In this document: piece by piece, positions 1-64,000 of the stretch
How the letters are laid out: each line of letters starts with the position of its first letter
How positions within the stretch are numbered: the stretch's first letter is position 1
Source of the DNA: a virus
Strand: one strand, 5' to 3'
Virus record (IMG/VR): IMGVR_UViG_3300027782_000032
Location: 62,001-126,000 of that record
Length of the DNA stretch: 64,000 nt
Made by a program: the position numbers and the translations under genes
Notes under the pieces: model-generated
The model's database searches: none
The model's input: the letters and a program-made list of their open reading frames with translations, nothing else
What the model was told of the DNA's origin: nothing

Positions 1-1405
1 CTGTTGCAGGGATAGGGTCTGCACCTATACCTATATGACGCAGCAAAGATCTTAGTCTTCCTGGAGCAGTCCTAGCTATGTAACGTTCTATTGAAACTTT
101 TCTGTCTTCTGGATCAAGATGGTCATGGCTGTCAAACCTAAGAGCTCGGCCTTCGCTCTGGCTGCTTCTAGCTGTATTCCAGTGAGGGTCAAGCAGTTGA
201 ACTAGCTTGGTACCTTTAAACGACAAACCTTCTGTTCCTGCTGGACCTAGCAAAGCTACCTTAAGCTTATCGCTGTTGTAGTCGTCAACCAGTCTTTTAC
301 GCTCTTTATCTGATAGTGCACCTGTAAACGAAGCTGCAGGAATACCTGCTCTGTCTAAAGCGGCTTGGTAAGGCGACAACCCTGCATCGATAAAGTTGGA
401 GAAGATAAGAGCTTTGCCTTTAGGGTCTTTGTCTAAAAGCCCCTTAAGATTACCAAACGCTGTAGTAAGCTTTGGAGAATCATCGAAAGCTTTTTGAATG
501 TCTTTGTTTTCTTTCATGAACGGAAGTGTTGAAAGCCCTACCTGCCTAAGCCCTGTCATAAAGCTAGACATTCTGCTTACTTCATCTTTTGTTAGAGGGT
601 AGTTCCTCTCTAGCTTCCACCTAAGTACAGTAGGAAGCTGACCCATTATATGGCTGTTAAGGTCTGTCTGATCTCGGTTCATTTCTACGACTACGTCTTT
701 GCGATTAACTTCAGCCTTGGGAGCTAGCGGTGCAAAGTAGTCTACCTTACCTTTTAGCTTGTCTTTAAGTTGCTGCTGATTAATTATCTCTGGCTCTGCT
801 GGATCTGAGTTTAGAAGTCTGTTGTACCAAGTAGGACTGGCTGTGTCTTTTACATAAGTGTCTTCAAACTCATTCTTACTAACGTCCTCTCCTGTAAGTA
901 TGTTATACGGCAATGTAAAGTCGCTAGGGTCATTTACCACTGGAGTGCCGGTAAGCATCACAACCTGTTTTGCTTTTCTAGCAGCCTCCATAAGGTTCTT
1001 AGCTTGAGCGGACGCTGGGTTTCTAAATCTGTGAGCTTCGTCTATTAGAATAGAGCCTGGGTTATCTATTGGTTTTCCAAGTGCTAGGCCGGTATGACTC
1101 ATGACGCTGCTAGGTGTTGCAGTGTCTTGGTCTATAAACTTCTCTTGCTCCTTGCGTAAGTTGTTACGTAAGGCAGCAGGAACTACAGCTGTGTAAGGTA
1201 TCTTTGACTCGTCTGCTGAAGCTAATCCGCTTAAAGTCTTACCAGAGCCAAGACTATGGTAAAGCAGCATGCGAGCTTTACCAGTTGTGTCTAGCTGTTT
1301 CTGTACCTTGTCCACTACTCCCTGCTGGTGTGGCTGCAGAGAGATATTAGGATTTAGATCGGCTTGTTTTGTGGAGACGTCTCCACTGTTGTACTCTTGG
1401 GTCAC
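1..1405 (-). CDS. SNF2/DEAH-type helicase, partial (3' end beyond window)
   Basis: Superfamily 2 ATPase that probably remodels or translocates on DNA. About 468 residues are visible and the reading frame runs off the left edge. Motifs seen in order: Walker A HSLGSGKT near residue 56, IDEAHRF (motif II) near 123, LTGTPVVN (motif III) near 150, and a C-terminal helicase half with AGTEGLSFKG (motif V) and QSEGRALRFD (motif VI) near 420. I chose the GTG at 1405: it starts three bases after the polymerase stop, with a GGAG inside the last polymerase codons. The tight spacing implies co-transcription with the polymerase gene, so a role in phage transcription is plausible (inference). Codons 8-13 (SGDVST) are encoded by a copy of the dispersed palindrome. 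Confidence 0.85.
   Translation of the reverse strand, partial: MTQEYNSGDVSTKQADLNPNISLQPHQQGVVDKVQKQLDTTGKARMLLYHSLGSGKTLSGLASADESKIPYTAVVPAALRNNLRKEQEKFIDQDTATPSSVMSHTGLALGKPIDNPGSILIDEAHRFRNPASAQAKNLMEAARKAKQVVMLTGTPVVNDPSDFTLPYNILTGEDVSKNEFEDTYVKDTASPTWYNRLLNSDPAEPEIINQQQLKDKLKGKVDYFAPLAPKAEVNRKDVVVEMNRDQTDLNSHIMGQLPTVLRWKLERNYPLTKDEVSRMSSFMTGLRQVGLSTLPFMKENKDIQKAFDDSPKLTTAFGNLKGLLDKDPKGKALIFSNFIDAGLSPYQAALDRAGIPAASFTGALSDKERKRLVDDYNSDKLKVALLGPAGTEGLSFKGTKLVQLLDPHWNTARSSQSEGRALRFDSHDHLDPEDRKVSIERYIARTAPGRLRSLLRHIGIGADPIPAT
1371..1386. repeat. Dispersed palindrome, copy 1
   Basis: GTGGAGACGTCTCCAC, perfect 16-bp palindrome inside the helicase gene, read there as SGDVST. Confidence 0.9.
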
Positions 1406-1407
1406 GG

Positions 1408-4400
1408 CTACTCCACTATGACAACTTTGTCGTTGGCGTCTATCTCACCGGAACGGTATGCACGCATGGCATCAGCCTTAGTCTTGAAATAACGCTCAGG
1501 CCTCTTTGATGCTTCAGAGGTAGCTGTGTAAAGTCCGCCTTGATATTCATTCATCGGCAACTGGTGAACCTTGAAGTTCTTTACAGCAAATAGATTTCTA
1601 CTAGGAAGCATCTTCTCTATCGCATCCTTTACAGACTCATCAGTGGTTGGAACGTGATAGTTCATAGCGTCGCCATCGAAGTCGGCGCCAAACCCCTTTA
1701 CAATAATAGGAGGGACCTGAAGCGTACTACCCTTGACCAGCTTCGGCTTGAAAGCCATTACACCATATCGGTGAAGAACTGGGGCCCTAGTAATGATTAC
1801 TGGCCTTGCTTCCATCTCAGAAGTCATGGCATCCATAGCCATAGGGTCTTTCTTCTCTATCATTTCAGAGGCTTTAAATCTATCGACTCCTCTTTTTACA
1901 AGTCGTCGCATAATGAACGGCTTATAAACCGACCAAGCTCTGTCTTCAGGAAGACCTACTTGATCCATGTCCAAGTCTGGGTTAGGAGTAATAGCAGCTC
2001 GACCAACCATGTCTACGTTTGACGCAAGAAGCTTTCTCTGAAGAACGCCATACTTTGGATTGTCACCAAAGACTTGCTTTAGTATTCCCTTAACATTCTT
2101 CTGTTCTAGCTTTGGATTGGCGGAGTCTCCAAGTCCAGTAACTGCTTTAAATGAGTCGTATAAAGCTAGCCTGTGGTCTGACAGATTTGAAAAGCTCTTA
2201 GAAGCTTCTTTCATTTCATTGTTAGAGTCGATTAACTCCTTGTAAAGATAGTTAGCGTCTCCAACCATAGGCAACCCACTTTGTTGCATAACGCTTACAG
2301 GCCTGAACAAAGGAGGAAGCACTGGAACCTTGCTCATCATCCAGTCAGAAGGATGCATCTTAAGGCTCTGAGCTGTTTTAAGATAACCAAGCTTGCGCAC
2401 AGCTGTGTCACGATACGACTTCTTACCTGAGGCTATCTGAGCCCTAGCTTTTATAAGCTCTTGGTCAACGTTTATCTTTTTAAGGGCTGAGCTGATTGCT
2501 TCAGGTCCTTTAACACCGTTAAGCTCTTCCTTTCCAGAAAGAACGTCTCTAAACTTGTTCTCAGTAAGCCCTAGAATTCTTCTAATAGGCTCTTCCATGA
2601 CTGGGTTAGGCATAGATTCGTGCAGCTTAACGTGGCTCCACATAGTGCCGCCATGACCTCCTGTTAGCCTGTTATCAAAAAGGCCATCACCAGCAGGCTT
2701 CATTCCGTTTTCCCAGTCTACTGTATCTGATCTCTTAATTTCTCTATCACCGGACAGAGCGTCAACGTCTTTGTCGGTCATAGCCATAAGCTGTGTCTTA
2801 GATCCATTTCTAACTGGGTTGATTCCAGCTCCTTGAAGCTGAGCCATAAACTTTCGGTAGGTCAGCGGGACCCTTGGTATAGGTAAAGACTTTCCAGTCA
2901 TAAACGCTGCCCAGTAGTCGTCATTCTTCTGTCCCCTAATCGACCCAGCGTCCCTTAGAACCTCATGAGCACCATGAGATAGAAGTGCATTAACATCCAT
3001 AAGAGCCATGCGCTTGCTGCCTTCTTCTCCACCTTTTGCTGGAGTTTCCTCTGCAGTGTATCCGCTAGCTATACCGCGGCCTTGTCCTTTAGACTCTGAG
3101 GTATGGTGAAGCTTCATAAAGAACCTGTTACCAGTGAAGATGTTCTTTATCTTCTTACCTGATTCTGGGTCTTCGATGTCTTCCATGTCGCTAAGGTTGT
3201 TTTGCTTAAGCTCATTTATTGCAAACTCTGTAAGGTCATTAATGTTATCAAAGTCTTTTATAGCGTAGCGCTTTCCTGTCTTCTCAGCAACTTTTCCAAG
3301 AGCTGCCTCTACCATCTGGCTTGGATTGGTTCTAGTTATAACCCCTAGTGGATTAAGAAGTATTTCAAAAGGTCTACCTTGCGCGTCTCTAGGCATTTTA
3401 TCTTCTGGTATAACTGCAGCTATAACACCCTTATCTCCATACCTTCCAGAGAGCTTGTCACCTTCTTTCATCGGGTTAAGACTTTTAACAGTTACCGAAT
3501 ACCCCTTTTTAGTTTGAGCTATGTCAGTTACTATTCCTTCGTTCTCGTGATCCCATGTAGTTGTTGCGTTTGTAAACCCGTTACGTGATCTTCCAACCTG
3601 CTGATTATGGGCTCTTGACAGTATGTTAGCTTGTAAGATAAGTGGGTCACCTTTTCTTACAACTGTGCCAGCCTTTATAACACCGTTGTCATCCATGCCA
3701 GACAGGGCTTCCTTAGAGTACTCAGAAGGAAACAGAGTTAAAAAAGGCTTCTTTCCATGCTTTGAATCGTCGCCAAGCTCAGCCTCATGCTGGTACATAT
3801 GCTCTGACGTTAATCTCTTTGCTGCGCCTTCAGATATGACAATCGCGTCTTCAAAGTTGTATCCTTTGTAAGGTATGTACGCCGACCTTAGATTTGTACC
3901 TAAAGCAGCTGTACCTTTATCGTCAGTATAGTTAGACCTAGCCAATAGGTCTCCATTTCCAACTACATCTCCTACTTTTACGGTAGGCGTATTGTGCAAA
4001 AACGTCTTACGATTGAATGGAAGATTGTTGTAAATCTCTTTCTTATGCAGCTGTCCGTCATCACCCCTAATGTGTATCTCGTCTCCATCCACTTTTATAA
4101 CCTGTCCTGCTACGGTAGACCTTACAGCACCCATGTGGCCGCCATAAGATTCTTCATAAGACTTATCGTCTTCGTCTGGCATTCCCGATTGCACATAAGG
4201 AGATTCTGGGTTTTGAAGGGGTAGCGCCTGCGTAAGCATTCTAGCGCCCATCATAACTCTCTGGCCTTTAGTTGCGCTCTTAAGAGGAATCATGTTTGCT
4301 AAGTGGTTAAAGGAGCTTTCCATTCTTGGAAGCTCGTAGTTAACGTCTTTCCTGTCTACGTACTTGATCTTTCCGTTGACCAGTGCAGCTATCTTATTAT

Positions 4401-5865
4401 TGGTTTTGTCTGCCATTTGATTTGGAAAAGCTATTGCAGATCCTGCAAGCTCTTGAGGAGTTTTCCATGCGTCTTCTCCTGTATTGACGTCTCTAAAGCT
4501 ACCATAAACCTTTCCGTCTATGCCCTTACGAGAGTTGATAGCTATTCTGCTATCCACTCCAACCTTAAGAGACTCAGGAGTTAATAAAGGGTCTACAAAC
4601 CCGAAGTGAGATGGCTGCACATTACGAGCTTCTTCTGGCACTGATTGAAGAGAAGGTATACCACCCTCTCCAAGTCTACTAACCCTAGTTATCTGATTAA
4701 GCAAGTCGGCTGGGTTGACCTCTTCAAGAGGCTGACCAAGTCCGCTAGTCATAATAGCGCCATTTATCTGAGAGTCTAGAAACCCAGGAGCAAAAGAGCT
4801 TAGGTTCTTTTTAAAGCTGGCTTTCCATAGCAGCGGCCTCATTACTCTATGGGCTACCTTTACCCTTTCTGAAAATAGGTCTTCTGGCCCTATCATAGAC
4901 TGGTACGACATAGCGTCACGGTCGTCTGGATCTTGTTCTTTCCTATGAACTGCAAGCAGTTTTTTTGTAGCTGCTATGATAGAGTCTGCTGAAACATTGG
5001 CAAACGGGCTACCAAGTGTCCGTGAGTTAACCTCTGGGTCCATCTCCATCTTTGACATAGCCTCAATCACCGACTTCTTCCTGCTCTCAGGAGTGACTAC
5101 GTCGCCTGGCTTTGATTTAGCTATTCTGTTGAATATTTTATCAAGATGGCTTGGGTCGTCTGTATCAGCGTTGGCTTGGTATATTTCATTACCCCAAGCT
5201 TCTCTCAGCTGCTTGTCGCTAGCGCCCAAAGCCTTAAGAAGTGGAGTTATAGGAACAGAAGACTGACCGAATCCTATAGAAAAAACTCCTTTAGCTGGGT
5301 CAAGCGAGTATCTATGCGATGCGCCTTTTCCAGGCATTATGTTTGCGTGACTCTCTACGTCACCGCTATTTGTAACTCTTGTGAACACTCCAGGCTTAAG
5401 TCGCATCTGATTTGCCAGCGTGTACTCTGTGCCTTTTACTATAAACGTTCCCCTGTCTGTAAGATAAGGAACCTTGGCTAGAGTTGTTCTCTTAGAATCT
5501 AAGACCTCGCCTGTCTCATTATCTGTAAGGTTAAGAGTACCCTTTAGGCTTCTGCTAAGAGTGTTACCTTTTAAGATAGCTTCTTTCTGTGACTTAATTG
5601 ACTTAGTTTCTTCTTCGTCATTCCAGCCAACTTCAGCAATGCTTAAAGTGTGCCTTTGATTTACTAAAGGCTGAATGCCAGCTGCAGACGCTTGAACTCC
5701 TCCGAATATAGCAGCTCTAGTAGCTGCTACATCATCAAACCGACGCATGGTTGGCGGTGGCGCTACTGGCTTTAAAGGAGCCTTAGAACTAACCAAGCCG
5801 ACTGGCTTGCTTAGCGTCGGCTCTGGTATTAGGTTGTCTTCATCGTCTGAGAATATTCCAGCCAT
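1408..5865 (-). CDS. Fused RNA polymerase beta / N-terminal beta' protein
   Basis: DNA-directed RNA polymerase of the two-barrel multisubunit type, 1485 residues. Residues about 1-1100 resemble RpoB: FIVKGTEYTLANQ near 140, GYNFEDAIVISE near 670, GDKLSGRYGDKGV near 806 and ILNPLGVITRTNPSQ. Residues about 1160-1485 resemble the start of RpoC: LPPLFRPVS near 1185, a NVDMVGRAAI segment like RpoC's KRVDYSGRS, RAPVLHRYG, and GADFDGDAM near 1397, the Mg-binding DxDGD triad. The protein ends soon after that triad, so the bridge helix and trigger loop of beta' are missing and should be in another gene, not in this window. The next gene downstream is a helicase. It could act as a virion or middle/late-gene polymerase; which one cannot be told. 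Start ATG follows AGAGG and overlaps the end of the preceding gene. Confidence 0.93.
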   Translation of the reverse strand: MAGIFSDDEDNLIPEPTLSKPVGLVSSKAPLKPVAPPPTMRRFDDVAATRAAIFGGVQASAAGIQPLVNQRHTLSIAEVGWNDEEETKSIKSQKEAILKGNTLSRSLKGTLNLTDNETGEVLDSKRTTLAKVPYLTDRGTFIVKGTEYTLANQMRLKPGVFTRVTNSGDVESHANIMPGKGASHRYSLDPAKGVFSIGFGQSSVPITPLLKALGASDKQLREAWGNEIYQANADTDDPSHLDKIFNRIAKSKPGDVVTPESRKKSVIEAMSKMEMDPEVNSRTLGSPFANVSADSIIAATKKLLAVHRKEQDPDDRDAMSYQSMIGPEDLFSERVKVAHRVMRPLLWKASFKKNLSSFAPGFLDSQINGAIMTSGLGQPLEEVNPADLLNQITRVSRLGEGGIPSLQSVPEEARNVQPSHFGFVDPLLTPESLKVGVDSRIAINSRKGIDGKVYGSFRDVNTGEDAWKTPQELAGSAIAFPNQMADKTNNKIAALVNGKIKYVDRKDVNYELPRMESSFNHLANMIPLKSATKGQRVMMGARMLTQALPLQNPESPYVQSGMPDEDDKSYEESYGGHMGAVRSTVAGQVIKVDGDEIHIRGDDGQLHKKEIYNNLPFNRKTFLHNTPTVKVGDVVGNGDLLARSNYTDDKGTAALGTNLRSAYIPYKGYNFEDAIVISEGAAKRLTSEHMYQHEAELGDDSKHGKKPFLTLFPSEYSKEALSGMDDNGVIKAGTVVRKGDPLILQANILSRAHNQQVGRSRNGFTNATTTWDHENEGIVTDIAQTKKGYSVTVKSLNPMKEGDKLSGRYGDKGVIAAVIPEDKMPRDAQGRPFEILLNPLGVITRTNPSQMVEAALGKVAEKTGKRYAIKDFDNINDLTEFAINELKQNNLSDMEDIEDPESGKKIKNIFTGNRFFMKLHHTSESKGQGRGIASGYTAEETPAKGGEEGSKRMALMDVNALLSHGAHEVLRDAGSIRGQKNDDYWAAFMTGKSLPIPRVPLTYRKFMAQLQGAGINPVRNGSKTQLMAMTDKDVDALSGDREIKRSDTVDWENGMKPAGDGLFDNRLTGGHGGTMWSHVKLHESMPNPVMEEPIRRILGLTENKFRDVLSGKEELNGVKGPEAISSALKKINVDQELIKARAQIASGKKSYRDTAVRKLGYLKTAQSLKMHPSDWMMSKVPVLPPLFRPVSVMQQSGLPMVGDANYLYKELIDSNNEMKEASKSFSNLSDHRLALYDSFKAVTGLGDSANPKLEQKNVKGILKQVFGDNPKYGVLQRKLLASNVDMVGRAAITPNPDLDMDQVGLPEDRAWSVYKPFIMRRLVKRGVDRFKASEMIEKKDPMAMDAMTSEMEARPVIITRAPVLHRYGVMAFKPKLVKGSTLQVPPIIVKGFGADFDGDAMNYHVPTTDESVKDAIEKMLPSRNLFAVKNFKVHQLPMNEYQGGLYTATSEASKRPERYFKTKADAMRAYRSGEIDANDKVVIVE

Positions 5866-5866
5866 T

Positions 5867-6934
5867 TTAGGCCTCTTCTGAAAGTTGTTCGTTAACGTCG
5901 CTTTTTGGAGTTAGAGTTTTTTTCTTTTTGTTTACTTTAACAGGAACAGGTACTGAGTAAATCGGCATGCCCTCAGATTGTCTTCTAGTTAAAAACTCAT
6001 TTAAATACCTCTGATGCTCAAGTTCCTCTGGATCGTTATTCTTAGCATGAGTGTACCCTGTGTTTGTGCCGATTGCTCCAGCTCCTAAAGCTAGAGCTCC
6101 TGCTAAACCTAAATACCCAGTTGCATAAGGTTTAACAGCTGTAAAAGCTTGACTTCCTAAGTTTTTAAGATCTTCAAGTGTAGGAAGCATATAGTTTCCT
6201 ACTGCTGAGGCTCCTTCCATAGCCTTATTACCGACATAGCTAAACGCGTTTTGTAATGGGCCTGGAGGAGCTTCTGCTTTCTTTTCTTTAGTAACATGCA
6301 AACATAAGCTAGCCAACTTTTCTAAATCTTGAGCTAGTGTAGTAGACTTAGCTTCTGCTTTTTTTTGACCAAAGAACCCAGGCTTACCGGTTGCTTTAAC
6401 AGGTTCAGGCAGCCTGTTTGAATGAGCTTCTACTAAAGCCTCTCCAAACTCACGCTTAGCATCTTCTAACTCTTGAGCAGCATCTCTTTTTCTTTTTTCT
6501 CTAAATAGGTGATTAATAACTCCGTATCCTGTTCCTAGGCCAGCACCTGTAGCTGCAACTAGAGCAGGGGCATAGGCCATATTAGCCAAGTCCTCTGTTT
6601 TCCACTCTGATTGCTTTTCATTTTCTGTGTCTTTTATAGATACACCACTCCCTGGGCTAAATGGCTTATACTTACTACCCTTACCCCTTGCCTTACGCGC
6701 TTGTCTTTTTTCAACATTGTAAGAGGCTCCAGGTAAGGCCTCCTGCCCAGGAACGGGCACTTCTATAGTGTTGTTTCCAGGAGTGCCTGTACTAAACGCT
6801 TTGTTGTCTAAGCCACTATTAAAAGAGTTAAGTAGATGTTTAGTTCCAGCAATACCGCCTCCAGCAAGTAAGCTGAATAGTCCTACTCTTTTTAGGTTGT
6901 CCCATTGATTGTCGTCAAAGTATTGATCTGGCAT
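5867..6934 (-). CDS. Hypothetical virion-type protein with hydrophobic Gly/Ala segments
   Basis: 355 residues, no family recognised. A hydrophobic Gly/Ala helix follows the acidic N-terminus (LFSLLAGGGIAG near 20), a second lies near 120-140 (APALVAATGAGLGTGYG), and a third near 275-292 (GLAGALALGAGAIG). Between them is a Lys/Arg-rich charged stretch. The segment LEKLASLCLHVTKEKKAEA near 205-225 resembles the LEKAA tags of genes at 31-36 kb. ATG is preceded by AGGAG. The gene joins the polymerase gene end to start and probably shares its transcript. Internal virion protein or membrane-interacting protein is an inference from composition. Confidence 0.7.
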   Translation of the reverse strand: MPDQYFDDNQWDNLKRVGLFSLLAGGGIAGTKHLLNSFNSGLDNKAFSTGTPGNNTIEVPVPGQEALPGASYNVEKRQARKARGKGSKYKPFSPGSGVSIKDTENEKQSEWKTEDLANMAYAPALVAATGAGLGTGYGVINHLFREKRKRDAAQELEDAKREFGEALVEAHSNRLPEPVKATGKPGFFGQKKAEAKSTTLAQDLEKLASLCLHVTKEKKAEAPPGPLQNAFSYVGNKAMEGASAVGNYMLPTLEDLKNLGSQAFTAVKPYATGYLGLAGALALGAGAIGTNTGYTHAKNNDPEELEHQRYLNEFLTRRQSEGMPIYSVPVPVKVNKKKKTLTPKSDVNEQLSEEA

Positions 6935-7288
6935 TTAAGTTCTCCTGTTAGGTGCTAACTTTCCTTGAACGTCAGCCCACTCCATGTGAATACTAAGCTT
7001 CTTATCTTCTGAAATAATCTTAGTTCTGTCTATAATTACACAAGCCCTGTTAGCAGCTAAATCTCTAATTTTAGTATACTCTTTAAGTTCTTCAGGATCG
7101 CTAAGATCAAATATCTTAACTTTAACATCATACTGAAGCGGTATATTCTCATACTCTTCTTGAGTAGTGTTTGGAGCCATTGGGCCGCCTAGTATAGGAA
7201 AACCTTGAGAGGTAGTCCCAGACAGCTGTCTATATTTAACACCTACACCACCAAGCCCAAACTGATTTAAAATACTAGAATCTCTCAT
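6935..7288 (-). CDS. Hypothetical protein, possible structural
   Basis: 117 residues, no family recognised. N-terminus is Gly-rich (QFGLGGVGVKYRQL), the C-terminal half is a mixed alpha/beta-looking sequence with DLSDPEELKEYTKIRDLAANRA and ends in a basic APNRRT. It directly abuts the next gene (stop at 6935, next start at 6934) and has AAAGGA upstream of its ATG, so it sits in the same transcription unit as the polymerase block. Confidence 0.65.
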   Translation of the reverse strand: MRDSSILNQFGLGGVGVKYRQLSGTTSQGFPILGGPMAPNTTQEEYENIPLQYDVKVKIFDLSDPEELKEYTKIRDLAANRACVIIDRTKIISEDKKLSIHMEWADVQGKLAPNRRT

Positions 7289-7299
7289 ATTAGTCCTTT

Positions 7300-8187
7300 C
7301 TAATACCTAGTAACACCTGAAATTCCTCTGTCTCGTTCTCGTCTACGTTTAGCCATCTCCGTCTGTCGTTTAATAAGTGTTGCCTGCCTATCGTACTCGT
7401 TTGTAAGCTCCTCGTTTAACATCTCTTCTCTAGATGGAATAGGAGCCTTGGTTACGTTATGCAAACCTGGTCCAACTACTTGGTTTCCTAAGTAGTACCC
7501 GCCTGCACCCGCTGCTGTAAGGCCTGCCAAGCCTACAAGAGGAATAGAGCCTAGTTGTCCAAGAATACTAAGATCAAGAGCCCTCTTCTCTGCAAAGTAC
7601 AGAGCTTGTTTTACTCGTATCTTTATCTCATCAAGGTTGAGGCCTTCATCAATGCACTTGGCCAAGAAGGCTACTTTAAACATTTGCTTATCGTCCATCG
7701 CTGCTCCTTGCTTTCCTAGAGTAGGTTTGGTAGCTGCAGTAGGGGTTACAGTACCTTTGTTTAAATCTACAGAAGCCCCACCTTTAACTGGCTTTATAGT
7801 CTGACCAGACATTGCAGTCATAGGAAGTCCAGCTAATCCTGCACTGCTAGCGCCCATTAAAGACCCAGCAAACGAAGCTGCGTCAGCAGGAGCTACTCGA
7901 TTGGCTCCTAACTGGGCAGGAGGGGCGCTTGGCCCAACTATTGGAATAGACTTGTCTATAAGTTTATTGCTAAAAGAACTATCATTTAAAGGGTATCTAG
8001 CTACTGCTTCCCTAGTCTTAGCGTGAGCTGCTGAGTTAAATATTTCTTTTGTGTAATTTCTTTTAGAGGTTAAAAGATTCTGTGTGTTTACAGGTAGCTT
8101 ACCCCAGCCGTTGTAAGGCTCAGTAGGCTGCCTTCCTGGAGCTATAGCTTCTGCGTTAATCTGAGCTTGGGTCTTAACTGGAGGCAT
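7300..8187 (-). CDS. Hypothetical virion-type protein
   Basis: 295 residues, no family recognised. The N-terminal third is Pro/Ala-rich, residues about 105-125 are hydrophobic (FAGSLMGASSAGLAGLPM), and a Gly/Ala hydrophobic segment lies near 210-235 (LGSIPLVGLAGLTAAGAGGYYLG), likely membrane-inserting. An amphipathic Lys-containing helix (MFKVAFLAKCIDEGLNLDEI) sits near 165. C-terminus is strongly basic (MAKRRRERDRG). The composition and position resemble the other genes of this block and suggest a virion protein. Confidence 0.65.
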   Translation of the reverse strand: MPPVKTQAQINAEAIAPGRQPTEPYNGWGKLPVNTQNLLTSKRNYTKEIFNSAAHAKTREAVARYPLNDSSFSNKLIDKSIPIVGPSAPPAQLGANRVAPADAASFAGSLMGASSAGLAGLPMTAMSGQTIKPVKGGASVDLNKGTVTPTAATKPTLGKQGAAMDDKQMFKVAFLAKCIDEGLNLDEIKIRVKQALYFAEKRALDLSILGQLGSIPLVGLAGLTAAGAGGYYLGNQVVGPGLHNVTKAPIPSREEMLNEELTNEYDRQATLIKRQTEMAKRRRERDRGISGVTRY

Positions 8188-8191
8188 GGTG

Positions 8192-8560
8192 TTATCCTAG
8201 TATGATTCCTGAGTTGGTTACACCCTTTGGTACGCTAGCTCCAGTTGACCAGATCTTTCGGTTGTCGTGTGCTAGCTGAGCAGCTACCTTTGGGTCTGTA
8301 GGGTCGCCCTGCTCTTTAGCTTCTTGAATACATAGCATAATGTCTCTAGCCGCTGCAATAATCTGAGTCTTCTCGTCTTGATGCTGAACTCTGGTAGACT
8401 CTTCAAACAAGGCTTTTGCTCGCCTTCTCATTACCGAGGTAGGCTCGACCTTATCAGATCCGTCTCTATTATCATGAATGTTTATGAGGCCACCTTCAGC
8501 CCAGAACTCAATCTGGTTGTATTTATATGTCTTCTTAATGATTAAAGCCGGAACGTCCAT
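8192..8560 (-). CDS. Hypothetical protein
   Basis: 122 residues, no family recognised. Begins with a beta-rich stretch (MDVPALIIKKTYKYNQIEFWAEGGLINIHDN) followed by a helical segment with many Ala/Arg and ends in Gly/Ser/Ile. Start ATG follows AAAGGGAT. Only 4 bp separate it from the gene downstream. Could be a small virion component; no stronger statement is possible from sequence. Confidence 0.6.
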   Translation of the reverse strand: MDVPALIIKKTYKYNQIEFWAEGGLINIHDNRDGSDKVEPTSVMRRRAKALFEESTRVQHQDEKTQIIAAARDIMLCIQEAKEQGDPTDPKVAAQLAHDNRKIWSTGASVPKGVTNSGIILG

Positions 8561-8620
8561 TTATTATCCCTTTCAGTTAAAACACAATACTACACTAATT
8601 TAAGCTTGTTGTCACTTAGC

Positions 8621-9901
8621 TTATTGACCAAAGAACCCAGGAACCACAGCTTTAAGTGCACCAGCCACAACACCAGCTCCCTGCAAAGTTCTTTGAGCCT
8701 GTGGAGTCAAGCCTACCAAAGCTCCTAATACTTTTCCACCCAAAGTAGCCTGAACATATCCAGCTCCCATGCCTATGCCAACCCTAGCTATGTCCATAGG
8801 AGTAATAAAGCCAGTGCCTCCTCCCATGCTGTTAGCTGCACTGACAACGCCCATAGTAGCTGCCTGCATATAAGGAGGAGAGAAAGGATCATTAAGAACA
8901 AGCCTATTGAAAGCGTCTACAGGCACAGGGGCTAGGCTTATTCCGCCTCCACCAAAGAAGTTAGATGACTTCTGCATCTCTTCAGATATCTCTGGCTGAA
9001 TCTGAGATAACGCTTCAGAAGCCTTAGTTATAGTTGAGTTTCCAAATATTACGTTTGGTGATGTGAAAGCTTTTATAGAGTTAGAATCCCTATCAGGATT
9101 GCTTTTAGCGTCCCAAGTGTGCATGCCTATTCCACCCATTGCAGCACCTGGAAGAGCACCTACAAGACCGCCTAGCATAGCCATTCTCTTTCTTAGCTTG
9201 CCCTTTTCAAATACTCCAGGGGCTATGTTCTCAGCTATGGTACCTGCTCCGTAGCCTAAGCCAGCAGTTAAGGCGCCACCAGCGATCATGGAAGCTAAAG
9301 GAGTAGGTCCACCTATATGGTCTGAGAACTTTGAAGGCTTAAGCATGAAGGCCTGAGCAACTGGACCAAGCACGCTAGACACCAAGGTGTCACTAGCACA
9401 CTTAACTAATATCCAAGGAGAGTTAAGGTTTGGCTTTCCAACCTTGTTGCTAACTCCTGCCTTCTCAAGAGTAGTGGAGACGTCTCCACTCTCGACAAGT
9501 ACTTTGTCAGATGTTGGACTGATCCACGCGTGCGTACGTGGTAAAAGAGCCCTAGCAACTTTTTCATAAACTTCTTTTGACGCTAAAACATAAGTATTTA
9601 CTAGGTCTGGAACGTAACTCCAAGCCAAGTCTTCAGCAATTTTATCCATCCGTTCTTGCCTCGAAATTGAAGAGGGGATAATATCCCTAGGAGCATGGAC
9701 CTTGAATGAAGTTGGAACGTGCGTTATCCCTACAAACTTTTTGTTAAGATCGGAATCTATGACAAAGTCTTCTGGCTTATCAACTAAAAGATTCCTCAAT
9801 ATTTTGTTCTTTTCATGATAGTTACGCTGATCAGACATCTGCTTGGCTCTAAGCAGCAGGTGAAGATCAGTCTTGGGATTGCGTTCTTCTTGAACTGGCA
9901 T
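8621..9901 (-). CDS. Hypothetical virion-type protein with Gly-rich hydrophobic core
   Basis: 426 residues from the ATG at 9901, which has GGAGG eight bases upstream; an ATG at 9940 would add 13 residues but lacks such a site. The N-terminal half is charged. Residues about 190-260 alternate hydrophobic Ala/Gly runs (ASMIAGGALTAGLGYGAG, MAMLGGLVGALPGAAMGG), and the last 80 residues are again Gly/Ala-rich, ending in AVVPGFFGQ. No family recognised. Looks like an internal or membrane-active virion protein. It is the first gene of the leftward polymerase block and diverges from the reductase gene. It contains one palindrome copy (read as SGDVST). Confidence 0.65.
   Translation of the reverse strand: MPVQEERNPKTDLHLLLRAKQMSDQRNYHEKNKILRNLLVDKPEDFVIDSDLNKKFVGITHVPTSFKVHAPRDIIPSSISRQERMDKIAEDLAWSYVPDLVNTYVLASKEVYEKVARALLPRTHAWISPTSDKVLVESGDVSTTLEKAGVSNKVGKPNLNSPWILVKCASDTLVSSVLGPVAQAFMLKPSKFSDHIGGPTPLASMIAGGALTAGLGYGAGTIAENIAPGVFEKGKLRKRMAMLGGLVGALPGAAMGGIGMHTWDAKSNPDRDSNSIKAFTSPNVIFGNSTITKASEALSQIQPEISEEMQKSSNFFGGGGISLAPVPVDAFNRLVLNDPFSPPYMQAATMGVVSAANSMGGGTGFITPMDIARVGIGMGAGYVQATLGGKVLGALVGLTPQAQRTLQGAGVVAGALKAVVPGFFGQ
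9474..9489. repeat. Dispersed palindrome, copy 2
   Basis: Perfect GTGGAGACGTCTCCAC inside the gene at 8621-9901, read as SGDVST, the same frame as copy 1. Confidence 0.9.
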
Positions 9902-10019
9902 TAGAAGGTCCTCCATCACGATAGTACCAACTCTTGGCATACCAAGCCATAGTTGGATGCCGTTTGGATGAAATTATGTTTAAGGATGGACATATTAACA
10001 AACACGGAGGTTATAACCA

Positions 10020-12284
10020 ATGGTTACTGCTGGAGTTAAGAAGTCTTTAAGTTTAGAGTCTAGGAAAGTAAAGAAAAGGAACGGAAACGTAGTAGCGTTT
10101 GAAGCCACTAAGATTGCATCAGCCGTTGAGAGATGCTTTAAAAACGGACTACAAAGCACAGATGAAGAAGCTCAAGTTGCAGGAGTTAAAGTCTCTAAAG
10201 CCGTTGCTAACATCCTAAACAAGAAGGTTGACGAAGAACCTATAGAAGTTGAAGCACTTCAACATACGGTAATTCAACAGCTATGGGCTTTAGGGTACTT
10301 TGAAGGCGCTGAACACTACACCATATTTAAAGAAAAAAGAAAGCAAGAAAGAGTAAACCATCCAGTAGACCCAGAGCTGAGGCGTCTGGTGGATGAAGAT
10401 AACAACTACTTTCCATCTGCGCTTCAGTACTACCAGTTCATCAGCAAGTTCTCAAAGTGGAACGAAGAACTTGGAAGAAGAGAAACTTGGGGAGAATGCG
10501 TAAACCGAGTAATGAGTTTCTTTGCAAAGCAGGACTTTGCTGAAAAGGTTACCAAGCAAGAGTTCAAAGAACTTAAAGAGTATCTGCAGCGAATGGACGC
10601 CACTCCAGCAATGCGAGTTATTCAGATGGCTGGAAAGGCATTAGATAGGTGCCACGTTGGAGTATACAACTGTAGCTACATGCCAATCACTGACATCAGA
10701 TCGTTCAGTGAGTTACTTTATATTCTCATGCAAGGTACTGGCGCTGGCTTCTCAGTAGAGCGTCGGTATGTTGAGCAGCTGCCTGCTGTAAAAAGACAGA
10801 CTGGCAAGCCACCAGCAAAGATGGGAATCATCGATACAACCGAAGGATGGTGCGATGCCCTCTACGCAGGTATGGAAGCTTGGTTCAATGGTAAAGACAT
10901 TGAGTTTGACTTCAGCAAGATCAGACCAGCTGGAGCAAGACTCAGCATTAAAGGAGGTAGGGCTAGCGGTCCTGATCCTCTCAAAACACTGCTACAGTTT
11001 GCAAGGACGCTTATTCTATCTAGGCAGGGTCGGTCACTTAGCGATGTAGACTGTCATGACCTAGCCTGCATGACTGGAAAGATCGTGCAAGTAGGTGGAG
11101 TTAGAAGAGCTAGTGAGATCTCGCTTAGCGACCTTGACTCTAAAGACATGAGACTGGCTAAGAGCGGAAACTGGTGGGAGAGCAGTATACATCGAACTAT
11201 GGCTAATAACTCAGCCGTATACGATAGCAAGCCTACCTCTATAGAGTTTATGGAAGAGTGGCTATCTTTAGCTAAGAGCGGGTCAGGAGAGCGTGGCATC
11301 TTCAACAGGGATGGCGTGCTTAGGACTCTACCTGAAAGAAGGCAGCCAAGAGACTTCGGCACTAACCCTTGTGCTGAAATTATTCTTAGACCTTATCAGT
11401 TTTGTAACTTGTCTATCGTGGTCGCTAGACACGATGACACTGCTGAGACTCTTAAAAAGAAAGTACGCATAGCTACTATCTTTGGAACTATGCAAGCCTG
11501 CCTGACAGACTTCAAGTACATTCGAAGAGAGTGGAAAGATAACTGCCAAGAAGAAAGGCTACTAGGAGTAGACATCACTGGACAGATGGACTGCCCACTG
11601 CTAAGACCTGGCTCTGAAGGCAGAGATGATCTCCTTAAAAAGCTAAGGTCTGTGGTAGCTAAAACTAATACAGAGTTTGCTGAAAGGTTTGGAATTGGCC
11701 GAGCAGCTGCAGACACTTGTGTTAAGCCATCTGGAGACAGTGCAGTTTTATTTGGATGCTCTTCTGGCATTCATGCTAGGTTCTCTGAGTATTACATCAG
11801 ACGAGTTAGAGAAAGAGCTGATAGCCCTGTAGCTAACATGCTAAGAGACGCTGGAGTTCCTTGGATTCAAGCACCTGAAGATCAGTCGCTTGTATGCTTT
11901 GAGTTTCCATGTGCATCGCCAGAAGGAGCTATTACAAAGGATCAACAAACAGCACTAGAGCAGCTAGACAACTGGATGACTTGGAAGCTTAACTGGGCTG
12001 AGCACTCGGTATCAGCTACTGTGTATCTTGAGCCTAACGAGTGGCTAGATGCAGGACATTGGGTGTATCGTAACTTTGATGCTATCTCTGGCATTAGCTT
12101 CTTACCTAAGAACAATGGCACCTACACAGGAACGCCATACGAAGAGATAGATAAGAATGAGTACACAAGCAGGGTAAACACTTTTCCAAAGATCGACTGG
12201 GCTAAGCTCTCTAGGTACGAGAAGACTGACCATACAGAGTCGTCTCAAACCTACGCTTGCACCGGCGGCGCATGTGAACTGTAA
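10020..12284 (+). CDS. nrdJ: Adenosylcobalamin-dependent (class II) ribonucleotide reductase
   Basis: Reduces ribonucleotides to deoxyribonucleotides using a B12-derived radical; needed for phage DNA synthesis. 754 residues, about the size of the monomeric RTPR type. An ATP-cone-like N-terminus is visible (VKKRNGNVVAFEATKIASAV near 17-36). Catalytic-barrel motifs: RCHVGVYNCSYM near 216, MQGTGAGFSVE near 240, FGTNPCAEI near 451 (thiyl-radical Cys and Glu), CVKPSGDSAVLFGCSSG near 567, and a C-terminal redox tail ending YACTGGACEL. No partner small subunit or activase lies nearby, which fits class II. Plus-strand gene flanked by leftward genes; GGAGG lies 9 bases before the ATG. Transcription ends in a bidirectional terminator shared with the small gene on the other strand. 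Confidence 0.93.
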   Translation: MVTAGVKKSLSLESRKVKKRNGNVVAFEATKIASAVERCFKNGLQSTDEEAQVAGVKVSKAVANILNKKVDEEPIEVEALQHTVIQQLWALGYFEGAEHYTIFKEKRKQERVNHPVDPELRRLVDEDNNYFPSALQYYQFISKFSKWNEELGRRETWGECVNRVMSFFAKQDFAEKVTKQEFKELKEYLQRMDATPAMRVIQMAGKALDRCHVGVYNCSYMPITDIRSFSELLYILMQGTGAGFSVERRYVEQLPAVKRQTGKPPAKMGIIDTTEGWCDALYAGMEAWFNGKDIEFDFSKIRPAGARLSIKGGRASGPDPLKTLLQFARTLILSRQGRSLSDVDCHDLACMTGKIVQVGGVRRASEISLSDLDSKDMRLAKSGNWWESSIHRTMANNSAVYDSKPTSIEFMEEWLSLAKSGSGERGIFNRDGVLRTLPERRQPRDFGTNPCAEIILRPYQFCNLSIVVARHDDTAETLKKKVRIATIFGTMQACLTDFKYIRREWKDNCQEERLLGVDITGQMDCPLLRPGSEGRDDLLKKLRSVVAKTNTEFAERFGIGRAAADTCVKPSGDSAVLFGCSSGIHARFSEYYIRRVRERADSPVANMLRDAGVPWIQAPEDQSLVCFEFPCASPEGAITKDQQTALEQLDNWMTWKLNWAEHSVSATVYLEPNEWLDAGHWVYRNFDAISGISFLPKNNGTYTGTPYEEIDKNEYTSRVNTFPKIDWAKLSRYEKTDHTESSQTYACTGGACEL

Positions 12285-12285
12285 T

Positions 12286-12337
12286 GTCTGATAGCTAAAA
12301 AAAACACCTCCATGTTCCTAAGAACTGGAGGTGTTTT
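12286..12337. terminator. Cassette terminator T1 (bidirectional)
   Basis: Stem AACACCTCCA / TGGAGGTGTT (12303-12312 / 12326-12335). Leftward RNA ends in a U-tract followed by AGCTATCA, ending the 37-residue gene; rightward RNA has TTTTGTTTATTT, ending the reductase gene. Confidence 0.85.
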
Positions 12338-12339
12338 GT

Positions 12340-12453
12340 TTATTTCACTAGCATTACCCAGGTCTGAGTTATCATAAGCACAGCTAGAAACGCTATAAGC
12401 GAAAATGGTAGAAACAAAAACACAATCTCATCTACCGTATAATTCTTCATCAT
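12340..12453 (-). CDS. Small single-pass membrane protein (37 aa)
   Basis: A 37-residue protein: short polar N-terminus (MMKNYTVDEI) then one long hydrophobic segment (residues 11-29, VFLFLPFSLIAFLAVLMIT) and a short tail ending VK. GGAG precedes two consecutive ATG codons (12453 and 12450); the second has the better spacing. It is supported by a complete cassette: promoter at 12519-12547, conserved leader, and terminator at 12286-12337. Function unknown; small inner-membrane proteins of phages can act as holin-like, superinfection-exclusion or host-modifying factors, but nothing here decides among these. Confidence 0.7.
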   Translation of the reverse strand: MMKNYTVDEIVFLFLPFSLIAFLAVLMITQTWVMLVK

Positions 12454-12467
12454 AATCTCCAAGTTAG

Positions 12468-12518
12468 ATATAAAATTAAGAACTCTTACTGAGCTCCTGA
12501 ACACTATTGTATTCAATT
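12468..12518 (-). repeat. Conserved cassette leader, copy 1
   Basis: About 45 bp here are nearly identical to 13163-13203 and 47296-47336, each lying just downstream of a cassette promoter. All contain the plus-strand string CTTACTGAGCTCCTGAACAC. Confidence 0.8.
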
Positions 12519-12547
12519 CATTATGACACGTTTATGGCCTGAATTAA
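12519..12547 (-). promoter_or_regulatory. Cassette promoter P1
   Basis: Minus-strand TTAATT, 17-bp spacer ending CGTGTC, then ATAATG. Same architecture as eight other sites in the window. Drives the 37-residue gene. Confidence 0.65.
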
Positions 12548-12554
12548 GGGGGTG

Positions 12555-12603
12555 TCTAATAGCTAAAAAAAGCACCTTCAAACCCCTAAGGGCTGAAGGT
12601 GCT
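12555..12603 (-). terminator. Cassette terminator T2
   Basis: Stem AGCACCTTCA / TGAAGGTGCT (12571-12580 / 12594-12603), leftward U-tract, then AGCTATTA, one base from the AGCTATCA of the other cassettes. Ends the gene at 12614-13108; promoter P1 follows within 10 bp. Confidence 0.85.
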
Positions 12604-12613
12604 TTGGTTAGAT

Positions 12614-13108
12614 CTAGTTTGCAAAAACTTTTCCAGCTTTTGCGTACTTGATTGTAGCTGAGGCGTTTATAGCCTTAAGCGACAGCTGTAGATCCGGTGG
12701 CATCACCGCCAGCTTAGCCCACTGTGGGCTAGTGGATGAGAATGCCTTAGCTGCATCTTTACCAAAGTGGTAAAGTACAGTCTCATCAAAACTATCATTA
12801 GCTAGCTCTGCGGCTAACTCATCCGACGGAAGACGATGAGTCTTGTCGAAAAAGCTAGCCTTAAAACTATCGATGTACGCCACTACATACGCCTTCTTCA
12901 CGGCATCGTAAGCCGACTCCTGCGGAGCCACTTCAATCGCCACCTCAGGCTCTACTGCAGGAGTAGCCTCAGGCTCCTCAAGCAACCTTAAAGCCATTTC
13001 TGAAGCAGCTGCCGATGCCTTCCTATCTGTGTATACCTTACCAAAAACTAGAATTGAGCATACAGAGACCACAGAAATCACAGCCCAAAAAACCTTATTA
13101 GTATTCAT
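12614..13108 (-). CDS. Hypothetical signal-anchored protein
   Basis: 164 residues. N-terminus has a hydrophobic segment (VFWAVISVVSVCSILVFG, about residues 6-23), likely a signal anchor, followed by a Glu/Pro/Ala-rich linker and a helical C-terminal domain. No family recognised. Stands alone in a cassette: promoter P2, a 95-nt leader nearly the same as that of the gene at 46876, AAGGAG eight bases before the ATG, and terminator T2. The coding sequence holds several perfect hairpins (TAGCCCA/TGGGCTA at 12715-12731, CTTTACC/GGTAAAG at 12757-12775, ACTCATC/GATGAGT at 12817-12841). Confidence 0.75.
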   Translation of the reverse strand: MNTNKVFWAVISVVSVCSILVFGKVYTDRKASAAASEMALRLLEEPEATPAVEPEVAIEVAPQESAYDAVKKAYVVAYIDSFKASFFDKTHRLPSDELAAELANDSFDETVLYHFGKDAAKAFSSTSPQWAKLAVMPPDLQLSLKAINASATIKYAKAGKVFAN

Positions 13109-13114
13109 GGTTAT

Positions 13115-13203
13115 TTCTCCTTTAATGAGATGGCCACCACAGCCAGTTAATTACAACAGTGCAAGAACTCTTACTGAGCTCCTGAACACTATTGTATTCA
13201 ACT
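13115..13203 (-). repeat. Conserved cassette leader, copy 2
   Basis: 5' untranslated leader of the gene at 12614-13108. It matches 47250-47336 over nearly its full length, including the AAGGAGAAATAACC ribosome-binding site, although the two proteins look unrelated. Confidence 0.8.
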
Positions 13204-13232
13204 CATTATGACGCAGTTTTGGCCTGAATTAA
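13204..13232 (-). promoter_or_regulatory. Cassette promoter P2
   Basis: Minus-strand TTAATT, 17-bp spacer ending TGCGTC, ATAATG; drives 12614-13108. Confidence 0.65.
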
Positions 13233-13238
13233 GCCCTG

Positions 13239-14012
13239 CTAGTCTATAGGCTTATTTAGATAGGTATCGCATATAAACCCTATGGAGTAACCCTTGTTAA
13301 GTTTGGTAACTACGGTTGTACGGCTTATTCCAAGGTACTTAGCCCAATCCGTCACAGTCATGTCCTTGCCGTTGTACTCATAGGTCTTATGAGTACGTAC
13401 CATATAAGATACTGGGTTTAGGGCTATCTCATCTCCGCTGTATCCTTGATTGTAAAGAAACACGGCTCTGTCATAGTTTAAACCTAGTAGCTTTACCAGA
13501 GCACCAAGCTTCATCGGCTTTCCTAAATATACTAAATCTCTAGACTTGTGCTCTAAAAGCTCTGGGTTTAGGGCGTCCTCTAAGGAAAACCCTCTGGCAA
13601 GCCTAGTAGCTGCTGTGTCGTAGTTTATATTCAAGTCCTTGCAAACCACAGACAATGGAAGCTGCACGCCGTTGTGTTCAACCATATGATTGCTGGTCTT
13701 GTTAAGAGCTTGAAGTGGAATCTTTATCCACTCCATGTTGCCGCATACATACCCTTCGTTATTGTCTATTCTTTCTATGCTGTATTCAGTCTTGGGCTCT
13801 GGGCACACTCCAACCTCGTTAAGAAAGTTTAGAAAGCTATACCTATACAAGTCTCCTACTCCAATACCCCTGCCTCCGTAGTTAGCATACCTATGGTGGT
13901 TAGGATTGTAGCACTTGGCGTTTATTCTCTGCCATGTCCTATACTCCTTTACATACTTAGCTCCCTTGGTGCTAGAGCCTCTTACGTCTCTAGCTGTGAA
14001 TGTGCCCTTCAT
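13239..14012 (-). CDS. HNH-type phage endonuclease-family protein with three HTH-like repeats
   Basis: 257 residues from the ATG at 14012, which has AGGAGG eight bases upstream. The N-terminal half carries the signature seen in many phage HNH/homing-type proteins: CYNPNHHRYANYGGRGIGV near 40-58, then YSIERIDNNEGYVCGNMEW near 85-103. The C-terminal half has three repeats of about 45 residues of the kind YNGKDMTVTDWAKYLGIS...KGYS, which are likely helix-turn-helix DNA-binding units. It has no promoter of its own: its Shine-Dalgarno starts directly after the tail of terminator T3, so expression would need read-through. It also ends six bases from promoter P2. This fits a mobile gene inserted between two cassettes (inference). 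Confidence 0.75.
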   Translation of the reverse strand: MKGTFTARDVRGSSTKGAKYVKEYRTWQRINAKCYNPNHHRYANYGGRGIGVGDLYRYSFLNFLNEVGVCPEPKTEYSIERIDNNEGYVCGNMEWIKIPLQALNKTSNHMVEHNGVQLPLSVVCKDLNINYDTAATRLARGFSLEDALNPELLEHKSRDLVYLGKPMKLGALVKLLGLNYDRAVFLYNQGYSGDEIALNPVSYMVRTHKTYEYNGKDMTVTDWAKYLGISRTTVVTKLNKGYSIGFICDTYLNKPID

Positions 14013-14025
14013 AAGAGTATCCTCC

Positions 14026-14064
14026 TGATAGCTAAAAAAAGGCCAGAGCATAATGCTCCGGCCT
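14026..14064 (-). terminator. Cassette terminator T3
   Basis: Stem AGGCC-a-GAGCAT / ATGCTC-c-GGCCT (14040-14064), then U7 and AGCTATCA on the minus strand. Ends the lipoprotein gene. The AGGAGG of the HNH gene follows AGCTATC directly. Confidence 0.85.
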
Positions 14065-14068
14065 AGGT

Positions 14069-14233
14069 TTACCAGCTCCTTCGAACTGTCACAGATAAGT
14101 GTACCTTATCTATGATCTTGTCGTCCCACGGGCATGCCGTGGTACTGTAGGTACTCTCAACCGAATGAGAAACCTTAGGCGCACATCTGCATCCAGCAGC
14201 TGACAACACCAATACCAAAATTAAAATCCTCAT
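14069..14233 (-). CDS. Small lipoprotein (54 aa)
   Basis: 54 residues: basic start (MRILI), hydrophobic core and a lipobox LSAAGC at residues 10-15, so the mature protein would begin with a lipidated Cys followed by RCAPK. Three further cysteines or near-cysteine positions (C15, C17, C34) are present. AGGAG lies 7 bases before the ATG. It has its own promoter (P3) and terminator (T3). Phage lipoproteins of this size include outer-membrane spanins and superinfection-exclusion proteins; it lacks the proline-rich body typical of Rz1, so I leave the role open. Confidence 0.75.
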   Translation of the reverse strand: MRILILVLVLSAAGCRCAPKVSHSVESTYSTTACPWDDKIIDKVHLSVTVRRSW

Positions 14234-14267
14234 CGTAGCACTCCTTTGTTAGATGTAGAATCCATGT

Positions 14268-14296
14268 AATTATGACGCAAAGACGCTATGGATTAA
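14268..14296 (-). promoter_or_regulatory. Cassette promoter P3
   Basis: Minus-strand TTAATC, 17-bp spacer ending TGCGTC, ATAATT; drives the lipoprotein gene. Confidence 0.65.
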
Positions 14297-14303
14297 GGGT
14301 CGT

Positions 14304-14894
14304 CTACTTCTTTACAAAAGCCCACGAACTGTCTTTAAAGTACCTTATGTTTTCTTTTTTAAATATTTCGTCTACTGCTCTGCCTACGTCAGGCATGCAA
14401 TAGTCATGGCCTGCTATTAAGCCTCCAACCTTTACTTTGTCAGACCAAGCTTGTATGTCAGCTTTAACACTGTCATATGAGTGGTCTGCATCAATGTAGA
14501 CCATATCAATAGTTTCTTTACCAAACTCTTTTGCTAAAACCTCAGACTTAACTTTATGTTCAATTATGTTGTGGTTTCTAGACTTTGTATCTAAAAATTC
14601 TTTGTATATTACAGGAGCCATACTAGGGCTAATATACTCCTCCCAAATGTCACAACATACAACAACCCCAGCGTACTGAGCCATTAGCTCTGCAGAAGCT
14701 CCAGCGTAGCTTCCTACCTCTACAATCTTCCATCCTCTAGTTACTCTATAGTAATCAAGTAAATCTTTTAATCCAAACAGCCTGTTTATTGAAGGCATCT
14801 CTTCGTTAAAATAGTGATCGCTAGGTAAGTTAATAATCCTATACCTGTGTACTACTTTGTCAGCTAAGTTTTTAGTGTCATTATGATACGGCAT
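14304..14894 (-). CDS. Class I SAM-dependent methyltransferase (Methyltransf_24-like)
   Basis: 196 residues. Rossmann methyltransferase signs: IVEVGSYAGASAELMAQ near 58-74 (motif I, SAM binding), VVVCCDIWEE near 77, and IDMVYIDADHSYDSVKADI near 129 (motif IV with the metal/substrate-binding DADH typical of this O-methyltransferase group). GLIAGHDY follows near 155. Substrate unknown; the surrounding glycan genes suggest a sugar or small molecule. AGGAG precedes the ATG. It is followed within 5 bp of its stop by cassette promoter P3. Confidence 0.85.
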   Translation of the reverse strand: MPYHNDTKNLADKVVHRYRIINLPSDHYFNEEMPSINRLFGLKDLLDYYRVTRGWKIVEVGSYAGASAELMAQYAGVVVCCDIWEEYISPSMAPVIYKEFLDTKSRNHNIIEHKVKSEVLAKEFGKETIDMVYIDADHSYDSVKADIQAWSDKVKVGGLIAGHDYCMPDVGRAVDEIFKKENIRYFKDSSWAFVKK

Positions 14895-14923
14895 TACTTG
14901 AGTCTCCTTATAGTCTGTTGTTA

Positions 14924-15487
14924 CTACCTAAAAGGCGGACCTTCGTACCAAGTAACCAAGCTGTATCTAGTGCCTTTAGTAACTGGAGTAACCCTATGTT
15001 TTAGAAATGAAGGAAACACTAAAGTGTTACCCCTAGCGCGCATGTGCTCTGGCTTAGGAGGTTGAGAAGTGTTTAGTTGAAACTCAAAGTCTCCACCTTC
15101 ATAGTCTGCTGGGTCTGACAACTGTAGCACAAATGACAGCTTTCTTTGAGTGTTTTGACCGTTCCTAGGTAGCCACACTATGTCTTCGTGCCATCCATAG
15201 TGTCCTTTGTTTTCAGCTTGGTACTCTGTAAACTGAACCTCATAGAAAAAGTTGAGGTCAAATCCAAAAGAAGTATTGGCTCTTTTGCATACGTTGTCTA
15301 TGTCTGTGTAAAGCCACTGCCAGTCTGCAGCGTTCCTGTCTAGCCATCTTACTTTAGACGTTCTAAGGTCAGGCACTTGGCCGTACGTAGTAGCCTCTAC
15401 TGGAGTAATAGTAAGCGCTTGAGTGATTATGTTGTTACACTTTTCTGGTGAAGCATAGTTGTGCCACAGCTGCCACATAGATTGCAT
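14924..15487 (-). CDS. 2-oxoglutarate/Fe(II)-dependent hydroxylase (PKHD/P4H type)
   Basis: 187 residues. Double-stranded beta-helix oxygenase with a complete iron triad: H100 and D102 in GWHEDIVW, H164 in FLKHRVTP, and R174 in TRYSLVTW for 2-oxoglutarate. Family members hydroxylate prolyl, lysyl or other substrates; in phages the substrate is usually unknown. Short gap of 29 bp to the methyltransferase gene downstream suggests one transcript. AAAAGGAGA precedes the ATG. Confidence 0.88.
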   Translation of the reverse strand: MQSMWQLWHNYASPEKCNNIITQALTITPVEATTYGQVPDLRTSKVRWLDRNAADWQWLYTDIDNVCKRANTSFGFDLNFFYEVQFTEYQAENKGHYGWHEDIVWLPRNGQNTQRKLSFVLQLSDPADYEGGDFEFQLNTSQPPKPEHMRARGNTLVFPSFLKHRVTPVTKGTRYSLVTWYEGPPFR

Positions 15488-15629
15488 CGTATCTCCTTTT
15501 CGTTAGACCCCGCTATTTAAGCTTAACGGTAGTCCTAAGTCAATAACAAGGGTGATACTACTAGCCAATAAAATACACTATTGTTATTATGCCTACTTGC
15601 TTAGTAACTACAAACTAGTGGATTGTTTT

Positions 15630-16304
15630 ATGGAATATAACGAATACTTTATCAAACGAATTAATAGGTATCAGTACGCTATTAATACGTATCCTAACAC
15701 AATGAATGATGAGCGAGGTGAAGCCTTAAGTAAGCTAGACTTGTTCGAGGGATGTAAATCTTTAGATCTAGGCAACAGCGGCCTAATGAACTTTACCAGC
15801 ATAGACTTTGAATTTAAGAAGCTTCCATTTGAAGACAAGTCATTTGACAGAGTTGTGATCATGGCAGTGCTGCATCATATATCAGTAGAGAATCGTGAGA
15901 TCCTGTACAAAGAGTGTATGCGTATCCTTAAGCAAGGTGGAAAGCTTGTGGTATCTGATGTTATTAAAGATTCGAAACAAGCCTACTGGCTTAATAACAT
16001 AGTAGACAAGTACAACAGCATAGGTCACAAAGGATTATTCTTTGATAAGTCAGATGAAGAGCTATTTAGGAAAACCGGATTTGATGTAAGAAGTGAAGTT
16101 GCTTCTTACTTCTGGTACTTCAAAAATAAGTCTGAACTAGAAGACTTTATAACTAACCTGTTTGGAATGGATCTAGCTGATAGCGTGTACGACATAGTTA
16201 ATGAGCACCTTGGGCTGAGCCCACACGGAGAAGAAGGGTTTAAATTTGAATGGAAGCTCATCTACTTTATAGCCACTTGTCCCCTAACTCTTTTTCAAGA
16301 TTAA
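15630..16304 (+). CDS. Class I SAM-dependent methyltransferase
   Basis: 224 residues from the ATG at 15630; an upstream GTG at 15552 stays open but would add an unsupported hydrophobic extension. Motif I is short (CKSLDLGNSG near 50), followed by LPFEDKSFDRVVIMAVLHHI near 70-90 and LKQGGKLVVSDV near 107, typical of Methyltransf_11 proteins, with a C-terminal lid. One of few plus-strand genes; its end overlaps the end of the opposite TupA-like gene by 38 bp. Substrate unknown. Confidence 0.8.
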   Translation: MEYNEYFIKRINRYQYAINTYPNTMNDERGEALSKLDLFEGCKSLDLGNSGLMNFTSIDFEFKKLPFEDKSFDRVVIMAVLHHISVENREILYKECMRILKQGGKLVVSDVIKDSKQAYWLNNIVDKYNSIGHKGLFFDKSDEELFRKTGFDVRSEVASYFWYFKNKSELEDFITNLFGMDLADSVYDIVNEHLGLSPHGEEGFKFEWKLIYFIATCPLTLFQD

Positions 16305-17028
16305 CATTTCCTGTAAATGAAATATAGCCACCAGATGGAGTAAAGGTGTACTCGCTAAAGTAGATCTTGTCAGGCGATAGGTAAAAATCAATACGGACAA
16401 ACTCAAAAGGAGCTGATAGCTTTGCTGCAAACTCAAGCATCTTGTCCAAATCAGGCGGCTTCTGAATAAAGATAGATAGTCTATACTTTGGTAAGTTAGG
16501 CGATTCAACCCACTTTAAGCTATAGTTATTTTGCTTATTTCCTAGCTTAACTCCTATGCTAATAGGCTCTCCGTTTACACATCTAATCATATATACTATG
16601 GCGTCGCCTGTCTTATCAAGCAGGCGGTCTTGAATCTTATCTTCTATAAAGAATCTAGGCTCTATGAATGAGTAGTGCTTCTCAATAGAGTATGACTTGT
16701 ACTTCTGATTCCAGTGTGTAAGTTTTTTATTTATTATTCTTAAAATAGACATGCGACTAAAGTCGTTATTCCACTTTGAACCATGAGTTGACTTCAAAAT
16801 ATGATTTGGATTTATATCTTCCTGCTTAAGATCTTTGTAATCAGAAAGCACTCGTACTACCCGTGGTATCTCAAGCTCTGGGCATTGAGCCTTCGCTAGC
16901 TCCTTTGCAACAAGCTTGTCTGCGTACTTTGCATGCTCAGAAGTAAGCTGCTCTCCATATAGCTTTATCTTTTCATAAAATAATAGTGAAGACCAGTTGT
17001 CTGGCTTTATCATTCTATCGATGCTCAT
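16267..17028 (-). CDS. TupA-like ATP-grasp protein (glycan modification)
   Basis: 253 residues from the ATG at 17028. The C-terminal half matches the TupA-like ATP-grasp pattern: PRFFIEDKIQD near 120, then FEFVRIDFYLSPDKIYFSEYTFTP near 208-231 with acidic metal ligands, and SGGYISF. These proteins are found in teichuronic-acid, capsule and LPS clusters, where they add a group to a polysaccharide. It starts two bases after the cupin stop and follows PhoH, so the three genes form an operon. It fits the many glycosyltransferases in the window. Confidence 0.75.
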   Translation of the reverse strand: MSIDRMIKPDNWSSLLFYEKIKLYGEQLTSEHAKYADKLVAKELAKAQCPELEIPRVVRVLSDYKDLKQEDINPNHILKSTHGSKWNNDFSRMSILRIINKKLTHWNQKYKSYSIEKHYSFIEPRFFIEDKIQDRLLDKTGDAIVYMIRCVNGEPISIGVKLGNKQNNYSLKWVESPNLPKYRLSIFIQKPPDLDKMLEFAAKLSAPFEFVRIDFYLSPDKIYFSEYTFTPSGGYISFTGNVNLEKELGDKWL

Positions 17029-17030
17029 AG

Positions 17031-17486
17031 TTAAGCGCCCTTCCACCACTCTGCAATATTTATAACTGAATGGTTTTGAAGTTCAGTGGATACGCGATAG
17101 CTGTCGTAATCAAAGTGCTGTGTAGAAGTCTCAAATATAACAGAGTCCTCTAACGCAAAAAACTGATGAATATGCCCAGGCATGACGTGCCAAGCCTGGC
17201 CTGGGTGTAACAACTTAGAAAGTACAGGCACGTCAGAAGTAGAGCTTTCAGAAGCTAAAGTAGTAGCCTCAGGTCGATCAGAGTAAAGCATCAACACCTT
17301 ACCAGAAACTACGGTAAGGGTTTCTTCTTTAATCTTGTGATAGTGAAAGCTGCAGTACTTAGAGGCACTCACTCTAAGTATTTTTCCACAGTAGGCTTCG
17401 TTGTTTACAATCCAGACCTCGCTTCCCCAGCTCTTGGGAACATAGGTCATGTGTTCAACTAGGCCGCTGAGTCTATTCTCTTTCAT
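17031..17486 (-). CDS. Cupin, sugar-isomerase type
   Basis: 151 residues. Single cupin barrel: H48-Y-H50...EE (FHYHKIKEE) as metal site, VVSGKVLML turn, PGQAWHVMPGHIHQFFAL near 107-124 giving the second metal histidine. This resembles the phosphomannose isomerase C-terminal and D-lyxose isomerase type, so a sugar-phosphate role is likely. ATG overlaps the PhoH stop (ATGA), which implies translational coupling. A second cupin of the same kind lies at 47449-47814. Confidence 0.8.
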   Translation of the reverse strand: MKENRLSGLVEHMTYVPKSWGSEVWIVNNEAYCGKILRVSASKYCSFHYHKIKEETLTVVSGKVLMLYSDRPEATTLASESSTSDVPVLSKLLHPGQAWHVMPGHIHQFFALEDSVIFETSTQHFDYDSYRVSTELQNHSVINIAEWWKGA

Positions 17487-18133
17487 CTCTTAGCCTCTGC
17501 TTTTCTAATAGCCGTCATAATTGATTGAAGAGAAGGATGACGCACAATCATGCTCTCATCAAAACCTACATAACCTACACAGTCTAGATTTTCAAGAGCA
17601 TAAGCGAACTCAGCAAAGCAGTTCCTTATTCTAAGATCGCTCTGCTCAGGATCACCACAAATGATTAGCTTGCCGTTCTTACCTAGCCTAGAAGTGAATA
17701 GCTTGAGCTGCTCCCACGTGCAGTTCTGAGCTTCATCGAGAATGGCAACGCAGTCATCAAAAGTTCTTCCTCTCATAACTGCTAAAGGAATAATCTCCAT
17801 AGACTTCATAACTTCTTTAGGATTGATAGTGGTGATTCTACGTAATACGTCCTCAATAGGAGCAACCCAAGGAGCTAGCTTGTCATTTATGTCGCCAGGC
17901 AAGAATCCCATCTTCTCACCGCACTCAACCATAGGTCTTGAAAGTATCATACGGCGGACCTTACCGCCTAAAAAAGAAGTTAAGGCCATCTTTACTGCTT
18001 GGTGTGTCTTACCTGTCCCTGCAGGCCCTGTTAGGAACAGAATATCTTTTTTTGGAAAAAGCTTTTCTGCTAATTTTTGTGCCTCGTTAATGGGTAAAAG
18101 TACGGGGTTGAGATCCTTAGGCAACTTGGCCAT
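17483..18133 (-). CDS. phoH: PhoH-family P-loop ATPase
   Basis: 216 residues. Complete family motifs: Walker A GPAGTGKT at 36-43, SRPMVECGEKMGFLPGD near 65-81, MRGRTF near 120, Walker B ILDEAQN near 132, then SRLGKNGKLIICGDPEQSD near 150-168. PhoH proteins are widespread in phages and are related to superfamily 1 helicases and some RNases; the precise phage role is unsettled. First gene of a PhoH-cupin-TupA operon. A GGAG lies 6 bases before the ATG, directly downstream of a 7-bp hairpin. Confidence 0.93.
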   Translation of the reverse strand: MAKLPKDLNPVLLPINEAQKLAEKLFPKKDILFLTGPAGTGKTHQAVKMALTSFLGGKVRRMILSRPMVECGEKMGFLPGDINDKLAPWVAPIEDVLRRITTINPKEVMKSMEIIPLAVMRGRTFDDCVAILDEAQNCTWEQLKLFTSRLGKNGKLIICGDPEQSDLRIRNCFAEFAYALENLDCVGYVGFDESMIVRHPSLQSIMTAIRKAEAKR

Positions 18134-18143
18134 TGTTACTCCG

Positions 18144-18161
18144 ACCGGGTATTAACCCGGT
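18144..18161 (-). promoter_or_regulatory. Hairpin ahead of the PhoH ribosome-binding site
   Basis: ACCGGGT / ACCCGGT with a 4-base loop. No U-tract follows, so it is unlikely to be a terminator; it may stabilise or regulate the phoH message. Confidence 0.5.
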
Positions 18162-18186
18162 TATGGGTTACACCGAACTACCAACA

Positions 18187-18202
18187 TTGGAGACGTCTCC
18201 AC
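18187..18202. repeat. Dispersed palindrome, copy 3
   Basis: TTGGAGACGTCTCCAC: perfect 12-bp core, flank differs by one base. Lies in the gap between the stop at 18205 and the phoH start. Confidence 0.9.
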
Positions 18203-18204
18203 TA

Positions 18205-19113
18205 CTACCTATTCTTCTTAAGCTTGGATACCCCAGGTCTTGCAGCCTTAGACTTTTTCTTATTATTAGCTAAAGGTTTTGTTACTTTAGATACTGAAGC
18301 CTTTTGTTTATCAACTATGTTAGATAAAACTTTACCTGCAGCGCCTGCTGCGGCGTATGCTTCTATTGTTTTGCGGTCCAAAGAGCTATCTTTAGAGTTA
18401 AGCTTTGCAAGTACGTCTGCTTTAATTATTTGCGATTCAGTACTAGGTCTAAGTCCAAAAGCAACTATTTGATCTGAGTTGGAAGCAGTTTTGTTGCTTT
18501 GGGCAGATACAATCTTACTTACTAGTCCTTCTGCCGCTCTAACAGGGGCTAAAAACTTGTCCTTATCCGCACCTTTGTAAGCAACAGCAAGCATGTTTAT
18601 ACGATTTATTGCATTATTGCCTTCCGAATCGAGTCCACCTGTTGTGGCACGAGCCAAGGATTTTGAGTATGTTGCAATAAGCTGAGGCATCTCGTTCTGG
18701 TAGTTTCTGTCTCTAGTAGCTCGGTACTCGGCTTCAGCCTTTTGTGTTAGCATATCAAACTCCTTTTTTTGAGCAGCTATCCTTGCTGCTTCTGCTGGAG
18801 TAGGGCCGCCTCCGAATCCGAATGTGCGTCCTGGTGGAATACCGCCATTTCTAATCATAGCATCATTATACTCTGCTGCGCTTCGCTCCTGCTGACGTAA
18901 TCTATCAGCTTGCTCTACCTCAGCCATGTGCTTACCGTATGGAATGTCGTTTGCTCTCTTAAGCTTTTCATTGTCAGAAGCAACTGCTGCTGCAGATCTT
19001 GCAGCAAAATCACGATCCCACTGCCGCGAGTTCCTTTCTCTAAGCGCTTGGTCTTGGTACTCCATATATTGCTTCTGCTCAGCCGCAGTTGTCGGCGTAG
19101 GCCATCCTGCCAT
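18205..19113 (-). CDS. Ala/Lys/Arg-rich helical protein with KLKKNR tail
   Basis: 302 residues, no family recognised. Mostly helical and charged (ERNSRQWDRDFAARSAAA, EAARIAAQKKEFDMLTQKAEAEY), with a Lys/Ala-rich basic C-terminus ending GVSKLKKNR. The tail is shared with six other genes up to 24932. AGGAGG precedes the ATG. Composition suggests a DNA-associated or internal virion protein (inference). Confidence 0.7.
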   Translation of the reverse strand: MAGWPTPTTAAEQKQYMEYQDQALRERNSRQWDRDFAARSAAAVASDNEKLKRANDIPYGKHMAEVEQADRLRQQERSAAEYNDAMIRNGGIPPGRTFGFGGGPTPAEAARIAAQKKEFDMLTQKAEAEYRATRDRNYQNEMPQLIATYSKSLARATTGGLDSEGNNAINRINMLAVAYKGADKDKFLAPVRAAEGLVSKIVSAQSNKTASNSDQIVAFGLRPSTESQIIKADVLAKLNSKDSSLDRKTIEAYAAAGAAGKVLSNIVDKQKASVSKVTKPLANNKKKSKAARPGVSKLKKNR

Positions 19114-19161
19114 AGTAACCTCCTTACTTTTATCTAGTCACCTAAAACTTAGTAAAGTAAT

Positions 19162-19944
19162 TTACCTTCTTCTATTTTGCTTTTTAATCTTGGCTATGCC
19201 CTTAGCAAAAGCCTTCTTAGCCTTTTCCTTTGCCTTTAGCTTGGCTGGTGGCTTCTTTACTTTTTCTGCAGCGGTCTTCTTATTAGTTAAAGCGTCAGCA
19301 AGCTTTTTTGAAGCTTCATCAGCTGCCTTTTTATTAACGGCTATTATGTCTGCTTTATTTTTATCGGTCTGAATACCTCTGTAGCTTCTACACTGTGCAG
19401 ATTGAAAGATAGCAGTGTTGACTAAGTTAGGTGAGTCGCACTTACCAGTGGCAACAGCGTTTGCTATGAGGTTAGGTAAAGAATTAGCAGCAGCCTTCTG
19501 TACTTCAGCCGCCGCTGCAGCGGCGGCGGCGTCTGCTGCTTCTTTAAGCTTTTGGTTGCGCGGTTTGTTCCTTTCAAAATTAGCAGCTATTTTATCGGCT
19601 ACTGATTTGTCATAAGCCAGCCTGTCGGCAACAGTGGCCTTAGCAATAGCCTCTCTAGCAATGCCTTCTGTGTCACCGCAATAGCCGCCGTTCTTTTGGC
19701 ATGATTCTACTGCAAGACCACCAAGCCTTGGATCAAAAACAGGAGGAGTGTATGGGACAATAGCTCCGATGCCAGGATTGGTGGAGTTAGCGCTAGGCTG
19801 CCTATTAATGGCTCCAGACAATTGAGTAACTGCTTCCCTTGCGTCTGAAGCAGCTCGAGATGCGTCTTCGTTAGCCTTCATGTTAGCTTGTACAGCTTGT
19901 TGTTGTTGCCAGTAAGGTAAATTTCGATTCAACATAAATGCCAT
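19162..19944 (-). CDS. Ala-rich protein with histone-like basic tail
   Basis: 260 residues, no family recognised. Has a poly-Ala run (ADAAAAAAAAEVQKAAA near 145-160), scattered Cys (CQKNGGYC near 82, C168, C183), and a final 45 residues rich in Lys, Ala and Pro (KKPPAKLKAKEKAKKAF) ending KIKKQNRRR, like histone H1 or bacterial H1-like tails. Part of the seven-gene tail family. AAGGAG lies upstream of the ATG. Confidence 0.7.
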   Translation of the reverse strand: MAFMLNRNLPYWQQQQAVQANMKANEDASRAASDAREAVTQLSGAINRQPSANSTNPGIGAIVPYTPPVFDPRLGGLAVESCQKNGGYCGDTEGIAREAIAKATVADRLAYDKSVADKIAANFERNKPRNQKLKEAADAAAAAAAAEVQKAAANSLPNLIANAVATGKCDSPNLVNTAIFQSAQCRSYRGIQTDKNKADIIAVNKKAADEASKKLADALTNKKTAAEKVKKPPAKLKAKEKAKKAFAKGIAKIKKQNRRR

Positions 19945-19954
19945 TTTATTCTCC

Positions 19955-20845
19955 TTATTTTCTTTTCTTGGGTTTAGCTAACACCTTGTTCTTTGATTTT
20001 GCTTTAGACTTAGCTATAGCAGCTTCAACTGTATCCAAAAGCTTTTTAGTTTGAGCTTTATTTAAGTTAGCCTTCTTAGCAGCGCTTCTAGCGTCCTCTC
20101 TAAAAGCAGTAGCTCCAGCTACATTAGCTGCTGCGCTAGTACCTGCTACAAAGTTAGCAGAGGCTACAAACTTACCTATGTCAAATGGATCAGGCCGTGG
20201 CTCTTTAGGCGGCACTACGTTAGGCTTGCTATTGCATCTACAATGCCTAGTTGGCTTAGGATTAGCTGTAGGTAAAGGATTAGCTGTAGGTAAGGGATTA
20301 GCAGTAGGTAGGGGAGCTACTTGAGGCTGCTCTATTTCATACTGTGTAAACTGATCTGTACCTTGTACAGGTTGCTTTATAGCAGGCTGTCCTACTACTG
20401 GCTGAATAGCAGTTGGTGCAGGGCTGCCAGGGTCAGAACTGGTAAACGCATGAACCCACCAATCTGTTCCAGCTCCATAATCGCCTACGTTGTAACCTCT
20501 AGCGTTTTCTATAGAGGCTCCACCGCTAGACCTAACAGCAGAGTAAGGAGGCTTAGAGCCCATGGCATAATTAGGCATATTAGTAAGGGCAGCAGGAGGT
20601 ACAGCGAATGGCTGATTGATTGAGCCATCTCCCCACTTAGCTGTGGATCCGCCTGTTACAACTAAACCTTTAGAGGTTACAGCCTCTACACGGTAAACGC
20701 CGTCTAGGCTTTCATTCCAACCTGATATACCTGCTCTTTCAAATTGTCCAAGAGATATAACATCTCCTTGTTTAAATGGAACTCCGTTAGAACCTGTTGT
20801 AGTACCACTGCCTTTATTTGAAAATGTAATAATATTATATGACAT
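19955..20845 (-). CDS. Virion-type protein with Pro repeat and basic tail
   Basis: 296 residues, no family recognised. The N-terminal 70 residues look beta-rich (GDVISLGQFERAGISGWNES, DGVYRVEAVTSKGLVVTGG), like a small SH3- or carbohydrate-type fold. A Pro-rich linker holds three copies of PLPTAN, encoded by an 18-bp tandem repeat. A short Cys motif CRC (TRHCRCNSK) follows, then an Ala/Lys-rich helical part ending LAKPKKRK, a divergent version of the common tail. Confidence 0.7.
   Translation of the reverse strand: MSYNIITFSNKGSGTTTGSNGVPFKQGDVISLGQFERAGISGWNESLDGVYRVEAVTSKGLVVTGGSTAKWGDGSINQPFAVPPAALTNMPNYAMGSKPPYSAVRSSGGASIENARGYNVGDYGAGTDWWVHAFTSSDPGSPAPTAIQPVVGQPAIKQPVQGTDQFTQYEIEQPQVAPLPTANPLPTANPLPTANPKPTRHCRCNSKPNVVPPKEPRPDPFDIGKFVASANFVAGTSAAANVAGATAFREDARSAAKKANLNKAQTKKLLDTVEAAIAKSKAKSKNKVLAKPKKRK
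20259..20312 (-). repeat. 18-bp tandem repeat, three units
   Basis: Three units of GGATTAGCTGTAGGTAAR on the plus strand, with small differences in the third, encode (PLPTAN)3 in the gene at 19955-20845. Confidence 0.9.
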
Positions 20846-20856
20846 AGTCTTATCTC

Positions 20857-21753
20857 CTATCGGTTTTTCTTTTTAAGTTTAGAAACAGGAGCAGGCTTTT
20901 TATTTACTGGAGGCTTAGGGGCAGCCAATGCATTAGACTTAGCTGGCTGAGCATTCTTAATAGCCTTAGAAACTTTTGACTTAGCTTTTTTTGAACCTTT
21001 ATTAACTATAGGAACAAAGCTAGCGGTGTCTCCTTCTTCAAGGCTTTGAAGGTCCTCTGCCTCTACAGTTGGAATCGGCGCAGGATTAAATCCCAAGGTT
21101 TTATTTTTTTTAGCTGAACCCACACGGTTTAAAGAAGCTGAAGCTTTTGAGCCGCCTTGGTATGCAGCTTCAGCAGCTGGGTGCATGCCAGGAGCTTTAT
21201 AATCAGGCTCAACCTTGAAACCTAAATTCTTAATCTTTATCTCTAATCCAGCTATTCCTCCAGCTAGGTTGCTAGACTGTTGTCGAACAGCGGACCTAGC
21301 TGCCAGTAGTTTTCTTAAGTTTTCGGCTATGTACGCTTTAGCCTGTTCTTGTGGAGTTGTACCTTTTACTCTAGCCTCGTCTATGGTAGTTACACTGTTG
21401 CCGTAGTCTCCGTCCTGTCCTACGGTAAACGTCTCAGTAATTTCTTGTTTGGTCAGTCGGTCCACTCCAAGGACGTCGTAAGAGTCTTTAATTTGCACTG
21501 GTATGCCAGCCTCTAGTAGTCTATAAAGCCGGTCTAGCCTATCAAGCGCAGGCCTGAATCGGCTCATCTTTTGACGCGCAACAGCCAACTGACTGTTTAA
21601 GTCTGAAACTTGATTAATGGCCGTAGGTGAGGATCTGTTTAGCCCCTGCCTTAGCCTAAGCACGTATAGAGCCTGTGAAGCTTCATTAATAGCATCTTGA
21701 TCTCTTGCGTATGGGTCATTTACGATAGCTTGTAGCCTCATTTCTTCGTCCAT
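20857..21753 (-). CDS. Helical protein with VSKLKKKNR tail
   Basis: 298 residues, no family recognised. Coiled-coil-like heptads occur near 45-80 (VSDLNSQLAVARQKM, LDRLDRLYRLLEAG) and 140-180. A Lys/Ala/Pro-rich end closes with APVSKLKKKNR. At DNA level the last 25 bases match three other genes of the block and the stop codon TAG is fused to the next gene's ribosome site (TAGGAGA). Possibly an internal virion or DNA-binding protein. Confidence 0.7.
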   Translation of the reverse strand: MDEEMRLQAIVNDPYARDQDAINEASQALYVLRLRQGLNRSSPTAINQVSDLNSQLAVARQKMSRFRPALDRLDRLYRLLEAGIPVQIKDSYDVLGVDRLTKQEITETFTVGQDGDYGNSVTTIDEARVKGTTPQEQAKAYIAENLRKLLAARSAVRQQSSNLAGGIAGLEIKIKNLGFKVEPDYKAPGMHPAAEAAYQGGSKASASLNRVGSAKKNKTLGFNPAPIPTVEAEDLQSLEEGDTASFVPIVNKGSKKAKSKVSKAIKNAQPAKSNALAAPKPPVNKKPAPVSKLKKKNR

Positions 21754-21764
21754 ATTATTATCTC

Positions 21765-22706
21765 CTATCGGTTTTTCTTTTTAAGTTTAGAAACAGGAGG
21801 CCTAGCTACTTTTTTATTTTTCTTTTTTGATACTACAGGAGTTTTACCAGCTGGTCCCCTTGCTGAGCCTGATTGAGAGACTACAGCGTTAGCTAGTGCA
21901 TCGTATACTGGGAAAGCCTCTTTACGCTGGGCCGTAATAATAGGCTTAGCGACTGCGTCTATCGCTGCGGCTTGATTGTCTCTATTGGTCTGATCGTCAA
22001 GCTTGGCGTTGTTAGCTAAAGCCCTACGTGCTATCGCCGCCGCTCGCATATCTGCAGGTTCATACGACACAGTCCTAGTATCTTTACCTACTTGCGCTAA
22101 GTTAGCAGCTGCCTGCGCAGCAAAACCTTCAGAAGAACCAAGAGTTGAAGGACCGCTGTAATAATTAGTAAGCTGGACTTCGGCACTTGAGTTCCACGTA
22201 GTTTCAAGAGGATGAAGAAGGCCCTTTTTAATCATGTCCCTTCGTATTGCTTCTTTCATCTCTGGAGTGGCTGTACTAACTATTTCTGCAGCGTAAGCTG
22301 CAGCAGGTTTTGCAGCAATTTGATTTGCATTATTAATTAAAGCTTTAGCTTTATTGTCTCTATACCGTTGAGCTACTACAGCATTTGAATTACCCCTTTC
22401 ATAAAGTTTTATAGCATCCCTTTGAGCTCCTGTGCATTTAGTAACACCAATAGGCGCATTGAGGTTGGTATCACAACTAAACCCAAGCTGACGAGTTCTT
22501 ACATCTAGGAAATAATTAGAGTTTAAAGGGCCACTATATCGCAGCCTAGTTTCAGCAGCACTAACAGCATTAGCGTTTGCTATAGCCAGCTCAAATGGAG
22601 TTAGCCCTCTACCTGTAAAACCATTGGCCGGTTTAGAGTTAGCGTAGCGTAGTCGTTGTTCTTCTGCTGTTCCAAATATCCGCTCTCCAAGTGTAGGCTC
22701 AGCCAT
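21765..22706 (-). CDS. Ala-rich protein with VSKLKKKNR tail
   Basis: 313 residues, no family recognised. Central part is Ala/Asn-rich helical sequence; two cysteines (FSCDTN, VTKCTG) near 75-90 could form a disulfide. Ends PPVSKLKKKNR after a KTPVVSKKKNKKVA stretch. The stop codon overlaps the ribosome-binding site of the next gene, TAGGAGATAATAATG, so the two genes are translationally linked. Confidence 0.7.
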   Translation of the reverse strand: MAEPTLGERIFGTAEEQRLRYANSKPANGFTGRGLTPFELAIANANAVSAAETRLRYSGPLNSNYFLDVRTRQLGFSCDTNLNAPIGVTKCTGAQRDAIKLYERGNSNAVVAQRYRDNKAKALINNANQIAAKPAAAYAAEIVSTATPEMKEAIRRDMIKKGLLHPLETTWNSSAEVQLTNYYSGPSTLGSSEGFAAQAAANLAQVGKDTRTVSYEPADMRAAAIARRALANNAKLDDQTNRDNQAAAIDAVAKPIITAQRKEAFPVYDALANAVVSQSGSARGPAGKTPVVSKKKNKKVARPPVSKLKKKNR

Positions 22707-22707
22707 G

Positions 22708-23292
22708 TTATCCTCCTACTTTTGTTGGTTTGTCTTCAAATAGGATCATAGAGATAGACTCTACAAACGCCTCTGTAACGGGCCTCTCATTCTTCCATAT
22801 CGCTAAGCCAAACCGCCTGTAAGGTCTTCCAGTCTTATCCTTATCATGCCACCTGTCTTCAAAGTCTTTCCAAGGTATATAGCCCCTAGCGTCATCTAAG
22901 GCTGGGTCTTCGAAGTAAACGTTATTAGCGTCGTAGTCTATTGCTATAACGTAGTGGCCGCTGTCTCCAGCTAGCTCAGCAGGCGTAGAAGCCCAAGCCT
23001 GCACAGCTATGATTACTGGATGGCCTTCTTCTAAATAATACTTAAGTTCTTGGTTGGTCATTCGCTCGTGCCATACCGTGCTGTAACCTCTTGCCTTGGC
23101 AGCCTTGCTAAGGGCCATAGGAGTGGTTCCGTCAACAGGATCGGACTTAAGCTCTGCAGCTAAAATAGACTCCTCGATGAACTCGCCCCAGTAGCCAAAG
23201 ATAGCGCTAAGGGCCGCGGGTCCGCACGTATAACAGGACTTCTGACGAGCGTCAGGTAAAGGTATTCGATTTCCTCGCAGGGTCCTGTCCAT
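22708..23292 (-). CDS. C39-like papain-fold cysteine peptidase
   Basis: 194 residues. Matches the C39/peptidase_C39-like pattern: Q17 as oxyanion residue, CGPAAL with catalytic C23, SGHYVIAIDYD near 116 with the catalytic His, and VYFEDPALDD near 130 with the Asp. No transporter domain is attached. It lies inside the block of tail-sharing proteins, so it may process one or more of them or act in lysis; both are inference. Only one base separates its stop from the start of the gene downstream. Confidence 0.8.
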   Translation of the reverse strand: MDRTLRGNRIPLPDARQKSCYTCGPAALSAIFGYWGEFIEESILAAELKSDPVDGTTPMALSKAAKARGYSTVWHERMTNQELKYYLEEGHPVIIAVQAWASTPAELAGDSGHYVIAIDYDANNVYFEDPALDDARGYIPWKDFEDRWHDKDKTGRPYRRFGLAIWKNERPVTEAFVESISMILFEDKPTKVGG

Positions 23293-23408
23293 GTATGGCT
23301 CCTTGCGTGAGGGGTTAAGATGTAAAGCAGCTAAATGCCACTAATATATAATAACCCAGCTATCTCACGGTAGGAACCTATAAAAACTAATTAAACGTAA
23401 GTCCTTAT

Positions 23409-23654
23409 CTAGTCTTGCTTTAAAAGCATATTAAGGAACTGCTTGTTAGCAGATACAACTGGTTCAGGCCTGCCTAGGGTGGCATTACCTTGACCTCTTA
23501 CATCAGCGTTACGCCAAGTCCAGCACTCGCCTGTGTCATCTTGAAACACAACCCACATAAGATCGTGATCTTGGCTGTAGTCTATTATGACATGAGCCAT
23601 GCCCTTGCCTTTGATGGTTATAACTGGAATAGGAGGATCTAGCTGCAGCATCAT
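23409..23654 (-). CDS. Small hypothetical protein (81 aa)
   Basis: 81 residues from the ATG at 23654 (a second ATG follows directly); AAGGAG sits six bases upstream and an upstream GTG inside the palindrome is less likely. Beta-rich with PPIPVITIKGKGMAHVIIDYS and a Trp-containing part (GECWTWRNADVRGQGN), reminiscent of small phage decorative proteins. No family recognised. The palindrome lies just ahead of the ribosome-binding site. Confidence 0.65.
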   Translation of the reverse strand: MMLQLDPPIPVITIKGKGMAHVIIDYSQDHDLMWVVFQDDTGECWTWRNADVRGQGNATLGRPEPVVSANKQFLNMLLKQD

Positions 23655-23665
23655 AACTAACTCCT

Positions 23666-23681
23666 TTGGAGACGTCTCCAC
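23666..23681. repeat. Dispersed palindrome, copy 4
   Basis: TTGGAGACGTCTCCAC with perfect 12-bp core, between the stop of 23681-24292 (which it overlaps) and the ribosome site of 23409-23654. Confidence 0.9.
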
Positions 23682-24292
23682 TATCTGTTTTTCTTTTTAA
23701 GTTTTGCCACTGAACCTCTTTTACCAGTAGATTTTTTCTTAAGGCTAGATGGCTTGGTTCCAGCAGCTGGGGTGGAGGCTGGAGTGGAAGCTGAGCTACT
23801 TCCCCTTTGTACAGTAAAAGAAGCCTCAAGCTTTTGCCTTAAGTTTTTAAGACGTCCAACGTCTGCAGTGAGCTTTGACTTTATACCATCATACCCAGCT
23901 GGCATGGGGTAGCTCCTTTTATAATCACTAATAAATTGATTAAGCTCCTTAAACATGGCTTCACTTTTAATTTTACCAAAGTTAATTGTGCTAGTGGGCA
24001 AGCGACCACCATTTTTAAGGGCTGCCGCCTTCTGTTCTATGGTCACAGGAGGAGCATAGCCAAACTTGAGAGCTTCTAATCTAGATATAGTGTGCAATCT
24101 TGACTCATAGTCATAAACTATAGCATTGCCTGCTTTTATACTGCTAACTAGAGCTTGACCCTCAACAACGTGTGCAGGCGCTGCACCCTTAATTGCATGA
24201 CTAAACTCAAGAAGAAGACCGGCTATAGCTCTCGTTTCGTTTTCAGCAGCACTACTACCGCCGCCTGATGCCATTTGCATAAAATTAGTCAT
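23681..24292 (-). CDS. Helical protein with VAKLKKKNR tail
   Basis: 203 residues, no family recognised. N-terminal 150 residues are mixed helix with few features (LLLEFSHAIKGAAPAHVVEG; LGRLKNLRQKLEAS-like heptads near 150). A low-complexity Ser/Thr/Ala/Pro linker leads to the tail GKRGSVAKLKKKNR. Stop codon TAG is joined to the palindrome. Member of the seven-gene tail family. Confidence 0.7.
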   Translation of the reverse strand: MTNFMQMASGGGSSAAENETRAIAGLLLEFSHAIKGAAPAHVVEGQALVSSIKAGNAIVYDYESRLHTISRLEALKFGYAPPVTIEQKAAALKNGGRLPTSTINFGKIKSEAMFKELNQFISDYKRSYPMPAGYDGIKSKLTADVGRLKNLRQKLEASFTVQRGSSSASTPASTPAAGTKPSSLKKKSTGKRGSVAKLKKKNR

Positions 24293-24305
24293 AGTATAGT
24301 CTCCA

Positions 24306-24932
24306 CTATCGGTTTTTCTTTTTAAGTTTAGCTGCAGCTTTTGCTTTAGCTTTAGCCTTTGCTTTTAACTTAGCAGGCTTCTTTCCACTGGCTTTGGATG
24401 TGCCTAGCTCCCTTGCAACTTCATCGAAAGTAACATTAGATCTTGCAGTACCGAAGTTATCGGTGGCAATACGCTTTTTTTCTAATTCAAGACAGGTCTT
24501 ATCAACTGATCTATTTTGTGCATCACGAGCACCTGCGCTGCAAGCCCTACTGTAAGCATCACTAAGGGATTTATCAGCATCTCTACGGCGCGCTAGTATA
24601 GCTTGCTCTGCAGCTAATTCAGCTGCTTTCTTATCTTTATCTGCTTTAGCCTTAGCCGTATCCTTCAGGTACTTTTGAAGTTCGGCGTTGTTTTCTGCTT
24701 TAGCTTTGACGTTACGGTTGTAATCTTGGCAGTCGGTTACTGTTGTGTTTCCAAGACATCTTGAATAACCGAGGCGCTCCCTTTTCTTGTCATCGGTACC
24801 GCATATATCAACAAGTCCAGCAATCTGACCCGTACCCTTACCCTCTATGCATGGCCTAGATGTAATAAGGTTAAGCATCTGTGATCGTTCCCATAGCTGT
24901 TGCGCTCTTGGGTCATTACTAAATACTGCCAT
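24306..24932 (-). CDS. Lys/Ala-rich protein with H1-like AAKLKKKNR tail
   Basis: 208 residues. Contains six or more Cys in the first 150 residues (RPCIEG, DICGTD, SRCLGN, TDCQDY, RACSAG, KTCLEL), long charged helices (KDTAKAKADKDKKAAEL), and a (KAKA)n tail ending AAKLKKKNR. The tail strongly resembles histone H1 or Hc1-like DNA-condensing tails. First gene of the tail family in transcription order after the gene at 24956. Likely to bind DNA inside the particle or the infected cell (inference). Confidence 0.72.
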   Translation of the reverse strand: MAVFSNDPRAQQLWERSQMLNLITSRPCIEGKGTGQIAGLVDICGTDDKKRERLGYSRCLGNTTVTDCQDYNRNVKAKAENNAELQKYLKDTAKAKADKDKKAAELAAEQAILARRRDADKSLSDAYSRACSAGARDAQNRSVDKTCLELEKKRIATDNFGTARSNVTFDEVARELGTSKASGKKPAKLKAKAKAKAKAAAKLKKKNR

Positions 24933-24955
24933 AGTGTGTTCTCCTATGCGTTAAG

Positions 24956-27214
24956 TTAAGCCCCTTTCAACCCTTGGTTATAACTGTTTTGTAATACACC
25001 TTCTGCTTGCCCGTTCTGCTGCTTCTGCTGGCCACCAAACATGCTGTGAAGCCCGTAGCCTGCTACGCCTGTGCCTAGAGCGCCTAAAAGGTACTTGGCC
25101 CAGGGGTTGTTCTGCATGAAGTTAACTACTGGAAGAGCGTATCCAGCGGTGCGCCTCTCAGCTTCGTACTGACCTGCAGAGTCGTACATGCCTTGCTGCA
25201 TGCCTCTACCTACATCTTTAACAGTGTCAATAGCTGGCGCAACGCCTGGAACTTTCCTAACTGTGTTGCCAATGTTAGTAGCCATAGTACCTAGACCTTG
25301 AGCTACTCCGCCTGCGTAGTTAGATGCGTTGTCCTTCATAGACCTTAGTTTACTTTTAGCAATAACACCCTTGGCCATAGTAAATGGGTTTAAAGATTTA
25401 CCTAAGTAACTATCAACCCCGTAGTCAATTGCTTTGTCTGCCCATCCATTAATCGTACTAGAGACGTCTCCAGTTCCTTTAAAGTAATTGCTTACGTTGT
25501 TAGCCATAGCAGGAAGGTCTGGTCGATTACTCATAGCCTGAAGGCGCTCAAAAGCCTCTGGGCTGTACATTGACTGCAAAGCTGTAGACCCTGCGTTCAT
25601 TACTCCTGACCCTATAGACTTTAAAGAAGGAGAAGGACTAGAAGCTGCAGGCGCTGCAGCCTTAGGAGCTGGAGCTGATCCTGCACTTGGTGCAGCAACG
25701 TCAGACTGCTTGCCCATACCCATGAGCGTTCCGCCTGCTGATAAGAAGTTTTTTCCAAGCCTTTGAGCTCCAGAAATAACCTTACCTGCGCTATCAGTGG
25801 CTTGTCCCATAGCCTTCTCAGCACCTTTAGCTTGATTGTATCGCCTAGTTACTTCCCCTGGGCTGGTCCAGCCTGGAGCCCTGACCCATTTTTCTACCTC
25901 TGAAGTTGCGGCTGCTCCAACCTGCCTGCCAGTGTTCTGCAACGACTTTTTCATGTTAGCAAAGTCAAAGCCTCTAGCTGGTGCAGTACCTAGTATGGAA
26001 GGATCTAGCTTAGCTTTTGAGCTTATACTAGAGAAGTCAAAGTTACGTGCAGGAGCTGTACCTGACGCAGAAGGAGCTGCATTAGCCCTTCCTAGCTGAG
26101 ACCGTTGCCTATAAGCCATTTCTCTTGATTTGTTACTATCGTCTATATTGTTAGCTATGCTGTGGAATGCACTTCCAAACTCTCCTACTGACTTTACAGG
26201 GTTAGCAAAGTTTTGATAGACCTGTTGCATGTAAGATGGCCCTTCAGCTTGCTTAGTTGATTGGCCCCTATCATTGTTATCTAGAACCAAGCCGCCAGCG
26301 TAAAGGCTTTCTGGAGAGCCATGGAAATGCTCTTTTACCATGCGCTTTAGCACTCGCTGCTCTGCCTGCCTGTATAGGTCTTGAAAGTTCAGCTTCTTAA
26401 GCTCTGGGTACTCTTCAGCGAAGTCTGAAAGCTCCCAGTCCTTCTTAGGGCGCTGCGCTCTAGGAATCGCAGGCTTATTACCAAACATAGACCTGTACAT
26501 GGATCCAGGTATGTTTTTCCATAACTTGACCATGCTCTGTGCTTGCTTAACCCCGCCAGCTGGATCAAAGCCTAGATTCTTCTCTGTTACTCTTCTTAAC
26601 GCATTACGCGCAGTACCAAGCGGAGCAACTGGCTTTAAACCTTTTTGATTAAAACTCATCTTTCCAGGGACTGGCTTAATTGGCTTAGTTACCTGCATAC
26701 CCTCTGAGGAGTCAGAGTTGATGGCGGTTTCTTCTTCATCACCAGATCCTCTGCCAGGACTGGTAATAACAGAAGACAGCTTAGACAGTAGCGTACGCTC
26801 TGCAGCAGCTTTCAAAGGAGACGAGCCTGCCCATATAGAGTACAAATATTTTACTGCAGCAAGGCTACTGCTCTTCTCAACCTTCTTAAGCTTAGTGTAA
26901 TACTCAGGATCTTGAGTTAAGTGATCCATGGCTATCTCTTTAGCCATGCCAGTGTCGTTAGTGTGCTCTTTTTCTTCGTCAATGCCTTCATCGAGTACTC
27001 CTTTAGAGAAGTCTGAAGGCTTCTTGTCATCGCCTACTCCACCCTTAAGCTTGTTAGTTTCTAAAGCCTTCTTCTCTGCTTGATCTTCTACATGCTCTGG
27101 TAGGTCTTTCTTACCTGTAGCGGTAGACCACTCATCGCAATCCCATGAGCCAGCTTGGCCTTTACCCTTGAGGAGGTAACATAATTTACGTTGTGAATCA
27201 GATTTGAACGGCAT
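24956..27214 (-). CDS. Large virion-type protein
   Basis: 752 residues from the ATG at 27214, which has AGGAG seven bases upstream. The N-terminus MPFKSDSQRKLCYLLKGKG...SWDCDEWS is a pattern seen at the start of phage structural proteins. The middle is disordered and Ser/Ala/Pro-rich with repeated SGTAPARNFDF / GTAPARGFDF blocks, and the C-terminus has a hydrophobic Gly segment (YLLGALGTGVAGYGLHSMFG). No enzymatic domain seen. One palindrome-like copy is read as GDVSS. Confidence 0.7.
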   Translation of the reverse strand: MPFKSDSQRKLCYLLKGKGQAGSWDCDEWSTATGKKDLPEHVEDQAEKKALETNKLKGGVGDDKKPSDFSKGVLDEGIDEEKEHTNDTGMAKEIAMDHLTQDPEYYTKLKKVEKSSSLAAVKYLYSIWAGSSPLKAAAERTLLSKLSSVITSPGRGSGDEEETAINSDSSEGMQVTKPIKPVPGKMSFNQKGLKPVAPLGTARNALRRVTEKNLGFDPAGGVKQAQSMVKLWKNIPGSMYRSMFGNKPAIPRAQRPKKDWELSDFAEEYPELKKLNFQDLYRQAEQRVLKRMVKEHFHGSPESLYAGGLVLDNNDRGQSTKQAEGPSYMQQVYQNFANPVKSVGEFGSAFHSIANNIDDSNKSREMAYRQRSQLGRANAAPSASGTAPARNFDFSSISSKAKLDPSILGTAPARGFDFANMKKSLQNTGRQVGAAATSEVEKWVRAPGWTSPGEVTRRYNQAKGAEKAMGQATDSAGKVISGAQRLGKNFLSAGGTLMGMGKQSDVAAPSAGSAPAPKAAAPAASSPSPSLKSIGSGVMNAGSTALQSMYSPEAFERLQAMSNRPDLPAMANNVSNYFKGTGDVSSTINGWADKAIDYGVDSYLGKSLNPFTMAKGVIAKSKLRSMKDNASNYAGGVAQGLGTMATNIGNTVRKVPGVAPAIDTVKDVGRGMQQGMYDSAGQYEAERRTAGYALPVVNFMQNNPWAKYLLGALGTGVAGYGLHSMFGGQQKQQNGQAEGVLQNSYNQGLKGA
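25459..25474. repeat. Dispersed palindrome, copy 5 (degenerate)
   Basis: Core GAGACGTCTC at 25461-25470 is perfect (11 of 12 core bases); outer bases differ. Read as GDVS in the gene at 24956-27214. Confidence 0.75.
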
Positions 27215-27300
27215 ATCTAGGCTCCTGATGGTGACGTATAGCGTCATCCATTATATCAAGAGCCTTCTACGGAAGCTATATATTCATATAAAGCCTTGAA

Positions 27301-28479
27301 CTAGTCTATCAATTCCCTTATGTACTCACCCATACCTTTGTTAGACATCTCAGTGGTTGTGAATTCAGTATAAGACATCTCCTTGTACCATTCAAGGACC
27401 TCATCTGGGCTGGCGTAATAAGGCTCTTCTATTAGAGAAAGATTAGTGTTTCTTAGAGGATAAGCAAAGCTACTAGAAGTGCAAAAACAAGGAATACCTA
27501 AGTTTATTAACTCAAATACACTAGTGCTATTGTCAATAACTGCGCAGTAAGTCTTTGGAGCTGCTTGTACTAGCGTAGGAGAACCTCTAAATACCTCTAT
27601 GCCTAGTTTTAAAAGTAAGTCAGTAAGTTTTAGGGTGCTGAAAGGGTGCGGTCTAAAAACTATCTTACGTTTGCTTACTTCTCTTATCTTTGTGTAAGAC
27701 TCTATTATAAAATCTTCAACGCTTAAATAACTATGGCTTGGGTCTCCCTCTAAGCCTCCCATGATTAAAATAAAGCCGTCTTTGTCGTTCTTCCACTTAT
27801 GATCGTATATGTTAGTTATTGGACTGTAGTCTTTAGTTTTGGCACACTGAGCTATTAGCGCATCTACCTTTTCAAGACCTCTAGGTTTGCACCACGTAGC
27901 CTTACCATATACCCAACTGTCTAAACCAATTCTTTCATACTTAGGGTTATGACCTAGGTAGTTTACTCCTGCAATCTTACATGTGCTGGCTCTAAGCCTA
28001 CTAAGTGTTCCAGTCTCAAGAACTATTAGCTTCTTGTTGTAGAACTTTGCCATGTCAGCAACTGTTGTGTTTACCATCTCCTTGACTATAGTTTTAGTGT
28101 TAAAGTTATTAGGCATGTCTGGGCTAAACACTCTATCCGGAGCTGTAGCTCCAAACGCAGTATGTATGCAATATGCGTCAGCCTTTTTTAACCAGTACAT
28201 GTCTTCAATAGTAAACAGCGTTCCAGATGCAAGTGACGACTTAATCTCTGCAAACTCTTCAGGGTCTCTAGAAGCTGACATCTCATGAGGATCGTATAGG
28301 CACGCAGGATTACATGACACTTTCTCTGCAACTATTCGAACATCTATGTTGTACTCAGACCCAAACTTCTTAAGACCTTTGTACAAACAAATAGGGCCGT
28401 GAGTGTTAGCTGTTCTATATTTTTTAAGTAAAAGAGGCGTACCTACAAACACTATAAGTTTATTGTCGTAACTTGGCAC
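27301..28479 (-). CDS. GT-B-like glycosyltransferase / capsule-type protein
   Basis: About 392 residues from a GTG at 28479 that follows AAAGG; a TTG at 28503 overlapping the previous stop is the alternative. C-terminal half has the GT-B donor-site look: KIVFRPHPFS near 293, then AVIDNSTSVFELINLGIPCFCTSSSFAYP near 335, similar to capsular-polysaccharide and KpsC/CDP-glycerol transferase-like proteins. N-terminal domain starts with a Rossmann-like KLIVFVGTPLLL. Probably adds or builds a glycan. Last gene of the FkbM-TylF-GT9 cluster. Confidence 0.65.
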   Translation of the reverse strand: MPSYDNKLIVFVGTPLLLKKYRTANTHGPICLYKGLKKFGSEYNIDVRIVAEKVSCNPACLYDPHEMSASRDPEEFAEIKSSLASGTLFTIEDMYWLKKADAYCIHTAFGATAPDRVFSPDMPNNFNTKTIVKEMVNTTVADMAKFYNKKLIVLETGTLSRLRASTCKIAGVNYLGHNPKYERIGLDSWVYGKATWCKPRGLEKVDALIAQCAKTKDYSPITNIYDHKWKNDKDGFILIMGGLEGDPSHSYLSVEDFIIESYTKIREVSKRKIVFRPHPFSTLKLTDLLLKLGIEVFRGSPTLVQAAPKTYCAVIDNSTSVFELINLGIPCFCTSSSFAYPLRNTNLSLIEEPYYASPDEVLEWYKEMSYTEFTTTEMSNKGMGEYIRELID

Positions 28480-28499
28480 TGTTAGGCCTTTCTTTGTAT

Positions 28500-29153
28500 T
28501 CAACTTGGAGAAAGAATAAAGTCTCCAGCCATCTCTTTTATAAGTTTATAGCCTAGACCTTTTAAATATGAAACAGCTTCTTTCTCTCCTAGACCATAAT
28601 GCTGCGCATTGTCTGGCTTCTGCTCAACTATAATTACAGGCCTGCATTCTCTTATAGTTTTAACACCTCCCATCAAAACAAATAGTTCATAACCTTCGCA
28701 ATCAATCTTGATAAGGTCTACTTCTTTTAGCTTGAAGCTATCCAGAGTTTTTAGAGGTATGTCTCCTAAGCCTGACACTCTGCTATCTCCAGAGCTTTCA
28801 ATTGGAGTATCTATAGAAACAGACCCCTCTTTAGACCCTAGGGCGCAGGCGTGCAAAGTAACGTTGCCTCTATGCTCTAATACGTTTTTAGTAAAACAAT
28901 CCCTATGATTTTTAACAGGTTCAAAGGCGTGCACTGAGTTGAAAGAATGAGACAGGTTATAAGACCACAGACCAACGTGACCTCCAATATCTAGAGCTGT
29001 TCTAGACTTCTTACACATAGCTATTACTTCTGATTGCTTCTTACCTTGGTATGACTCTCTACCGTTAAGAGTAAGCTTGTTTTTCGGGTTGGATATCCAC
29101 TCAGTAAGATGGGTCTCGCCATCTGGAAGCCACCAATCTGATATCTTTTGCAT
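28500..29153 (-). CDS. FkbM-family SAM-dependent methyltransferase
   Basis: 217 residues from the ATG at 29153, which follows CAAGG. FkbM signs: TALDIGGHVGLWSYNLS near 52 (motif I), VHAFEPVKNH near 74, TLHACALGSKEGSVSI near 96, and VDLIKIDCEGYELFVLMGG near 147, the most telling motif of the family, then PVIIVEQKP. These enzymes O-methylate sugars or polyketides. It belongs to a glycan cluster with GT-B, TylF and GT9 genes. Confidence 0.88.
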   Translation of the reverse strand: MQKISDWWLPDGETHLTEWISNPKNKLTLNGRESYQGKKQSEVIAMCKKSRTALDIGGHVGLWSYNLSHSFNSVHAFEPVKNHRDCFTKNVLEHRGNVTLHACALGSKEGSVSIDTPIESSGDSRVSGLGDIPLKTLDSFKLKEVDLIKIDCEGYELFVLMGGVKTIRECRPVIIVEQKPDNAQHYGLGEKEAVSYLKGLGYKLIKEMAGDFILSPS

Positions 29154-29248
29154 AACTAGTACCTTGAGCAAATGGTCTACATTACTGAATTAGCATACAT
29201 GTATAGCATAAATAGAAGCTATAAGTTAAGTGCATAATCAAATTAGGG

Positions 29249-29815
29249 CTACTTTGCAAGTCCTTTGACAATACAGGCTTGATAGTTGATCTTCCACACT
29301 GGGACTTCTGGCTTGTCCTTGAGAAACTCATCTATTGCTATAGTTGCACCTTTGCAAGTTGGCCTTTCATAGTCATCTAAAACTATAATTCCATTGTCTA
29401 CCATTCTTGGATAAAAGAAGTTTAGGCAATCTACGTGGCTCTTATATATGTCTACGTCTATGTGAACTAAGGCGAACTTTTGATTTTTTATCAAGTCTAC
29501 GTGAACGCCAGGGAATACTCCCTTGTACACAAAAACGTTCTTATAGCTGGCAACGCCTGCACATATAGCTTCATAAGATGTGTCGTTGAAGTCGTTCTTT
29601 CTATGATGGTTATCAAACGCTGTATCAACATCTGGCATACCTTCGAACGTGTCGAAAAGGTATAGTGGCTTCTCCTCATTTTTATTTTTAGCTATTATCT
29701 CAGCGCTACCGCCTTTGTACACGCCTACTTCAACAAAAATACCATCTAGCTTGTTGGCTAGTTGTGTGTAGTGTTTCAATTTTTCCTTACGAGCTTCGCT
29801 AAGTAACGACTGCAT
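29249..29815 (-). CDS. TylF/macrocin-type O-methyltransferase
   Basis: 188 residues. IFVEVGVYKGGSAEIIA near 26 (motif I), YLFDTFEGMPDVD near 51, and FALVHIDVDIYKSHVDCLNFF near 112 (metal-binding D residues), then GIIVLDDYERPTCKGA near 142. This is the TylF/MycF family, which methylates sugar hydroxyls in a Mg-dependent way. Shares the glycan cluster with neighbours. GGAG lies before the ATG. Confidence 0.88.
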   Translation of the reverse strand: MQSLLSEARKEKLKHYTQLANKLDGIFVEVGVYKGGSAEIIAKNKNEEKPLYLFDTFEGMPDVDTAFDNHHRKNDFNDTSYEAICAGVASYKNVFVYKGVFPGVHVDLIKNQKFALVHIDVDIYKSHVDCLNFFYPRMVDNGIIVLDDYERPTCKGATIAIDEFLKDKPEVPVWKINYQACIVKGLAK

Positions 29816-29841
29816 ATGAATACTCCTATTATTTACAAATA

Positions 29842-30615
29842 CTAAGTATGCTTTGCAAAGCTAAGAGCTTTAATAAGCTCTATAGAAACCATTTCAGGTG
29901 AAATGGACTCCATAGCAATCTTGCAATGATTACAAGCCTTTATGCTACCACATCCTAAGTTTGAAGGTACAAATAAATGGTTATGAATATCATAACCGCT
30001 TACCATAGGTGAGGTAAATCCTCCGTAAATAACTACACCTTTAAGCCCTACGGCTGCGGCCATATGGTGCATACCGCCTTCATGGCTTACAAACGCTTTA
30101 GCTTTAGTAAGCGCAGCTGCAGCCATTCTTGGAGATGAGACTTTTATAAGCTTTACATTTGGAAGTACTTTTGTTGAATCTGGGCCTATCTGAACCCAGT
30201 TTACATTAGGAAACATCTTGATAAGAGATATGAAGTTGTTCCAGCCCCAGTTCCTATTAACGCTCTCAGCTTTGACCTTGAGGTTAGGTTCTATGACTAC
30301 AAAGCCTTCGCCTATACTATTTGCAAATTGCTTTTCATTGTCTGAGAAGAAAAGCTTAGGTGATATTGGCTTATATCTACGCCACAGCCACCTATCACTA
30401 TTAAATGATTCTATGTAACCCCTACGACCTGGGCCGTTAACTATAGACTTGGTAAACTTATCACCAAGCTTGGCTATATGTGGGTCGTTATCCCAAATCT
30501 CATGCCACCTCTGCTTTACACCTGACTTGTCTAGAATAGCAACCTTGCAGTTACCGCAGGCTTTTGACAATGCCTGAGCTTCCCCTGCAGCCATAAGCTC
30601 ATCGCCTAGTCCCAT
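29842..30615 (-). CDS. Glycosyltransferase family 9 (heptosyltransferase-like)
   Basis: 257 residues. GT-B fold of the ADP-heptose:LPS heptosyltransferase type: MGLGDELMAAGEAQ at the start (GDxL loop), VVIEPNLKVKAESVNRNWGWNNFISLI near 106, and AKAFVSHEGGMHHMAAAVGLKGVVIYGG near 182-209 (donor-site). Shorter than cellular WaaC/WaaF (about 320-350). A role in modifying host LPS or a phage glycan fits the cluster. AAGAGG precedes the ATG. Confidence 0.82.
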   Translation of the reverse strand: MGLGDELMAAGEAQALSKACGNCKVAILDKSGVKQRWHEIWDNDPHIAKLGDKFTKSIVNGPGRRGYIESFNSDRWLWRRYKPISPKLFFSDNEKQFANSIGEGFVVIEPNLKVKAESVNRNWGWNNFISLIKMFPNVNWVQIGPDSTKVLPNVKLIKVSSPRMAAAALTKAKAFVSHEGGMHHMAAAVGLKGVVIYGGFTSPMVSGYDIHNHLFVPSNLGCGSIKACNHCKIAMESISPEMVSIELIKALSFAKHT

Positions 30616-30678
30616 GCTTACCTCTTATTATAGTCTGGCGCACATACTAACTATAAACATAGCCATATGCAAGGCTGG

Positions 30679-31236
30679 CTACACTACTGACAGCTTACTC
30701 ACCTCATTATCCTCAGTAACTCTCTTCTTCTTACACCCTACTGGAATGTAGAACCCCAGTTGTGGAGACGTCTCCAATCCGTAGCTTCGTCGGATGGACT
30801 CTAGGTCATCGCTCTTAATAGAAATAGCCCACAGCTTTTCATACTCACCTGTTGCAGGCAGCTCAACTATAGGGCCAAGAGTGTAGTGATAAGAGTGACC
30901 GCGCTCAGTGATATGGCTAGTTCCGCCTAGCTTATCTACCTCTTCTTTGGTCATTACCTTGATAGCGCACTCAGTTCTATTGTTACGCACAACGAATTCA
31001 GCCCCTGGCTCATCTAGAGCGTCAAAGACACCTTTGATAAGCGAAGAGGGGACTGTTAGTTCTAGGTTACCGCTGGGACCTGCTTGAAGCCTGCCAGCAA
31101 GAGCGTGCACTGAAGCGTGATCCGCACTCTTGTTCATATGGCCATGCGCCTGCCCAAACGAGAACATCTCAGCGTTGAGAGCCTTGAGCCACTCAGCGCC
31201 TTTGATAAGTCCTAATGATATCGGAGGTATGGTCAT
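30679..31236 (-). CDS. Hypothetical protein, weak 2H-phosphoesterase resemblance
   Basis: 185 residues. No firm family. Two His-x-[Ser/Thr]-hydrophobic strings (HASV near 41, HYTL near 138) and LWAISIKSDDLESIRRSYGL give a faint resemblance to 2H phosphoesterases, but the spacing is not checked. Its ATG overlaps the stop of the gene upstream (ATGA). Ends in a basic GCKKKRVTEDNEVSKL stretch. A palindrome copy is read as LETSP. Confidence 0.6.
   Translation of the reverse strand: MTIPPISLGLIKGAEWLKALNAEMFSFGQAHGHMNKSADHASVHALAGRLQAGPSGNLELTVPSSLIKGVFDALDEPGAEFVVRNNRTECAIKVMTKEEVDKLGGTSHITERGHSYHYTLGPIVELPATGEYEKLWAISIKSDDLESIRRSYGLETSPQLGFYIPVGCKKKRVTEDNEVSKLSVV
30772..30787. repeat. Dispersed palindrome, copy 6
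   Basis: GTGGAGACGTCTCCAA, perfect 14-bp core, inside 30679-31236, read in the ETSP frame. Confidence 0.9.
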
Positions 31237-32411
31237 TTAGATGTCTCCAGTATTCTACGCAGCCACAGCTGACCGGCTGGGCTGTTTAAATCGGAGGGCT
31301 TATACTTCTTTGCCAGTTCGCCTAGCTCTCTGTTGGACATACTGACCTCCGGTGAGAAATTATAGTCCCCGCCCATGTGCTTTCCGGTAACGTCTTTAAA
31401 AGCCCTGGCTGATTGTCCAAGTTCATTAAATACAGCCCCTGCCTCAATAGCAGCTGTCCTTCCTTTAGCGGCTAAAGAATCCGAAAGTTTGGAAGGGCTA
31501 AAAGGGTCTGCATAAGTATTATCGGATATCTTATTAGAGTTATTGCCTGTATTGTACCATCTTAATGCTCTAGGGCCTTTTGCATATGTACTAACCGCAT
31601 TAGTATGATTTTTTCCAAGGGCATCCTTGTCGTAATAGTCACCAATCGCATCATGTCTCGTTGACCTGTTGTTTATGGGCAGCCCTTTATGGTCTGTTGT
31701 TTGTGTATAGTATGTGCGGCCTCCCATCCCCAGATCCTGCCAACCAGCGTGAGTGTTTTCGTGTACTCTAGTGGCGTTTATGTTGTCTAGGCTTCTAGGC
31801 TCGTCAGTTGTTTTTTGAGCCCCTCCAGCATAACGAGGTCGGCCTAGATCTGGGTGAAGCCTAGGCACCAATGAGTACTGCACACTTGGACTGCCCGGGT
31901 ATGACCACTCGGCTGCATGAGGCGCTTGCCCAAGAGCATCGAACGGGTGCTTAGACCAAGCCATATGTGGTATTGGAGCGTTATCACTCATATCCGAAGC
32001 TATTTGACCCATCCTTGCATTCCACTTGTTCCATGCCCCGTCTTGACCTAGCAGTGAAGACCGACTCGGCATTGTCGGAGAGGTTTTAGGGTTTAGCTCA
32101 TTTAACTGTCCGGTAAGACTTTCGTGGAACTTAAGTCTACTTGTCCCTAACCCTCCTTCAGGTGGAGAATAGTTAGTGGATATAAAGGCGTTATATGGCT
32201 CCTCAGATTTAAGACTCCATTTGCCGTCTGGTGACTTAACAGATAAATCAGGAACCCTAGGTGTAGTAGAGGCTGAAGGAAGAGTTCCAACTCTATTATG
32301 TAGTCCTCCGTAGACGTTTTTTGGAGGGCCTACCTTAAAATCGTGGTCTTCGTTAGCAGCTCTCTTCCCCATCATGCGCCCAAACGCTGCTGCTTTTTCT
32401 AGTCTGTTCAT
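31233..32411 (-). CDS. Virion-type protein with N-terminal tag and HExxH motif
   Basis: 392 residues. Begins MNRLEKAAAFGRMMGKRAA, nearly the same as three upstream genes. RVHENTHAGWQDLG near 217 contains HENTH, an HExxH zinc-peptidase signature, with further His and Asp downstream (HDAIGDYYDKD). The rest is Ser/Gly/Pro-rich and has no family. A metallopeptidase-like role is possible but the third ligand is not proven. ATG overlaps the stop of the kinase-like gene (ATGA). Confidence 0.65.
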   Translation of the reverse strand: MNRLEKAAAFGRMMGKRAANEDHDFKVGPPKNVYGGLHNRVGTLPSASTTPRVPDLSVKSPDGKWSLKSEEPYNAFISTNYSPPEGGLGTSRLKFHESLTGQLNELNPKTSPTMPSRSSLLGQDGAWNKWNARMGQIASDMSDNAPIPHMAWSKHPFDALGQAPHAAEWSYPGSPSVQYSLVPRLHPDLGRPRYAGGAQKTTDEPRSLDNINATRVHENTHAGWQDLGMGGRTYYTQTTDHKGLPINNRSTRHDAIGDYYDKDALGKNHTNAVSTYAKGPRALRWYNTGNNSNKISDNTYADPFSPSKLSDSLAAKGRTAAIEAGAVFNELGQSARAFKDVTGKHMGGDYNFSPEVSMSNRELGELAKKYKPSDLNSPAGQLWLRRILETSK

Positions 32412-33058
32412 TGGTTTGTCTCGTCTGAGTTAACCTTAAAAAGTTCGTTTAAGTCTTTTGGATTCTTTGTATCATACTCGACTGTGCCAGGCGTGCTACC
32501 ATATCTGTTTACAAGCCTGTAGTTGCTGTCATATAGTTTCTTGCCAGTATCGTACTTACGTGCCTCTATCTCTTCGTCCCAAGGCTTTCCCTTTGCTATG
32601 TTCTTTCTTTTAACTCTCTCTATCCGCTGCTTTAGTAGGTCTTGCAAAGGTGTGGTAACCAGTACTCTGTTAGGATACCTTGCAAGCTGACCTCTACCTA
32701 GCAAAGACAACTGAGTCCCCTCAACAACTGCACCGTCCTTAGCGGAATCAAGCATCTCTGTAGCCATTCCCCTAGCCGCATTTAGAAATCTTCTTCTCTC
32801 CGGAGATCCTGCTATAGTATGTCGGATGTCTGGGTCACTTTCTAACATAGGGCGCCATCTAGGATGATCATCGATAGATAATACAGGAAGCTTTAAAGCC
32901 TCTCCAAGGCTTTTAGCTACCGTAGACTTACCTGCTCCGCTATGACCGCTAACAAGAAACACTCTACGTCCTGCATCGTTTACAGAGTCCAAGCCTAGAT
33001 CAGCAGCAAGCTTCCCCATCATGCGCCCAAACGCTGCTGCTTTTTCTAGTCTGTTCAT
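32408..33058 (-). CDS. Tagged P-loop kinase-like protein
   Basis: 216 residues from the ATG at 33058. After the tag MNRLEKAAAFGRMMGKLAA comes a P-loop NTPase: VFLVSGHSGAGKSTVAKSLGEAL near 30 (Walker A GHSGAGKS), LSIDDHPRW near 60, GAVVEGTQLSLL near 107, and an Arg-rich lid (KQRIERVKRKN). This fits the AAA_33 / zeta-toxin / nucleotide-kinase group; substrate unknown. The tag on an enzyme suggests that it may be carried in the particle (inference). Confidence 0.75.
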   Translation of the reverse strand: MNRLEKAAAFGRMMGKLAADLGLDSVNDAGRRVFLVSGHSGAGKSTVAKSLGEALKLPVLSIDDHPRWRPMLESDPDIRHTIAGSPERRRFLNAARGMATEMLDSAKDGAVVEGTQLSLLGRGQLARYPNRVLVTTPLQDLLKQRIERVKRKNIAKGKPWDEEIEARKYDTGKKLYDSNYRLVNRYGSTPGTVEYDTKNPKDLNELFKVNSDETNQ

Positions 33059-33060
33059 GA

Positions 33061-34779
33061 TTAACAGTTCCATTTACGTAGTGCTTTGTTAATTCGGCTA
33101 TCTGGATCATTTGCTGTTTCTTCAGAGGTAAGCTTAGACTTCATGCCACCCATTCGAGCGCAGAAGCTGTCTTTACGAGCTCCGCCTTCTGGCTGAGGTC
33201 TTTTTATGTCCTGACCCTTAGCTTTTAAGCTAGCCCTTCCTTTCTCGTTTAGGCCTCCGTCTGGGTTCTTGCCTTCTGAAGTCTGCCAAGCTTCTGAGGC
33301 CTTCTTCTCTGATTCTTTCTTCTTCTTACCTACAGGACGGCAAGAGCCTTCAGTTAACGCCGCTGTGCCAGGTACACGCTCGTAGCCTGTCCAGCACGCC
33401 GCAGACTTTAGAGTGTCTGCTGCTTTTTTGGCAGTCATAGGAGTGGTCGGCGCAGCCTTAATCTGAGACGAGAATGCGGGGTACACAGAGTCTTCAAATA
33501 CGTCCTCATTTCCGATAGGGCTGTCGCCTTCTTGTTTGTACCTATCTGGATACCACTTTGGTAGTAAGTGTGAGGCAAGCATAGCCCTACCCATTGCCGT
33601 GGACGTAAGCTCGCTTTCTTCGTTCTCTGCCATATCTTTCATTACAGAAAACAAATGATCATAGTCTTTTTCTGGTGATGAGAATAACCTAGTTAAAAGC
33701 CTAGGCTCCATCGTTCTCTCGGCATCTAGCCTCATCTCAGTGACGCCGTTGTGAGGACCCCATTGAGACTTAATACCTACAGGCTGATCTAGTTTCTTCC
33801 AGAATATGCCTGCCTGCTTACCCATGGCCGAACCAAACTCTGCTGCTTTTTCTAATTTATTCGTATCAATCGCTCCTGTGTTAGGTTTAATGTTTTGAGG
33901 TTCATCGTTACCGTACTCTTCGTCAAATTCTTTTTGAAGCTTAGCTGCCTGTACAGCTCCATACGCTCTGCCAGCAATAATACCAGCAAGAGGATTAGCT
34001 GCTAGAGCTCCTACATAAGATCCGTAGCCTGCAGGTAACACTCTAGTTCTCTCAATAGCATTCTGCTTATACTCTTTAGAATCTGCTCCTAAAGCTTTTT
34101 TTAAAGCATCGTCGCTTAAACTGTTGGCTCTTGCTTCATGAACAAGGTTAGCCCCAGGAACCATAAAATAGGATGCATGATAAAGGTCGCCGGCTAAGCC
34201 TTTTAAAGGCTTAGAAGCTATATTGCCTTTGCCAGGTTTTATACCATACAGGCCGTTAAAGTCTAGTGCGTGACCTAATTCGTGCTGTGTCACTGCAGGC
34301 TCGTGCATGTATTCGCCTATAGTGTCTGACATCCTATTATAGTGGGATGCTCTTAAAAGAGGAGTAATAGCATTAGTAACAAGGGTCTGAGGCATACCTA
34401 TCAAGCGCATAGGAAGCGAAACCTTTTGGTTATGTAATACTCTTCCTCCTAACCGTCTGTACCAAGGTAAGTTGTCTCCCCTGTCTTTTTTCCATATAAT
34501 ATCGTCTATTGTGTTTGTACCGCCTAGCCTCAATACAGTGTCTTTAAGGGCTTCTCTATTATCGTCAGAAGAATTAGCTATTAGCTCTGCATCGTGTTTG
34601 TGCTCTTCAAACCTATCTGGAAGATACTTATGAAACAATGACCTAGACGGGTCTTTAAGGGCGTTACCAGTTAACATTAGATTTTGAAAGCCGCCTATAC
34701 GTCCTAGCGTGCTGGCAGCTATTCTTGATATTGGGCCACCTTCTTCAACATGTATTGAAGTTTTTTCTAATCTGTTCAT
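33061..34779 (-). CDS. Zincin-like protein with tag and C-terminal SFCARM domain
   Basis: 572 residues in three parts. It starts MNRLEKTS; a zinc-peptidase motif TQHELGHALDF lies near 166; a second, internal tag NKLEKAAEFGSAMGKQAG lies near 305-322, as if two proteins were joined. The C-terminal 110 residues hold a conserved phage domain of unknown role: CWTGYERVPG, GGLNEKGRASLKAKG and DSFCARMGGMKSKLTS...DSRINKALRKWNC. GAGG lies ahead of the ATG. Likely a virion protein with peptidase activity (inference). Confidence 0.75.
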   Translation of the reverse strand: MNRLEKTSIHVEEGGPISRIAASTLGRIGGFQNLMLTGNALKDPSRSLFHKYLPDRFEEHKHDAELIANSSDDNREALKDTVLRLGGTNTIDDIIWKKDRGDNLPWYRRLGGRVLHNQKVSLPMRLIGMPQTLVTNAITPLLRASHYNRMSDTIGEYMHEPAVTQHELGHALDFNGLYGIKPGKGNIASKPLKGLAGDLYHASYFMVPGANLVHEARANSLSDDALKKALGADSKEYKQNAIERTRVLPAGYGSYVGALAANPLAGIIAGRAYGAVQAAKLQKEFDEEYGNDEPQNIKPNTGAIDTNKLEKAAEFGSAMGKQAGIFWKKLDQPVGIKSQWGPHNGVTEMRLDAERTMEPRLLTRLFSSPEKDYDHLFSVMKDMAENEESELTSTAMGRAMLASHLLPKWYPDRYKQEGDSPIGNEDVFEDSVYPAFSSQIKAAPTTPMTAKKAADTLKSAACWTGYERVPGTAALTEGSCRPVGKKKKESEKKASEAWQTSEGKNPDGGLNEKGRASLKAKGQDIKRPQPEGGARKDSFCARMGGMKSKLTSEETANDPDSRINKALRKWNC

Positions 34780-34796
34780 GGCGCTCCTCTGTAGGT

Positions 34797-35399
34797 TTAC
34801 TTATTAGACCTCAAACCTAAGTATTTAGCAGCGGTTTCGCCTGCACTACTTAAATCATTAAGAAGGTTATTGCCTCCTGCTCCACTACCTGTACCTGTAA
34901 GGTATCCAACACCCTCGTTAACAGCTTCATTCATTTTTTTAGTGTTTAGTAAGCCGCCAGTGTAAGGTACTTCCCCTAGCATGACGTTGCTTCCTATAAG
35001 ATCTTTTTGTGACTTCTCAGTAGCGTCTGGTGATGTGTTATTTACAGCGTGCATGCGATCTTTGTGCAACTGCTTTAACATCGTAAGTGGGTTATACATT
35101 TGATAAGCGGCTGTACCTGCACCTCCTAACATACCAGCGCCTGCACCAAGAAGACCGCCTCTTGTAGCCCCGTACAAAGCTCTGCTAAGTGCGCCCCGTC
35201 TAGGTTTGCCTGAACCGTCCTCATCTTCTTCGTTACCTACCATTCCGGTTAAGCCTGCAAGGCCGCCCAAGGCTGCACCTCCAAGTCCGCCTAAACCGCC
35301 AAAGCCAGCAGCATTAGTTAGAACTCCGTTGTATCCTTCGCCGGCTGCAGCTTTGCCCATCATTGCTCCGAAAGCTGCTGCTTTTTCTAATCTGTTCAT
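34797..35399 (-). CDS. Tagged Gly/Ala-rich virion-type protein
   Basis: 200 residues. Tag MNRLEKAAAFGAMMGKAAA, then two Gly/Ala/Leu hydrophobic runs (FGGLGGLGGAALGGLAGLTGM near 33-54; GGLLGAGAGMLGGAGTAAY near 82-100) separated by an acidic and basic patch, then a polar C-terminus. The paired hydrophobic hairpin looks membrane-penetrating. AGGAG lies nine bases before the ATG. Downstream genes carry the same tag. Confidence 0.7.
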   Translation of the reverse strand: MNRLEKAAAFGAMMGKAAAGEGYNGVLTNAAGFGGLGGLGGAALGGLAGLTGMVGNEEDEDGSGKPRRGALSRALYGATRGGLLGAGAGMLGGAGTAAYQMYNPLTMLKQLHKDRMHAVNNTSPDATEKSQKDLIGSNVMLGEVPYTGGLLNTKKMNEAVNEGVGYLTGTGSGAGGNNLLNDLSSAGETAAKYLGLRSNK

Positions 35400-35426
35400 A
35401 TCAATCGCTCCTGTGTTACGGCTTAA

Positions 35427-35849
35427 TTAGGCCGCGTCTTGGTTAGAAAGTATACTAAGTCCACCGTTGTCTAATCTACGCCTTAAAGATCTAAGCTCAT
35501 CCTCTAGTTGAATGACCTTAATTCTCAATTCGTCGTTCTCTTTACGGCAGTTACGTCTGTCGTTGTAGAGTTCTTCTATGTCCTTCTTAAGGTTCTTCAT
35601 CTCTTCCCTTAGAAAACTCTGCATGTCTTTAGATGACTCTACTATAAGCCTGTATTCGCTGAACAACGTATCATTCTCATGGTGCTCTAAGCGCTGCTTT
35701 TTTAAGATGATCTCTTTGGTCTTTATGTCAGCTTCTTTTGCAGCCTTTAGCCTACTGACGTAGATAAAGGAAATGGCTCCCGCAAGGGAGCCAGCGGCAC
35801 CAAATAGAATGCTTATCGCTGAGAGTATGATGTCTAGCTTAAAGTCCAT
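35427..35849 (-). CDS. Single-pass membrane protein with coiled coil
   Basis: 140 residues. One N-terminal transmembrane segment (IILSAISILFGAAGSLAGAISFIYV, about 8-32), followed by about 95 residues of charged coiled coil (LKKQRLEHHEN, MKNLKKDIEELYNDRRN, VIQLEDELRSLRRRL). The layout resembles inner-membrane spanins or membrane-tethered virion scaffolds, but no lysis gene is adjacent. A 7-bp hairpin GGCTCCC/GGGAGCC lies in the segment encoding the membrane span. Confidence 0.7.
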   Translation of the reverse strand: MDFKLDIILSAISILFGAAGSLAGAISFIYVSRLKAAKEADIKTKEIILKKQRLEHHENDTLFSEYRLIVESSKDMQSFLREEMKNLKKDIEELYNDRRNCRKENDELRIKVIQLEDELRSLRRRLDNGGLSILSNQDAA

Positions 35850-35878
35850 GACGGTTACATCCTTGTAAGTAATTAAGA

Positions 35879-36310
35879 CTAATACTTTCTAGGTTGAACG
35901 TTCTTTACGTCATTAAACTCGTCTGGTCCGCCGTAGTTTACTTTAGGATTGTTTCTACCTGCGTAGTCTTGTATTAGGCCGGGTACTGCTCTAGACATGC
36001 CTGGAATGTCTTTCTTAAATGAAGCAGCAGCTCCCATAAGATGTGGAGTAGCAGCCATAAGACCACTAGGTATACCACTACCTCTAGCAACATTGTTTAC
36101 CAGCTTACTAGCGGCAAGGCCTCCCTGAGCTATACCTTGCTGCCTGCGTACTTGGTCTTGGGTGTACTCTGATGGTATACCCATCGCTCCAGCGAATGGA
36201 GTTAAAGGGCCCTTACGATACTTGTCAGCAGCTGGAACTGCCTGAGTAGGATCTGCAGCCTTCTTAAAGAACACCCTATGAAGATTAGCCAACTTGTTGA
36301 AACTGCTCAT
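35879..36310 (-). CDS. Small virion-type protein with divergent tag
   Basis: 143 residues from the ATG at 36310; an upstream ATG at 36325 adds five residues. Starts MSSFNKLANLHRVFFKKAA, a divergent form of the LEKAAAFG tag, followed by a Gly/Pro-rich middle and short hydrophobic helix (GLMAATPHLMGAAASF). No family recognised. First leftward gene after the divergent, structured gap. Confidence 0.65.
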   Translation of the reverse strand: MSSFNKLANLHRVFFKKAADPTQAVPAADKYRKGPLTPFAGAMGIPSEYTQDQVRRQQGIAQGGLAASKLVNNVARGSGIPSGLMAATPHLMGAAASFKKDIPGMSRAVPGLIQDYAGRNNPKVNYGGPDEFNDVKNVQPRKY

Positions 36311-36325
36311 AGTCTTTACATCCAT

Positions 36326-36714
36326 GTAAGAGAAAGTTATAAAGTCCAGTTTAAAGCCTCTCCAGATCCCCTGCCCTGGAGTCCTAGCTAAGCGTTAGCT
36401 CAGCAGCAAGCCAGTAAATTGAGCGTTATACTGCCCGCCCCTCCTGCCATACCTGATCGGCTTTCGCCATGGTATGGGTTCCTAGTTCCGTAGAGCAAGC
36501 TTCCATGCATTAGTCTATCAGTACCTAACCAGTTGACGCCCTCAACTAAGCTCTAAGCTGGACGTCATATTATGCCAAAAGACTTTTGTATAGTCTACAA
36601 TGAAGATTATTAATTTAAAAAGCTTAGTAAGTATAGAGCCTATTTAATCTTGTGGTTTATCTATAAAACTAAAATAATAAGCTAATAAGTTTACATCAAC
36701 CACTGGGACTGACA
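36326..36714. other. Structured non-coding gap between divergent genes
   Basis: 389 bp without a convincing ORF. Holds a series of perfect inverted repeats: CTCCAG/CTGGAG (36360-36381), AGCTAA/TTAGCT (36386-36400), CCATACC/GGTATGG (36447-36477), AGTTGA/TCAACT (36531-36547). The last 130 bp are AT-rich and should hold the rightward promoter. May encode a structured RNA. Confidence 0.55.
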
Positions 36715-37887
36715 ATGCTGTACATACTGACTCCGTGCTCTAGGCCTTATAACCTAAAAGAAATGCATGCAACCATTCCGCCTCAAGCACAATGGGTAAT
36801 ATGCCACGACTTTGATGATGCGTATATTCCTGAGCTGAGCAACGCAATTATAATGAAGGTTGATAAGACAAGCCCGTACGGCGTTAATGCAAGAAATCAT
36901 ATGTTGAACACAATACCTTTTAAAGACGAAGACTGGATATACTTTCTAGATGACGACAACATCATTCATGAAGACTTTTATAAATACATAGAATTTGCTC
37001 TTAAGCTTGATATGTACGCTATGGTCACTTGGGCTCAGGTAGACAACAGAGGTAGGCATAGACTAAAAGCCTTGGTAGAGCCTGTAGTGGCAGCTATAGA
37101 CACGGCTAGCTATATGGTTAACTACAGGTTTGTTAAAGACTTAAGACTAGTACAGATTAATATTCAAGATGGAATATACGCTGAAGCATGTGCAAAGAGA
37201 GGTCCAGTTCTGGCAATAGGTAAAGTGCTATGCCACTACAATAAGCTTGAGATTAGTAAAAAAAAAGTAACCATACTCATCGTAAACTTCAAAACCCTGG
37301 GCTTAATAAAAAGGGCCGTAGAGGCAATAAGAAGCCTGACCAATAAAGACGATTACGAAATCATAGTGTTTGATAACGGGTCTAACGATGAGTCTTTAGA
37401 GTACTTAAGAAGCTGCGTTGGAGATGACTTACAACTAGTTGAAAACAGTACTAACATAGGACACGGAAGAGCTCTAGACAAAATAGTAAAACTTGTAAGA
37501 ACGCCATACATATTCACTATGGATTCTGACGCTTATCCTATTAGAGCAGATTGGATTAGTCACTATTTGAGTAAAATGACTGACAAAGTTAAATGCGTAG
37601 GTGCTAAGTTTAACTCTAATCCTGGAAGAGATCATATTCATGTAAGCGCACTTATGGTCGAGACTGAAGCATTTAAAAAAGTAAACGCATCGTTCGTCGG
37701 TAAGGGTGGGTATGAAAACTATGGAAATCCAGACCGGCAATCCTATGACGTTGGAGAAAAGCTTACTTGGGACTTAAGAGAGAACTGGTTTGAAGTGTGT
37801 TCTGACGGTGACTTTCGTCAGTTTGTTACTCATGACTGGGCTGGTACTCAAAATTTAGCTCCAAGAGATCTTCTAGTATTTCGGTAA
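36715..37887 (+). CDS. Tandem two-domain glycosyltransferase (GT-A, GT2 type)
   Basis: 390 residues with two GT-A domains. Domain 1 (about 1-175): MLYILTPCSRPYNLKEM and DEDWIYFLDDDNIIHEDFY with the metal-binding DDD. Domain 2 (about 180-390): VTILIVNFKTLGLIKRAVEAI, IIVFDNGSNDES and YIFTMDSDAYPIRADWISHY with DSD. The second domain shares the DSDA-PxRADW motif with the protein at 53218-53985, so the two are related. A likely bifunctional transferase. Plus-strand gene; no strong Shine-Dalgarno (GGGA six bases ahead). Confidence 0.82.
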   Translation: MLYILTPCSRPYNLKEMHATIPPQAQWVICHDFDDAYIPELSNAIIMKVDKTSPYGVNARNHMLNTIPFKDEDWIYFLDDDNIIHEDFYKYIEFALKLDMYAMVTWAQVDNRGRHRLKALVEPVVAAIDTASYMVNYRFVKDLRLVQINIQDGIYAEACAKRGPVLAIGKVLCHYNKLEISKKKVTILIVNFKTLGLIKRAVEAIRSLTNKDDYEIIVFDNGSNDESLEYLRSCVGDDLQLVENSTNIGHGRALDKIVKLVRTPYIFTMDSDAYPIRADWISHYLSKMTDKVKCVGAKFNSNPGRDHIHVSALMVETEAFKKVNASFVGKGGYENYGNPDRQSYDVGEKLTWDLRENWFEVCSDGDFRQFVTHDWAGTQNLAPRDLLVFR

Positions 37888-37888
37888 G

Positions 37889-38806
37889 CTAGTCGTCTTC
37901 TTGTCTGTTTTTAAAGAACAGTTCAATTTCAGATTTAAACTTAACGCTGTCTCCAACGTACTTATACAAGCCTTCTGACTCTTTAAGATCATCGATCACA
38001 TTTAGATGACTAAGCACAGTATAGCGTGAAGAGTACTGTCGATTAAACATGCTTCCATGGTTTATGTGCATTACGTCCTGATCAATACCTAAAACTTGTC
38101 TATACCCCATCCATCTAGAATAAGTAGCTTCAAGCGCGGTCAACTCTTGTAATAGATGCTTGTTTATTACTTTAGCTCTTCCAAATGAAATACCTAAAAA
38201 CATATAAGACTGAAAAGTGTCTCCTCCTCCTATTATTGACAGATCATATATTGGGTGCTTCCTTATGTCTTCAAGCCGCATAGCCCAAACACCTCCAGGA
38301 GCTGAATGTTTAAGCACAGTAGTGATGAACGCAGCTGTATACGAGTCATTACCTCCTAGGTCTCTTACCTGCTTTGACAAAGACGGAGTAGTAGCTAAGC
38401 TTACTCCATGGTATCTAGTGTGTCCTTTAGGTAAGTAGTGTACCTTAGAAAATGGTTGAACTACTGAGTTAGGCTGCTGAAGCAGCCGCTTTGTCTTGTC
38501 TATCCAGTCAGGATCAGTAAATATTAGATCTGAATCTACGTAAGCTATGTACTTGTATTCGTCAGTAAGATTTTGCGCTACATGATTTACGACACGTTCT
38601 TTTTGCCAGAGGCATTGATCAGAAGTAAGCCTTATTACGCCTGGCATATTCAGATGAAAACAGCCTTTCTTAGCAACTTCAACTACCTTTACGTGAGGAG
38701 TAACCTCCTTATAACAGTTGTAGGCTATATGAAAGTTTTTTAAAGGGGTTTTACGATTAAAGTAATTCCAATAAAACATTACTAAGCAAAAGTCATCGTG
38801 CTTCAT
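37889..38806 (-). CDS. GT-A glycosyltransferase-like protein
   Basis: 305 residues. YIAYVDSDLIFTDPDWIDK near 88-106 is a DxD nucleotide-sugar motif in a GT-A context, and SIIGGGDTFQSYMFLG near 192 with HINHGS near 250 fits the acceptor side of such enzymes. N-terminus starts with a beta-strand LVMFYWNYFN. Tail-to-tail with the plus-strand double glycosyltransferase (one base apart). ATG overlaps the end of the upstream gene. Confidence 0.72.
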   Translation of the reverse strand: MKHDDFCLVMFYWNYFNRKTPLKNFHIAYNCYKEVTPHVKVVEVAKKGCFHLNMPGVIRLTSDQCLWQKERVVNHVAQNLTDEYKYIAYVDSDLIFTDPDWIDKTKRLLQQPNSVVQPFSKVHYLPKGHTRYHGVSLATTPSLSKQVRDLGGNDSYTAAFITTVLKHSAPGGVWAMRLEDIRKHPIYDLSIIGGGDTFQSYMFLGISFGRAKVINKHLLQELTALEATYSRWMGYRQVLGIDQDVMHINHGSMFNRQYSSRYTVLSHLNVIDDLKESEGLYKYVGDSVKFKSEIELFFKNRQEDD

Positions 38807-39911
38807 TTAAGAACACCTGTATGTTTCCTGAGTTGCTAACATTTGTCATTTTTAAGGTAGCTACAGCAGCCAAAGCCTTAGGGCTATCTGAAACTATGAC
38901 TGTAACGTGCAAAGGTATTAAAACTAAACTTACATCCTCTGACCATTCTGAAAAGAATACAACTTCACTAGTAGGTAAGCCGCTGGGTACGCATGAGTAA
39001 AACCTTACTCTATGCCTTAGTCCAAACCTATCTAGCCAAATAATCAAGTCAAGGCTATCTATGTAGCCTTGAGGAGCGAACACGTTAACGACTCTGCACG
39101 CCTGAGCCAGGGTGATGATGTCTGCAGTAGACTTTCCGTAATAAGATACGCTATTAAATACTCTACATATTGAGAAGATTCTTTCATACCTGCGCCTATC
39201 TTTATATGAAGAAACGCCATCAGGATAGACTAAAGGCCCTAGCTCTTGAGACCACTCTAAAAGAATGTCACCAGACAATAGGTTCTGGTTTGCATAAAAG
39301 TATTTAAGATTATTATTTTTAGTGTACGTGTCTATTGAGCCTGCTGCGCATATGCCTGCTACTGATCTTTGGCTAATGATAATTGGAGCAGTACCGTCAG
39401 ACACTATAGCGTCACTAAGTACGTAATCATGACCTTCTGTTTTTATCGCTGAACTGTCTGAACACGTAGTTGGTGAGCCAACCATAACTTGATATCTAAC
39501 TAGAGGTCGCCAATTGGAGAGGTTTGAATAAAAGCACATTGAAAGCTGAACAGACTTAGGAAGGTAAAGAAAGTACTCGTATTGATCCATCTCAGTCGCT
39601 GCTGTTACAAGACCAGCTACTGGATTGCTGCTATACTTAGAATCTATAACAACTGTTTTTCCAAAGAAGTCGCTCTCATCTAGTAGATTATTATTGTCTT
39701 CGTGCTGTACAACTACGAGATTAGTAAGCGGCTTTGTGCCTACCCTGTAGCATATGTTATCGATGTGTGTTTCAACCAAGGCCTTTGGCTCAGCCTTAGC
39801 TATTAACTTAGGAGCCTGTATTGGTTGAAGACTACCATCCTCGCCTTCAACAAAACCTTTAGTTATCTTATCAACAATGCGTCGCAGCTTAACGAGGTCT
39901 GATGACAGCAT
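38793..39911 (-). CDS. Hypothetical protein
   Basis: 372 residues, no family recognised. The sequence is rich in beta-branched residues and aromatic pairs, with no repeated motif and no clear transmembrane part. Ends overlapping the start of the glycosyltransferase gene, so the two are coupled. A tail-fibre or adhesin-like structural protein would fit the neighbours and composition, but this is a guess. Confidence 0.6.
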   Translation of the reverse strand: MLSSDLVKLRRIVDKITKGFVEGEDGSLQPIQAPKLIAKAEPKALVETHIDNICYRVGTKPLTNLVVVQHEDNNNLLDESDFFGKTVVIDSKYSSNPVAGLVTAATEMDQYEYFLYLPKSVQLSMCFYSNLSNWRPLVRYQVMVGSPTTCSDSSAIKTEGHDYVLSDAIVSDGTAPIIISQRSVAGICAAGSIDTYTKNNNLKYFYANQNLLSGDILLEWSQELGPLVYPDGVSSYKDRRRYERIFSICRVFNSVSYYGKSTADIITLAQACRVVNVFAPQGYIDSLDLIIWLDRFGLRHRVRFYSCVPSGLPTSEVVFFSEWSEDVSLVLIPLHVTVIVSDSPKALAAVATLKMTNVSNSGNIQVFLNEAR

Positions 39912-39927
39912 GATTTAAAGCCATAAG

Positions 39928-40755
39928 TTAGAGTGACCCTGGGGGCATGTATGGAAAGTCGGAGTCTGAATCATCATCTTCATCGCCAAACTCTTCGTCT
40001 TCTTCCAACTCCTCGTCAGTAGGGGCTCTGAACACGAAGTTTGCTTCCGATATCAACTCAAGCCTTGGCAGCTTTGGAAATATAATCCTCATAGCTTGCC
40101 TTATCTTTTCAACATCGTTGCATATCTCACAATCATCGGGGTCATTGACTCCTATGTCAACAGTTATCTCCATATAAGAGTCGGATGGATCGGAATCATA
40201 GCCTGAATCCTCCATATCCTGATCTTCATTAAAGGAGTAATCGCTGTCACTGTCTGAGTCACTATCGCTGTCTGAATCGCTATCGTATCCTGGCTCGCCT
40301 TCTCTACCCTTATGATCACCTAGGTCGTAGTCAACATGCCATTCTGAACTCTCAGAATCAGAGTCGCTATCTGAATCGCTGTCTGAGTCAACCTTGTCAT
40401 TACCAAGAATGCCAAGAGCCTCTTCCATCTGGTCGTCTGACATGTAAGGCTTAGTGGAGACGTCTCCACTGGATGGTATAATAGCTGAGCACTGCATAAA
40501 CAGAGGACCTACTGCTCCCTTAGTCTGGGAGTCCTTTACTGTCTTCTCAAAGTACTCTGATAGCTTGTACTTAGACTTGAAGCCTTTCTCATATAGTATC
40601 TTGATGATCTCCATGGAGTCATACACGGCTATAGTTCCGCTAGCTGGAGCTGGCACTACACCAACAAAAGCTCTGTCAAACCCTTTCATGAGCTTGATGT
40701 TAGGGTATAGCTTAGTTATTGCCTCTGCTGTCATGTGGTTTCGCTTATGCTTCAT
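39928..40755 (-). CDS. Acidic protein with Asp-Ser repeats
   Basis: 275 residues. N-terminal 95 residues form an ordered domain (MTAEAITKLYPNIKLMKGFDR, a possible helical start). The rest is very acidic with two (DS)n runs near 122-136 and 160-175, separated by WHVDYDLGDHKGREGEPGY, and a C-terminal acidic patch. No family recognised. Asp-Ser repeats could bind divalent cations (inference). GGAGG precedes the ATG, which overlaps the end of the upstream gene. The palindrome is read as SGDVST. Confidence 0.65.
   Translation of the reverse strand: MKHKRNHMTAEAITKLYPNIKLMKGFDRAFVGVVPAPASGTIAVYDSMEIIKILYEKGFKSKYKLSEYFEKTVKDSQTKGAVGPLFMQCSAIIPSSGDVSTKPYMSDDQMEEALGILGNDKVDSDSDSDSDSDSESSEWHVDYDLGDHKGREGEPGYDSDSDSDSDSDSDSDYSFNEDQDMEDSGYDSDPSDSYMEITVDIGVNDPDDCEICNDVEKIRQAMRIIFPKLPRLELISEANFVFRAPTDEELEEDEEFGDEDDDSDSDFPYMPPGSL
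40241..40285. repeat. Asp-Ser coding simple repeat 1
   Basis: Run of 6-bp GAY-AGY type units encoding (SD)n in the gene at 39928-40755; a second run lies at 40352-40390. Confidence 0.85.
40352..40390. repeat. Asp-Ser coding simple repeat 2
   Basis: Second run of Ser-Asp hexamer units; codons are varied (TCG, TCA, AGT), so the repeat is kept at protein level more than as a perfect DNA repeat. Confidence 0.8.
40454..40469. repeat. Dispersed palindrome, copy 7
   Basis: Perfect GTGGAGACGTCTCCAC inside 39928-40755, read as SGDVST. Confidence 0.9.
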
Positions 40756-43090
40756 CGCTATCCTCCTCAGATTCTTCGCTACCTTTAAGCACTTGGGTCA
40801 GAGCTAACACCGCTGGCACAGTCATACCACCAGCTATTAAAGCTTTTTGCAATGACGATAGCCCAGCAGGCGTTATCTTTTCTTTGATTTCTTTTACTAT
40901 CTCTTTAGCTGGGGGTTGAGCTTCCCCTTTTTGAGGTTGAGCTACCCCTTTTTGAGGTTGAGCTACCCCTTTTTGAGGTTGAGCTTCCCCTTTTGCTGGC
41001 TTATTAGTAGGTGGGAAGTAAGCGTCTGGATTGGTAGCGTCGACGTTCTTCCTAGTTATAGCCTTTAATATCTCTGGGCCCTCGTTTGCAGCTATTAAAC
41101 CTGGCGTAGATACTGCAGTTCTTGCTGCAGCCATGGGAGCAGCCTTTACAGCTTTAGTTGCGTTAAAGTTCTTAAGAGCCTTTAAAACAGCTGCTGGGCT
41201 ATCTTTTATATTTTTAAGCAGCTCTGGAATAGACTTTAACGATCTAGGACTTGCCAAACCACCTATGCCAGCTACTAAGTCTGCGTTAGGAATGTCTGCT
41301 GAATGAGCTCCAAATCCAAGAATTCCTTGCCCAAGAGCAATTGCTCTTCCGACAGGGGTTAAAGCTAAAGTATCAAAGAGTGTTTCTGTGCCTTTTTCTA
41401 ACGTACTTTTAGATGGGTTAAACAAAGGTAACGGGTCTACGCTTCCCACCGTAGAGTTGTTAGCTAAATCTTTTTGATTTTTATTGTTTAGATCTACAAG
41501 TGCTTTAAGCCTTTGCTTGTCTTCGTTTCTAGATACAGGGTCTGGATTTCGAAGTATTCGAGTGTCTAGTTCTTTAATTGCCTTGGCAGTATCTTGAATT
41601 CTTGTGTCGCTATCAATTACTTCCCTTGAGCTGTCTACTCCTTGTATAACCTTATTACCATTAAAAGGAGTGTTGTTAGATGTCGGTGGAGGAAGATTAG
41701 GTATAGGAACTTCAGGATCGATTCCAGGTACCAAACTTCCTAACGTCTTTGCAATATTAGTTAAAGAGTTGCCTATACCGCCTGCATAAAGAACGCCTTT
41801 ATCTACACCTTTAGAGCCAAATACAGGCTCGTAAGCTGGTCCACTGTCAAGGCTAGCTTTGTTAGTAGCATTGATTACCATTCGTTTGAGTATTGCGTCC
41901 TTATGCTCTTTTGGTAATCCCTCAAACGCACTTCTTATCTCAGGTGGAAGGTCAGTTAAATCGCCTGTCCTGTACTTATGAGAATGGTTGACTATGGCCT
42001 GAGCTAGGTCGCTTCTTCCTGCATCGCTAGCGCTTAGCCCAGACTTAGCAGCTCTAGCTCTAACATCGGCAAGCCTATTTGCGTTTATTAACTCTTCATT
42101 TGTCTTGTACTTTATAACAGGCTTCGCATCAGGAGGAGGAACAGGAAGAGCAGGAACATTTGAAGATAACGAAGCGCCAACTGGAACACTGTTCTGTGGA
42201 GTAGTTGTCTTTCCTCCAGAGGCTAAGAACTCTTCATACTTTTTATTAATGTCATCGCTGCCTGATTGAGCTGCTGCTGTGTTACTTATTCTATTAAGAG
42301 TCTCGCTTAGGTTCTTGTTAGCTACAGCAGCCTGCTCTGCTGTTTGAAACGTCCTTGGAGGAGGCGTAGGTGCAACTGTAGGAAGGTTTCTTACAGCGTC
42401 TTGAGCTTGAGCCCTTGATGTAGCGTTGCTAATACTGTCGCTAAGGTTCCTATTAGCTTCTCCAGCTTGAGTGCTATTAGGTATAAAAGGTGAAGGAGTG
42501 GGAGATGGCGTAGGTGTAAGGAAAGATGACACGCCATTCGCTAAGCTAGAGGCCAGACGGCCCTTACCTTCAGCTGCTAAGTTCTCTCCAAAGCTGCTTA
42601 ACAGCTTACCAAACCCTGATTCAGCGAAAGGTTTGGACGCGCTGTACTGTTTGTATGAGTTTACTAAGTTTTTAGAGTAATCAGCAGCAGCTGGGAATGC
42701 TTCCATAACCTTGGGAAGCGCTGCAGATGTCAAAGCTGACAGCAATTTGAACGATGCAGCCTTTATAACCTCAGATCTTTGACTAGTGTAATTTTGATCA
42801 GTGTACGCCTGGGCACGCAAACCTCCTAAATTATCATAAGCAATGATTTTATAAGGAGTTACGTCGGATTGGGTGGCTGTTTTATTAAGATTACCACCTA
42901 CGAGAGGCTGTGACAACTGTTTTTTCTTTAAAAAAGGATTAGTTGTCTTATCTCCTAGCTGGGTCTGCTCTTTCGGTTTGTTAGATAACCTAGAAGCACC
43001 TATGCCCATAGGCTTTAAGCCCCTAAAACTGCCACCTAAAGCCCCAGAAAGGGATATACCAGCCTGCTTATCACCTTGATTCAATGACAT
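40745..43090 (-). CDS. Large Pro/Ala/Asn-rich virion-type protein with repeats
   Basis: 781 residues, no enzyme domain seen. Low complexity and helical: LSDSISNATSRAQAQDAVRNL and its near-copy LSETLNRISNTAAAQ suggest internal duplication; a TPSPTPSPF linker follows. A C-terminal 21-bp tandem repeat encodes four copies of a QPQKGVA-type heptad, just before a helix with KEIVKEIKEKITPAG and a hydrophobic segment ending in acidic EESEEDSDEA. Looks like a long structural or tail-associated protein. Confidence 0.7.
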   Translation of the reverse strand: MSLNQGDKQAGISLSGALGGSFRGLKPMGIGASRLSNKPKEQTQLGDKTTNPFLKKKQLSQPLVGGNLNKTATQSDVTPYKIIAYDNLGGLRAQAYTDQNYTSQRSEVIKAASFKLLSALTSAALPKVMEAFPAAADYSKNLVNSYKQYSASKPFAESGFGKLLSSFGENLAAEGKGRLASSLANGVSSFLTPTPSPTPSPFIPNSTQAGEANRNLSDSISNATSRAQAQDAVRNLPTVAPTPPPRTFQTAEQAAVANKNLSETLNRISNTAAAQSGSDDINKKYEEFLASGGKTTTPQNSVPVGASLSSNVPALPVPPPDAKPVIKYKTNEELINANRLADVRARAAKSGLSASDAGRSDLAQAIVNHSHKYRTGDLTDLPPEIRSAFEGLPKEHKDAILKRMVINATNKASLDSGPAYEPVFGSKGVDKGVLYAGGIGNSLTNIAKTLGSLVPGIDPEVPIPNLPPPTSNNTPFNGNKVIQGVDSSREVIDSDTRIQDTAKAIKELDTRILRNPDPVSRNEDKQRLKALVDLNNKNQKDLANNSTVGSVDPLPLFNPSKSTLEKGTETLFDTLALTPVGRAIALGQGILGFGAHSADIPNADLVAGIGGLASPRSLKSIPELLKNIKDSPAAVLKALKNFNATKAVKAAPMAAARTAVSTPGLIAANEGPEILKAITRKNVDATNPDAYFPPTNKPAKGEAQPQKGVAQPQKGVAQPQKGEAQPPAKEIVKEIKEKITPAGLSSLQKALIAGGMTVPAVLALTQVLKGSEESEEDSDEA
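40914..40996 (-). repeat. 21-bp tandem repeat, four units
   Basis: Units of GGTTGAGCTACCCCTTTTTGA (plus strand); two middle units identical, outer ones differ by a base or are shortened. Encodes QPQKG(V/E)A heptads. Confidence 0.9.
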
Positions 43091-43103
43091 TAAAAGCTCC
43101 TTA

Positions 43104-43361
43104 TCAGCTAGTCGACACCAATGGCACCAGCTTTCCGTCCAACATTACCACTTTACCAGAAGAAACCTCTCTGCAGTGGTGTATGAACTCATCAAAGCAA
43201 GCTATTACAGCAAGCCTACTAGCGTTATTACCGTACTTTGACACAGGCTTGAGCTTACTTTGCAAGAAATCATCGACTAAACCGTCTAAAAGAGCTTCTT
43301 GCTCTTCTCCAGTGAATAGCTTTAGCTCTGGTCTGTCTTTAAATGTTATTTTTTTAGCCAT
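43104..43361 (-). CDS. Small hypothetical protein
   Basis: 85 residues. Charged and helical with FTGEEQEALLDGLVDDFLQSKLKPV near 15-40 and a C-terminal HHCREVSSGKVVMLDGKLVPL. No family recognised. It sits between two structural-type genes, three bases from the next, and likely belongs to the virion block. Confidence 0.6.
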   Translation of the reverse strand: MAKKITFKDRPELKLFTGEEQEALLDGLVDDFLQSKLKPVSKYGNNASRLAVIACFDEFIHHCREVSSGKVVMLDGKLVPLVSTS

Positions 43362-43364
43362 TGG

Positions 43365-43742
43365 TTAAGCTCTCCCTGTGATACTAGCTGAAGTGTCCAT
43401 CTGACGTATTGAATTATTCTGAATATCAGCATAAGAACCCGTAATAGATACTGATGCAGTGGGTTCAGTTATGGTTAATGACTTGTTAAAGGGAAGTCTC
43501 TCTCCAGTAGATAGCAGAATACCTATACCTTGGTCTAAGTACTCCATTCCAATCACTGGATGCTTAGTCATATGAGCCTGACCAAACTTAAGGAAGCCCT
43601 TAACAGACTCTACCTGAACCTCGTTAGGAGAATCAGACTTAATCCAATTCTCAAGTATCCAGTTTAATAGGTCTGGCTCTGATGAAGTAGTAACATTAAA
43701 ACCAAAGCCTTCTTTCCAAGTGTCAATAGATACTGCAGCCAT
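43365..43742 (-). CDS. Hypothetical structural-type protein
   Basis: 125 residues. N-terminus IDTWKEGFGFNVTTSSEPDLLNWI, then LTITEPTASVSITGSYADIQ, a Thr/Ser/Val-rich beta segment. No family recognised. Its size and beta-rich C-terminus would fit a small head or tail component. The start codon lies 15 bp after the stop of the membrane-protein gene. Confidence 0.6.
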   Translation of the reverse strand: MAAVSIDTWKEGFGFNVTTSSEPDLLNWILENWIKSDSPNEVQVESVKGFLKFGQAHMTKHPVIGMEYLDQGIGILLSTGERLPFNKSLTITEPTASVSITGSYADIQNNSIRQMDTSASITGRA

Positions 43743-43756
43743 TGTGGTACACCTTT

Positions 43757-44095
43757 CTAGTGTTGTTGTCCCATGTTGAGTTTCATAAGCGTCAACCCAG
43801 CCGCTACTAATAACGAACCTAGGACAACATACTTATTAACATTAAGCCCATAAAATACAAGTGGAACTATGTAATCAATAGATATTACCGAGAACTCCCA
43901 GCAAAGGCTAAACAAAAAGATGCGCTCTTTGTTGTCTACAAACCTGACACCAAGTACCCACAATGTGGATACGAGTAACCCTACCCCTATAGATAGAATA
44001 GGATAATACCAAGCGTTTCTGATTAGGTCGGTGTAGCAGAAGATTAGGGAAGAGGTATAAAGCACCATAACTGCAAGAATGATTAACCATTCCAT
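43757..44095 (-). CDS. Multi-pass membrane protein
   Basis: 112 residues with four probable transmembrane segments (LIILAVMVLYTSSLIFCY; YYPILSIGVGLLVSTLWVLG; FLFSLCWEFSVISIDYIVPLVF; YVVLGSLLVAAGLTLMKL). Few charged residues between them. Could be a holin or transporter-like membrane protein; no conserved motif. It lies immediately downstream of terminator T4, so it may be expressed by read-through or from its own promoter. Confidence 0.65.
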   Translation of the reverse strand: MEWLIILAVMVLYTSSLIFCYTDLIRNAWYYPILSIGVGLLVSTLWVLGVRFVDNKERIFLFSLCWEFSVISIDYIVPLVFYGLNVNKYVVLGSLLVAAGLTLMKLNMGQQH

Positions 44096-44153
44096 AGTCT
44101 AAGCACCTCAATAAAAGAGTTAACTATAATGGTACCCTATAACTGGCTATGGC

Positions 44154-44189
44154 TGATAGCTAAAAAAAGAGCAGTTTAACGTCCTGCTC
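44154..44189 (-). terminator. Cassette terminator T4
   Basis: GAGCAG / CTGCTC stem (44169-44174 / 44184-44189), leftward U7, then AGCTATCA. Almost the same sequence over about 40 bp as T8. Confidence 0.85.
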
Positions 44190-44200
44190 AGGACGGGTGG

Positions 44201-44590
44201 TTAGTAAGAAGGAGATTGAACTCTTCTCTCTATTCGTTCCCAAGCACCATCGTGCAAATCAACGTCGTAAGCTGATACAGCGTTGATAATTGCCTTAGAC
44301 AGAGACTTAGAGTCTCTACCGAAGTTGATGTTTATACGATGCTTTGTGACAGCTATTATAACATTCCCTGGTGTTATGACCATTACCTCCCATGGAGCTA
44401 GGTCAACCACCTGTGCCCAAGTATCCGAAAACAGCTTCCATTCTTCCGTCACTACTCTGAGACGTCCTTTGAAGTCGTCAAAGTCATGACTTGGGTTATA
44501 TTCCCCTGCAATTGAAGCCATGTGATTTGCCACCGACTGGAACACGTCGTTTATGTTCGCTTCGTTTAATCCAATGTTCAATATGTACAT
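44201..44590 (-). CDS. Hypothetical cassette protein
   Basis: 129 residues, no family recognised; alternating beta-like segments (WEVMVITPGNVIIAVTKHRININFG) and helix (SLSKAIINAVSAYDV). AAGGAG lies eight bases before the ATG. Has its own promoter (P4), leader hairpin and terminator (T4). The coding sequence carries several perfect inverted repeats, such as AGAGACT/AGTCTCT (44301-44317), ATAACA/TGTTAT (near 44359) and CTTTGA/TCAAAG (near 44468). Confidence 0.7.
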   Translation of the reverse strand: MYILNIGLNEANINDVFQSVANHMASIAGEYNPSHDFDDFKGRLRVVTEEWKLFSDTWAQVVDLAPWEVMVITPGNVIIAVTKHRININFGRDSKSLSKAIINAVSAYDVDLHDGAWERIERRVQSPSY

Positions 44591-44652
44591 AACTCTATCT
44601 CCTTAAAATATAAACATGCAAACACAGCCAACGAAAAGTTCGTAGGACTGCT

Positions 44653-44672
44653 CACGTTTTTACAGGTACGTG
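44653..44672 (-). promoter_or_regulatory. Leader hairpin downstream of P4
   Basis: CACG / CGTG closing a 12-base loop. The same loop sequence occurs at 46162-46181 with a CCCG / CGGG stem, so the second base pair changed on both sides. Confidence 0.65.
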
Positions 44673-44681
44673 TAACCACTA

Positions 44682-44710
44682 TATTATGACGCACTTATGG
44701 GTTGGATTAA
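44682..44710 (-). promoter_or_regulatory. Cassette promoter P4
   Basis: Minus-strand TTAATC, 17-bp spacer ending TGCGTC, ATAATA. A palindrome copy adjoins the -35 side with no gap. Confidence 0.7.
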
Positions 44711-44726
44711 GTGGAGACGTCTCCAT
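44711..44726. repeat. Dispersed palindrome, copy 8 (promoter-linked)
   Basis: GTGGAGACGTCTCCAT, perfect 14-bp core, directly upstream of P4 and directly downstream of terminator T5. Confidence 0.9.
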
Positions 44727-44730
44727 TGGC

Positions 44731-44762
44731 TGATAGCTAAAAAAAAGCAGGATGATCCTGCT
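44731..44762 (-). terminator. Cassette terminator T5
   Basis: AGCAGGA / TCCTGCT stem (44746-44752 / 44756-44762), leftward U-tract, AGCTATCA. Ends 44769-45146. Confidence 0.85.
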
Positions 44763-44768
44763 CTCGGG

Positions 44769-45146
44769 TTACCCCTCTTGACCAACGACTCCCCACAGAC
44801 TGAAAGGAGAAATCTCCTTCCACTCGGTAATGTCGTTTGACCGCATGGGCTTCCACCCATTTGCACGGTCCAAGCACATGGTAATGTGCTTGCGGACGTT
44901 CCGACTAGGAACGTCCGTATCGACTTCAACGGCCATTACGCCGTCGAGTCGACCGACACGAACTACTTTTAGTTCGTGTCGTTGACCATTGAGATCCTGT
45001 GCCATACTGTTACATATGGGAAGAAGGTCAACGGTCATATGGTGGCATATGACCTCGAAGTGTTTGGGCACTTCGAGGTTTGCGTGCATCCACGCCACCA
45101 AGATGGATACACTGTCCTTTTCAAGGACGCAAGCCGTGTAGGCCAT
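44769..45146 (-). CDS. Probable 2H-phosphoesterase-like protein, hairpin-tiled gene
   Basis: 125 residues from the ATG at 45146 (AGGAG seven bases ahead). Two His-x-Thr motifs, HHMTVDL (H36, T38) and KHITMCL (H97, T99), are placed as in 2H phosphoesterases, RNA end-processing enzymes that include the small phage 'RNA repair-like' proteins. Between them lies a basic LKVVRVGRLDGVMAVEV stretch. Function inferred, not proven. The coding sequence itself is built of consecutive perfect hairpins with stems up to 12 bp (see the separate repeat entry). Own promoter (P5) and terminator (T5). Confidence 0.7.
   Translation of the reverse strand: MAYTACVLEKDSVSILVAWMHANLEVPKHFEVICHHMTVDLLPICNSMAQDLNGQRHELKVVRVGRLDGVMAVEVDTDVPSRNVRKHITMCLDRANGWKPMRSNDITEWKEISPFSLWGVVGQEG
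44804..45128. repeat. Array of perfect hairpins inside a coding sequence
   Basis: Stems in order: 7 bp (44804-44819), 5+5 bp nested (44839-44870), 9 bp (44871-44892), 10 bp (44893-44917), 5+5 bp nested (44921-44951), 12 bp (44954-44981), 9 bp (45033-45054), 10 bp (45053-45078), 5 bp (45082-45095), 6 bp (45114-45128). The 9-12 bp stems have loops of 4 to 6 bases. Confidence 0.95.
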
Positions 45147-45211
45147 TTTTAGTCTCCTAAAAATAAGACGAGGCGCCATCTATTTGATGACTGGTACCTA
45201 TACTTGCACCT

Positions 45212-45240
45212 TATTATGACACACTTATGGGTTGGATTAA
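45212..45240 (-). promoter_or_regulatory. Cassette promoter P5
   Basis: Minus-strand TTAATC, 17-bp spacer ending TGTGTC, ATAATA; palindrome adjoins at 45241. Confidence 0.7.
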
Positions 45241-45256
45241 GTGGAGACGTCTCCAC
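45241..45256. repeat. Dispersed palindrome, copy 9 (promoter-linked)
   Basis: Perfect GTGGAGACGTCTCCAC, no gap to P5. Confidence 0.92.
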
Positions 45257-45260
45257 TATG

Positions 45261-45305
45261 TGATAGCTAAAAAAAGACCAACAGCATAAAGCTGATGGTC
45301 TTTTT
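45261..45305 (-). terminator. Cassette terminator T6
   Basis: GACCA-a-CAGC / GCTG-a-TGGTC stem (45276-45300), leftward U-tract, AGCTATCA. TTTTT at 45301-45305 could also stop rightward RNA. Confidence 0.85.
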
Positions 45306-45320
45306 AGTTTGGTTAAATGA

Positions 45321-46118
45321 CTACTTGCAGGTTCTGCACACTCTGAAGCAAAGTCGTGTACGGTCATCTCTGCCGAACCAGCCTTCTGATTCGGTTGGAA
45401 ACATAGATTTGTCATATCCGCCTGATAGAACTACCACTCTTTTCCATTCTATAGCATCAAGATTAGGCACCTTGATCGTAGTTTCCTTATATTTAGTTAC
45501 TTTATACCTTTTATAACCAAGCTTCTTTCCTGCTCCACCTGCAATACATTTAATCTCCTCTCCTGGCTGAGGGCCCTTAGGGTTATATTTAGGTATTTCA
45601 ATACCAGTAGGTGCTCCAGGGTACTCTTCGCTTACCTCTAAGTTCTCTAGGCCTGGGATCCCTGTAGTGTAGTTGCAGCTGTTAAACCGAGACCACGATT
45701 TACCATTCCAGTGGTGGTAACAATAGCTAGAGTACCCTTCATAGCTATAATCCTGACACCACTCGCCTATGGGGTGACTTCTTCGGGCAGTACCTAAAAC
45801 AGAACGTACCCAGGTAAGCTCCAACTCAGCCTGAGTTGGTAGCCTAAATACTGACTTGTTTATCCTACTTTTATTTAGCCGGGTTATGAACTCCTGGCAA
45901 TCATACCAAGACACGCTGGTTATAGGGTCGTCATGGTTTGCGTTCCAAGGGATAGTCTCAGTAGACCACCACTTTCCAGATTTAGTCCTGTTCATACCCA
46001 GCTCATACCACCTCTTTATAGTTATCATAGGTGATATAGCAAACTCTGATACTATTACTGGGTGTCTATACCATCTATCTATAAAACTTCCTTTAAATCT
46101 AACTAGAGTAGACATCAT
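45321..46118 (-). CDS. FGE-sulfatase / C-type-lectin-fold protein
   Basis: 265 residues. SUMF1/FGE-like fold: ITIKRWYELG near 33, DPITSVSWYDCQEFITRLN near 64-82, FRLPTQAELELTWVRS near 92, GEWCQDYSY, and a C-terminal GRDDRTRLCFRVCRTC like the family's R...GFRV ending. Such domains form formylglycine-generating enzymes, adhesins and variable receptor-binding proteins. No reverse transcriptase or repeat template is nearby. AGGAGG lies just before two ATGs; the second (46115) is equally likely. Own promoter (P6) and terminator (T6); an 8-bp hairpin CCAACTCA/TGAGTTGG lies in the gene. Confidence 0.75.
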   Translation of the reverse strand: MMSTLVRFKGSFIDRWYRHPVIVSEFAISPMITIKRWYELGMNRTKSGKWWSTETIPWNANHDDPITSVSWYDCQEFITRLNKSRINKSVFRLPTQAELELTWVRSVLGTARRSHPIGEWCQDYSYEGYSSYCYHHWNGKSWSRFNSCNYTTGIPGLENLEVSEEYPGAPTGIEIPKYNPKGPQPGEEIKCIAGGAGKKLGYKRYKVTKYKETTIKVPNLDAIEWKRVVVLSGGYDKSMFPTESEGWFGRDDRTRLCFRVCRTCK

Positions 46119-46161
46119 ACCTCCTGCTTAACAGCGTCAAAGAATAGCTCTCTGACCAGCC

Positions 46162-46181
46162 CCCGTTTTTACAGGTACGGG
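46162..46181 (-). promoter_or_regulatory. Leader hairpin downstream of P6
   Basis: CCCG / CGGG stem with the same 12-base loop as at 44653-44672. Confidence 0.65.
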
Positions 46182-46190
46182 TAACCATTA

Positions 46191-46219
46191 TATTATGACG
46201 CGTTTATAAGACCAATTAA
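46191..46219 (-). promoter_or_regulatory. Cassette promoter P6
   Basis: Minus-strand TTAATT, 17-bp spacer ending CGCGTC, ATAATA; drives 45321-46118. Confidence 0.65.
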
Positions 46220-46238
46220 CATAACGAGATATGATGTG

Positions 46239-46282
46239 TGATAGCTAAAAAAGAAACACACCATGCCCGAAGGCATGATGTG
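46239..46282 (-). terminator. Cassette terminator T7
   Basis: CATGCC / GGCATG stem (46262-46277) extended by CAC/GTG, leftward U-tract, AGCTATCA. Confidence 0.85.
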
Positions 46283-46291
46283 ATCCTTGAA

Positions 46292-46597
46292 TTACGCAAT
46301 CCTTCTTGGGGATTGCTTGATCCACTGCACGACCTCATCCCAGCTCTCGCTGGAGAATTGGTCTTGCTGTGAGTTTGACGACATGTACATACAGCATGAG
46401 TCATCCCAGTCGTTAAGCAACACACAGCTGAACTGCTGCGACTCGGTGTCACAGTCAACCATAACACCGCAGAGTCGCTTAGTACTCTTAATCTGGGCAG
46501 AGCTGCTGCCGTATCCAACCACACGTTTGAACCCTGCTCTACGCAGGGAGTCAGACAGTTTAACGCAGGGCAATAAAGATCTTACTAAAGTAGTCAC
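46292..46597 (-). CDS. Hypothetical cassette protein
   Basis: 101 residues from a GTG at 46597, chosen because GGAGG lies five bases ahead; an ATG at 46609 has no ribosome site. No family recognised; Ser/Gln-rich with DWDDSCCMYMSSNSQQDQF, four or five cysteines, and a C-terminal amphipathic helix (SWDEVVQWIKQS). Own promoter (P7) and terminator (T7). Hairpins in the coding sequence include GCAATCC/GGATTGC (46296-46316), GCGACTC/GAGTCGC enclosing CGGTGT/ACACCG (46438-46478), and CCCTGC/GCAGGG (46532-46548). Confidence 0.7.
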   Translation of the reverse strand: MTTLVRSLLPCVKLSDSLRRAGFKRVVGYGSSSAQIKSTKRLCGVMVDCDTESQQFSCVLLNDWDDSCCMYMSSNSQQDQFSSESWDEVVQWIKQSPRRIA

Positions 46598-46673
46598 GAG
46601 AACCTCCATGTAGCTAATAATAACGCAGGCGATGAACTTTAGAGCTCATCTACTAATACCTACGTATACACCT

Positions 46674-46702
46674 CATTATGACGCACTTATTGGTTGAATT
46701 AA
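46674..46702 (-). promoter_or_regulatory. Cassette promoter P7
   Basis: Minus-strand TTAATT, 17-bp spacer ending TGCGTC, ATAATG; drives 46292-46597. Confidence 0.65.
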
Positions 46703-46727
46703 GTTAAGCTAGGTAAGATGGTTCTTA

Positions 46728-46809
46728 GCTACAAGTCTTGTAGCCAGGCTACAAAAGCACGTCGCTGGCGACGAAAACGTAACATAAGGTAACGGTCACA
46801 TTATGTTAC
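46728..46809. repeat. Cluster of perfect inverted repeats between two cassettes
   Basis: GCTACAAG/CTTGTAGC (46728-46744), TGTAGCC/GGCTACA (46739-46753, overlapping the first), CGTCGC/GCGACG (46760-46773), GTAACATAA/TTATGTTAC (46779-46809). The first two share one arm and exclude each other. No ORF is seen here. Confidence 0.9.
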
Positions 46810-46828
46810 TTGACAATGAGCTGGTTAC

Positions 46829-46864
46829 TGATAGCTAAAAAAAGAGCAGTTTAACGTCCTGCTC
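46829..46864 (-). terminator. Cassette terminator T8
   Basis: GAGCAG / CTGCTC stem, leftward U-tract, AGCTATCA; near-duplicate of T4. Confidence 0.85.
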
Positions 46865-46875
46865 AGGACAGGTGG

Positions 46876-47244
46876 CTAAGCGACTATGTCGGACCAGCCT
46901 CTCAAGTCTGAACGATGTGAAGAAGACTTAGTGGCTATTGCACACAGTTCTTCTACGTCGTTACCGTTAAGGAAAGCTGAGACAAACTTCACCACTCCCG
47001 TCCATGAGTACAACCTGTACTCATAGTCGGCTGGAACACCGCTCAAACCCAAGCTGTCGACTAGTCTTGGACCGCATAGAAACGTAGTGACTAAATATCT
47101 CCCGTCGTCATCCGCCTCAGCCACCAACGCAGATCTATTGGACTCTACGCTAGGAGCAATTAAAGCAGACGAGTAGCTCCTTGACTTTCTAATCTGGTCT
47201 TTAAAGCCTGGTAAATTAGCGTGTAGTTTCTCAATAATAGTCAT
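46876..47244 (-). CDS. Hypothetical cassette protein
   Basis: 122 residues from the ATG at 47244, with AAGGAG eight bases ahead. No family recognised; mixed alpha/beta with YLVTTFLCGPRLVDSLGLSGV and YRLYSWTGVVKFVSAFLNG. Shares its 95-nt leader with the gene at 12614-13108. Own promoter (P8) and terminator (T8). Hairpins include ATGAGTACA/TGTACTCAT (47004-47024, 9 bp, 3-base loop) and AAGTCT/AGACTT near 46905. Confidence 0.7.
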   Translation of the reverse strand: MTIIEKLHANLPGFKDQIRKSRSYSSALIAPSVESNRSALVAEADDDGRYLVTTFLCGPRLVDSLGLSGVPADYEYRLYSWTGVVKFVSAFLNGNDVEELCAIATKSSSHRSDLRGWSDIVA

Positions 47245-47249
47245 GGTTA

Positions 47250-47336
47250 TTTCTCCTTTAATGAGGGCTACCACAGCCGGTAAGTACAACAGTGCAAGCG
47301 CTCTTACTGAGCTCCTGAACACTATCGTATTCAACT
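47250..47336 (-). repeat. Conserved cassette leader, copy 3
   Basis: Near-copy of the leader at 13115-13203, 34 kb away. Confidence 0.8.
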
Positions 47337-47365
47337 CATTATGACGCACTTATGGGTTGGATTAA
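47337..47365 (-). promoter_or_regulatory. Cassette promoter P8
   Basis: Minus-strand TTAATC, 17-bp spacer ending TGCGTC, ATAATG; palindrome adjoins at 47366. The spacer is identical to that of P4. Confidence 0.7.
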
Positions 47366-47381
47366 GTGGAGACGTCTCCAC
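47366..47381. repeat. Dispersed palindrome, copy 10 (promoter-linked)
   Basis: Perfect GTGGAGACGTCTCCAC, no gap to P8. Confidence 0.92.
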
Positions 47382-47386
47382 TAGCC

Positions 47387-47433
47387 GTCCTATAAAATAA
47401 TAGGACAGTAGGACGATAGGACAGTAGGACAAT
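47387..47433. repeat. Inverted repeat plus four tandem octamers
   Basis: GTCCTAT / ATAGGAC (47387-47406) overlaps four 8-bp units AGGACAGT, AGGACGAT, AGGACAGT, AGGACAAT (47402-47433). It lies just downstream of the cupin gene on its strand and next to a palindrome copy. Confidence 0.85.
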
Positions 47434-47448
47434 TACTGTTGATTAGGA

Positions 47449-47814
47449 TTAAGCCTTGATGCCGCCTATGTCTGTACGCACAATGTCGTGCTCAGATAGC
47501 TCAGACCAATAGATCTCCAAAGCTTCAGTCTCTTCTATAGCTTCGAACTTATGGTTCAAGCCAGGCGGTATCTTAATGCACTCGGTAGGTCTAAGAATGA
47601 TGGTGCTTTTTATAGTACCGTCTGGGTTGTAGCAGCTGACCATCAGCTTACCCGAGACTATATAGAATTGATTCCACTTGTGCTGGTGAAAGTGATTAGA
47701 GCAGTATCCACCTTTGAGAATATGTATGTGGCAGATTTGAAAGGAGTTGTCTAAATGAATGATATGGTTTCGGCCCCATAACTTCTCCTCTTGTCTTACA
47801 GCTAGAACATCCAT
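47449..47814 (-). CDS. Cupin, sugar-isomerase type
   Basis: 121 residues. Single cupin: GYCSNHFHQHKWNQFYIVSGKLMV near 36-59 (metal His cluster) and CIKIPPGLNHKFEAIEETEALEIYW near 85-109 (second His). Related in design to the cupin at 17031 but shorter. Begins WGRNHIIHL-type strand. In glycan clusters such cupins are isomerases or epimerases of nucleotide sugars. It is four bases from the GT4-like gene upstream, so it is read with the glycosyltransferases. Confidence 0.8.
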   Translation of the reverse strand: MDVLAVRQEEKLWGRNHIIHLDNSFQICHIHILKGGYCSNHFHQHKWNQFYIVSGKLMVSCYNPDGTIKSTIILRPTECIKIPPGLNHKFEAIEETEALEIYWSELSEHDIVRTDIGGIKA

Positions 47815-47817
47815 GAG

Positions 47818-48858
47818 TTAACCCTCTATGATCTTCTTCCAAGATGCATTGAATTTGTTACGCTTAATCTTACGTCCAATCTTAGTGTTCTTGTTAAGGT
47901 CTGCTAAGCCATGATTAATAATATCTGCAGCTAAATTAAAGAACCTATTCGCATCAGGCTTAGCAAACACTATACCATTGGTCGATCCGCCCTGATCACA
48001 TGGTACTAATATTCCGTTAGAGCCATCAACTATTATATTTGATATTGGAGGTATGTTATAAGCTATAACAGGAGTACCCATGTACAAAGACTCTATGCCA
48101 ACTAAACCAAACCCTTCAATCTCAGCAGGCCATATGACTAGATCGTGGTTTCCGTACAGCAGCAAGGAGCTTACACATGTGGTTGTGTCTATAATCGGAT
48201 TTATCTGATGGTTCTTTTTAAAGAAGTGCCTTAGTTCTCTAACCACCTCCCAAGACATACACCTAGGGCTGTACGATATAGACAGCTCAGCATGAGGGCA
48301 CAGCTTGTTTACACCAATGGCTACATCAAACAATGCATCCATGTCACATCTAAGGCCTTGGCTAGAGTGCAGAGGTATGAGTACCTTAGGCTTAGAAGTG
48401 TCTACTCCTCCAATGTCTTTCCTGGTAACAGGTATCAAACTGTCCCACTCAACAGTGGATACATTCTTAAGATCAAAGTCCTTCTTTAGAGTCTCTGCAT
48501 TACTAGGGCTTGGAGCTACAGTATGCGCACATAGCTTAAATGACTTCCTACTATAAGCTGGAAGGCAGTCCCAAGGGGCTAGAGCTATTGTTACTATGTT
48601 CTTACCGACCTTGTGTATTAGATCCTTGTCAGGTGGCACAGGCCATATGATGTGAGTAATACCTTTGAGCCACTGCTCGTAGCTCATGACGTCAGGCGTA
48701 ACTACAACCGAATCCCAATCACAGCCGTATGTGTGTCCTCGTTTGAGCTTACTAAACAAAGTAGTCTCATACCCTATAGAACGCAATGAATCAGACAAAC
48801 GCATTGCCGCATATACGGCATCGTGAGGCTTGTACTGAATATCGAATCCTATTCTCAT
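47818..48858 (-). CDS. GT-B glycosyltransferase, GT4-like
   Basis: 346 residues. N-terminal Rossmann domain (MRIGFDIQYKP), then the donor domain: VLIPLHSSQGLRCDMDALFDVA near 160, and WPAEIEGFGLVGIESLYMGTPVIAY near 245-270, the GT4 E-x7-E signature, followed by NGILVP. Typical of capsule or LPS transferases. Part of a run of glycosyltransferases to 53985. Confidence 0.85.
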   Translation of the reverse strand: MRIGFDIQYKPHDAVYAAMRLSDSLRSIGYETTLFSKLKRGHTYGCDWDSVVVTPDVMSYEQWLKGITHIIWPVPPDKDLIHKVGKNIVTIALAPWDCLPAYSRKSFKLCAHTVAPSPSNAETLKKDFDLKNVSTVEWDSLIPVTRKDIGGVDTSKPKVLIPLHSSQGLRCDMDALFDVAIGVNKLCPHAELSISYSPRCMSWEVVRELRHFFKKNHQINPIIDTTTCVSSLLLYGNHDLVIWPAEIEGFGLVGIESLYMGTPVIAYNIPPISNIIVDGSNGILVPCDQGGSTNGIVFAKPDANRFFNLAADIINHGLADLNKNTKIGRKIKRNKFNASWKKIIEG

Positions 48859-48868
48859 ACTGGGCCTA

Positions 48869-49495
48869 TCAATTATGCGTGAACAGGTAGCCTTCTACCT
48901 TGGCAGGTTTGAACTCTGGTAAATTTGAAAGGTTCTTTACAAAAAACCAGTCAGCAGCAAAGTCATCGCTGTCCCATTTAACCTTACTGCACAAGCAAGA
49001 GCTTGCTATCCAAGCGCCTCCGTCAATCAAACCTCTCTTTAAAGAAGTATTAACTGGAGACCACAACTTGTGACTATGTACCATGTTGCAGTAAACGAAG
49101 CTAGCCTTATCGGAGTAAGCTTTAGACAGCATCCATTCAAAGTATACAGGAACATACCAGCAGTCTGCATTCATAGTGCATAGCCAGTCGCATCCGTCAT
49201 TGACTGCCTTGTCTAATCCAGGCTGTCTCATGCTATGACCGTGCTTTCCAACCCTAGAAGAAGTACATGATAAGTCAAACCTTGCGTCTTCTCCTATTGC
49301 TAGCTTGCAGTTAGCTAAAGCCTTGGTGTCTAGCCAAGGACCATCGTGTGATATATAAGCTTTGAAGTTGTGATAGGTCTGAGCCTTTAACGCGTATATG
49401 AGGGAAGACAGTGAGTTGGCTTGATTGTACGTAACTAATGATATGCCTATCTTAGCGCTGGCTGGTATGTTTGACTTAGGCTTCCAGTACCTCAT
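48869..49495 (-). CDS. GT-A glycosyltransferase, family 2-like
   Basis: 208 residues. IGISLVTYNQANSLSSLIYALKAQ near 16 and FKAYISHDG near 44 are the GT2 start; DWLCTMNADCWY near 103-114 takes the place of the DxD motif as NAD-C. Shorter than usual GT2 proteins. Overlaps the next gene by 4 bp (ATGA). Confidence 0.75.
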   Translation of the reverse strand: MRYWKPKSNIPASAKIGISLVTYNQANSLSSLIYALKAQTYHNFKAYISHDGPWLDTKALANCKLAIGEDARFDLSCTSSRVGKHGHSMRQPGLDKAVNDGCDWLCTMNADCWYVPVYFEWMLSKAYSDKASFVYCNMVHSHKLWSPVNTSLKRGLIDGGAWIASSCLCSKVKWDSDDFAADWFFVKNLSNLPEFKPAKVEGYLFTHN

Positions 49496-50241
49496 GAGTC
49501 TCTCCTCAAATGTCCTTTTCCTGCTCCTTTACCACTAGGCTTTCTAGTAACGCCACGGTAATGAAACACGAAGCTTGAGCAAGCTACTGCACTTGTTATA
49601 CCTAGCTTCTTCCACCTTCCCATTAACTCGTCTTCATTACGAGTCATCTTGTACTTTGGATTGAAGAACAAGCCTGGGCTCATAGCTCCCATCAGCCAAG
49701 TGGTTGCTTTAGCAGCTATGCAGAAACCGTTTAGAGGTGAACTTACAGTTTTGCCTGAATGAAGACGAAGCAACTCAGACGACACCTTTGATATGTAGAC
49801 GTCTGAGTCGCTAACTTTAAACTCTGGGTAGTACTTAATGACGTTTTGGCTAGCTCTGTGGCCCGGCGCATTCGTCGTCGGACCCACTACGCCTGCGCCG
49901 CCTTCTAGAGCCTCTTCGATTCCCAGCATCCAGTTCGGTGGAAACTTCAGGTCTGAGTTCCCCGCTACTATTATCTTGGGGTTTTGGGTCAACGCTAGCT
50001 GTATTCCCTTGTTCCACGACCTTGTCAGGTTCTTGTCGTTCTTCTCGAACCTGTACAGGAGCAGCCGGTGCTTCGGATACTTCTCCCATATGGCAGGATT
50101 CCACAACGGGCTCCCGTCGTCCACAAGTACCGCCAAGCTGTTCGCAGAGCTCGCCAGCAGGCTTTCCACAGCTATCTTCGCATAATCGAACTGATTGTAC
50201 GTCGGTATTACAACAGCCACCAGAGGCTGGAAACGTCTCAA
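49492..50241 (-). CDS. GT-A glycosyltransferase, family 2
   Basis: 249 residues. VAVVIPTYNQFDYAKIAVESLL near 8, LAVLVDDGSPLW near 35, WNKGIQLALTQNPKIIVAGNSDLKFPPNWM near 76 (NSD for DxD), and LNGFCIAAKATTW near 172. Its first 130 codons overlap the end of the gene at 49850-51763 in another frame on the same strand. In that stretch GC content is visibly higher than in the rest, as expected if both frames are under constraint. Confidence 0.83.
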   Translation of the reverse strand: MRRFQPLVAVVIPTYNQFDYAKIAVESLLASSANSLAVLVDDGSPLWNPAIWEKYPKHRLLLYRFEKNDKNLTRSWNKGIQLALTQNPKIIVAGNSDLKFPPNWMLGIEEALEGGAGVVGPTTNAPGHRASQNVIKYYPEFKVSDSDVYISKVSSELLRLHSGKTVSSPLNGFCIAAKATTWLMGAMSPGLFFNPKYKMTRNEDELMGRWKKLGITSAVACSSFVFHYRGVTRKPSGKGAGKGHLRRDS

Positions 50242-51763
50242 CAGCTACTGGGCTGGCCTCCTCCTCTTTAGCTGACTTAGTTTCAATAGCTTCATCAATT
50301 GAAGGCACATTGTCGATGAAAGTGTCGATTGGATTAAACTCTTGAGGCTCAGGATCAGGTAGTGGAGACGCCTCCAATAGGAGCAGCTCTTTAAGTCCTT
50401 CAAGCTTTGTTGGAGTCAGCTGGTAATCACAAGATGCTAGAATGCACCTTACGTGCCCTCCTTCAACTTCGTCAGAAGGTAAAACTTCTTCTAAAGTAAC
50501 TCCGTAGTTGTCCTTTAGGATACTGTAAGACTTGCTAAGGAAAGCTGAACCTATTGAGTAGTTAGATTGAATGCAGTTGTTTATTACTATCTTAGTTCCT
50601 GGCACGCACAGCCTAAGTATGTGTGCAAAATCAGACGCTATAGTCTCTGGTGACCTGCCGCCATCAATGCTTACTATGGTAACGTTAGGCATGTCAGCGG
50701 TTGCGGTTGGTAGGGTTTCTCTAGTATCACCTTTGATAAGCTGAACTAAGCTAGCACCTGCAGCTGTAATCTTCTGTCTAGCTAAATCCCTGCTTGCTGG
50801 ATCATGCTGGCCCTTTAGGTGCTCCCTTTCTTTAATCTGTTCCGTAGCTTTTTCAAACATGTCAAAACCGTAGAACTCAATGTTAGTCCTACCAAGCCTC
50901 TTAGCTAAAGCTACTAAGGTAGCTGACCTGTCTGCGTTATGTACGCCAATATCGAGTATGCGGTAAGGCTTATTCTTCTTACTTTCGTTAATAGTGGAAT
51001 TAACTGCTAAAGTAAGGTGATCGTATCTGCTCATCTCTGACTCCTTGTTAAAAGGTAACTCTATTCCAGACCTATAATACTTAGATATGTCTTTAGGCTT
51101 TGGAAGCTTAGACAAACCAAGCTCTTTTCTAAACTGTGCATAATCCTCTTGATGCACGTCTCCGCCACATCCCAACAATGGATATAGCGACAATACAGCT
51201 ACGCCTGCCTTCTCTCTAGCTAGCCTCCTAGCTTTATAAGTCCATAGTCTATACTCTCTATAGACTTCTGAAGCAGATAAACCATGAAACTGAATATGCT
51301 GGTCATGCCCGTGATGGTCACCAGCTATATCGCCTAGGTCTACTCCGACTAGAATAACAGATCTAGCACCCATGCGACAGGCTAAATCAATAGCTGTTAG
51401 CTGTATTCCTTTTCCAAGGAACAAAGTATCAGACTTACCACCTATGAACTCCTTCCATTCATAAGAGGTATAAAACACATATATTGACGGGTCATTAAGC
51501 CGTAAAAACGTTGGAGCTTTATGCTTCACTAGCCACTTAGTTGGCTTTACCTTTTTAGCTTTAACAAGCTCTCTATATTCAACCTCAAGCTCTGGATGCA
51601 CAGTTATGCTGTACATAGGTTCAATAAGCTTATAGGCTTGATTAAGACCTATCGTTACTCTTCCTTTAAAGAAATTCTTTGGAAACAACCTAGCTGTAGG
51701 CCCTGTTCCAACCACATATATGTCTGCACCAACGTGCTTCTTAATTAAAGTATTTATTCTCAT
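49850..51763 (-). CDS. DUF115-like plus methyltransferase fusion with disordered tail
   Basis: 637 residues. Residues 1-215 look like a DUF115/MAF-type glycan protein: IYVVGTGPTARLFP near 15, IGLNQAYKLIEPMYSITVHPE near 37, and ARSVILVGVDLGDIAGDHHGHDQ near 133. Residues about 245-430 are a Rossmann methyltransferase-like domain (YRILDIGVHNADRSATLVALA near 263; VTIVSIDGGRSPET near 350). The last 180 residues are disordered and Pro/Glu/Ser-rich with six Cys, then RRGSRRRRRRSG and an acidic end. The last 392 bp overlap the GT2 gene. A palindrome variant is read as LEASP. Confidence 0.75.
   Translation of the reverse strand: MRINTLIKKHVGADIYVVGTGPTARLFPKNFFKGRVTIGLNQAYKLIEPMYSITVHPELEVEYRELVKAKKVKPTKWLVKHKAPTFLRLNDPSIYVFYTSYEWKEFIGGKSDTLFLGKGIQLTAIDLACRMGARSVILVGVDLGDIAGDHHGHDQHIQFHGLSASEVYREYRLWTYKARRLAREKAGVAVLSLYPLLGCGGDVHQEDYAQFRKELGLSKLPKPKDISKYYRSGIELPFNKESEMSRYDHLTLAVNSTINESKKNKPYRILDIGVHNADRSATLVALAKRLGRTNIEFYGFDMFEKATEQIKEREHLKGQHDPASRDLARQKITAAGASLVQLIKGDTRETLPTATADMPNVTIVSIDGGRSPETIASDFAHILRLCVPGTKIVINNCIQSNYSIGSAFLSKSYSILKDNYGVTLEEVLPSDEVEGGHVRCILASCDYQLTPTKLEGLKELLLLEASPLPDPEPQEFNPIDTFIDNVPSIDEAIETKSAKEEEASPVAVETFPASGGCCNTDVQSVRLCEDSCGKPAGELCEQLGGTCGRREPVVESCHMGEVSEAPAAPVQVREERQEPDKVVEQGNTASVDPKPQDNSSGELRPEVSTELDAGNRRGSRRRRRRSGSDDECAGPQS
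50362..50377. repeat. Dispersed palindrome, copy 11 (one mismatch)
   Basis: GTGGAGACGCCTCCAA: one change, T to C, in the core. In 49850-51763, read as LEASP. Confidence 0.75.
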
Positions 51764-51772
51764 TGATCACCG

Positions 51773-52537
51773 TTAGTCAATAAAGCTTTTTAGATACTTC
51801 TCATAGTATGGATGTAAGCCCTGTTTTGGTCTACTGTCTATTCTAGGAGCTGACCACAGCCTAAGCGCATGTATGAAGTCTCCCCTAAGCACGTCCTTAC
51901 TAGCTATAGCCTTAGCTAGTTCAGACTCCCACATTGCAGCTAAAGAGTGGTCTGGCTTATACCAAGGCTGCTCAGGCTCTTTTGTGTAATGAATAAGTCT
52001 AGTAGTTGACTCTTCATAAGTATTAAGATGGTTCCAATAGTTAGGGATGCTCATTGGCATCTCTTTCATAAAAGTAAGATGCATAAAGTTAGGGTAAGAG
52101 TACCCGTTCTTTAACATATTCCAAAGTTCCTCTGGAATCCAACCACAGGTTTCGCAGTTTATAACCATTACAGATGTGTTAGGCCAAGGGTTCTTAGGGC
52201 TAAACTTGTCAACTTGATAAGTACACGCTACCGACTGAGCACCGGTCATAAGCTTTGAATAGTTCCATAACTCAGCAATATCGCCCAGCACCAGCTGATC
52301 TGCGTCAAGGTATATGGCATGTCCTTCAAATCCGCACGCTGCTGGAATCATAAACCTTCTTAGGCTAAACCCAGTCCCTTGGTGCAAGCCTCTTGGAACT
52401 TGCCAAGAAGGTCCAACCATGGCAGTAATCTCTACAGGCATAGAGCAATGCCTTCGTATAGAATGACCGAGCACGTCAAGCGGTACCTTGGTCTTCTCTT
52501 CAGTGCCTACAAATATACGTATCGTTTCTTCTGTCAT
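51773..52537 (-). CDS. GT8-like glycosyltransferase
   Basis: 254 residues. IRIFVGTEEKTKVPLDVLGHSI at the start, FSLRRFMIPAACGFEGHAIYLDADQLVLGDIAELW near 57-91 with the DAD metal motif, NTSVMVINCETC near 120, and HYTKEPEQPWY near 183: these four blocks match the GT8 (glycogenin/LgtC-like) fold. AAGGAAC precedes the ATG. Neighbouring genes are other glycosyltransferases. Confidence 0.82.
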   Translation of the reverse strand: MTEETIRIFVGTEEKTKVPLDVLGHSIRRHCSMPVEITAMVGPSWQVPRGLHQGTGFSLRRFMIPAACGFEGHAIYLDADQLVLGDIAELWNYSKLMTGAQSVACTYQVDKFSPKNPWPNTSVMVINCETCGWIPEELWNMLKNGYSYPNFMHLTFMKEMPMSIPNYWNHLNTYEESTTRLIHYTKEPEQPWYKPDHSLAAMWESELAKAIASKDVLRGDFIHALRLWSAPRIDSRPKQGLHPYYEKYLKSFID

Positions 52538-52576
52538 AGCTTGTTCCTTAGTCCAGCAAAGTTAACTTAGCGAGCT

Positions 52577-52612
52577 CCTTAGTTAACGCAAACGCGTTTC
52601 CGTGAACTAAGG
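52577..52612. repeat. Inverted repeat over a stop codon
   Basis: CCTTAGTT / AACTAAGG, 8 bp, with CGT/ACG continuing the stem and a 9-12-base loop. It covers the TAG stop of 52607-53221. No U-tract follows. Confidence 0.75.
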
Positions 52613-53221
52613 AACTTTGAATAAAGGTTTTACACTAACTCCAAAGGTTTTGGAAGCCAACTTAAACTCATTGTACTGTCCTTTAAATGAAGTCCTTCCG
52701 TTGGCAAGCCTAGACTCCTCATTAAATGCCTTAGAGTATTCAGTACCCTCGTCTACTCCAAGCGTAAATATTTCTTTTACTCCTGAGCTGGCTAACAGGT
52801 TTACAGCGGCGACAGCGCTAAACAGCTTTACCCTAACCACTGGACCTGACTGTATCATAAGCTTGCTAGATCTAGAGCTGTTGTACCACAACACCGGAAC
52901 ATTTACGCTCAAACTCTTATCAGAGAACAAGTTTAGAGCTGTTTTACCACAAGGCACAAAGTTAACGTGAGGCTCCCAAGGTGTTACAATATGTTGGCAA
53001 AGGTTATCGCTTACCGACGTTTTGATTACGTCAAAATCAATAACATGACCTAGCAGGCATGGTATCTTAAACATGACATGGTTTAAACCAACCACGTGGT
53101 AAGAGTCTAAATCTATATCTGCAACCCTATCAAATGATGGGCCTTTGCCTACTATCAACCAAGGCTTGTAAAACAGATTAGACTTAAACCAATCAAAGAA
53201 ACTGATTAGGTTTAAGGTCAC
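52607..53221 (-). CDS. DUF115-like glycan-associated protein
   Basis: 204 residues. WLIVGKGPSFDRVADIDLDSYHVVGLNHV near 20-48 and NLLASSGVKEIFTLGVDEGTEYS near 145-167 are the same two blocks as in the N-terminus of 49850-51763, so these proteins are homologous and belong to the DUF115-type family found with phage and bacterial glycosyltransferases. GTG start overlaps the stop of the upstream gene. Confidence 0.75.
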   Translation of the reverse strand: MTLNLISFFDWFKSNLFYKPWLIVGKGPSFDRVADIDLDSYHVVGLNHVMFKIPCLLGHVIDFDVIKTSVSDNLCQHIVTPWEPHVNFVPCGKTALNLFSDKSLSVNVPVLWYNSSRSSKLMIQSGPVVRVKLFSAVAAVNLLASSGVKEIFTLGVDEGTEYSKAFNEESRLANGRTSFKGQYNEFKLASKTFGVSVKPLFKVP

Positions 53222-53985
53222 AGATTGTTACCATTAACTAAAACATCTAAATAGGTACCAGGGCTCTCTACAAGCTTCTTAAGCATCTTGGCTTCTGAAG
53301 CCTCATGGTCTTCTATACGAATGTAATGATCGCACATACCTGATACTGCTAGTCTTGTTAACTTAGGAAACCTGCTACCTGCTCCGTGGTGGTAAAACAT
53401 ATGGCCGTATACAGCACCCAGCAGCGGGTGGTAGTTAACCTTGTTTGTCCTTATCAAAGGTACAATCTTATTCATGAAAGGAACTAGTCCTGTACCAACG
53501 TCGCTTACTTCCTTACCAAGCATATTAAACGTAGACTTTGGATCGAAGCTTGCATCAGAATCAAAGAACTCTTTACTAGCAAAGAAAACGCAAGGGTGAG
53601 GAAACACGTCAAAGTTCTCAAACCTTACTACTGCAGCAGCTATCCTATTCTTCATCTCTAGCATTCTCTTGCATATAGGGAACCAGTCAGCCCTAAATGG
53701 AAAGGCATCGCTGTCTAGTAACAGCAGCCACTTATAGTCGCTCTCTTTAAACGCTTTTACTATTGGCTTGAGGCCGTCAGCATGTCCCTTGTTATTTTTA
53801 AATGAAGCTATTACTTTGTAACCCTTTTCAACCCATGGCTCTTCCATGGCAGCGTTTAGCACTACGTGCTTATCCATCTTAACGCCTATAGACCTGTTTA
53901 AAAAGAATGACTGTAGGTTTGACCAAGCTTCGTTCCTGTTAGAAGTAGAGGCAACGGTCGCCATCATAACGCTATCTTCGTTCAT
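53218..53985 (-). CDS. GT-A glycosyltransferase-like protein
   Basis: 255 residues. KWLLLLDSDAFPFRADWFPICKRML near 89-113 has the DSD metal motif and matches domain 2 of the protein at 36715-37887 (DSDAYPIRADW). N-terminal MATVASTSNRNEAWSNLQS and C-terminal YGHMFYHHGAGSRF near 190 fit the fold. AAGG lies ahead of the ATG. Confidence 0.75.
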   Translation of the reverse strand: MNEDSVMMATVASTSNRNEAWSNLQSFFLNRSIGVKMDKHVVLNAAMEEPWVEKGYKVIASFKNNKGHADGLKPIVKAFKESDYKWLLLLDSDAFPFRADWFPICKRMLEMKNRIAAAVVRFENFDVFPHPCVFFASKEFFDSDASFDPKSTFNMLGKEVSDVGTGLVPFMNKIVPLIRTNKVNYHPLLGAVYGHMFYHHGAGSRFPKLTRLAVSGMCDHYIRIEDHEASEAKMLKKLVESPGTYLDVLVNGNNL

Positions 53986-54008
53986 GCTATACCTTTCTTT
54001 TTAAAAGT

Positions 54009-54536
54009 TTAATCTACATCTACTAAGCTATCAGACATTGCTAACTTAGGTGCATCGCTAGTTCTTACTCCGTCTATATATACAGCACACCAAAAGTTAT
54101 AGCCATCCTTACTACAAGACCTACCCATTCCAAATTGAGTATAGTCGCCTAGAATGATGGGTCTATGAGTTAAAGAGTTGAACCAAGTCTTCATAACTGC
54201 TGATGGGTCATCAGTCATGGAGAATGATATGCACTCTCCTATGTTGGAAGGCTCTTCTCCAACTATAGTTAGCCTCTGAGAAGGCCCAAAGAAGCTAAAG
54301 CCTAAATGAGAAACAGATTGTGTATTAGCCATCCACACAGCATGAGCCTGAGCGACTGTGCAGCAGCTCTCACTAATGACTAACGGAGCTAGGTCGTACA
54401 CGCTCCTAGTCTTGTTGTGTAGGTCCAACATTGTATTGCACTCTTTGCTAGTTGGCATGTCTGCATCCCTGCCTTGCTTGCGCCTCGATGATACATCGAA
54501 GAGCATGCTTAAGAAGCTACTGATCACATTCATCAC
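54009..54536 (-). CDS. CAP-domain (SCP/PR1) protein
   Basis: 175 residues. CAP-superfamily motifs: MLDLHNKTRSVYDLAPL near 37, AQAHAVWMANTQSVSHLGFS near 63-82 with the first His, NIGECISFS near 99, WFNSLTHRPIILGDYTQFGMG near 117-137 with the second His and GYNFWCAVY near 144. A hydrophobic N-terminus may be a weak signal sequence. Extracellular CAP proteins bind lipids or cleave peptides; a phage role is not known. Start overlaps the portal stop. Confidence 0.8.
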   Translation of the reverse strand: MMNVISSFLSMLFDVSSRRKQGRDADMPTSKECNTMLDLHNKTRSVYDLAPLVISESCCTVAQAHAVWMANTQSVSHLGFSFFGPSQRLTIVGEEPSNIGECISFSMTDDPSAVMKTWFNSLTHRPIILGDYTQFGMGRSCSKDGYNFWCAVYIDGVRTSDAPKLAMSDSLVDVD

Positions 54537-56440
54537 ATAACCCCATATTGCTGCTGTAGTATAGATCTAGCACCTGCTGTCTGAGCCTGTTGTCTGATGT
54601 TGCCTATAGTCTGCTTAACCAAGCTGTGAATAACTGGGTCTTGAGACTTGAGCTTAGTCATCTCAGATTGCCTCTGAGACTCAGGCATGGACATCAGCTG
54701 GTCTGCAAGTGTTTGAGCCTTTGACTGCAAATCTTGAGGCGTTACTTTCTGGTTAGGAGATGTAGGCGTAGCTAACGACATACCTTGAGCTGCTGCTCCA
54801 GCTGCTCCAGCCGGAGGAGCCTGCCCTGGAGCAGGAGGAGCTCCATAGCCTGGAGGCTGCTGGCCTTCTTGTCCTTGCTGTCCTTGCTGTATCTGATCTA
54901 TAACAGGAGGAGCCATTTGCTCCATTAGTGCAGACTGATCCATATCCTCTTGCATCTTAGCCTGCTCTTCTTGTTTAAACCTTTCTTCTTCCATCATCTG
55001 ACGCTGCTCATCCTTGAAGTTGAGCCCAAGGCTTCTGAGAACGCCTGTCTGACTTACCTGCTGTGACTGCATCAACTGCATCTTGGACATGATAAGCTGT
55101 ACATCGTCTAGAATGCTTGGCCTAATCAGTTTGCATACTGCAGGCTCCCATCCAAACGCGTCGCCTATGTCCTTAGTTAACTGCCTCAGGAATGCGTTTA
55201 GGCAATGCACTAGATAGTACCAGCTAGACTCAAACAGCCTAATAGCTGGAAGAGCAGCTTGAAGATTCAATGTGCCACGATATAACTCTGCAGGCATACC
55301 AAACCCGTTGAGCAACATGTTGATGCCTGACTCTAATAGATCGTTAGGTGCTAGGTTCTTAGCCTCTCCACCTAGCGATTGATACTGAATAGGAGTGCTA
55401 AGGAAGTGCCACGCTGCTGGGTCTTTCCTTCTCTTCCTAAGCATGGCTTGGACCTGTCCTCTAAGACCTCCTAAGTCCATGTTCATTAAAGGGTCTCCAC
55501 CTTCTGGCAGGGAGCTAGACTGCGGCTGAGGGCTTAGAACCCTAAACGGAATAACGTAGTCCAATGCTATAGCTTCATTGTATCTGTGAAGAACTTGGCA
55601 ATACCAAGCGTGTCTGAAGTTAACCAGAGTTCTAGAGATGCCCCAACCTCTAGACCTTACGCCTGAAAGGGTTGGTTCGTACATATGGTGAATAGCGCCT
55701 TTATCAAACAATAAGAAGCCATTAGCTGCTACTGCCTCTACAATCTCCCATGGTACAGTTTCAAGTACCTGTGGATCTCCTCTTCTTACCTGCATTCTAT
55801 AGTCCTCTGGTATACGCCAGAGGTAGTCTCGGTTATCGCGTACAGGGTCGTGCCTGATCTCCATCTCTACTGCAGGCCATCTTCTTACTCTTACTTCGTC
55901 TATCTCGTTGGTTCTTCTGTCTGTTCTTTTCCAAATGCCTGTGTACTTACACTTAGGGCAGTTAGCGCTAAAGTCTGGCATCTTCCACTTAAATGCGAAG
56001 TTAGAGTTATTGATAACTTCCTTAAGTGGAACATCAAGGAAGCATTGAGGACAGGCAAGATAACGCCTGAACGGTACAACAAGCGTAGTAAAGCTATTAC
56101 CATAACATAAGAAGTCCAAGCCTACAGAGTGGAGAATAGTTCTTATGTCTAAGGTCTCGTTCAAGAAAGTCTCGTACTTTTCTCTCTCGTCGTCGCCTAT
56201 GTTCTTGTTGCCTACGCCCTTGATCTCTATCTCGGTTATAAAATAGCTGAGAATACGCCTAGCGGCTTCTCTGATCATTGAGTTGGAATTGAATATGAAC
56301 TCGCAATAGCGTAGAGCGTCGCGTATGTTCTCTGGCATTACGGTGCTAGCGTAATCCATGAATGGGTCTGGAAACGGCTCATCACCCCTATTGTTAAGGG
56401 CCCATCCTCTACCTAACGCACCTTCAGAGTAATCAGACAT
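54533..56440 (-). CDS. Portal protein with zinc-ribbon insertion
   Basis: 635 residues. Portal look: REAARRILSYFITEIEI near 57-73, LHSVGLDFLCYGNSFTTLVVPF near 100-121, a core with FRHAWYCQVLHRYNEAI near 275, WHFLSTPIQYQSLGGEAKNLAPNDLLESGINMLLNGFGMPAEL near 343-385 and a Gln/Pro/Gly-rich C-terminus. Two CxxC pairs near 134-137 and 163-166 (LACPQC...ANCPKCKYTG) form a zinc ribbon, which is unusual in portals. Ends in PG-rich linkers (QQGQQGQEGQQPPG). Next to other virion genes; no terminase is in the window. Confidence 0.75.
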   Translation of the reverse strand: MSDYSEGALGRGWALNNRGDEPFPDPFMDYASTVMPENIRDALRYCEFIFNSNSMIREAARRILSYFITEIEIKGVGNKNIGDDEREKYETFLNETLDIRTILHSVGLDFLCYGNSFTTLVVPFRRYLACPQCFLDVPLKEVINNSNFAFKWKMPDFSANCPKCKYTGIWKRTDRRTNEIDEVRVRRWPAVEMEIRHDPVRDNRDYLWRIPEDYRMQVRRGDPQVLETVPWEIVEAVAANGFLLFDKGAIHHMYEPTLSGVRSRGWGISRTLVNFRHAWYCQVLHRYNEAIALDYVIPFRVLSPQPQSSSLPEGGDPLMNMDLGGLRGQVQAMLRKRRKDPAAWHFLSTPIQYQSLGGEAKNLAPNDLLESGINMLLNGFGMPAELYRGTLNLQAALPAIRLFESSWYYLVHCLNAFLRQLTKDIGDAFGWEPAVCKLIRPSILDDVQLIMSKMQLMQSQQVSQTGVLRSLGLNFKDEQRQMMEEERFKQEEQAKMQEDMDQSALMEQMAPPVIDQIQQGQQGQEGQQPPGYGAPPAPGQAPPAGAAGAAAQGMSLATPTSPNQKVTPQDLQSKAQTLADQLMSMPESQRQSEMTKLKSQDPVIHSLVKQTIGNIRQQAQTAGARSILQQQYGVM

Positions 56441-56479
56441 TGTAAGATAGGCCTCCTGCCTCGTTACTATATTTAAGTA

Positions 56480-57241
56480 TTAAAGGACGCCTTCTTCTAT
56501 AACCTTTGCAGGGTCGACGTCTCTTTTGCTAGCTCTATCATCATACTCTTTTTGTGGAGACGTCTCCACTGGCTTATCTTCAACAAGCTCTTGTATTAGT
56601 TCAGCCGGCATAGACTTCTCTTGAGAGATTGGAACCAAGCAATGCTCGTAAGGTCCAAACTTGTGCTGAAGAATAGGAGGTTTAACTATAAACAAGCTGT
56701 CTATACCTTCTACCATCACCCCTATGTAAGCGTCAGCCTCGTTAGCTAGTTTGCTGGTAAACGGATAAAACTCTCCAGGCCCTGCATACCTCATATCAGT
56801 TGTAAGCACTAGATACCCTGGGGTTATTGTAGCACCGTGATACTTGTAGTTTAAAGTTGCTAAGCTTGGCATGTCAAAGTACACCCTTACCATAGGAGGT
56901 GTAACTGATGCCTCTGGCAGCTGTGCTGCAGGATGAACATGATTAGCACCATCAATCGTAGATGCTACCGTGCCTAGACTAGGAGGAGTAGTAGCAGATG
57001 CAGTAGTAGAGAATCGCCTTAAGTTATCAGATATCATCTTGGACCTTTCTGCTTGAGCAAGTTTTCTAAGGTCCTGACTATTGTCATCTTTGACCTTGTA
57101 AGGATTGGCTGTTGGCTTAATAGTATTTAAATCAATAACAAAGGAGTCACTCTCGTGCGGGTCTACTATCATCTTGGTAACTGATCTGCTGTGGTCTATA
57201 GTAGACCCTCCTGTTACTGGTGCTAGTCTTGAATCTGACAT
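56480..57241 (-). CDS. Hypothetical structural protein next to portal
   Basis: 253 residues from the ATG at 57241 (AGGAAGGA about seven bases ahead). Mixed beta (VRVYFDMPSLATLNYKYHGATITPGYLVLTT near 132-162; AYIGVMVEGIDSLFIVKPPIL near 183-203) and flexible ends. No family recognised. Located just upstream of the portal in the same transcript, which suggests a head or neck component. A palindrome copy is read as VETSP near its end. Confidence 0.65.
   Translation of the reverse strand: MSDSRLAPVTGGSTIDHSRSVTKMIVDPHESDSFVIDLNTIKPTANPYKVKDDNSQDLRKLAQAERSKMISDNLRRFSTTASATTPPSLGTVASTIDGANHVHPAAQLPEASVTPPMVRVYFDMPSLATLNYKYHGATITPGYLVLTTDMRYAGPGEFYPFTSKLANEADAYIGVMVEGIDSLFIVKPPILQHKFGPYEHCLVPISQEKSMPAELIQELVEDKPVETSPQKEYDDRASKRDVDPAKVIEEGVL
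56554..56569. repeat. Dispersed palindrome, copy 12
   Basis: Perfect GTGGAGACGTCTCCAC in 56480-57241, read as VETSP. Confidence 0.9.
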
Positions 57242-57316
57242 TAGTGAATCCTTCCTAAGTTTAACTCTACTGTAACCTAACACAGCGTTTTACTGTTTAT
57301 AAGGATAATAAGCAAC

Positions 57317-57454
57317 ATGATATCTTACGAAGAAGTAGATATATATAAGTTTTTTAGCCTACTGCTTATCGTAGCGGCTGTCTACCTATTAGCTCTAGGT
57401 ATACCTATTATACTTGATATCTTATTGTCAGATCCTTTTGACGACCATAGCTGA
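57317..57454 (+). CDS. Possible small membrane protein (45 aa), plus strand
   Basis: 45 residues: polar N-terminus (MISYEEVDIYK), one hydrophobic segment (residues 12-37, FFSLLLIVAAVYLLALGIPIILDILL), acidic tail SDPFDDHS. Its TGA stop lies in the sequence that forms the tail of terminator T9 on the other strand. AAGGA lies 11 bases before the ATG, further than usual. It is similar in style to the 37-residue membrane protein at 12340, but no cassette promoter is seen upstream on this strand, so it is uncertain. Confidence 0.45.
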   Translation: MISYEEVDIYKFFSLLLIVAAVYLLALGIPIILDILLSDPFDDHS

Positions 57455-57501
57455 TAGCTAAAAAAAACAATCCGACGCCCTCCTAAGAGGGAATCGGATT
57501 G
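57452..57501 (-). terminator. Cassette terminator T9
   Basis: CAATCCGA / TCGGATTG stem (57468-57475 / 57494-57501) with an inner CCCTC/GAGGG, leftward U8, AGCTATCA. Ends 57508-58158. Confidence 0.9.
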
Positions 57502-57507
57502 TGAGTT

Positions 57508-58158
57508 TTACTTGGTGACAGACTGCCGTGGCAGCCTTACCCTATTAGGCTGGAAGAACTTGTACAGCTCCTCCAGACCAAGTCCGGCAGCCTCCAAGGA
57601 GGACCTGGTAACCACCTGAGGCTTTGGTAAGCCGTCTTGATCTACGAGTCCGTCTACGCACTCGTATATTCTAGCTGGCTCAGCTAAAACCGAATCCTCC
57701 AAAATGGCGCATGGCGCCATTCTGTATGGCGCCATCAACTTGATGGAGCCAAGAAGCGCAGCCTCTAGGGCCTCTGGAGCTTCCGCACCAGAAGCTATAG
57801 AAAGAGACTCAAGACTGACGTCGTCCGAAGACGACATCATTCCGTAACCAATTGGAAGTGCAACTGCCTGAGGGATTAGATCGCCCGTATCGAACCGGTC
57901 CAAAGCCCGGTCGAACGCCCTCCTGTTGGAGGGGGATCTTTTGCAGAAAGGCCTAAAGGCCTTTCCCAGAGGATCGATTGCTTGCCTAGCCACGTACCCG
58001 TAAGGGTACGCCTTAGCCCTGGAAAACACGCCAACTACCCCGTTAGGGTAGCCGACAATAACGCCTGTTTGCCCTACAGGCAAAAAGGATTCTTTAAACC
58101 CCTCCTCCCATGCCGATGGAGTTATGGTGATTAGAGCCAAGTCCTTTAGCTGAGACAT
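57508..58158 (-). CDS. Hypothetical cassette protein, hairpin-rich gene
   Basis: 216 residues, no family recognised; it has GQTGVIVGYPNGVVGVFSRAKAYPYGYVARQAID near 28-61 and an Ala/Leu/Glu-rich helical C-terminal half. Second gene of the P9 cassette, 18 bp after 58177-58458, ended by T9. The coding sequence is dense in perfect hairpins: GAAAGGCCT/AGGCCTTTC (57946-57965), AATGGCGC/GCGCCATT (57703-57721), TACGAGT/ACTCGTA (57643-57666), CGTACCC/GGGTACG (57993-58010), and at least seven more. Confidence 0.75.
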   Translation of the reverse strand: MSQLKDLALITITPSAWEEGFKESFLPVGQTGVIVGYPNGVVGVFSRAKAYPYGYVARQAIDPLGKAFRPFCKRSPSNRRAFDRALDRFDTGDLIPQAVALPIGYGMMSSSDDVSLESLSIASGAEAPEALEAALLGSIKLMAPYRMAPCAILEDSVLAEPARIYECVDGLVDQDGLPKPQVVTRSSLEAAGLGLEELYKFFQPNRVRLPRQSVTK

Positions 58159-58239
58159 GCAGATACTCCTTGAAAATTACTTCTTCTTTACCCATAGAAT
58201 ACTGTCCTTCGGGACAGTAAGCTGGGGCCTTGGGGCCCC
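57523..58239. repeat. Array of perfect hairpins across two cassette genes
   Basis: Stems include 57523-57534, 57591-57602, 57643-57666, 57703-57721, 57733-57745, 57820-57835, 57918-57933, 57946-57965, 57993-58010, 58035-58051, 58063-58081, 58201-58218, 58224-58239; 5 to 9 bp each, without mismatches. Confidence 0.88.
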
Positions 58240-58458
58240 TTTAGTATCGGGTCTCAGTGTGCAGGCCACTTGGCCATCACTCTGAGCCCTTCGTCGGACC
58301 ACTTCTCTGAGTGATCCTCCGTATTGGACATGTGGCCTGTAACCAGGGCCAGCACCGTCCTGGGATACCTTCCCATTTTTACCCTTTGAAAAGTTGACCC
58401 ATAAAAGGGCCACTACAAAGGAGGTCAACACAAGGCCTGCCACCGTGTTTTCAAACAT
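58177..58458 (-). CDS. Small membrane-anchored protein
   Basis: 93 residues from the ATG at 58458, which follows AAAGGGG. One N-terminal transmembrane segment (VAGLVLTSFVVALLWVNF, about 6-23), then a basic, Gly/Arg-rich body (LREVVRRRAQSDGQ) ending WVKKK. No family recognised. First gene of the P9 cassette. Includes hairpins ACTGTCC/GGACAGT (58201-58218) and GGGGCC/GGCCCC (58224-58239). Confidence 0.7.
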   Translation of the reverse strand: MFENTVAGLVLTSFVVALLWVNFSKGKNGKVSQDGAGPGYRPHVQYGGSLREVVRRRAQSDGQVACTLRPDTKGAPRPQLTVPKDSILWVKKK

Positions 58459-58493
58459 GGCCGCCCCTTTCTGCCACCCATAAGGTAGCACTA

Positions 58494-58522
58494 TATTATG
58501 ACGCGTTTAAGAGCTGGATTTA
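58494..58522 (-). promoter_or_regulatory. Cassette promoter P9
   Basis: Minus-strand TAAATC, 17-bp spacer ending CGCGTC, ATAATA; drives 58177-58458 and 57508-58158. Confidence 0.65.
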
Positions 58523-58523
58523 G

Positions 58524-58865
58524 CTAAGATTTGAAGTACTCATCATCGTCGTCAAACACCTCCATGTCGTCAAACATGGAGCCGTTAGGGTCTAATTCTG
58601 TACTCTTAGGCTCGTAAGAAAGGTCAGCCTCTACCTGTCCATCTGAATTGATTAACTTGCGTGGAGGAAGGGATATGTGCATCCTCTCTCCATAAAAGAC
58701 GTGGCAGCTCACCCGCTTGCCGTTGTAAGAACGGAGCTTCTCTACAAAGTCTTCCTTGCTACTGAAAGATAAACACTCAGGATAACCATGAGAGGGTACA
58801 ACAACGATGTGATATAAATCCTTCGCTGTCTGGCCCGAATCACTTTCGTTCAGGCCATTGTCCAT
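58524..58865 (-). CDS. Acidic hypothetical protein
   Basis: 113 residues from the ATG at 58865 (AAGG eight bases ahead). N-terminal half has YHIVVVPSHGYPECLSFSSKEDFVEKL, then a C-terminal acidic tail (SMFDDMEVFDDDDEYF). No family recognised. Its coding sequence overlaps the end of the next gene upstream. The stop lies next to promoter P9. Two short hairpins (TCCATG/CATGGA; CCGTT/AACGG) occur in it. Confidence 0.65.
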   Translation of the reverse strand: MDNGLNESDSGQTAKDLYHIVVVPSHGYPECLSFSSKEDFVEKLRSYNGKRVSCHVFYGERMHISLPPRKLINSDGQVEADLSYEPKSTELDPNGSMFDDMEVFDDDDEYFKS

Positions 58866-59136
58866 TTTGGTTACCTTCATAAATAGCAGTTATGGCTACC
58901 AGAACTGACCTTCTGGTCATCTCCTTGTCCAACCATCTGCTGTCCATTCCAGGTGCAGACGTTGCAACAATGGTGAACTGGTTATTGAACAGCCACTCGT
59001 TAATAGTGTCGTCCAATGGCTCGTTTATGCGTACAAGCCTCCAATCGTCTGGAGCTGCTCCAGCCGGTCGTTCGTAAACTCTCTCCTCTACGAACGTTTT
59101 TGTTTTGCGATATATGAAATCAGTTGGGTGGTTCAT
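58840..59136 (-). CDS. Small hypothetical protein
   Basis: 98 residues, no family recognised; charged helix (TKTFVEERVYERPAGAAPDDWRLV) and a hydrophobic C-terminal stretch (RSVLVAITAIYEG). Overlaps both neighbours (58524-58865 and 59120-59782) by about 20 bp, consistent with coupled translation. Its coding sequence has the hairpins CGTTCGTA/TACGAACG (near 59071-59098) and ACCAGAA/TTCTGGT (near 58899-58918). Confidence 0.65.
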   Translation of the reverse strand: MNHPTDFIYRKTKTFVEERVYERPAGAAPDDWRLVRINEPLDDTINEWLFNNQFTIVATSAPGMDSRWLDKEMTRRSVLVAITAIYEGNQNGQWPERK

Positions 59137-59782
59137 TGTTTACTACTTTCATTAAATACTTAGCTTCATAGCTAGCTGGACACTTAATTAGTTTAGGAAC
59201 TGGAAAGCCTTTGTACCCCCAGCTATGGGTTGAGCCGTCCATCTTCCACAGATAAGGCTCTATAGTCAAGCTCGGATCCTTAGGGTCTGGTATCCTAACC
59301 TTGACCATTTCACAAAGAAACATGTGACCTTTTGCACGATTAAGTATCGTAAACTTACCTATCGCCTTCTGTATAACGTGCCAGTGCTCTATCGGAACAA
59401 AGGATAGCATACGGTCATGTCCGCCGCTGTTATCAGGGTAATCAAGACCGTCGAATATGCGTCTGTTGAAGATAACATAGCTAACCAAGTTCTGATTATC
59501 AGACCATATCTGGTACTCTTTAAGAGGGTCAAAGTCCAAACCTCCCTTTGAGAAAAGAGCTGTATGGTTAAAGAATACAAAGTCATTAGAAAGGCTATGA
59601 AGTGAATCTGAAAGCTCAACCCTCTTCAAAGGAGGGAGCTTCTTAAGCTCTTCTAATGTTGGGTTCTCTATACCACCATCAACTACACCTTCGGCTACAG
59701 GGACCCTTCCCTCTAGCGTAGTTTCTGGTACGTCTTTAAGCCTAGCCTCTATCTCTTCTTGGCTTAGTCTCTTATCACTCAT
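59120..59782 (-). CDS. Hypothetical protein
   Basis: 220 residues from the ATG at 59782, preceded by AAAGG. No family recognised; Pro/Glu-rich N-terminus (LSQEEIEARLKDVPETTLEG), then a globular part with HDRMLSFVPIEHWHVIQKAIGKFTILNRAKGHMFLCEMVKV and WKMDGSTHSWGYKG. The end overlaps the start of 58840-59136. Start overlaps the stop of the upstream gene, so the four genes are coupled. Confidence 0.65.
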   Translation of the reverse strand: MSDKRLSQEEIEARLKDVPETTLEGRVPVAEGVVDGGIENPTLEELKKLPPLKRVELSDSLHSLSNDFVFFNHTALFSKGGLDFDPLKEYQIWSDNQNLVSYVIFNRRIFDGLDYPDNSGGHDRMLSFVPIEHWHVIQKAIGKFTILNRAKGHMFLCEMVKVRIPDPKDPSLTIEPYLWKMDGSTHSWGYKGFPVPKLIKCPASYEAKYLMKVVNNEPPN

Positions 59783-60770
59783 GGTTAGCCTTTGCAATAG
59801 TTAGGGTTACGTTGCCTAAACGATCCACCAACCATACTGATTTCTTATCTGATAAACAGTCAAACGGAGAACCTAAGTCATAAAAAGATTTTGTTACTTC
59901 TTGGTTCTGATCACCAATGTTGCTGTCAGTAGAGTGGAATGCTATTGTACAAATACCTTTTCCTGAGGTGTTAGTTCTGCATTTTTTGAAGCAGCATAAG
60001 GCTTCTTTGTACCTACCCCTTCTACCTATCTTGGAGCCTACCCTTCGCTCTGCTGCTGTTGCTTTTGGGTTGAACCCATGGCACAACTCATCCACTAGCA
60101 GCAAGTTTAGGGGAGTTAACTTACTTGATTCTTTAATTAAAGAGAACAAGCCATCCTTTGATCTTAGCTTGTCAGTCCAGTCATCTGGATGGATCTTCCT
60201 ATAGTACTTGTTAAACTTCTTGTTGTAGGACCTCATGCTAAGGTGGAGACAGTTCTGCAAGTTGTTCTCAGCGCAATCTAGGATGTGAGATATTACACAA
60301 TCTAGATCCTTTCTCTTTCCAAATACAACCATAGGAATAGACGAAGATACAGACTCAGTCATTCCTGCATCAAACCTGTAAGTCTGGTTACGCTTGTTGT
60401 CTACCTCTGCTATTACATTTTTAAGGGCAGCAGTCTTCTTACTTAAGTTAGTCGTCATGTCCCTCTTGTGGCTAGGAATAAACTTTGCCAAATAGCCAGC
60501 TACTCTCATGCAAGTCTTTGGCAGCAGGCACCTATCAATAGGAGTAGTTCTAGCAAGCGATAGAACATCCTTCTTAAGTCTTGCTATAGCTTCTTCTGAT
60601 GCCCCTGCAGCCTTTGCTTGAGATTCTAGGTCTTCTATAGCTCTCCACTGAAGCATCTGAGAAAGCCTTAAAGCGTCCATAAAATAAGCTGTAGTTGATG
60701 CTGCGCTAGGAGCTGACAATATTGTTTCTGCAGCTTTTACTTGACTTTCACTATCAAATGGCTTCTTCAT
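59775..60770 (-). CDS. Hypothetical protein with Walker B-like motif
   Basis: 331 residues from the ATG at 60770 (AAAGGA just ahead). TPLNLLLVDELCHGFNP near 225 looks like a Walker B acidic motif, and a charged, Ser-rich N-terminal half precedes it. I could not find a clear Walker A, so a P-loop function is not shown. Sits between RuvC and coupled small genes in a DNA-metabolism context; a recombination or repair ATPase would be a guess. Confidence 0.6.
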   Translation of the reverse strand: MKKPFDSESQVKAAETILSAPSAASTTAYFMDALRLSQMLQWRAIEDLESQAKAAGASEEAIARLKKDVLSLARTTPIDRCLLPKTCMRVAGYLAKFIPSHKRDMTTNLSKKTAALKNVIAEVDNKRNQTYRFDAGMTESVSSSIPMVVFGKRKDLDCVISHILDCAENNLQNCLHLSMRSYNKKFNKYYRKIHPDDWTDKLRSKDGLFSLIKESSKLTPLNLLLVDELCHGFNPKATAAERRVGSKIGRRGRYKEALCCFKKCRTNTSGKGICTIAFHSTDSNIGDQNQEVTKSFYDLGSPFDCLSDKKSVWLVDRLGNVTLTIAKANHE

Positions 60771-60787
60771 ATAATCCTTTCTTATAA

Positions 60788-61399
60788 TTAAAACTGTAAG
60801 CCTGAACCATACTGCTCTATAAGAACAGAGCAAACATAAACTGCATCGGCTATGTTATCCACACCAGTGCTTTCATAGCCTTCTACTTCAAAGTTAAAAC
60901 CAAACTCTTTATTGCAAGCAGCGATAATATCGCTCTTGTTGGCGTTGCCCTTTCCAGTAGCTCTCTTTTTAATAGTACCGATAGGAATACCTGTAATAGG
61001 TATTCCCTGCGCCTCACACCAAGTAGCCGCAGTAGCTTTAAGCGCACCAAACCACTCGCAAGCAGGGGCGGCCCTAGCCAACAAAGCACCAACGCTTTGA
61101 AAGCCTGTATTAGGAGGAGTGTACCTAACGTCTTCAAATGCTACAAGGTCTGGCTTGATAGCAGCTAGAAAGTGTCTTAACCTTATAAACCTTATAGCTC
61201 CTGAGTCATAAGGCCCAGCTGATAAGTCCAGCTGACCAGCGTGCATTCTTCTCTCAGAAGAACCCTTAGTTAAAAAACAATAAGAGTATCCACAGGATGT
61301 TCCTAAATCTAATCCAAGAACTGTCATAGTACCTTCAGGTCTTACTGAAGATACTTTTTCTTTTAAAACTTCTGGGCATCTTTCCATGTCATGCTTCAT
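60788..61399 (-). CDS. RuvC-family Holliday-junction resolvase
   Basis: 203 residues. RNase H-fold resolvase: VLGLDLGTSCGY near 27-38 (first Asp, D31), VAFEDVRY near 86 (Glu), ITGIPIGTIKKRATGKGNANKSDII near 143-167 and GVDNIADAVYV near 184 with two acidic residues. This pattern is that of phage RuvC-like resolvases that trim branched DNA before packaging. Shares the leftward block with an exonuclease upstream. Confidence 0.88.
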   Translation of the reverse strand: MKHDMERCPEVLKEKVSSVRPEGTMTVLGLDLGTSCGYSYCFLTKGSSERRMHAGQLDLSAGPYDSGAIRFIRLRHFLAAIKPDLVAFEDVRYTPPNTGFQSVGALLARAAPACEWFGALKATAATWCEAQGIPITGIPIGTIKKRATGKGNANKSDIIAACNKEFGFNFEVEGYESTGVDNIADAVYVCSVLIEQYGSGLQF

Positions 61400-61411
61400 T
61401 TAAACCCCTTA

Positions 61412-62194
61412 TTAGTTTACCTTCTTAAATCCTCGTTCAGACATCTCTCTAAACTCCTCAAAAAGATGATGAGTAAGTTTACAGTCAAAGTCAGCTTCGT
61501 GAGCGCTGCCTTGAAGGCTGTGCTTATTAACTAAGTCATATTTCTTAGAACAGTGCTTGTCTAAAGAACTGTAAAGCCTTCCACCTTCTTTTATAAGCCT
61601 TACATTGAAGCTAAACCAATCGTCACCAGGGTTAGGAGTCAGCTTACACTGACTTCCACGCTCTAGACCCATAGTATCAAAGTAGCTCATGCCTGAGCCT
61701 TCAAGGCTGAAGCTCTCGTTGTCGCCTCTAAGTTGCTTTACGCACCTATCTATCATTGGCTGGTCAAACCTAAGCCCGTTATGTGCTATAAAACTGAACT
61801 TATTAGCCTTACATAGTTTAACTATGTCCATAAAGTGAGTAAAAGCATCGTAGGCAGGTATGCCATGCTGCTTCATTCTTGAAATGCTGTGCTTATACAC
61901 AGAAGTGCCAGGCTCTCCAGGGTTCTTAGAGTCCATAGCGTTTTTGGTAAAAGCCATGCGGTTATCAAGCCAAGCACAAAAGTCTGGGCTGCTGTTATGA
62001 GTCCAGTCCACTATGAAGCTGCCGCAATCAACTAGTGAGCGATTGTGTACTAGAACATACCCCAACTGCACCACTAAGTCGTTTGATAAATCCAAGCCTG
62101 TTGACTCAACATCAAACACTATGTAGTTGGAAGGTAGCGGTCCAAGTTTAGATACTACCTTAGCCATCCACACGTCAGACTCTTCATCTATCAT
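61412..62194 (-). CDS. DEDDh 3'-5' exonuclease (DnaQ/RNase T type)
   Basis: 260 residues. ExoI FDVESTGLDL with D28 and E30, ExoII FIAHNGLRFDQPMID near 134-148 with the third acidic residue, and ExoIII GSAHEADFDCKLTHHL near 234-249 with H and D. Likely proofreading or nucleic-acid turnover activity; substrate not known. No polymerase domain is attached. AGGAAG precedes the ATG. Confidence 0.9.
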   Translation of the reverse strand: MIDEESDVWMAKVVSKLGPLPSNYIVFDVESTGLDLSNDLVVQLGYVLVHNRSLVDCGSFIVDWTHNSSPDFCAWLDNRMAFTKNAMDSKNPGEPGTSVYKHSISRMKQHGIPAYDAFTHFMDIVKLCKANKFSFIAHNGLRFDQPMIDRCVKQLRGDNESFSLEGSGMSYFDTMGLERGSQCKLTPNPGDDWFSFNVRLIKEGGRLYSSLDKHCSKKYDLVNKHSLQGSAHEADFDCKLTHHLFEEFREMSERGFKKVN

Positions 62195-62206
62195 AAGTCT
62201 TCCTAA

Positions 62207-62710
62207 CTATTTTTTAAAAAACGAAACAACCCTGTCGTATGCTCTTCCAAGTATAGACCTTCGTTTATAGAAGATACCGTCCATGGAAGACCCAACCAGT
62301 TCAACAAACCTCTTGTCGTTTAATGGTGACGGCTCGTCCTCAACTAAAACATCTCGTATAGAAGAATAGAACGCAGCCATCATCGTCTCACCAAGAGCGG
62401 CGTAGATTAACATCTTTGCTGAGTCATTACATTCAAATAATCCTGATTTTTCCATAGTGTCCTTAACATTATTAGGGCATTCATCAGGCCGTCCGCACAT
62501 TGCCATGTAGTTAGCCATAGCCTTAGCAGCCTTTGAAAGAGCTTCGTCAGTTACATGATGATGCTTAACTAGATCCATAAACCATGGAAGTCCTGTGCCT
62601 TTGCTAACCCTATCCATAGCAGACTGCATGATTTGAGGCCAGCAGTACGCTATGTCTCTTGAAGGGTTATATCTCCTACGATCTACGTGTCCTAAAATAT
62701 TGGTTGTCAA
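62207..62710 (-). CDS. Hypothetical helical protein
   Basis: 167 residues, no family recognised. Cys and Met-rich helical body (WPQIMQSAMDRVSKG, DEALSKAAKAMANYMAMCGRPDECPN), ends with a basic amphipathic helix (KRRSILGRAYDRVVSFFKK). It sits between exonuclease and a Cys-rich gene and probably belongs to the DNA-metabolism operon. Confidence 0.6.
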   Translation of the reverse strand: MTTNILGHVDRRRYNPSRDIAYCWPQIMQSAMDRVSKGTGLPWFMDLVKHHHVTDEALSKAAKAMANYMAMCGRPDECPNNVKDTMEKSGLFECNDSAKMLIYAALGETMMAAFYSSIRDVLVEDEPSPLNDKRFVELVGSSMDGIFYKRRSILGRAYDRVVSFFKK

Positions 62711-62721
62711 CTTAATCTCCT

Positions 62722-63630
62722 TTAATCTACTAGATTTAAACTTGTATTAATTACGCAATCGACACACTTACCTGGTTTTCCTGGGTCTATCCAAGATACT
62801 TTGTTACATACATCACAGTGCTTTTCTTGATAGGTATTCAAATGAGTAGCGGCTTCGCATTCGCTTAGACCTGCTGGGCACCTATGACAATTAACTGTTA
62901 CAGGGTACTCACGTGGGCACCTAAACTCTTCATTCCTATGTATAGACCTATACCTCTTTCTGAGCAATTCCCTGTTCTTTGACACTACATAGTCATTACA
63001 TAGAAACTCTGTGTAGTCAGGCTTATCCCTTACAGCTAGGTGATCAAAGTAACCTAGGAAGTATAGACTTGTAAAGTTAGATTCATCTAGATATGGATAT
63101 TTATTATTATCTTCGCTTCTGCTGAAACCTATTCTGTACTTTGCGTAGTTGCACATGTCGGATGACCAAAACCTTCTATATAACATAGAGCTGGCTGGTC
63201 CGCTCATAACGTCAAGGTCTACCCATATACCTCGCTGCTTGTTACCGTCTTTAAAAGACCTTACAGCCTTCTCTATACTTACTATCTTTATAAGGCCCCA
63301 GTCAGACCTTATTCTCCAGTCAGTGTCCTTGACCTGCTCGCCTTGCATTAGAAGAGGCATATTACCAGCTATCTTTGCAGCTATAGATTCTACGTCTCTA
63401 GCTGTAATAGGCTGCCTTAAATATTTAAGAAGCATATCTTGAGAGAAGGCAAAGTCTATACATGCCTTTGGAATACAAAATGATAAAGCAGCTGAAGCAG
63501 AACTAATAGAATCGCTTGTAAGAATGCTGCCACAAAAAGGAATGAGAGCATCAACAACCCGCTTGCGAGTGTTGAGTATTTTCGACGAAGACACCTTAAC
63601 CTTCTCATCACTAAGCCTCCTGCTAAACAT
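62722..63630 (-). CDS. Hypothetical protein with C-terminal zinc-binding Cys cluster
   Basis: 302 residues. N-terminal 240 residues have no recognised family. The C-terminal 70 hold paired CxxC-type motifs: FRCPREYPVTVNCHRCPAGLSEC then HCDVCNKVSWIDPGKPGKCVDC, which could bind two zinc ions. This is like nucleic-acid-binding zinc ribbons. A GG-rich site lies ahead of the ATG. Next to the truncated glycosyltransferase-like gene at the window end. Confidence 0.65.
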   Translation of the reverse strand: MFSRRLSDEKVKVSSSKILNTRKRVVDALIPFCGSILTSDSISSASAALSFCIPKACIDFAFSQDMLLKYLRQPITARDVESIAAKIAGNMPLLMQGEQVKDTDWRIRSDWGLIKIVSIEKAVRSFKDGNKQRGIWVDLDVMSGPASSMLYRRFWSSDMCNYAKYRIGFSRSEDNNKYPYLDESNFTSLYFLGYFDHLAVRDKPDYTEFLCNDYVVSKNRELLRKRYRSIHRNEEFRCPREYPVTVNCHRCPAGLSECEAATHLNTYQEKHCDVCNKVSWIDPGKPGKCVDCVINTSLNLVD

Positions 63631-63633
63631 TAA

Positions 63634-63999
63634 TCACCCTTCTTTCTTAAATCTGTCGTTCCATACTTCAAGTTGAGTCTTTTTAGAGCCAAGTGGCGGC
63701 TCGTTATAACCTCGTCTATCAGATGCAGATTCTTTTCCGTTATCGTCTGCGTTTACAGCGACGCCAGCCTTATAGCTTGAAAGTTTAAGGCCTTGATGCC
63801 TTATTAGCTCTCCTAAAAGGACATCTCCTCCGCAATGCTTAAGCATTGGATGAGGCCACTTATACTTGTTTATCACACTTGTCTTAATAATCCACCACCC
63901 TCCTGTAGCAAACTTTGTCATCTCTGGTCTTCCAGGAAGAGGTCCACTTACAAACCAGTCACAGTGGAGACGTCTCCAATCGGTCTGTCCTGGTAATAT
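63634..63999 (-). CDS. Glycosyltransferase-like protein, partial (5' end beyond window)
   Basis: The frame stays open from the stop at 63634 to the right edge, so the gene continues beyond the window and an internal ATG at 63921 is unlikely to be the start. Visible C-terminal part: WFVSGPLPGRPEMTKF, ATGGWWIIKTSVIN and HCGGDVLLGELIRHQG, a pattern seen near the end of phage GT-A (GT2-like) glycosyltransferases. The palindrome lies inside and is read here in the third frame as WRRLH. Confidence 0.6.
   Translation of the reverse strand: MLPGQTDWRRLHCDWFVSGPLPGRPEMTKFATGGWWIIKTSVINKYKWPHPMLKHCGGDVLLGELIRHQGLKLSSYKAGVAVNADDNGKESASDRRGYNEPPLGSKKTQLEVWNDRFKKEG
63964..63979. repeat. Dispersed palindrome, copy 13
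   Basis: GTGGAGACGTCTCCAA, perfect 14-bp core, read as WRRLH, the only copy in that frame. Confidence 0.9.
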
Positions 64000-64000
64000 G

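What the first reader, a model, noticed from the sequence alone, without database searches (positions are those of the whole stretch)
44769..45146. Coding sequence tiled with perfect hairpins, stems up to 12 bp
About ten hairpins with no mismatch follow each other in this 378-bp gene, including 9, 10, 12, 9 and 10 bp stems with 4-6 base loops, while the frame encodes a protein with two His-x-Thr motifs. This dense structure demands selection on RNA or DNA shape as well as protein. It may shield the mRNA from nucleases, tune translation, form cruciforms, or mark it for a structure-specific factor. I know of no described phage gene class built like this.
Basis: seen in the sequence. Interest (0 to 1): 0.9.

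Follow-up and report, generated by a model that had tools for sequence, protein, structure and literature searches.

The report
Phage mRNAs tiled with short hairpins
A small RNA-repair gene in a 190-kb DNA phage, and several unrelated genes in its relatives that sit between the same kind of promoter and terminator, are written so that their messenger RNA folds almost end to end into short hairpins, a pattern known in RNA viruses but, as far as I could find, not reported for a particular set of DNA-phage genes.

Summary
The 125-codon gene (window 45146→44769, minus strand) holds five perfect hairpins with stems of 9-12 bp; 1000 codon shuffles average 0.25 and never exceed 3. Its mRNA folds to -192 kcal/mol against -127±7, the most extreme of 785 ORFs in seven related phages.
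The protein is a 2H-type 2',3'-cyclic phosphodiesterase of RNA repair (tRNA-ligase CPD/CNPase-like). Most of its homologues lack the hairpins, so the tiling does not belong to that protein family.
It belongs to the transcription unit. In this phage clade a conserved promoter (CTTAATYCAACCCATAAGTGCGTCATAAT; 43 sites, 0 in shuffled DNA) and a terminator ending TTTTTAGCTATYA bound small accessory units. Genes in those units are strongly structured (median z about -4.8, background -1.3; p=5e-11 and 4e-9). A second unit upstream of the portal gene is tiled in all nine relatives examined, although its proteins are only about 20% identical and the individual hairpins differ.
The excess is stronger on the mRNA strand in 18 of 21 genes (background 54%), and arm changes are co-adapted. 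This favours selection on RNA over DNA cruciforms.
Most likely role, inferred only: hardening these transcripts against single-strand-specific RNases.

The parts
44769..45146 (-). Hairpin-tiled CDS, 125 aa, 2H 2',3'-cyclic phosphodiesterase-like (tRNA-ligase CPD family), motifs H36xT38 and H87xT89
44954..44981 (-). Perfect hairpin, 12-bp stem, 4-nt loop
45052..45079 (-). Perfect hairpin, 11-bp stem, 6-nt loop
44893..44917 (-). Perfect hairpin, 10-bp stem, 5-nt loop
44871..44892 (-). Perfect hairpin, 9-bp stem, 4-nt loop
45033..45054 (-). Perfect hairpin, 9-bp stem, 4-nt loop; shares its end bases with the 11-bp hairpin
44980..45033 (-). Longer hairpin CGTTGACC...GGTCAACG closing an inner weak stem
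44795..44828 (-). Hairpin near the 3' end of the CDS (81% complementary arms, 2-nt loop)
45145..45164 (-). 8-bp A/T hairpin over the ribosome-binding site (SD in or beside the loop)
45210..45241 (-). Unit promoter CTTAATCCAACCCATAAGTGTGTCATAATAAG (TTAATC-16-CATAAT)
44733..44762 (-). Unit terminator AGCAGGATCATCCTGCT + T-run + AGCTATCA
57508..58158 (-). Second tiled gene (gene B, 216 aa, no PHROG match), syntenic tiled counterparts in all nine relatives examined
58177..58458 (-). Tiled gene preceding B (membrane-protein-like), same unit
58492..58523 (-). Promoter of the preB-B unit CTAAATCCAGCTCTTAAACGCGTCATAATATA
57460..57507 (-). Terminator of the preB-B unit, CAATCCGA...TCGGATTG TTTTTTTT AGCTATCA
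44680..44711 (-). Promoter of the next unit (gene 44201-44590, only weakly structured, z -3.1)
46672..46703 (-). Promoter of the 46292-46609 unit (z -3.8)
47335..47366 (-). Promoter of the 46876-47244 unit (untiled, z -1.3)

Best explanation
In this clade of large tailed dsDNA phages, small accessory genes are carried as self-contained transcription units: a conserved sigma70-like promoter, one or two ORFs, and a terminator ending in U-run + AGCTATYA. The transcripts of many of these units are under selection for dense local RNA structure: consecutive short hairpins, almost all with continuous helices of 12 bp or less, covering 65-72% of the CDS. What is selected is bulk foldedness of the mRNA, not particular hairpins. 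The window gene is the most extreme case; it encodes a 2',3'-cyclic phosphodiesterase that would help repair cleaved RNA. Shown: the structure (as predicted folding), its unit specificity, its persistence over large protein divergence, its bias to the mRNA strand, and co-adaptation of arm changes. Inferred: the structure hardens these mRNAs against endonucleases that need single-stranded RNA (host RNase E, or RNase-type anti-phage defences), while helices stay too short for RNase III, so the units remain expressed when unstructured RNA is being destroyed.
For: Excess over codon shuffles and over 785 ORFs. First gene after the promoter: median z -4.7 (27 genes) against -1.31 (758), p=5e-11; gene before the terminator signature: -4.9 (18) against -1.32, p=4e-9. 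Tiled locus upstream of the portal in 9/9 relatives with mostly unstructured neighbours. Orthologues at 88% identity both tiled but with partly different perfect hairpins (z -8.1, -6.4); a 30%-identity one z -6.7. Gene B natural pair more stable than all 150 codon chimeras (z -3.1); preB 2/200; four neighbour genes z -0.37, +0.15, -1.55, +2.34. Sense excess above antisense in 18/21 (mean z -1.74) against background mean -0.11, 54%. Helices of 13 bp or more: 1 observed, about 10 expected from a geometric fit. RNase E is a major actor in T4 early mRNA turnover (PMC3014915). Protein assigned by Pfam CPD hits in 19/20 family members and CNPase fold matches.
Against: No expression, probing or half-life data. 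Some units with the same promoter are not tiled (46876-47244, z -1.3). The helix-length cap may be a by-product of codon constraints. The start regions are not clearly freed of structure (0.41 unpaired against 0.48 in background), so a translational role is not excluded. Hairpins might be generated by template switching and only filtered by selection. The nuclease that would be resisted, and the host, are unknown.
Confidence: 0.45

Rival explanations
1. The hairpins tune translation: dense CDS structure slows or gates ribosomes, limiting or timing the dose of accessory proteins that could harm the host too early.
For: The start region of the window gene lies in an A/T hairpin (unpaired 0.24); tiled genes encode small accessory or membrane-like proteins.
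Against: Shine-Dalgarno sequences are strong and the start regions of tiled genes are on average less structured than their bodies (0.41 against 0.35 unpaired); structure fills the whole CDS rather than the start.
Confidence: 0.22
2. Mutational origin: repeated template switching (quasipalindrome correction) during phage replication writes perfect hairpins into these highly transcribed units, with little or no function.
For: Template switching can create perfect stems in one event (PMC8794818); homologous genes carry different perfect hairpins at the same place.
Against: Confined to particular promoter-bounded units in several genomes; excess is stronger on the mRNA strand through G-U pairs, which template switching does not by itself predict, although C-to-T change on the exposed coding strand could contribute; reading frames stay intact.
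Confidence: 0.18
3. RNA-level evasion of RNA-guided immunity: structure keeps strongly expressed accessory transcripts from being recognised by CRISPR type III or VI systems or antisense RNA.
For: Bulk structure without conserved individual helices is what a target-hiding role would need.
Against: No data on host CRISPR systems; other expressed genes of the same phages are not tiled.
Confidence: 0.08
4. DNA-level function: cruciforms or single-stranded DNA hairpins used in recombination or exchange of the cassettes.
For: The window unit sits in a hypervariable cassette locus.
Against: Sense-strand bias; stems differ in sequence, so no shared recombinase site; structure fills whole CDSs rather than cassette ends.
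Confidence: 0.05

Closest known systems
[quoted passage not shown] 2004, RNA 10:1337, seen here only as a reference in PMC11409064)
   Same: Bulk folding of coding RNA beyond codon or sequence controls; structure kept in bulk while helices turn over (recalled for GORS, shown here).
   Different: Here in selected mRNAs of a dsDNA phage, bounded by a promoter/terminator pair, not a whole RNA genome.
Structured genomes of ssRNA phages (MS2, Qbeta; recalled, not tested)
   Same: Coding RNA tiled with short hairpins.
   Different: There the RNA is the packaged genome; here it is a transcript of a dsDNA phage.
2H phosphoesterases of RNA repair: tRNA-ligase CPD domain PF08302, CNPase, jumbo-phage 2H enzymes (PMC7824862)
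   Same: Two HxT motifs, fold, and fusion in relatives with kinase-like P-loop and nucleotidyltransferase-like domains.
   Different: Those relatives' genes are mostly not hairpin-tiled.
Phage morons and early accessory genes with their own promoter and terminator (recalled)
   Same: Autonomous promoter-ORF-terminator cassettes at variable loci.
   Different: Hairpin tiling of the ORFs is not a described feature of them.

Membership tests
Ordered RNA structure of the GORS type | Folding energy well below sequence controls across the whole coding RNA | tested here: met
Ordered RNA structure of the GORS type | Property of an RNA virus genome | tested here: not met
   190-kb dsDNA phage record with a tailed-phage portal gene; confined to some units
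Ordered RNA structure of the GORS type | RNA actually folds that way in cells | not testable with these tools
   needs DMS/SHAPE probing
2H phosphoesterase / tRNA-ligase CPD (PF08302) | Two H-x-[TS]-x motifs | tested here: met
   H36xT38 and H87xT89 in the 20-sequence alignment
2H phosphoesterase / tRNA-ligase CPD (PF08302) | Match to family profile | tested here: inconclusive
   19/20 family members hit PF08302 (best 1.1e-06); the window protein itself does not
2H phosphoesterase / tRNA-ligase CPD (PF08302) | 2H fold | tested here: met
   pLDDT 96.9; the best Foldseek hits are CNPase, probability 1.00, best E 9e-4, TMq about 0.60-0.74
Structured noncoding RNA (Rfam) | Match to any of 4227 Rfam families | tested here: not met
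Template-switch hairpin cluster without function | No strand preference | tested here: not met
   sense above antisense in 18/21 tiled genes, background 54%

The most novel reading that the evidence does not exclude
A class of DNA-phage 'armoured' transcription units: a dedicated promoter/terminator pair marks accessory genes whose mRNAs are evolved as chains of hairpins of about one helical turn, resistant both to single-strand RNases and to RNase III, so that host-takeover and RNA-repair functions stay expressed while the cell's RNA is being destroyed.
Probability: 0.35. Interest if true: 0.92.

Novelty: new variant of a known kind. Interest (0 to 1): 0.82.

Why it matters
It points to a heritable RNA-structure layer written over protein-coding genes of dsDNA phages and confined to identifiable units, so a long-standing question (what does dense CDS structure do for an mRNA in a bacterium?) becomes testable with natural, replicated cases and same-genome controls. 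If the hardening reading holds, it is a way to keep chosen genes on during RNA-degrading defence and a natural design rule for long-lived bacterial mRNAs.

Tried and rejected
Chance or composition: rejected by codon shuffles. A property of the 2H family: most homologues are not tiled; weaker excess in L035/L036, L044, L046 and L004. A noncoding RNA: no Rfam match, clear homologous protein. DNA cruciform: disfavoured by strand bias. More orthologues of gene B for pairwise covariation: three scans found only the records already held, so I used the chimera test. First pre-B chimera run was misaligned by a codon and was discarded (redone). Named phages sharing the portal (Arash, D69) are too distant; their fetched stretches gave no ORF below z -5.1. 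AlphaFold of gene B failed (pLDDT 40.8). PDB sequence search with the 2H profile was uninformative. Literature searches found no report of hairpin-tiled genes in dsDNA phages; the library is open-access only.

Full report
OBSERVATION. The ORF at 45146→44769 (minus strand, preceded by AGGAG) encodes 125 aa. Its five longest perfect hairpins have stems of 12, 11, 10, 9 and 9 bp with 4-6-nt loops. One thousand shuffles that keep protein and codon usage give 0.25±0.5 stems of 8 bp or more (maximum 3; observed 5) and MFE -126.8±6.9 against -192.3 kcal/mol. Within the 190,371-base virus record it is the densest hairpin stretch. Over 785 ORFs of seven related phages it has the lowest z (-13.4; median -1.35, robust sd 1.56).

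WHAT THE GENE ENCODES. Homologues occur in crAss-like, Lak and Agrobacterium/Sinorhizobium jumbo phages and in 32 IMG/VR loci. Twenty aligned family members show the two HxT motifs and the block GGKPxxSNxITxW. Nineteen of twenty hit PF08302, the fungal tRNA-ligase cyclic phosphodiesterase domain, although the window protein itself does not. AlphaFold2 gives pLDDT 96.9 and the best PDB folds are CNPase, a 2',3'-cyclic nucleotide 3'-phosphodiesterase. In several relatives the domain is C-terminal to a P-loop, kinase-like domain or to a CCA-adding-like nucleotidyltransferase (domain names are my reading of the sequences). 2H enzymes in jumbo phages have been proposed to clear cyclic 2'-3' ends for RNA ligation (PMC7824862).

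THE TILING IS NOT A FAMILY TRAIT. Most homologues have codon-shuffle z near 0 and no long stems. A few show weaker excess (L035/L036 stems 10, 8, 8, 6, 6, 6; L044 12; L046 11; L004 z -4 to -7.5).

IT IS A TRAIT OF A KIND OF TRANSCRIPTION UNIT. Relatives were found through the portal protein (42-100% identity). The records that could be searched show no match to the 2H gene; several are fragments that do not span the locus, and in G005 the flanking genes lie much closer together. Their cassette regions nevertheless hold other tiled genes encoding unrelated proteins: L095 19463-19942 (z -10.5), L105 13791-14075 (-12.7), L105 12786-13154 (-8.2), L104 6293-6742 (-8.1). Reading them showed a common frame: promoter, ORF(s), terminator. 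A weight matrix for the promoter finds 43 sites in seven phages and none in shuffled sequence. The first gene after it has median z -4.7 (27 genes) against -1.31 for the other 758, p=5e-11. The matrix was seeded partly from tiled loci; a first regex taken only from the repeats flanking the window gene gave p=0.004 with nine genes. The terminator signature T5+AGCTATYA gives median z -4.9 (18 genes) against -1.32, p=4e-9. Not every such unit is tiled (46876-47244, z -1.3; 44201-44590, z -3.1).

A SECOND, SYNTENIC TILED UNIT. Upstream of the gene before the portal, window 58458-57508 carries a membrane-like protein and gene B (216 aa, no PHROG match). In all nine relatives examined this unit is tiled (z -4.3 to -12.9), while the gene between it and the portal has z -0.1 to +1.8 and the other neighbours are mostly between +0.6 and -4.3, with occasional values to -6.6. 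Gene B proteins are about 18-33% identical to the window's except for one 88% pair. In that pair the hairpins partly differ at the same place: GGCTACCC/GGGTAGTT in the window against ACCCCAACG/CGTTGGGGT in G002. Elsewhere stems are kept by paired change, as CCCTCC/GGAGGG to CCCTTC/GAAGGG. So bulk structure persists while helices turn over.

SELECTION ON RNA. (i) Strand test: a DNA hairpin is equally good on both strands; an RNA hairpin can use G-U on one. In 21 tiled CDSs the excess over shuffles is larger on the mRNA strand in 18 (mean z -1.74; window gene -3.8); in 100 background ORFs the mean is -0.11 and 54% are negative. The 21 include orthologues and are not fully independent. (ii) Chimera test: exchanging differing codons at random between window and G002 versions of gene B always gives less stable RNAs (0/150 reach the natural pair, z -3.1). 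For pre-B 2/200 do. Four neighbouring genes give z -0.37, +0.15, -1.55 and +2.34. (iii) Continuous helices fall off sharply after 12 bp: one of 13 bp or more among 277 helices of 6 bp or more, against about 10 expected from a geometric fit. This is suggestive only, because codon constraints could contribute.

GENERALITY. In 295 ORFs from 26 loci of other phages only one is clearly below z -6 (L024 3608-4099, -7.9). A TnpB gene in L047 also carries many perfect hairpins. The phenomenon is therefore rare outside the clade but may not be unique to it.

MECHANISM. Shown by computation: dense predicted folding of the transcript, unit specificity, persistence through divergence, strand bias and co-adaptation. 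Inferred: function. The best fit is mRNA hardening. Host RNase E is a major actor in T4 early mRNA turnover (PMC3014915) and single-strand-specific nucleases would find few sites in RNA that is 65-72% paired, while helices of about one turn should be poor RNase III substrates (general knowledge). That one tiled gene is itself an RNA-repair enzyme fits, but the other tiled genes have no known function. Translational tuning, template switching and immune evasion remain open, and the confidence reflects that.

COMPARISON AND VERDICT. The closest known thing in form is genome-scale ordered RNA structure in RNA viruses. It works alike in that bulk structure, not specific elements, is kept. It is not a member, since the carrier is a dsDNA phage and the structure is confined to some transcription units. 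No report of such units was found in the open-access library searched.

Noticed in passing
window 44713, 45243, 47368 and 20 more sites over the 190-kb record: The 12-bp palindrome GGAGACGTCTCC (usually AGTGGAGACGTCTCCACT) occurs 23 times, mostly 4-16 kb apart and often inside genes; no other 12-bp palindrome occurs more than once in the window phage. It is shared by relatives G001-G006 (0.6-1.3 per 10 kb) and absent from G007, G008, G009 and G012. Looks like a dispersed protein-binding site (stoperator- or centromere-like).
   Followed up: partly
L053 7880-8500, with counterparts in L054 8225-8900 and L055 8397-9050: About 500-600 nt without a long ORF between gene B and the next gene in three relatives, predicted highly structured (L053 z -5.8 against dinucleotide shuffles), no Rfam match in L053; candidate large noncoding RNA.
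   Followed up: partly
L047 4213-5379: An IS607-type TnpB gene whose CDS carries many perfect hairpins (stems to 12 bp) with G+C-rich stems in a 25% G+C background.
   Followed up: partly
L035 2998-4498: 2H gene with moderate hairpin excess directly followed by a TrmH-like methyltransferase and an RNA-ligase-like nucleotidyltransferase: a probable RNA-repair operon (names are my reading of the sequences).
   Followed up: no
L024 3608-4099: The only clearly tiled ORF (z -7.9, stems 10, 7, 6) found outside the clade in this survey.
   Followed up: no
window 45321-46118: Neighbouring unit encodes an FGE-sulfatase / formylglycine-generating-enzyme-like domain protein.
   Followed up: no
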